Positions 1 to 20,101 of a stretch of 20,101 nucleotides of DNA are shown here, one piece after another (position 1 is the stretch's first letter; each line of letters opens with the position of its first letter). The stretch covers positions 1 through 20,101 of IMG/VR virus record IMGVR_UViG_3300017720_000097, one strand, 5' to 3'. Source of the stretch: a virus. The notes under the pieces were generated by a model, which saw only the letters and a list, made by a program, of their open reading frames with translations, was not told where the DNA came from and did no database searches. The position numbers were made by a program, and so were the translations under genes.

Positions 1-576
1 ACAACCTATTCAGCAGATGGAAACTATGGTATGACTTTAAGTGGAACTTCGTTCCGTTTAGAAAATGATAGACGTAGAAACTCAACATCTACAGACATCT
101 ACACAGGTAACACACACGACTATACATTCTACGATGCTTCTGTAGGTATTAGATGGTATGCTGCCGGTGCAGAAGATATGAGATTAGCTAATGGTGGTAC
201 TTTACACGTTGATGGTGATGTTGTTGCTTATTCAACAACAATATCTGATGAAAGATTAAAAGATAATGTAACCACAATTGAAAATCCATTAGATAAAATC
301 AAAGCACTTAGAGGTGTTGAGTATGATTGGAATGCAGGTAGTAGAAAAGGTAAGCGTGATTTAGGATTAATCGCACAAGAAGTAGAAAAGGTTATACCTA
401 ATATTGTGCATGAGCATGAACAACCACTCTTAAACGATGATGAAGATGATAAAACATTATATAAAACTGTAGATTATGAAAAAATGGTAGCAGTATTAAT
501 TGAAGGTATGAAAGAACAACAATCTCAGATTGATGAATTGAAATCAGAAATTAATCAACTTAAAGGGAAAATGTAA
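1..576 (+). CDS. Tail fibre/spike protein C-terminal part with S74 self-cleaving chaperone domain (5' end outside window)
   Basis: The frame is open from base 1, so this is the last 191 residues of a longer receptor-binding fibre or spike; the ATG at 31 is internal. The first ~75 residues look like fibre shaft or knob sequence. From about residue 80 the segment SDERLKDNV matches the start of the Peptidase_S74 intramolecular chaperone family. The Ser (codon 244-246) and Lys (codon 259-261) correspond to the known catalytic dyad that cleaves just before the Ser once the trimer has folded. GLIAQEVEKVIP and VDYEKMVAVLIEGMKEQ are further family hallmarks, and the last ~20 residues (EQQSQIDELKSEINQLKGKM) form a coiled coil. 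The stop overlaps the next ATG by one base (TAATG), suggesting translational coupling. Domain recognition is confident; whether this is a side fibre or a central spike cannot be seen. Confidence 0.88.
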   Translation, partial: TTYSADGNYGMTLSGTSFRLENDRRRNSTSTDIYTGNTHDYTFYDASVGIRWYAAGAEDMRLANGGTLHVDGDVVAYSTTISDERLKDNVTTIENPLDKIKALRGVEYDWNAGSRKGKRDLGLIAQEVEKVIPNIVHEHEQPLLNDDEDDKTLYKTVDYEKMVAVLIEGMKEQQSQIDELKSEINQLKGKM

Positions 577-1046
577 TGGCAGTTCCATCATCAGGTATGT
601 TATCTTTGTTCTCAATACGAAGAGAACTCGGTATTAATAATTATAATGGGTATGCCACTTACAGTAATGTAGGTTTATATTCATGTAGTATAGGAATGTA
701 TGGTACAATCAATACGGCAAATTCAACTTCAGATAGACCAGATGGAAATGCTCCTCATCAAATGAGTGAGTTTTACTCATACGACCACGATAAAGTTTCC
801 GTTACAGCGTTTACAGCAAATGGTAGTCCGAACAATAGCCAGGTATGTGGAAATTCACCCGATACAACCTTCTATCACGATGGTAGTGGAACATTACCAA
901 CAACTGGTGATACAGTATATACAAACTCAGCTGGTACTACTCTAGCTGGAGCAGGATTCTTAGCAACAAGTACAACCGGTGGTATTCAACTTAATGATGA
1001 TAGCGCAGTATCCAATACATATACTTGTGAAGAAAAGAAAAAATAA
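576..1046 (+). CDS. Small Gly/Ser/Thr-rich protein downstream of the fibre, possible fibre-tip or structural protein
   Basis: 156 residues with no signal peptide or membrane segment. The N-terminal half has a phage-structural look, with MSEFYSYDH at residues ~63-71. The C-terminal half (from ~88) is a Cys-bounded module, VCGNSPDTTFYHDGSG ... GDTVYTNSAGTTLAGAGFL ... YTC. It resembles short adhesin-like modules I have seen in fibre-associated proteins of Bacteroidota phages; this is pattern memory, not a search. The start codon overlaps the fibre stop by one base, so it is probably co-translated with the fibre and works with it, for example as an adhesin or distal cap. It ends in a charged EEKKK tail. 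No catalytic motif is visible. Function is inferred only from position and composition. Confidence 0.7.
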   Translation: MAVPSSGMLSLFSIRRELGINNYNGYATYSNVGLYSCSIGMYGTINTANSTSDRPDGNAPHQMSEFYSYDHDKVSVTAFTANGSPNNSQVCGNSPDTTFYHDGSGTLPTTGDTVYTNSAGTTLAGAGFLATSTTGGIQLNDDSAVSNTYTCEEKKK

Positions 1047-1141
1047 CATAACTATCTGAAAACCAATGGGTTATGATAGTGATAGTGAAAAGCTCTGAGT
1101 ATCAATGAGTTACAAAACAAAGTGATTCTTAAAGATTCTCA

Positions 1142-1149
1142 TATTTATA
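1142..1149 (+). promoter_or_regulatory. Candidate phage late promoter, TATTTATA motif 1
   Basis: TATTTATA lies 22 bases before the ATG at 1172, at the end of a 125-base gap. The 17 bases 1135-1151 are identical to 3685-3701 at motif 2. No -35 box is visible, as in T4 late promoters. The rest of the gap (1047-1134) holds only a weak inverted repeat, ACTATC (1051-1056) with GATAGT (1075-1080), without a T-tract. Confidence 0.55.
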
Positions 1150-1171
1150 TAAAAGAATTAGGAGATAGTAA

Positions 1172-2332
1172 ATGGCAGTAAACATTCCAATATGGCCGGG
1201 TTCATCATCTTTCTCAGAAGGTAGTACACCTTTTGGATACTATGATACCGATTTAGAATTCACATCATCAGCTGATAAAACAGCCGGTTGGTGCGCAAAA
1301 CGTTTGGGTTATCCTATAGTTGATATAGAACTACAGGACATAAACTTCTATGCTTGTTTTGAAGAAGCTGTAACAGAATACTCATCTCAAGTAAATCAAT
1401 TTAATATTAGAGAAAATTTACTTTCAATAAAAGGCCAAGCAACTGGTTCTAATTTATCTCAAAAACAAATGAATGCTAATTTAGGTGGATTAGTAACTTT
1501 AGCAAAAGATTATGGTTCTGAAGTAGGTAGTGGTGGTAGTGTAACATATTATACTGGTTCATTCGCAGCTAAAAAAGGACAACAAATATATGATTTACAA
1601 GACGTATCCAATTCAGGAGCATCTTTAGAAAGTGGAACTGCTGGTGTTGATAAATTCGAAATAAAAAAGATGATGCATAACGCACCACCTGCTATGGTTA
1701 GATACTTTGACCCATTCGTAGGAACTGGTTTAGGTTCACAACAAATGATGGATACATTTGGATGGGGTAATTATTCGCCAGGTGTTTCATTTATGATGCA
1801 ACCACTTTATGATGATTTATTAAGAGTTCAAGCGATTGAATTTAATGATAAGGTTCGTAAATCTCAATATGGGTTTGATATTCAAAACAATAGAATTAGA
1901 ATATTTCCAAAACCAGAACGAGATTATACAGTGCACTTTCACTATGTTTTAGAATCAGAAAGAAATAACCCAATAGTAGCTAATTCAGTAGTATCTGATT
2001 ATTCAAATGCTAAATATGATAGAATTGAATATACACATATAAACCACGTAGGTAGAAGGTGGGTTGAAAAATATACATTAGCATTGGCTAAAGAAATGTT
2101 AGGTGCAGTAAGAGCTAAGTTTAGTTCAGTACCAATTCCTAACTCAGAAATAACATTAGATGGGGCTGATTTAAGAAGTGAAGCAGCATCAGAAAAGGAA
2201 ATCCTAATTTCAGAATTAAGAGAAAACTTAGAAGCTACTTCTAGAAAAGCATTACTTCAAGCACAACAAGAAGAATCAGAAGCGATGGAAGCTACTTTAA
2301 GTAGAGTACCTCGTGCAATTTATATAGGGTAA
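1172..2332 (+). CDS. 13: Neck protein, T4 gp13-like
   Basis: 386 residues, somewhat longer than T4 gp13 (309). Residues ~40-72 (WCAKRLGYPIVDIELQDINFYACFEEAVTEYS, quoted here only as a region, key residues RLGYP, VDIEL, EEAVTEY) carry the pattern typical of gp13 neck proteins: a strand with P-x-V/I-D-I/V-E-L followed by an amphipathic helix. In T4 this protein helps close the filled head and forms the platform to which the tail binds. The C-terminal ~60 residues are helical and acidic (SEKEILISELRENLEATSRKALLQ). The order gp13, gp14, gp15, sheath, tube supports the call. The start is preceded by AGGAGATAGTAA, a good ribosome-binding site. Three bases separate its stop from the next ATG. The family was recognised from motifs and gene order, not from an alignment. 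Confidence 0.72.
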   Translation: MAVNIPIWPGSSSFSEGSTPFGYYDTDLEFTSSADKTAGWCAKRLGYPIVDIELQDINFYACFEEAVTEYSSQVNQFNIRENLLSIKGQATGSNLSQKQMNANLGGLVTLAKDYGSEVGSGGSVTYYTGSFAAKKGQQIYDLQDVSNSGASLESGTAGVDKFEIKKMMHNAPPAMVRYFDPFVGTGLGSQQMMDTFGWGNYSPGVSFMMQPLYDDLLRVQAIEFNDKVRKSQYGFDIQNNRIRIFPKPERDYTVHFHYVLESERNNPIVANSVVSDYSNAKYDRIEYTHINHVGRRWVEKYTLALAKEMLGAVRAKFSSVPIPNSEITLDGADLRSEAASEKEILISELRENLEATSRKALLQAQQEESEAMEATLSRVPRAIYIG

Positions 2333-2335
2333 CAA

Positions 2336-2863
2336 ATGGCATTATTCGGTGGACAAAGAGATATGGCTTTGTTTAGTAAAATAAACAAAGAGTTGATAAC
2401 GGATATCATAGATACCGAAGTGTATTACTATAAGGTCATTGTAGAAGATACAAAACAAAACTTATATGGTGAAGGTAAAAACAAAGTTTATTATAATCCT
2501 GTAAAAATACCAACATTAGTTGATAGAACAAACGCAGAAGCTGTATTTGATGAGTTTGGTACATCTTATACTAGAAACGTAAACTTCTACTTCCTAAGAG
2601 ATACATTAGTAGATAAAAATATATTTCCTGAATTAGGTGATGTGATTGAATGGAACGATGAACAACACATTGTAGATGTAACATTCCAAAACCAATTTTT
2701 CGCAGGTAAAAACCCAACTACTTGGGATGGTGGTGATGAGCATGGATATAGTGTATCTATTATATGTGAAACGCATGTGGCTAAGAGAAGTCAACTAAAA
2801 TTAAAAGATGATTTTAGAGTAGGTGTTAATAAAGATAATAATGATTTACCAGTAGGAATCTAA
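2336..2863 (+). CDS. 14: Neck / head-tail connector protein, probably T4 gp14-like
   Basis: 175 residues, shorter than T4 gp14 (256). ITDIIDTEVYYYKV at ~17-30 resembles the opening of gp14-type neck proteins, which bind the head after packaging and form the attachment surface for the tail. The rest looks beta-rich, with GDVIEWNDEQHIVDV at ~101-115. The assignment rests mainly on its place between gp13-like and gp15-like genes. The start is uncertain: a second in-frame ATG at 2363 (residue 10) also begins MALF and has AAAGAG before it, whereas the ATG at 2336 has AGGG eight bases upstream. The next gene begins one base after its stop. Confidence 0.58.
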   Translation: MALFGGQRDMALFSKINKELITDIIDTEVYYYKVIVEDTKQNLYGEGKNKVYYNPVKIPTLVDRTNAEAVFDEFGTSYTRNVNFYFLRDTLVDKNIFPELGDVIEWNDEQHIVDVTFQNQFFAGKNPTTWDGGDEHGYSVSIICETHVAKRSQLKLKDDFRVGVNKDNNDLPVGI

Positions 2864-2864
2864 T

Positions 2865-3671
2865 ATGGCTCAAAGATATAGAATACAGAGAGATGATAAG
2901 ATTGATTTGAAAAGAACCCAAAGTTCTTTTTCAGATGACCCTAAATTGAATAAATCTAAACAAGTATCTCGTAGAAAAGATAATGTTAAAAACGTAAACG
3001 TAGGTATTTACGATATTGATTTAGCATTTAAAAGCTTTTTGGAAAAGGATGTTAAACCACTTATTGAAGAAAATGGTAAATTTATTCCTGTTCCTGTAAT
3101 GTATGCATCTCCTGAAAATTGGGCATCTGCTCAAAGAGAAGGATTCCTAAGAGATAATAATGGTAAGGTACAAACACCATTGATTTCGTTTAAAAGAAAT
3201 TCATTAGATATCAATACAGAGTATTCTAAATTGAAAGTAATGACTGATGAAGATACATCACAATCATTTGTTAAAAAATATTCAAAAGAAAATAGATATG
3301 ACCAATTTTCTCTTTTACAAGACCAAAAACCTGTTATAGAGAAATATATAGTAGATAGGCCAGATTACGTTAATATAGCATATGATGTAATTGTATGGTG
3401 TGATTTTATGGAAGATTTGAATAAGGTTGTAGAACAAATCATATACTTTCAGGGTGGTGCATTCGGTGAAAGATACAAATTCCAAATTAAAGGAGAATCT
3501 TATTCGTTTGATACAACCAATGGAGTGGGTGAAGAAAGAATCGTTAGAAGTAATGTAACACTAACTGCTAAGGCGTATTTAGTACCAGAAGATAGAGGTA
3601 AAAATACAATAAATACTCAAAAAGCATTTGGTGCATCGAAGATAGTTTGGAAAACAACTCCTAAAATTTAA
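2865..3671 (+). CDS. 15: Tail sheath stabilizer/completion protein, T4 gp15-like
   Basis: 268 residues, very close to T4 gp15 (272). gp15 forms the hexameric ring that caps the head-proximal end of sheath and tube and joins the tail to the neck. Recognisable segments are IYDIDLAFKSFLEKDVKPLI (~48-67), PVMYASPENWASAQREGFLR (~77-96) and VQTPLISFKR (~102-111), a pattern I associate with gp15 of T4-like marine phages. The first ~40 residues are Lys/Arg-rich and polar. It is the third gene of a tightly packed unit starting at the 1142 motif. A candidate promoter follows 20 bases after its stop. Confidence 0.7.
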   Translation: MAQRYRIQRDDKIDLKRTQSSFSDDPKLNKSKQVSRRKDNVKNVNVGIYDIDLAFKSFLEKDVKPLIEENGKFIPVPVMYASPENWASAQREGFLRDNNGKVQTPLISFKRNSLDINTEYSKLKVMTDEDTSQSFVKKYSKENRYDQFSLLQDQKPVIEKYIVDRPDYVNIAYDVIVWCDFMEDLNKVVEQIIYFQGGAFGERYKFQIKGESYSFDTTNGVGEERIVRSNVTLTAKAYLVPEDRGKNTINTQKAFGASKIVWKTTPKI

Positions 3672-3691
3672 TCTTTAGAAAAAAATTCTCA

Positions 3692-3699
3692 TATTTATA
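3692..3699 (+). promoter_or_regulatory. Candidate phage late promoter, TATTTATA motif 2
   Basis: TATTTATA lies 42 bases before the ATG at 3742. Together with its upstream ATTCTCA it forms a 17-base exact copy (3685-3701) of the sequence around motif 1. No -35 element is seen. Confidence 0.55.
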
Positions 3700-3741
3700 T
3701 ACACATAAAGTATAACAAACAAATTAAAAAACATTAAAGTT

Positions 3742-4041
3742 ATGGCAGAAGTAAAAGAAATTACGGAAAAACAAGTTATCAATATCGATGAAAAAGATAT
3801 TGAAAGAGTTAACAAATTCAGAAGCGATTTTGCTGAGGTTACAGCAAGAATAGGTGAGGTAGAGGTAGAAAGATTGAATGCACAAATGATATTGAAAAAT
3901 ATTGAAGATGCTAAAGATAATCTATCTGAACAGTTTAAGTCTATGAGAAATGAAGAAGTTGCTATTACCAATGAATTCAAAGAGAAATATGGTAATGGTG
4001 AGTTCGATATTGAAAATGGAACTTTCACTCCTATCGCATAA
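3742..4041 (+). CDS. Small coiled-coil phage protein, function unknown
   Basis: 99 residues, acidic and almost entirely helical by eye, with heptad-like spacing from ~18 to ~78. It ends in a conserved-looking tail, EKYGNGEFDIENGTFTPIA. Small proteins with a long helix and a KYG-x-G-x-D/I-x-x-G-x-F/I-P tail are common near tail genes of T4-like phages, from memory of the pattern, but I know of no assigned function. It lies between gp15-like and sheath genes and has its own candidate promoter, so it may be made in an amount different from its neighbours. It could be a chaperone or a minor tail component; neither is shown. The leader before the ATG has no Shine-Dalgarno sequence, only A-rich sequence. 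Confidence 0.78.
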   Translation: MAEVKEITEKQVINIDEKDIERVNKFRSDFAEVTARIGEVEVERLNAQMILKNIEDAKDNLSEQFKSMRNEEVAITNEFKEKYGNGEFDIENGTFTPIA

Positions 4042-4067
4042 ATATAATCGTTTTGAGTTTTTTGATG

Positions 4068-4075
4068 TATTTATA
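4068..4075 (+). promoter_or_regulatory. Candidate phage late promoter, TATTTATA motif 3 (tail sheath)
   Basis: TATTTATA, here preceded by G rather than A, lies 39 bases before the sheath ATG. The leader contains a strong AATAGGAGAATCAA ribosome-binding site, consistent with very high expression of the sheath. Confidence 0.52.
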
Positions 4076-4114
4076 GATATAATAAAAACCAAAAGAAATT
4101 AATAGGAGAATCAA

Positions 4115-6514
4115 ATGGCAGAAAGAATAGTAAGTCCTGGAGTTTTTACGAGAGAAAAGGACTTGTCATTTCTACCTCAAGGGATTGGCGAAATTGGAGC
4201 AGCATTAATAGGTTCAGCAGTTAAAGGACCAGCATTCGTTCCAACAACAGTATCATCTTTTCAAGAGTTTCAACAAGTATTCGGTGGATTGACAGAAGAT
4301 TCATATCTACCATATACTGCACAAGCTTATTTAGAAGATGCTGGTACTGCAACAATCGTTAGAGTATTAGGAAAAGACGGGTACAAATTAGAAAACCCAG
4401 TAGCATTGACAGTATCATCATCACATGGTGCAAAAGTAGTAGGTGTACTACACCCAACACATGATATCGTATCCGATACAGATGTGTTCATTAAATCAAC
4501 AATTACAGACCACTTAGCAAGTACAGATGTTTCAGCATCAATATTTTCACTAAAGTTATCAGGTTCTGAAGCAGCTGAACATTTTTATTCAGCATCTTTA
4601 AACCCGACTAGTGATAATTATTATACTAAATCATTTGGATTTTCAGCAAGAGGTGCAGAAGATGCATATGTTTATTCAAACTTTAAAACATTCCAATCAG
4701 CATCATTCGCTAAAGCCGGTGAGATTCCTGTAGTAACTATCGCTACAAGTTCAGATATTGATTATGGTAAAGCTTATACTGAAGCATCTACACCATTTAT
4801 TACATCACAAAAAGTTGGTGGTAATACTACTAACTTATTTAAGTTCCATACATTATCACATGGTACGGCAACTAACTACGAATTTAAAATTGGTATCCAA
4901 GATATTAAGCCAGCCGGTTCAGTTCCTGGTTCTGAATATGGTTCATTTACTGTAGTAGTAAGAAGAGTTGACCAAGATAAGATTGCTGGTTCACCATTTG
5001 TAGGTGTAGTTGATTCTGATATCAGACCTAATTTAGTTGAAACCTTTCAAGGTGTTAACTTAGACCCTGATTCACCAAACTACATTGTTAGAGTAATTGG
5101 TGATAAGTATATTACTGTAGATGATGATGGTAAATTATCAACTAATGGTGATTACGCTAACAATTCAGAAAATATTAGAGTTGAAGCAAGTGCAGCAGTA
5201 ATGAACAAAGCAATTGATGAAAGTTTAGTACCTTTCGGATTCGGAGCAATACAAAACCCATTCGGTTCAGCATTCGCATTACCTAATCCATCTTATGTAG
5301 CAGCACAAAAAATTAATGATTCATATAATCCTAAAAGATTTTGGGGATATGATTTTGATTTCGCTGGAACAGATAACAGAAACTTCTTAGCACCAACACC
5401 AAAGGTTGGAGCTAGTGTAGGTACGGCATTCTATTTAGGTGATTACAATCAAGACGCTGGGGCTAACTTCCCATCATCAGCATCACCTAATACATCAGCA
5501 ATTTCATTAAATGATAACGCAACTTCTATTAACTCTAGAAAGTTCTTAGTACCTTTCCAAGGTGGTTTTGATGGATTCAAACCAAATAGAGTTGTTTCTT
5601 TAGGAAACGATATCATAGCAGGAAATTCGCAAGGATATGATTTATCTTCAAACACAGCAGCAGGTACATTAGCATACAGAAAAGCAATAAACGCTGTATC
5701 TAATCCTGATGAATTTGATATCAATATGTTAGTATTACCAGGTGTTATCCACAGATTACACTCTTCAGTAACTACTTTCGCTAAAGATATGTGTGAAGAT
5801 AGACAAGATACATTCTTTGTAATGGATGCATCTGCATGGAGTGATTCAATTTCAACGGCTGTTAACGCAGTTCAAGCATTTGATTCAAACTATGTAGCAT
5901 CTTACTATCCTTGGGTTAAGATACTTAATACAGATAAGAACAAACCAGTATGGGTTCCGCCATCGGTTGTACTTCCAGGCGTTATAGCATTTAACGACCA
6001 GGTTGCCGCTGAATGGTTCGCACCAGCTGGATTGAACAGAGGTGGATTAACTTCAGTAATTGAAGCTAAGACAAGATTAACGAGAGTTGAGAGAGATGCA
6101 CTTTACGAAGGTAGAATGAATCCAATCGCTACGTTCCCTGGTCAAGGTGTTACTGTATTTGGACAGAAAACATTACAAGCTAAACCATCGGCATTGGATA
6201 GAATCAATGTAAGAAGATTGTTAATCGCAGTGAAGAAATTCATCGCATCATCTACTCGTTACTTAGTGTTCGAAAACAACACAGCAGCTACGAGAAATAG
6301 ATTCTTATCAATCGTTAATCCTTATTTAGAATCAATCCAACAAAGACAAGGTTTATACGCATTTAAAGTGAAGATGGATGAAACCAACAACACTCCAGAT
6401 GTAATTGATAGAAACATTATGGTAGGTGAGATATTCTTACAACCAGCAAAAACAGCAGAGTTTATAGTACTTGATTTCAATGTATTACCAACTGGAGCAG
6501 CATTTCCAGAATAG
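4115..6514 (+). CDS. 18: Contractile tail sheath protein, T4 gp18-like
   Basis: 799 residues, longer than T4 gp18 (659). The N-terminus SPGVFTREKDLSF (~6-18) and QEFQQVFGG (~51-59) are typical of sheath proteins. The conserved C-terminal domain (~690-799) has RRLLIAVKKFIASSTRYLVF, NPYLESIQQRQGLYAFKVKMD and a closing segment of the VGEIFLQPAKTAEFIVLDFN type, which forms the inner sheath layer that inserts strands into neighbouring subunits. Extra length lies in the middle (~100-480), where surface-exposed domains of sheath proteins vary. Many copies polymerise around the tube and contract to drive it into the host envelope. It has its own candidate promoter, a strong ribosome-binding site and a terminator after it, so it is effectively a monocistronic high-expression gene. 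Followed by the tube gene as in T4. Confidence 0.95.
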   Translation: MAERIVSPGVFTREKDLSFLPQGIGEIGAALIGSAVKGPAFVPTTVSSFQEFQQVFGGLTEDSYLPYTAQAYLEDAGTATIVRVLGKDGYKLENPVALTVSSSHGAKVVGVLHPTHDIVSDTDVFIKSTITDHLASTDVSASIFSLKLSGSEAAEHFYSASLNPTSDNYYTKSFGFSARGAEDAYVYSNFKTFQSASFAKAGEIPVVTIATSSDIDYGKAYTEASTPFITSQKVGGNTTNLFKFHTLSHGTATNYEFKIGIQDIKPAGSVPGSEYGSFTVVVRRVDQDKIAGSPFVGVVDSDIRPNLVETFQGVNLDPDSPNYIVRVIGDKYITVDDDGKLSTNGDYANNSENIRVEASAAVMNKAIDESLVPFGFGAIQNPFGSAFALPNPSYVAAQKINDSYNPKRFWGYDFDFAGTDNRNFLAPTPKVGASVGTAFYLGDYNQDAGANFPSSASPNTSAISLNDNATSINSRKFLVPFQGGFDGFKPNRVVSLGNDIIAGNSQGYDLSSNTAAGTLAYRKAINAVSNPDEFDINMLVLPGVIHRLHSSVTTFAKDMCEDRQDTFFVMDASAWSDSISTAVNAVQAFDSNYVASYYPWVKILNTDKNKPVWVPPSVVLPGVIAFNDQVAAEWFAPAGLNRGGLTSVIEAKTRLTRVERDALYEGRMNPIATFPGQGVTVFGQKTLQAKPSALDRINVRRLLIAVKKFIASSTRYLVFENNTAATRNRFLSIVNPYLESIQQRQGLYAFKVKMDETNNTPDVIDRNIMVGEIFLQPAKTAEFIVLDFNVLPTGAAFPE

Positions 6515-6525
6515 TATAAAATAAA

Positions 6526-6562
6526 TTAGTTCCCCTTTTTTAAGGGGGACTAACTATTTTTT
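6526..6562 (+). terminator. Rho-independent terminator after the tail sheath gene
   Basis: Bases 6526-6537 pair with 6542-6553 to form a 12-bp stem including one T-G wobble, with CCCC/GGGG at its core and a TTTT loop (6538-6541). TTTTTT follows at 6557-6562. It sits 12 bases after the sheath stop and just before motif 4. Confidence 0.88.
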
Positions 6563-6573
6563 GAAATAAACTA

Positions 6574-6581
6574 TATTTATA
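6574..6581 (+). promoter_or_regulatory. Candidate phage late promoter, TATTTATA motif 4 (tail tube)
   Basis: TATTTATA lies 27 bases before the tube ATG and directly after the sheath terminator, so the tube gene must be transcribed from here. Downstream sequence (AAAGAATTAG ... GGAGA) resembles that after motif 1. Confidence 0.58.
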
Positions 6582-6608
6582 TTAAAGAATTAGAAACGGA
6601 GAACATAA

Positions 6609-7097
6609 ATGGCACAATTATTAGACCCAACAGAAGTAATGTTTACATCATTCGAACCGAAGATGTCAAACAGATTCATTATGTACATAGAAGGAATTCC
6701 AGCGTACTTAGTGAAAGCCGCTAACAGACCAGAAATAGCAAATGGTAAGGTTACAATCGACCATATCAATGTTAGAAGATATGTAAAAGGAAGAAGTGAG
6801 TGGAGTAGTTTAACTATATCATTATACGACCCAGTAGTTCCATCAGCAGCGCAAGCAGCAATGGAGTGGGTAAGATTACACCACGAATCAGTAACAGGTA
6901 GAGATGGTTACTCCGACTTCTATAAAAAAGATATCACATTTAACAGTTTGGGTCCTGTTGGTGATAAAGTAGAAGAGTGGACGTTAAAAGGAGCTTTCAT
7001 CGAAACAGCAAAATTCTCAGACATGGATTATACTGGTGAAGATTTAGCAACTGTAGATTTAACACTTGCATACGATTACGCAATATTACAATATTAA
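6609..7097 (+). CDS. 19: Tail tube protein, T4 gp19-like
   Basis: 162 residues, essentially the same length as T4 gp19 (163). Typical features are SNRFIMYIEGIPAYLVKAANRP near the N-terminus (region ~20-41, key residues NRF, IEGIP, RP), WSSLTISLYDPV (~65-76), and the acidic C-terminal strands DLATVDLTLAYDYAIL. The protein stacks as hexameric rings to form the inner tube through which DNA passes. It follows the sheath gene, as in T4, and is bracketed by a candidate promoter upstream and the hairpin at 7142-7168 downstream. CGGAGAACATAA before the ATG is a clear ribosome-binding site. Confidence 0.93.
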   Translation: MAQLLDPTEVMFTSFEPKMSNRFIMYIEGIPAYLVKAANRPEIANGKVTIDHINVRRYVKGRSEWSSLTISLYDPVVPSAAQAAMEWVRLHHESVTGRDGYSDFYKKDITFNSLGPVGDKVEEWTLKGAFIETAKFSDMDYTGEDLATVDLTLAYDYAILQY

Positions 7098-7110
7098 TTT
7101 CAGATTGTTA

Positions 7111-7118
7111 TATTTATA
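7111..7118 (+). promoter_or_regulatory. Candidate phage late promoter, TATTTATA motif 5, directly before a terminator
   Basis: TATTTATA lies 14 bases after the tube stop and only 23 bases before the stem of a strong terminator. If active it would give a transcript of about 45 bases or, with readthrough, contribute to the next gene. See the finding on this promoter-terminator pair. Confidence 0.45.
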
Positions 7119-7141
7119 TATTAGAAATTAAATAATGAGAG

Positions 7142-7168
7142 ACCTCAACAGAAATGTTGAGGTTTTTT
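7142..7168 (+). terminator. Rho-independent terminator after the tail tube gene
   Basis: ACCTCAACA (7142-7150) pairs perfectly with TGTTGAGGT (7155-7163) around a GAAA tetraloop (7151-7154), and TTTTTT occupies 7163-7168. This is a textbook intrinsic terminator 45 bases after the tube stop. Confidence 0.92.
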
Positions 7169-7190
7169 CGTTTAATTAATATTATTTGTA

Positions 7191-7198
7191 TATTTATA
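7191..7198 (+). promoter_or_regulatory. Candidate phage late promoter, TATTTATA motif 6
   Basis: TATTTATA in the context TTTGTATATTTATATATGG lies 43 bases before the ATG at 7242, after the 7142-7168 terminator. TATATTTA (7189-7196) also matches the Bacteroidota TAnnTTTG box except for its last base, so this copy could be read by either polymerase form. Confidence 0.55.
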
Positions 7199-7241
7199 TA
7201 TGGTTAACCAATATTAAAAAAGTTTTAAAACGAGAAACGTT

Positions 7242-8126
7242 ATGAGTAAAGAAAAATTACAAGATGATTACAAAGCACCAGTTTCCAATGAGGATATGGT
7301 GGAGCTCGCTAAACAACAATACGAGCAGAAAAAGGTTTCTGATTACAAATTTCCAACAGAAATCGTAGATTTACCTTCCAAAGGTCTTATATATTCTAAA
7401 GATAATTCTCTATCAACTGGAAAGATAGAGATGAAGTATATGACTGCTAAAGAAGAAGATATCTTAACTACCCAATCTTATATAAAAGATGGTTCAGTAT
7501 TAGATAGATTATTTCAATCTCTTATTATATCAAATGGTGAAGGAACGCCTGTAAAGTATGTAGACCTTACTTTAGGTGATAAAAACGCTATTATGATTGC
7601 AGCTAGAATCTTAGGATATGGTAAAGATTATGAAGTAGAGATTGATGACCCAACACAACCAGGTACAAAACAAAAAGAAACAATTGATTTAACTCAATTT
7701 GAATCAACTGAGTACGATGGTTCAGGACAAACCGAATTGCATAAAAACGAATTTGAGTTTGAATTACCACAATCTAAAAGAAAAGTTACTTTTATGGCAT
7801 TAACTGAAAGTAAGGAAAGAAAAATCAAACATCAATTAGAAGAATCCAAAAGAGCTTCTAGAAAGATGAAGGATAGAACTGATAAACAACTTACCATCAG
7901 ATTAAAAAATACAATTGTATCTGTTGATGATGAAACAGAACAAAAAGCAATCAACCATTTTGTGGATAATGAATTATTTGCGGCCGATTCAAGGGCTCTC
8001 AGAACGCATATAAATAAAGTTATTCCAGATATGGATTTAACATATGAATTTATATCTGAAGAGACCGGGGAAAGGAGAGATATGCTACTGCCTATGGATT
8101 TAGGGTTTTTTTGGCCTCAATCATAG
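7242..8126 (+). CDS. 26: gp26-like baseplate hub / tail assembly chaperone, zero-frame product
   Basis: 294 residues. The segment EIVDLPSKGLIYSKDNSLSTG (~40-60; key residues LPSKG, Y, L..G) followed by KIEMKYMTAKEEDILT and GDKNAIMIAARILGYGKDY is the signature I know from T4_baseplate (gp26-type) proteins of marine T4-like phages. The ~200 N-terminal residues are the conserved part; the C-terminus ends LGFFWPQS. T4 gp26 is counted as a hub component or hub-assembly factor. Here the gene lies two genes before the tape measure, where lambda-type phages have the frameshifting chaperone G/GT, so I infer a tape-measure or hub chaperone role. Just before its stop the gene crosses a run of seven T, and a conserved-looking continuation lies in the +1 frame (8113-8319). 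The ATG at 7242 has only a weak GAGAAA upstream. Confidence 0.8.
   Translation: MSKEKLQDDYKAPVSNEDMVELAKQQYEQKKVSDYKFPTEIVDLPSKGLIYSKDNSLSTGKIEMKYMTAKEEDILTTQSYIKDGSVLDRLFQSLIISNGEGTPVKYVDLTLGDKNAIMIAARILGYGKDYEVEIDDPTQPGTKQKETIDLTQFESTEYDGSGQTELHKNEFEFELPQSKRKVTFMALTESKERKIKHQLEESKRASRKMKDRTDKQLTIRLKNTIVSVDDETEQKAINHFVDNELFAADSRALRTHINKVIPDMDLTYEFISEETGERRDMLLPMDLGFFWPQS
8104..8112 (+). other. Candidate programmed ribosomal frameshift site (GG then seven T)
   Basis: In the zero frame the ribosome reads GGG TTT TTT TGG. A +1 slip of Phe-tRNA at 8109-8111 onto 8110-8112 keeps perfect TTT pairing and resumes at GGC (8113), entering the 68-codon downstream frame. That frame has a TAG at 8101-8103 and the zero frame stops at 8124-8126, so any shift must occur within about 20 bases, and the T run is in that interval. 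A -2 slip gives the same frame; a -1 slip stops after 17 codons and is not useful. Confidence 0.65.
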
Positions 8127-8319
8127 TTATAGAAAGCATTTACACTCTCACATTTTTGATTTGATATTCCACGGAAATGGTGGATTCACTTTTTCAGATG
8201 TTTATAATATGCCTGTCTGGGCTCGTAAATTCTATATTGGTAAAATAGTAGAATGGAAGCAAGAAGAGAAGAAAGCATATGATAAAGAATCTAAAAAAGC
8301 TAAAGCAATAAGAAGATAA
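8113..8319 (+). CDS. Frameshift extension of the gp26-like gene (tail chaperone C-terminal segment)
   Basis: An open stretch of 68 codons starts right after the T run, in the +1 frame relative to 7242-8126, and ends at TAA 8317-8319. It has no ATG until 8209, yet coding-like sequence begins well before that: HSHIFDLIFHGNGG at ~11-24, then FSDVYNMPVWARKFYIGKIVEW (key residues MP, R.FY, K). A short protein with P-V-x-x-R-x-F-Y-x-x-K followed by a Lys/Glu-rich tail is typical of small proteins just upstream of the tape measure in myophages, often fused by frameshift. Fused to residues 1-290 of the upstream gene it would give a 358-residue product. The alternative is an independent short gene starting at TTG 8161 or ATG 8209, or a homopolymer sequencing error that hides one continuous 358-codon gene. 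Confidence 0.7.
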   Translation, partial: GLNHSYRKHLHSHIFDLIFHGNGGFTFSDVYNMPVWARKFYIGKIVEWKQEEKKAYDKESKKAKAIRR

Positions 8320-8322
8320 TAT

Positions 8323-8359
8323 AATACCCAACAGATTTTTTGATGATTTGTTGGGTATT
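8323..8359 (+). terminator. Probable terminator or hairpin between the gp26-like unit and the tape-measure unit
   Basis: AATACCCAACA (8323-8333) pairs perfectly over 11 bp with TGTTGGGTATT (8349-8359), with a 15-base loop. It starts three bases after the stop at 8319. The T-tract after it is weak (TTTCTATATTT), so termination may be partial. The stem's last base is only four bases before motif 7. Confidence 0.65.
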
Positions 8360-8363
8360 TCTA

Positions 8364-8371
8364 TATTTATA
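8364..8371 (+). promoter_or_regulatory. Candidate phage late promoter, TATTTATA motif 7 (start of the long tape-measure/baseplate unit)
   Basis: TATTTATA lies 25 bases before the ATG at 8397. No further copy occurs until the end of the window, so it would serve everything from 8397 to about 17820, an unusually long run compared with the preceding short units. Confidence 0.55.
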
Positions 8372-8396
8372 GAATATAACAACGGGATATAATACT

Positions 8397-8636
8397 ATGG
8401 CAAAGATAAAATTATCAGAACTTAAAAAAATGTTCACCGAAGCTGGGTTGGATGAAGGTATTTTTGATATATTCAAAAGTAAAAGTAAAAAACTACATCA
8501 AAAACTAAAAGGAATAGATAGTGATATCGAAAACGTAATCACTTCAGCGCCTGATAAAGCTACACAACAGAAATTAAGAAATCTAAACAATGCTCTTAAA
8601 GCATATGATGCTCAACGAAGAAAAATGGGTAGATAA
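8397..8636 (+). CDS. Small basic helical protein upstream of the tape measure, function unknown
   Basis: 79 residues, Lys-rich, predicted helical throughout, with IKLSELKKMFTEAGLDEGIFDIFK at the N-terminus (region ~4-27; key features: LSEL, then GIFDIF). The C-terminal half has a heptad-like pattern (QKLRNLNNALKAYDAQRRKM). Small proteins with an N-terminal K-L-S/K-E-L-x-x-x-F peptide occur repeatedly in T4-like phages and can be virion-associated or carry a cleavable peptide, but no function is established to my knowledge. It is the first gene of the long unit driven by motif 7 and stops 13 bases before the tape measure. GGGAT lies ~17 bases before the ATG, a poor ribosome-binding site. Confidence 0.75.
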   Translation: MAKIKLSELKKMFTEAGLDEGIFDIFKSKSKKLHQKLKGIDSDIENVITSAPDKATQQKLRNLNNALKAYDAQRRKMGR

Positions 8637-8649
8637 TTAGAAGTAATCT

Positions 8650-11628
8650 ATGGCATCAGAAAAGAAAATAAAAGACCAACAGCGTTTCAACGAATCAGTT
8701 AAGGAAGAACTTAAACTGAGGGAGAAGGAACGTGGTGTGCTTAATTCACTTATTTCATTGGCTAAGGTCAAAGGTAAGATTTCTAACGATGCCAAACAAA
8801 CACAACAGGATTTAGTAGCAAGTTTAACGGAAACCGCTCAATTAGAATCGGAATCTGAAAAAGTTAATGCTCAAATTGAAGCAGTACAAAAAGCTAAATT
8901 AGAATTAATAAAAGAAGCTGAAGAAAAGGGTGAAGCAATAAACGCCCATCTAATAAATCAATTAGATGCAACTGAAGAAATTCTAATGGCAAACAGAGAA
9001 CGAGCTGCCATCAACGATGAATTGATGAATACCACAAAGAATATTCTTGGGTTGGATTCAGAATTAGAACGAGCAATAGCTAAGGGTGGTGTAGCCGCTC
9101 TTGCTATGAACAAAGCATTTGAAAATGTTGGAAAATCGTTATCATCTCACGTTGATGCATTGAAAGATATGGTAACTCAGCAAGGTTTAAGTGTTGGTGA
9201 AGCATTTGCATTAAAAGGTAATATTGATGCTGCCTCAATGAGTGTAACTGGATTCCTATATGGTTCAGACCAAATAGCAGCATCAGCACAAGCAATCACC
9301 GAAGAATATGGTAGTATTAACGCAGCAACTACTGATTTAATAAAAGGTGTTACTGAAGTAGCATCATTAACAGGTGATGCAACAACTGCACTAAAATTAA
9401 CCGAAGCATTTGAATCAGCAGGTGTTGAAGCTGGTGATGTAAAAGATACAATATCTGATATAGCTAAAGAAGCAGGTGTATCAGGTAAAATGGCAGTAAA
9501 AGGTCTTGGTGACCAAATGTTTAGATTGGTTGGTGCTAGTGAAGAAGAATTAAAAACTATCATTGAAGGTAATATTGAACTTCAGAAACGTGGTATGACA
9601 ATGTCTGATATCGAAGCTTTATCTAATAGTATGTTGGATATTGAAACTTCGATGAAAAAAGAAGCTAAGTTAAGAGCTATGACTGGTAAGGATATAGGCG
9701 CAAATGAAATGCGTAACTTAGCTTTAGCAAGACAACAAGCAACTTCAGCAGACGAAAGAAAACGTATTGAAACCCAAATGGCTGATTTGTTAATGGATAA
9801 GGTAGGTTCTGCAGAAGAATTTAATGATTTAAATTTAACAGAACAACGACTTACAGCCGAAGCATATGGCATGTCGGTTCAAGAGTTAACAACTAAAATC
9901 CAAACTGCAGAAAAGCAAAAAGAACTTACTGCTAAATATGGTGAATATGCTGGTTTTGTAGAAGGAGCGCAAGGATTCCTCACATCGAGCGCAAAGATGG
10001 CTGGTTCTATGGCAATGGAAATGGGTAAAGTTGTACTTAAAACTGCTATAATGAACAAAATGATGGGTGGTTCATCTGGAATTGGTAACATATTAGGTAG
10101 TGCAGCTGAATCAGCTAAAGGTTTAGGTAAAAATCTTTTAAACATCGGTAAAGGTGGAATGAAAGATATGGGCCAAAAAATAAAAGGTGGGGTAAAGGGG
10201 TTGTTTACTAAATCCGCCCCAACAGAGAACATACCAAAACCTGAAAAAATGACTGAAACGTTAGGTGATGGTGGTAAAGCAGCAGGTGGTGGTGGAATGA
10301 AAGAAAAATTCCAAGATATGGCTGAAGGTTTGAAAGCTATGGGTGATGGTAAAGTATTTGCTGGTATCGGAGCGGTAGCATTAGCAGGACCTGCTTTTAT
10401 TATAGCACTTCCATCAATTCCATTCTTATTATTTATGGGATTAACTCCATTAAAACAATTAGAAACTAACTTTAGTGGATTGGCAACAGGTCTTAATAGT
10501 ATGGCATCCACATTTATGGGTTCATTGGCTGTTGCAGCATTCGGAATAGCAGCAATTCCATCTATAGCATCAATTCCATTCTTATTATTTATGGGATTAA
10601 CACCATTAGCACAATTAGCACCTAATTTCACATCATTATCAGTAGGATTAACTACTATGGCATCCACATTTATGGGTTCGCTTGCATTAGGAGCATTCGC
10701 AGTAGCAGCTGGGTTAGCAATAGCATCTATTCCATTCTTAATCGCTATATCATTATTAGGAATAGCAGCATCTGCTGGTTTAAGTGCATTGGGGATTGGA
10801 TTAACGGCATTAGGAACGGCAGCCGCTAGTGGATTACCATTCTTAGGAATAGCATTGATAGGGGCATTAGGATTAGCTATGATTCCATTCGCAATCGCAT
10901 TAAATATAGCAACACCAGCAATTGAAGCATTTGGTGGTGTAATAGTTGGGGTAATGGGAGCAATTCCACCAATCATTAGTGCAATCGCAGAAGGATTCGT
11001 AACTATGATGGGGGCATTATCTTTAGAAAATATTGGTGCATTGATGTTATTAGGACCAGCATTGTTATTAGCATCTGTTGGTATGATAGCATTTTCTGCC
11101 GCTATGTTGGTAGGTGGATTAGGTTCATTCTTTGGTGGTGGGATTATAGATGATATATCTGAACTAGCTATGATAGGACCTCAATTAGGTATGGCTGGTG
11201 AAGGATTGGCCGCAATCACAACGAATTTGAGTGAAGTAAGTGGTGTAATAGAAACTCTATCAGAATCACTAAGTACAATGGGTTCAGTTACAGCACCATT
11301 ATATGGAGTTGCAGGTGGGTTATTTAGTATAGCGGGTGGTTTAATATCTATGGCTGGCGCTGGGTTATTAGCACTACCATTATTTGCGGCTCTTGGTGGT
11401 TTAGCAGCTATAGCACCTGTATTAGGTGGGTTAGGTTCATTATTTGGTGGTGGTGATGATGAAGCTTCCAACTCATCAGATAGTGGTGATTCCGATATGA
11501 TAGATTATGATAGGTTGGCATCAGTTTTACAATCACAACCAATAGTATTAACAATCGATGGTAAGGCGGTACAAAAGATAACCGCAGTACAACGTAGACA
11601 GGGTAAAAATGCGAGGAGTTTTAGCTAA
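8650..11628 (+). CDS. Tape measure protein
   Basis: 992 residues. The first ~130 are charged coiled coil (KIKDQQRFNESVKEELKLRE onwards), 130-450 are helical and Ala/Glu/Lys-rich, 450-560 are Gly/Lys/Met-rich, and ~565-935 form a long run of hydrophobic Gly/Ala/Ile/Leu/Phe segments with about ten possible membrane-spanning helices. This is the classic tape-measure layout: a rod that fixes tail length inside the tube and then passes into the host envelope during DNA entry. At the usual ~0.15 nm per residue it predicts a tail of about 150 nm (inference). Residues 589-640 and 641-692 are a tandem 52-residue duplication, with a decaying third copy from 693. The C-terminus (VLTIDGKAVQKITAVQRRQG) is a typical tape-measure tail. 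No lysozyme or peptidase motif is visible. The stop overlaps the next start by one base. Confidence 0.9.
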   Translation: MASEKKIKDQQRFNESVKEELKLREKERGVLNSLISLAKVKGKISNDAKQTQQDLVASLTETAQLESESEKVNAQIEAVQKAKLELIKEAEEKGEAINAHLINQLDATEEILMANRERAAINDELMNTTKNILGLDSELERAIAKGGVAALAMNKAFENVGKSLSSHVDALKDMVTQQGLSVGEAFALKGNIDAASMSVTGFLYGSDQIAASAQAITEEYGSINAATTDLIKGVTEVASLTGDATTALKLTEAFESAGVEAGDVKDTISDIAKEAGVSGKMAVKGLGDQMFRLVGASEEELKTIIEGNIELQKRGMTMSDIEALSNSMLDIETSMKKEAKLRAMTGKDIGANEMRNLALARQQATSADERKRIETQMADLLMDKVGSAEEFNDLNLTEQRLTAEAYGMSVQELTTKIQTAEKQKELTAKYGEYAGFVEGAQGFLTSSAKMAGSMAMEMGKVVLKTAIMNKMMGGSSGIGNILGSAAESAKGLGKNLLNIGKGGMKDMGQKIKGGVKGLFTKSAPTENIPKPEKMTETLGDGGKAAGGGGMKEKFQDMAEGLKAMGDGKVFAGIGAVALAGPAFIIALPSIPFLLFMGLTPLKQLETNFSGLATGLNSMASTFMGSLAVAAFGIAAIPSIASIPFLLFMGLTPLAQLAPNFTSLSVGLTTMASTFMGSLALGAFAVAAGLAIASIPFLIAISLLGIAASAGLSALGIGLTALGTAAASGLPFLGIALIGALGLAMIPFAIALNIATPAIEAFGGVIVGVMGAIPPIISAIAEGFVTMMGALSLENIGALMLLGPALLLASVGMIAFSAAMLVGGLGSFFGGGIIDDISELAMIGPQLGMAGEGLAAITTNLSEVSGVIETLSESLSTMGSVTAPLYGVAGGLFSIAGGLISMAGAGLLALPLFAALGGLAAIAPVLGGLGSLFGGGDDEASNSSDSGDSDMIDYDRLASVLQSQPIVLTIDGKAVQKITAVQRRQGKNARSFS
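10414..10725 (+). repeat. Tandem 156-bp (52-residue) duplication inside the tape measure
   Basis: Copy 1 spans 10414-10569 and copy 2 spans 10570-10725. Both encode SIPFLLFMGLTPL at the start and MASTFMGSLA near residue 30 of the unit. A third, diverged copy begins at 10726 with SIPFL. DNA identity is highest in the first ~37 and in ~20 central bases. Confidence 0.85.
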
Positions 11629-14600
11629 TGGCACTTAAAGATATGAAATCGGATTTATCTAAATTTAGAATGCCAAAGAGTACACCTTTGGAATCTAAAG
11701 AAAGAGTTGATGTTAATAAGAACTTAAATAAAACACCACTTAGTGGGTTGGTAAAAGATGTCCCTGTAAAAACATCGATTTCACCAACAGCTGCAAAGAC
11801 TGGTGTGAATCCTCAAAAAGTAAATCAATCAGAAAAGTTCAAAGGTGAAACAACACCTCAACCTATGGATAACTCAGAAAAGTTCAAAGGTGAAACAACT
11901 CCTAAGCCAATGAGTTTAGAAGAAAGATATTTAGGGCAGACAGACCCAACAATGGTTAACCAATCAGAAAAGTTTAAAGGTGAAACATCACCAAAGGAAG
12001 TTAACCAATCAGAAAAATTTAAAGGTGAAACTACTCCTAAAGAAATGAACAACTCTGAAAACTTCTTAGGTGAAACCTCACCAAAAGAAATGAATAACTC
12101 AGAACAATTCTTAGGTGAAACAACTCCTAAAGAAGCAAAAAACTCAGAACAATTCTTAGGTGAAACATCACCAAAGGAAATGAACAACCAATCTCAGTTC
12201 TTAGGTGAAACCTCACCAAAAGAATCTGATAAGAGTTCTAAGTTCTTAGGTGAAACAACTCCTAAGCCAATGAGTTTAGAAGAAAGGTTCTTAGGACAAA
12301 CATCACCAAATGAGATGAACAACCAATCTCAGTTCTTAGGTGAAACATCTCCAAATGAGATGAACAACCAATCTCAGTTCTTAGGTGAAACAACACCTAC
12401 TGAAGCAGATAAGAGTTCTAAGTTCTTAGGTGAAACAACACCTACTGAAATGAACAATAAAAGTAACTTCTTAGGAGAAACAACTCCTAATGAAATGAAT
12501 ATTCCAAATGGTGAAAAACCTTTAGGAGAAACTACTCCAAATGAATCAGATAGAAGTTCTAAGTTCTTAGGTGAAACAACTCCTGTAGAATCAGATAGAA
12601 GTTCAAAGTTTTTGGGTGAAACATCACCAAATCCAATGAATATTCCAAATGGTGAAAAAGGTTTGGGTGAAACAACACCAATACCAATGAATATTCCAAA
12701 TGGTGAAAAAGGTTTGGGTGAAACAACACCAAATGATTTTTCATTTAAGAAGAAATTAGAAAACGAAGGAAAAGATTTTAAAGAAGTTAATAACTTATTA
12801 GATATTCACTCAGCTGGGTTCAATTCTAAGTTTGGTGGTGTTGAAGCAACTAAGTTTATTGGTGTGAATCCTGATAATACTATATTTGATAGTGCAAACT
12901 CATTATATTCTAATATAAGTGATAATAAGTTTACATTAGGTAAAACATATGGTAGTTCATATAATGATGCTGGTGGTATAAATTCAGGCGAAGAAGGATT
13001 TGGAATTGGTATGGGACATGCCAAAAGACAATCACCATCTTTCTTAGATGAAATGTACAATAAGTTTAATTTAAGAGATGATGCATTTAATTTAGGAACT
13101 GCAGCATTTGCACATCCATTAATTCTTAGAGGTATTCAAAGAAAAGGTATAAGTAAAGGTGAACCACAACGTTGGGGATTCGGAATACCATTAGATGATG
13201 GGTTAATGAGAGGTGGTATTGTTACAGCAGTTGAACGTTCTCTTATAGATGGTATCAGATTAGGTAAGTGGATGATTTCAGTAAATGGGTTACTATGGGG
13301 AATCAAAAACTTAGGATTACAAGCATCTAACTCAAATGTAGAAACTGTAACTGGTAAACGATTAACTAAAGTATGGACACCCGTAAATACACTCGCATCG
13401 GCAGTTGGTGGATTCTTAGGATTACATCCACGTAGACATGGTATATTACCATTACCAGAAGCTGCTAATCCTGAAAAATATGAAACTGTACAAAAAGCTA
13501 AAAAAGTAGCACAAATTGATGATATATCATTAGGTGTTGTGGGTATGGGAAATAGATTAGTTGGATTATACAATGAATCATTCCTTACAATGGGTAGTAT
13601 GAGTACATCTTCTACCTTTAAAGGTACACCATTCCTTAGATTACAAGCACCTGGCGGACCTAATTCTGTATATGGTTTAATTCCTGGTGGAAAAATACCA
13701 ACGAGAGGTGAAGATACTAGATTTGATGTATTTGATGGATTCACAGTTCAAAATCAATACAAACCAGTTGGTACAGACCCTTCAACCGGCCCATCGGCAG
13801 AGGCAAATTTTGGAATTCCATTTGATGAGAGTACAACACCATTAGCAAAGGAAATAAAAGATACAACTGATGAGTATAAACCAATATTTTCACCAGAAGG
13901 ACCTAATAAAGGTAATGATGATACTACGGCAAATGGAAAAGCGGGTAGAATCTACAATGATGAAGAAACATATCCTACTTTAGAAACGGATAGAGAAGAA
14001 ATTAGTGGTATTGGTTTAGATAAAGTTTACACATCAATAAAAGATGGTGGCGAGCTTGATGAAACGAATGAAGTACACAAAAAATACGATACCCCATTTG
14101 AAAAACTAAAAACTACAGATGGTGAATCTCATAACATAGAAAAATTAGAATCATCAGAACTAATTAAAGGATATGAAACGATTGCATATGGTAATATGCC
14201 TGAAAGAGTAGCTGGTGATACTGAAGTAAACGATTTTAGAAGTTTATTAACAGGTGATGAAAGCAAAAGAGCAAGTAAAGCTGGATATGCAGATAATTCA
14301 ATACAATCTAAATTTGGATTTACCAATCCTGGTAAAGTTGGAGCAGATAGAACAGATTACACAACATCTCACGCAGCTGACCCTATCCAATCTGGAGCTA
14401 TAGATGCAGCTGAACAAAATGATTTAGTTAAATTAATATTTGATAAACATGGTGGTGGTTCTAAACTACAATTCAGAGGTACAGTTACTGGTATCACAGA
14501 AACATTCTCACCATCTTGGGAAGGAATGCAATATAATGGTAGAGCTGATTCGGCATTTAAGTATTCATCATTTGAAAGAAGTATAACTTTTAATTTCAAA

Positions 14601-14912
14601 GTTTATCCAACATCCAAAGCTGAATTAAAACCATTATATTCAAAATTACAAAGATTATCTACAATGACAATGCCTACTTATGGTAATGGTACTAAAGGGT
14701 ATGGTGGTATCCTTTTAGATTTTACTTTAGGTAATTTATGGGTTAAACATTTATCATTTATTGATTCGTTATCATACTCATTCTCAGATGATGTACCTTG
14801 GGATATTGATGAAGGAGCATCTATGGGTATTGATGTAGCAATAGGATTGAAATTACTAAGTAATGTAGTACCAGAATACAATTCAAAGGTTTACGATTTG
14901 GGTGGGATATAA
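11628..14912 (+). CDS. Large baseplate/tail structural protein with 20 GETTP repeats and a C-terminal tail-tube-initiator-like domain
   Basis: 1094 residues. 1-67: polar N-terminus. 68-371: twenty copies of a 15-residue repeat (consensus S-x-x-F-L-G-E-T-T/S-P-x-E-M-N-N). 372-900: large domain of unknown fold with aromatic/Gly-rich segments such as HPLILRGIQRKG and LIDGIRLGKWMISVNGLLWG. ~955-1094: FRGTVTGITETFSPSWEG, then FERSITFNFKVYPTSKAEL and LGNLWVKHLSFIDSLSYSF; this is the pattern of baseplate proteins of the gp48/gp54 or LysM-associated type that seat the tube on the hub. It lies between tape measure and gp53-like genes, which supports a baseplate role. Its start overlaps the tape-measure stop (TAATG). 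Calling it a tube-initiator is inference from the C-terminal pattern; other baseplate roles are possible. Confidence 0.68.
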   Translation: MALKDMKSDLSKFRMPKSTPLESKERVDVNKNLNKTPLSGLVKDVPVKTSISPTAAKTGVNPQKVNQSEKFKGETTPQPMDNSEKFKGETTPKPMSLEERYLGQTDPTMVNQSEKFKGETSPKEVNQSEKFKGETTPKEMNNSENFLGETSPKEMNNSEQFLGETTPKEAKNSEQFLGETSPKEMNNQSQFLGETSPKESDKSSKFLGETTPKPMSLEERFLGQTSPNEMNNQSQFLGETSPNEMNNQSQFLGETTPTEADKSSKFLGETTPTEMNNKSNFLGETTPNEMNIPNGEKPLGETTPNESDRSSKFLGETTPVESDRSSKFLGETSPNPMNIPNGEKGLGETTPIPMNIPNGEKGLGETTPNDFSFKKKLENEGKDFKEVNNLLDIHSAGFNSKFGGVEATKFIGVNPDNTIFDSANSLYSNISDNKFTLGKTYGSSYNDAGGINSGEEGFGIGMGHAKRQSPSFLDEMYNKFNLRDDAFNLGTAAFAHPLILRGIQRKGISKGEPQRWGFGIPLDDGLMRGGIVTAVERSLIDGIRLGKWMISVNGLLWGIKNLGLQASNSNVETVTGKRLTKVWTPVNTLASAVGGFLGLHPRRHGILPLPEAANPEKYETVQKAKKVAQIDDISLGVVGMGNRLVGLYNESFLTMGSMSTSSTFKGTPFLRLQAPGGPNSVYGLIPGGKIPTRGEDTRFDVFDGFTVQNQYKPVGTDPSTGPSAEANFGIPFDESTTPLAKEIKDTTDEYKPIFSPEGPNKGNDDTTANGKAGRIYNDEETYPTLETDREEISGIGLDKVYTSIKDGGELDETNEVHKKYDTPFEKLKTTDGESHNIEKLESSELIKGYETIAYGNMPERVAGDTEVNDFRSLLTGDESKRASKAGYADNSIQSKFGFTNPGKVGADRTDYTTSHAADPIQSGAIDAAEQNDLVKLIFDKHGGGSKLQFRGTVTGITETFSPSWEGMQYNGRADSAFKYSSFERSITFNFKVYPTSKAELKPLYSKLQRLSTMTMPTYGNGTKGYGGILLDFTLGNLWVKHLSFIDSLSYSFSDDVPWDIDEGASMGIDVAIGLKLLSNVVPEYNSKVYDLGGI
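11829..12740 (+). repeat. In-frame 45-bp tandem repeat array, 20 units
   Basis: Units are 45 bp except two of 51 bp that encode a PNGEK insertion (residues 293-309 and 340-356). All keep the frame. Nearly every unit contains TTAGGTGAAAC or AAAGGTGAAAC followed by AAC/TCAC/TCC and CCT/CCA. Adjacent units such as those at 12327-12371 are almost identical in DNA, which indicates recent expansion or gene conversion. The array encodes residues 68-371 of the baseplate protein. Confidence 0.95.
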
Positions 14913-14915
14913 GAT

Positions 14916-15215
14916 ATGAAAAATAGATACGAAAATATAGAATTACTAAGAACTGAATTAGGTAAAAGATTCAAAAAAACTATCAGATACCCAAAGATGT
15001 CAAAAGAATCACAAGATATGTACATCATATCAATACAAGGTGATAGATTAGATAATCTTGCATACAAATACTATGAAGATGCAAGACTGTGGTGGATATT
15101 AGCTAGAGCTAATAATTTAGGTAAAGGTGATATGGAAATTCCGATTGGTACACAATTAAGAATACCATATAACTATATAGCTATTTTAGATGAATACAAC
15201 GAACTAAACAAATAA
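14916..15215 (+). CDS. 53: LysM-domain baseplate wedge protein, T4 gp53-like
   Basis: 99 residues. A LysM-like fold spans ~42-90: IQGDRLDNLAYKYYEDARLWWILARANNL (key residues GDRLD, A.KYY.D.R.WW.LA.AN) followed by IPIGTQLRIP. T4 gp53 is a baseplate wedge protein (196 residues) that carries such a LysM-like domain and links neighbouring wedges; this protein is the minimal form, as in many T4-like and jumbo phages. N-terminal ~40 residues are basic and polar. It starts three bases after the previous stop and lies between two baseplate genes, which fits. LysM in this context binds protein partners rather than peptidoglycan, by analogy with T4. Confidence 0.78.
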   Translation: MKNRYENIELLRTELGKRFKKTIRYPKMSKESQDMYIISIQGDRLDNLAYKYYEDARLWWILARANNLGKGDMEIPIGTQLRIPYNYIAILDEYNELNK

Positions 15216-15228
15216 AAGGTAATAAGTT

Positions 15229-17100
15229 ATGAAATTTGACCAAAATTTTCCCGGCCCGGTAGATGATGAGTTTAAAGCTAGAGAAAAAGCTATAGCCGGT
15301 AAAGCTATAAAATGGAACTATGATAAATATGCATATTGTACCATCCAATCTACGGGAGAAAGCTTAACAATTATCGCATCTGAACAGAAATTAATATTAG
15401 GTGATGGTGCCGCATATAATAGAAAACCACATATCAACTTATATACTACTGAAGGTGGTGTTCGTAAATTTAAACCTCAATTAAAATCCTGTAAAATCAC
15501 AAATGAAGGTGGGCAGGATTATACTGATTCATACCTTTACAATGTAGAATTTTCATTTACAGTATTCACTCAAGCTGATTTGAATGCAGCAGAAGCTACG
15601 TTTATGAGAGTAGGTGGTGGAATTAGAGTAGATTTTGGTTGGAAAGGTCTTGAGGGTGTTAATAAAGGTTTTGTTGAAGCAAATATATTTAATTTTGATT
15701 TTAGTATGAACGATGATGGTTCATTTGATTGTAACATAAAAGCAATGTCTCCTGCAGGATTATGGAGTGGTGAGGATATGGCCTCTGTAGATAATGAAAA
15801 AGTTGATAATGATGAAGAACCAACAAACTTTCTTTCAAGTTTAGAAGCTAAATGTAGAGAAGCTTTCGGATTAGATTCAGATGATGGACCCGATTCGGTT
15901 AGTGATTTAGGTAATAATAAACTTAGAGTAGAAGCAAAAAAACTCGGTGGATTAGAATGTGTATTTGGGGCGGCAGAGTTGATTATAGAGCCAGGATTTT
16001 GGAACGATGATGAACAATATATATTCTATACAACTATAGGAACTCTTATAAGATACATAAATTCAAAAGGTGATACTGATAAGAATACATATAAGGTTCA
16101 GCAGGGTGGAAAAACAGCATCATTTCCTAAAATTGAATGTTTGGGTTCAGCAGACCCTAAAGATTTCTTTTTACCAGGATTTCAAGGAAGTTATGGAGAC
16201 CCATCTGATGGTGGTAATGCAAAAAACTTTTCGAAATGGGGAGAAAACTTAGAAAATGGTGCAAGTTACGATACTAGTGATATTGAAAAGATAGCAGTAT
16301 CATTTCCGTTTTTAACAAAAACATATCAAAGTATGGCAGATAAAACAAAGACTGTTGGTGGATTTAAACAATCAGTAAAAATCGCAGAGTTTTTAAAAAC
16401 AATATTTGATAGATTAGAAAATGTAACAGGCGGATTGGTAACATTATCTGCAATTCCATTAAAGGGTGGGCAACCATTACAACCTGATAATCAAAAACCA
16501 CCATTTGATATAACGATAATGAATAAAAAGATGATTGAGAACGCCACAGGCCCAAAAGCATTTACATTCAAAACTTTAGCTAAAGATAGTATAACTAAAG
16601 CAGTGTCGTTAAGTAGTGAATTTGATGCCGATTATATATTAATGGCAACTAAAGCTAATATTGAAAAAGGTACATCTAATGGACACTTTTTAACAAAACC
16701 AAAAAAAGGGCCTTATCCACAAAATGGAGCTTTAAAAGAGCCTCCAAAGGTTGAATCTTCAGATATATTAGATATGAGAAATGAGATGGGTGATAAAGGT
16801 GCATCGCCTGAACGAATAACTGCTTATGGAGATGCATGTAGAGCATATATTATACAAAACTCAAAAGCGGATAGTAATTTAGCAGAAGGTAGATATGGTG
16901 AAATACAATATACGTTGAATCTTAGTGTTACAATAGATGGTGTTTGGGGAATCCCATTTTTAGCACCAATCAAAATTGATAGAATGCCTTCAGTATTTAA
17001 TACTAAAGGTGTATTATTTACTGTAATCGCAGTAAACCACGAATTTGATGGTAAAGGTGGTTGGGAAACTTCTTTAGAAACTGTAATGAGGATACCATAA
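15229..17100 (+). CDS. Baseplate hub protein (gp27 / late-control-D type)
   Basis: 623 residues. From ~75 the protein reads PQLKSCKITNEGGQDYTDSY ... VEFSFTVFTQADLNAAEATFM ... GGGIRVDFGWKG (~100-140), a pattern found in hub proteins that form the trimeric ring at the tube end. The C-terminal ~60 residues (TIDGVWGIPFLAPIKIDRMP, GVLFTVIAVNHEFDGKGGWETSLETVMR) match the closing domain shared by gp27 and late-control-D hub proteins, where the last strands carry V-x-H-x-x-x-G-x-W-x-T-x-L-x-x-x-M/R. No lysozyme motif (as in T4 gp5) is seen, so the cell-wall-cutting activity must be encoded elsewhere. AAAAGG lies before the ATG at proper spacing. The next gene's ATG overlaps its stop by one base. Confidence 0.68.
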   Translation: MKFDQNFPGPVDDEFKAREKAIAGKAIKWNYDKYAYCTIQSTGESLTIIASEQKLILGDGAAYNRKPHINLYTTEGGVRKFKPQLKSCKITNEGGQDYTDSYLYNVEFSFTVFTQADLNAAEATFMRVGGGIRVDFGWKGLEGVNKGFVEANIFNFDFSMNDDGSFDCNIKAMSPAGLWSGEDMASVDNEKVDNDEEPTNFLSSLEAKCREAFGLDSDDGPDSVSDLGNNKLRVEAKKLGGLECVFGAAELIIEPGFWNDDEQYIFYTTIGTLIRYINSKGDTDKNTYKVQQGGKTASFPKIECLGSADPKDFFLPGFQGSYGDPSDGGNAKNFSKWGENLENGASYDTSDIEKIAVSFPFLTKTYQSMADKTKTVGGFKQSVKIAEFLKTIFDRLENVTGGLVTLSAIPLKGGQPLQPDNQKPPFDITIMNKKMIENATGPKAFTFKTLAKDSITKAVSLSSEFDADYILMATKANIEKGTSNGHFLTKPKKGPYPQNGALKEPPKVESSDILDMRNEMGDKGASPERITAYGDACRAYIIQNSKADSNLAEGRYGEIQYTLNLSVTIDGVWGIPFLAPIKIDRMPSVFNTKGVLFTVIAVNHEFDGKGGWETSLETVMRIP

Positions 17101-17738
17101 TGGCACGTAACGAATTTAAAAGAAATAGGGTTTATTATACTAAAGCTCAAATCACAGATGGATTAATTACTCAAGGTGGTGAGTGGATGTTTATAGATGG
17201 TATGGAATATATTGGGCAATATCATTCATATACTACAGGTGAAGTATTTTCTGAAGCTAATTTTGTAGATGGTAAATCAAGAATGTTAATACCATATGTA
17301 GATGTAAAATCTGTTGGATTAAAAACATCAGAGGGTATGGATTTAGCTAAAAACTTTTTATATGATGGAGTAAAATCATTAGATATTAAAAAACAAACAA
17401 TGCCAAATAGAGATATAGAAGGTATTACAGATAAAGATATCAAAAATGGATTTATGATAAGATATTTTGGATATAGATATGATGATTCTTGCATAGAACT
17501 AAATAAAGAAAAATTCAACCAAATAGGTTCGGATGAGGGGTTATCAGGTGTAATTTATAAAAAGTTAAAAATAAAATGGAAAATAACAGGCCCAATTCAC
17601 GATACTTTCGATGAAAATGGTAAAAAATTAGAATCAGGTGTTTTTGATTCAAACAAAAGAAATGTAGCATTAATTTCGGAAAAACACCCATCAATAAAAC
17701 TCAAACTATTAGATTACACAGAATTTCACATCCTATAA
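17100..17738 (+). CDS. Conserved-looking phage structural protein, probably baseplate-associated
   Basis: 212 residues from the ATG at 17100, which overlaps the hub stop as TAATG, the same arrangement as at 576 and 11628. A longer in-frame start at 17061 would overlap the hub gene by 40 bases and adds an unconvincing MGNFFRNCNED leader, so I prefer 17100. Residues ~11-55 (YYTKAQITDGLITQGGEWMF ... EYIGQYHSYTTGEVFSEANF; key features ITxGL, GGE, Y.G.YH.YT.GE.F) match a pattern I recall from uncharacterised virion proteins of marine T4-like phages, next to hub or wedge genes. The central part (~85-130) is Lys/Asp-rich. The exact position in the virion is not known to me. Confidence 0.75.
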   Translation: MARNEFKRNRVYYTKAQITDGLITQGGEWMFIDGMEYIGQYHSYTTGEVFSEANFVDGKSRMLIPYVDVKSVGLKTSEGMDLAKNFLYDGVKSLDIKKQTMPNRDIEGITDKDIKNGFMIRYFGYRYDDSCIELNKEKFNQIGSDEGLSGVIYKKLKIKWKITGPIHDTFDENGKKLESGVFDSNKRNVALISEKHPSIKLKLLDYTEFHIL

Positions 17739-17742
17739 CACT

Positions 17743-17820
17743 ATGAATCCAAAAAAAGATATTAGCACAATCATATATATTCTACTAATGGTAACATTCT
17801 TCATTATTGGTATTTGTTAA
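17743..17820 (+). CDS. Tiny single-pass membrane peptide, 25 residues
   Basis: An ATG four bases after the previous stop opens 25 codons: a polar MNPKKD head and then about 19 uninterrupted hydrophobic residues (ISTIIYILLMVTFFIIGIC), ending at TAA 17818-17820. This is the shape of a single transmembrane helix with a cytoplasmic basic N-terminus. Its tight spacing behind the structural gene suggests it is the last cistron of the late unit. Possible roles are a pinholin-like or lysis-accessory peptide, or a host-membrane modulator; nothing in the sequence decides. No clear ribosome-binding site (CCTATAACACT). An AT-rich chance ORF remains possible. Confidence 0.42.
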   Translation: MNPKKDISTIIYILLMVTFFIIGIC

Positions 17821-17859
17821 TAACTTTGTTGAAAACTTAACAATTTCTTAACATTAAAA

Positions 17860-17891
17860 TTTGGTAAATCCAATAAAAAGTCGTATATTAG
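17860..17891 (+). promoter_or_regulatory. Bacteroidota-type promoter before the 88-residue gene
   Basis: TTTGGTAA (17860-17867) and TATATTAG (17884-17891) fit the TTTG / TAnnTTTG promoter with 20 bases between TTTG and TA; one base of the -7 box differs (A for the third T). Predicted start near 17899, giving a leader of ~37 bases before the ATG at 17936. The rest of the 115-base gap (17821-17935) shows no terminator. Confidence 0.7.
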
Positions 17892-17935
17892 TAGTGTAAT
17901 AAGGGTTGAGAGTTTAATCCACTAATAATTAAAAA

Positions 17936-18202
17936 ATGAATAAAATAAAAGAATTTGAAAAGAGTATTAAAGGAGTTAAGTTTACTCCGGCTCAAAAAAA
18001 GATTGTTGATTTAATCCTTAAAGGATATGAAATCAAAGTTGTTAACAAACACCATATGAGTGGTGGTCAGATGATGTGGAAATCTCCACATTCAGATTAT
18101 TTAGAGCATGCTGGTAAAGTTTACAAAGCATTTTTCAACGTTTTCTACCAAATCAAAAAACAAAAAGGAATCGAAGTTCCTACTAAATTATTTTGTAGTT
18201 AA
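17936..18202 (+). CDS. Small basic protein of unknown function
   Basis: 88 residues, Lys-rich, no membrane segment. FTPAQKKIVDLILKGYEI (~16-33) reads like a helix-turn-helix opening (T-x-x-Q-x-x-I-x-x-L-x-x-G-Y), followed by a His/Gly/Met-rich centre (KHHMSGGQMMWKSPHSDYLEHAG, key residues HH, W, H, H) and a final helix FFNVFYQIKKQKG. The pattern suggests a compact helical protein that might bind nucleic acid, but I recognise no family. It has its own host-type promoter and no Shine-Dalgarno sequence, only an A-rich leader, which is normal for Bacteroidota. Codon usage matches the neighbours. It could be an early or middle gene acting on host functions; that is inferred from the promoter type only. 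Confidence 0.78.
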   Translation: MNKIKEFEKSIKGVKFTPAQKKIVDLILKGYEIKVVNKHHMSGGQMMWKSPHSDYLEHAGKVYKAFFNVFYQIKKQKGIEVPTKLFCS

Positions 18203-18234
18203 TTTGGTAATTACAAAAAAGTTTTGTATATTTG
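18203..18234 (+). promoter_or_regulatory. Bacteroidota-type promoter before the polymerase gene
   Basis: TTTGGTAA (18203-18210) begins directly after the preceding stop, and TATATTTG (18227-18234) is a perfect TAnnTTTG box with 20 bases between TTTG and TA. The start of transcription should be near 18241. This matches the promoter at 17860 in both boxes and spacing. Confidence 0.85.
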
Positions 18235-18271
18235 ATATATGATTGAATTTCTTAAAGAAGGAAATATCTCA

Positions 18272-19498
18272 ATGGATAAGGTATATGTTCACCCTATATG
18301 GGAGAGCATATCGGTACACCCACATAATGATGGGTTATCTTTGTTGTATATATACGATATAGAAGGTGATAGAGAGGTTCTAATCAACTTAAACAATATC
18401 GACAACCATACAACCACATTAGATAAATTCACCTTTAAATTCAACGAATCCTATGTTTATGATAACAAATCACTTCTAAACATTCTTCAGCTAGATAACT
18501 CAGTTGATGCAGGATTAATAAAGTATTTACAATCGAATTCCCAACTCAAATCTACCCCAACACCAACACATACGTTTTATGAACGTAGATTCAGTTCCTT
18601 TAAAGGGGTAAACAACCTTATTCCAATATCTAAACATATAGAAACCATCAGAGATATTAGAAACGAATTCCTATCGTATTACGATTTGGGTTGGGATTCG
18701 GATTGTGTGAAGAAATTTGAAAATTTCTATATTAAGTCATTACATAAAGTAGAACAAAATGGGATACATACTACAAATGGGTTAGAGTGGACTCAATATC
18801 ACCCATTCACAACAACATCACGTCCATCAAACAACTTTGGTGGGGTTAATTATGCTGCACTTAATAAAGATGATGGTAGTAGAGATAGATTTGTTAGTAG
18901 GTTCGAAGGGGGTAAACTGATTCAATTTGATTATGATGCTTATCATCCTCGTATTATCGGTAAGATGGTAGATGAACCTATTCCGATGGATGTAAGTGGA
19001 CACCAAACCTTAGCAGATATGTATGGAGTACCTTACAACGATTCAAAAGCAATTACATTCCGACAATTGTATGGTGGAGTACAATCGGAATATCTACATA
19101 TTCCGTTGTTCTCTAAAGTTTCACACAAAATTGATAAAATGTGGATGGAATTCAATCGTAGAGGGTATGTAACTACTCCATTAGGTAGAAAGTTATCAAA
19201 ATCTAACTTAAACGATATGAATGCTAACAAACTATTTAATTATATGTTACAGGCAACTGAAACAGAACTAAATATGAAGATTTTGAGTAAGGTTATGGAG
19301 TTTTTGAAAGATAAACGTTCAAAAATGGTTTTATATACTTATGATTCATATTTATTGGATATACACTCTGATGATTTTAACAGTTTACAGAATTTAAAGA
19401 TACTTATAGAAGGGAATGGATTTCCTACAAAAATAGAAATCGGAGATAGATATTCTGAGATGAAATCTATAGATATAAAACAAATGGATAAGATATGA
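18272..19498 (+). CDS. Divergent family A DNA polymerase domain, no 3'-5' exonuclease
   Basis: 408 residues from ATG 18272. The frame also has ATG at 18239, but that lies at the predicted transcription start, whereas 18272 has AAGAAGGAAA before it. From ~176, TTTSRPSNN aligns with TATGRLSS of Pol I. Motif A is DYDAYHPR (D220; Pol I D705), with His in place of the Pol I steric-gate Glu710. Motif B keeps K259, F263 and Y267-G268 (Pol I K758, F762, Y766) but lacks Arg754. Motif C is YDS with D358 (Pol I D882) and Ser instead of Glu883. Both metal-binding aspartates are therefore present. The ~200 residues before motif A leave room for the thumb but not for an exonuclease domain, and no DxE exonuclease motif is seen. 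Role: template-directed DNA synthesis, replicative or repair; activity is unproven. The stop overlaps the next start as ATGA. Confidence 0.8.
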   Translation: MDKVYVHPIWESISVHPHNDGLSLLYIYDIEGDREVLINLNNIDNHTTTLDKFTFKFNESYVYDNKSLLNILQLDNSVDAGLIKYLQSNSQLKSTPTPTHTFYERRFSSFKGVNNLIPISKHIETIRDIRNEFLSYYDLGWDSDCVKKFENFYIKSLHKVEQNGIHTTNGLEWTQYHPFTTTSRPSNNFGGVNYAALNKDDGSRDRFVSRFEGGKLIQFDYDAYHPRIIGKMVDEPIPMDVSGHQTLADMYGVPYNDSKAITFRQLYGGVQSEYLHIPLFSKVSHKIDKMWMEFNRRGYVTTPLGRKLSKSNLNDMNANKLFNYMLQATETELNMKILSKVMEFLKDKRSKMVLYTYDSYLLDIHSDDFNSLQNLKILIEGNGFPTKIEIGDRYSEMKSIDIKQMDKI

Positions 19499-20101
19499 AC
19501 GAATTTCTTAAAGAAATAACTAGGTTATGGTGGGTTGAGGTTGGAACAGAACTACAAAATCCTTTATCCGAAAAATCCATAAGAGGCCTAAGAAAAGTAT
19601 TAAAAGAAGAATATGATTTCGATTCAGAAGTAATCGAATACATCATAGAGTCTGCAGTAAAAACACCTACAAACTTCCATTTAGGTGGTGATAGAACTTC
19701 AGGTATGGTAGTGGGTACAAATGATACCGCCGTATCTGCACATCTACATACCGATGATAACGAAGGGGAAGATGTAGTAGAAGAAGAGGAAAACGATGAA
19801 AAAGATGATAAACAATCTAAAGAAAGACCTGATAGTGGGGATGATAAAGAAAAAGTTAAAAAAGACATTGGACAAAACGCTCTCACTTCTTACGAAAAAG
19901 AAAAGTTAAAAGAAATTGATGATAAGTTGTTGAAACATAAATTAATGAATCCAACAACTAATAACCTAAATCAAGTATCAACATTATTAGGTAAAAAGAA
20001 ATCAGACCCAAAAGCATTTGCTATAGCAAAAAGTTGGTTAGGTGACCAAGGTGTAGCTGATGATGATATTGAAAAACAATCAGATAACTCAACTGATGAT
20101 A
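19495..20101 (+). CDS. Acidic protein of unknown function (3' end outside window)
   Basis: The ATG overlaps the polymerase stop (ATGA), implying coupled translation. The frame stays open to the window end: at least 202 residues. Residues 1-56 form a compact helical domain (MNEFLKEITRLWWVEVGTEL; LRKVLKEEYDFDSEVIEYII), 57-85 are Gly/Thr/His-rich, 86-125 are a highly charged Asp/Glu/Lys linker (DVVEEEENDEKDDK), and 126-202 are again helical and polar (LTSYEKEKLKEIDDKLL, AFAIAKSWLG). The charged middle suggests a flexible linker between two helical domains. Position after a polymerase hints at a replication partner, but the acidic linker is equally common in large virion or scaffold-associated proteins. 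Its first codons repeat 15 bases (19501-19515) found at 18245-18259 ahead of the polymerase gene. Confidence 0.75.
   Translation, partial: MNEFLKEITRLWWVEVGTELQNPLSEKSIRGLRKVLKEEYDFDSEVIEYIIESAVKTPTNFHLGGDRTSGMVVGTNDTAVSAHLHTDDNEGEDVVEEEENDEKDDKQSKERPDSGDDKEKVKKDIGQNALTSYEKEKLKEIDDKLLKHKLMNPTTNNLNQVSTLLGKKKSDPKAFAIAKSWLGDQGVADDDIEKQSDNSTDD

Follow-up and report, generated by a model that had tools for sequence, protein, structure and literature searches.

A T4-type tail assembly chaperone gene family with probable programmed +1 ribosomal frameshifting at UUU-Y

Frameshifts of -1 in tail assembly chaperone genes were reportedly described by Xu, Hendrix and Duda in 2004. Lambda G/GT and other -1 systems of this kind have been reviewed, and frameshifting in the tail chaperone gene has been described as conserved in long-tailed phages except T4 (PMC5009743). 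The T4 proteins gp26 and gp51 both belong to PF12322, with gp51 carrying an extra C-terminal part, and Vladimirov et al. 2022 recognised the pair as tail assembly chaperones (as cited in PMC10885494); where the PRFect paper cites the same work, it states that in some T4-like phages a short gene and a longer fusion gene replace the frameshift. According to a 2025 paper, the chaperone genes of T4-like phages are known to carry poly-T -1 signals, and +1 frameshifting has been proposed in the tail chaperone genes of the haloviruses HSTV-2 and HF1-like (PMC5009743; PMC7230728). With the T4 chaperones published, poly-T -1 sites reported and halovirus +1 shifts proposed, the kind of system considered here is therefore known. 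A +1 shift is also established for PA-X of influenza A, where mass spectrometry located it at UCC_UUU_CGU; a single Phe-tRNA reads both UUU and UUC, with a preference for UUC, and the E-site codon is important (PMC3498833).

The window analysed here is a stretch of 20,101 nucleotides from a marine relative of T4, the virus record IMGVR_UViG_3300017720_000097 (Table 1), for which site conservation, conservation of the +1 extension, chaperone fold and gene position were computed. On direct reading, its 294-codon chaperone gene ends TTA (8100), GGG (8103), TTT (8106), TTT (8109), TGG (8112), CCT (8115), CAA (8118), TCA (8121) and TAG (8124). In the +1 frame, a TAG at 8101-8103 is followed by an open stretch over 8104-8316 and then by TAA at 8317-8319; the first ATG of this frame lies at 8209 and its first alternative start, TTG, at 8161. 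Because of this upstream stop and the late ATG, a change of frame is confined to 8104-8123, an interval that contains the sole run of seven T on the + strand of the window. An earlier note had proposed a programmed frameshift at this run, and its coordinates, codons and frames for 7242-8319 agree with the sequence; the stops and starts of both frames likewise confirm its junction interval with the seven T. The reading favoured here, with a probability of roughly 0.86, is that programmed +1 ribosomal frameshifting at UUU-Y yields two forms of a T4-type tail assembly chaperone.

Table 1. Coordinates of the chaperone gene, its putative shift site and extension, and neighbouring features in the window.
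Feature	Position	Strand	Basis
Tail sheath gene	4115..6514	+	Pfam Phage_sheath_1, E 7e-16; phrog_23
Tail tube protein gene, upstream neighbour	6609..7097	+	phrog_4542 tail tube, E 6e-23
Terminator-like hairpin before chaperone gene	7137..7168	+	3 found in region, 0.6 expected
Gene for the short tail assembly chaperone (TAC-N, gp26-like), 294 codons, read by ordinary translation	7242..8126	+	ORF; relatives match phrog_150 'baseplate hub'; AF2 model similar to YqbN 3KLU and HK97 2OB9
TAG closing the +1 frame upstream of the putative shift	8101..8103	+	Sequence
Putative shift site TTT TTT TGG (zero frame), T7 = 8106-8112	8106..8114	+	Site kept in 133 clusters, always with in-frame TTT-Y
+1-frame extension, 68 codons plus TAA, putative gp51-like C-terminal part of long chaperone (TAC-NC)	8113..8319	+	dN/dS; entropy phase flip; profile match to cyanophage gp51-like extension; phrog_634 weak
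Zero-frame stop TAG soon after the site	8124..8126	+	Stop 3-6 codons past site in 133/133 clusters
Terminator-like hairpin directly after extension	8323..8359	+	3 found in region, 0.6 expected
Downstream neighbour, probable tape measure gene encoding 992 aa	8650..11628	+	Position and length; immuto counterpart annotated tail tape measure

In the proposed mechanism, the majority of ribosomes would terminate at the end of TTT TTT TGG CCT CAA TCA TAG and so produce the short form (TAC-N). A minority would pause with Phe-tRNA on UUU, move +1 onto UUU (UUC in some relatives) and decode 68 further codons, which would yield the long form (TAC-NC). If the two forms act as lambda G/GT do, the tape measure protein would be coated by many copies of the short form and few of the long one, whose extension would recruit tail tube subunits. 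We infer the occurrence of shifting, its level and the role of the extension, as well as the codon that slips, which may be 8106-8108 or 8109-8111. A slip of Phe-tRNA from 8109-8111 to 8110-8112, as had been suggested, is thus supported as a slip, but 8106-8108 is also an eligible codon. The predicted frame-spanning peptide of Microcystis phage Mel-JY01 would be VNFFGLSNEYR, and that of Flavobacterium phage immuto would be GVSFFGLTPEYR for +1 at the first codon or GVSFLGLTPEYR for +1 at the second, beside a zero-frame end SFLWPDAGV.

The site recurs throughout the relatives of the window gene. Scanning viral contigs with this gene returned 80 loci of 47-100% identity, and TTTTTTTGGCC stands at the same codons in all of these homologues whose end is complete, even at 47% protein identity; the zero-frame stop follows a few codons past the site, and the +1 extension is conserved wherever downstream sequence suffices. 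The set was widened by scans with immuto, Mel-JY01, a 484 kb huge phage and Listeria phage LIS04, and the extension profile fell in the +1 frame in all groups from these scans except two loci. In approximately 250 related loci, C or T comes after an in-frame TTT, the zero frame ends 3-6 codons on and the +1 extension is conserved; clustering at about 88% nucleotide identity yielded 133 +1 groups. Their sites are TTT TTT TGG (98 clusters), TTT CTT TGG (21), TTC TTT TGG (4), CTT TTT TGG (3), TTT CTA TGG (2) and TTT TTT TAC (2), with TTT CTT TAC, TTT CTA TTC and TTT TTT CGT also present. Beyond these clusters, LIS04 has TTT TTT AGT, Streptococcus phage GXN1 has TTC TTT CGT and SP-15 has TTT TTT CAC. 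An in-frame UUU followed by C or U, with the extension in +1, is found in the 133 clusters as well as in LIS04, GXN1 and the locus L175. All sites share an in-frame TTT with C or T as the next base, T7 being the case in which both adjacent codons qualify. Given this recurrence in homologues, and structured variants that keep TTT-Y in wider relatives, the site and the open +1 frame are not products of chance or sequencing error. In particular, a true run of six T, which would make one continuous gene, is excluded by T7 in many independent contigs and by variant sites at the same place in others. Of the features singled out for an alignment, a zero-frame stop 3-6 codons past the site and the extension are kept in all 133 clusters; the T run and the TGG vary in some sites. 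Conversely, the gp26-type gene of huge phage LR756511 (L167) lacks a +1 extension; a -1 frame is open past its stop, and no slippery heptamer was recognised there (4700-4900).

Composition around the site is skewed. TTC is avoided at the Phe codons of the site (0/105 at codon 2 versus ~24% expected; the clusters are related, so independence is overstated and p-values are indicative only). In 122/133 clusters, C or G is the last base of the codon that precedes the slip site, versus a C+G share of ~25% at third positions, where A and T dominate; this could reflect an E-site effect and avoidance of a -1 heptamer. GGG precedes the site in the window, and ACC, AGC, AAC and others do so in relatives. 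The published annotations of Mel-JY01 (L081, 4833-5069) and immuto (L082, 4839-4949) miss the frameshift, presenting the extension as a 'hypothetical protein' with an arbitrary start or trimming it to a fragment.

Selection changes frame at the site. Comparison of 1108 cluster pairs of moderate divergence gave, for extension codons 1-24, a dN/dS of 0.14 when read in the +1 frame and of 1.29 and 2.17 when read in the other two, so that the purifying selection on which the frameshift proposal depends is present. Entropy at zero-frame codon positions 1, 2 and 3 is 1.28/1.15/1.76 bits upstream of the site and 1.53/1.30/0.95 bits downstream; the most variable position thus moves from 3 to 1, and this shift of pattern implies that the reading phase changes by +1 there. 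Ahead of the site, constraint is confined to the zero frame. As in G/GT-type systems, the second ORF lies in another frame, lacks a start of its own, is under selection and is conserved together with the shift site.

The position of the gene, between the major tail tube gene and the probable tape measure gene, is also that of G/GT-type systems, and the same order is found in immuto. The ORF at 8650-11628 has no family match of its own. The extension had been placed just upstream of the tape measure gene; the order is correct, but a 79-codon ORF (8397-8636), with only weak, chance-level family matches, intervenes. The chaperone gene and its extension are bracketed by two strong terminator-like hairpins, which suggests that they form a transcription unit of their own between the tube and tape measure genes. 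TATATTTATA occurs four times without mismatch in the window (6572, 7109, 7189 and 8362), each time in an intergenic stretch around the tube, chaperone and tape measure genes; its reverse complement contains TATAAATA, which is T4 late promoter-like, with a one-mismatch total within chance. Further downstream, the 1094-aa protein that follows the tape measure (11628-14912) carries many near-copies of a short NNSEQFLGETTPKE-like motif in its first 400 residues, and right after the tail genes a 419-aa ORF (18239-19498) resembles by eye part of a family A DNA polymerase (RLIQFDYDAYHPRI and RQLYGG motifs).

Structural modelling indicates a tail-assembly-chaperone fold in the window protein. The AF2 model of the fused protein has an overall mean of 84.6 and is confident over the short form; the extension, modelled without an alignment, is of low confidence (pLDDT 47-73). 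The best matches among solved structures are YqbN (3KLU, Z 5.7 over 81 residues) and the HK97 tail assembly chaperone (2OB9, Z 5.5 over 91), moderate scores that cover the N-terminal third only, and the remaining matches reach Z 3.2 or less. Viral-model matches include the SP-15 'baseplate hub subunit' (E 5e-18, among the top) and T4-like 'baseplate hub assembly' proteins. The window chaperone has no match in Pfam or to phrog_150, and the window extension none in Pfam; relatives do match phrog_150, the T4 gp26 family (Mel-JY01 9e-12, immuto 8e-9, LIS04 5e-22, GXN1 2e-25). Compared as profiles, the +1 clade chaperones match those of cyanophages (prob 75, E 2.5e-5). The window extension alone matches phrog_634 weakly (E 0.016). 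The +1 clade extensions match cyanophage gp51-like extensions (prob 93.5, E 2.3e-7), which in turn match the C-terminus of T4 gp51 (E 3.6e-7); +1 clade extensions and T4 gp51 gave no direct match in profile comparison. Sequence similarity thus relates the extension to the C-terminal part of T4 gp51 through the cyanophage extension. The suggestion that T4 gp26-type proteins are the counterpart of G/GT chaperones had already been published, as far as the citing papers indicate (Vladimirov, Gautam and Davidson 2022).

A second branch of the family carries its extension in the -1 frame. Syn9 has this arrangement at T TTT TTC; phiN3, phiAS5, P-SSM2, Melnitz, Milchi and Rhizobium and Vibrio phages also have a -1 arrangement, and the extension lies in -1 in 80/80 scored cyanophage-type loci. 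The base before the run is T in 69/69 cyanophage clusters and in 0/101 TTTTTT-type sites of the +1 clade, which therefore lacks the -1 heptamer X XXY YYZ, with T before the run and a -1 extension. A tree splits the +1 branch from the -1 branch with support 100/99; XacN1, which is -1, forms a long branch of unsure placement beside the +1 clade, and the long-branched T4 gp26/gp51 pair falls among the -1 phages. Taken together, one homologous family probably reads the same poly-T site in opposite directions: -1 at T TTT TTC in cyanophages, KVP40-like and Rhizobium phages, with the T4 duplication arising within this branch, and +1 at S TTT YTW in marine, Flavobacterium, Microcystis, huge and SP-15-like phages. 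One flanking base and a one-base indel would determine the sign.

The described systems each share part of this arrangement. Lambda G/GT has the gene position between tube and tape measure and the chaperone fold in common with the window; however, it shifts -1 at X XXY YYZ, whereas the +1 clade would shift +1 at TTT-Y with no T before the run. T4 gp26/gp51 share the gp26-type domain in a short and a long protein and the gp51-type C-terminal extension, but are two separate, divergent genes, where the window has one gene and a putative frameshift. The gp26/gp51 systems of cyanophages, KVP40-like phages and Rhizobium phage (Syn9, P-SSM2, phiN3) share the gp51-like extension after gp26, in another frame, and the poly-T site; their extension is -1 at T TTT TTC/T/G, in contrast to +1 in the window clade. 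The HF1-like site TTT-CGC is a TTT-Y site as in the +1 clade; the haloviruses are archaeal viruses with few genomes. PA-X has the +1 slip of Phe-tRNA on UUU-Y that is proposed for the +1 clade, although it involves a eukaryotic ribosome and a rare CGU in the A site; GXN1 also has TTT CGT, and most +1 members have TTT YTW.

Alternatives to a +1 slip would have to join the frames otherwise or do without joining them. A -2 slip, established in phage Mu, had been left open beside +1: Phe-tRNA would move from 8109-8111 back to 8107-8109, ending in the same frame and giving the same two products with one extra Phe in the fusion (spanning peptides VNFFFGLSNEYR in Mel-JY01 and GVSFLFGLTPEYR in immuto). 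Full re-pairing at -2 is possible at the T7 of the window itself, but fails at TTC TTT TGG (4 clusters) and at TTC TTT CGT in GXN1, and at TTT CTT and TTT CTA it requires a first-position G-U or U-C pair. Whatever the type of site, re-pairing at +1 takes TTT to TTY in the standard way, and for the TTT CTT, TTT CTA and TTC TTT variants +1 alone is fully standard; a TTT in the first codon with C or T next likewise suits +1. Re-pairing two bases back in all members, as in a Mu-type shift, is thus absent, and the comparative data make -2 unlikely. The same variants (TTT CTT TGG, TTT CTA TGG, TTC TTT TGG) break the T run and hence also argue against slippage of RNA polymerase on T7, by which part of the mRNA would carry six (or nine) U and join the ORFs in the transcript. 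Most members have the homopolymer of seven, yet seven T is short for transcriptional slippage, and in 29/133 clusters the run at the site is four T or fewer (three in 25, four in 4) while the extension frame is unchanged, leaving this explanation scarcely credible.

That the extension is a separate gene with its own start codon inside the chaperone gene is very improbable too, even though the annotators of Mel-JY01 placed a start upstream of the site and two loci have an ATG just past the zero-frame stop. From the preceding stop to about extension codon 20-24, ATG is absent from the +1 frame in 72/133 clusters; ATG, GTG and TTG are all absent, from the upstream +1 stop through about codon 24, in 29/133, and an ATG with a Shine-Dalgarno-like sequence occurs in only 6/133. 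A shared start codon therefore cannot explain the extension. Furthermore, constraint upstream of the site on the zero frame alone, and a conserved peptide that begins at FFGL, i.e. at the site, speak against it. The two loci mentioned, L185 and L191, are the only ones among ~330 in which the extension forms a separate ATG-started gene, lying in another frame a few bases after the zero-frame stop (2670-2800 in both). They fall inside the +1 clade and have TTC where others have TTT (TTC TTG TAT and TTC CTT TGG respectively), and for these reasons look like derived replacements. Read from their sequences, they would be a natural control in which TTT is lost once the frameshift is no longer needed. 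A fused or duplicated chaperone copy in L185 (a 188 kb record) was ruled out, with one gp26-type and one extension match only; since the extension is a separate ORF in these loci and no fused copy was found, the gp51-like extension may function unfused.

Among candidate stimulators of the +1 slip, downstream RNA structure was dropped: single folds gave z +0.9 to -2.1, and neither a consensus pair nor a conserved structure was found. A prfB-type Shine-Dalgarno stimulator is not general, because the GGG of the window is replaced by other codons in relatives, among which no constant upstream Shine-Dalgarno-like element was found. None of the candidate A-site codons stands out clearly as rare in the window (CTT 9.0, CTA 7.2, TGG 6.8 and TTT 30.4 per 1000).

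What looks new, leaving aside priority over Vladimirov et al. 2022 as represented in the papers citing it, is the size of the +1 clade and its position opposite a -1 clade of one gene family. The proposal is easily tested, since the site is tiny and apparently independent of RNA structure, and cultured phages are available. Databases lack or mis-annotate the long chaperones and gp51-like pieces of these phages, and the two-gene solution of T4 was explained only in 2022. If the opposite readings of one site are correct, bacterial viruses would here gain a first broad clade of tail chaperones with a +1 shift, and the statement that the frameshift is conserved except in T4 would become a traceable history. 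The natural series of -1, +1, duplication and separate ATG-started gene would make it possible to study what determines the direction of frameshifting and its extent.
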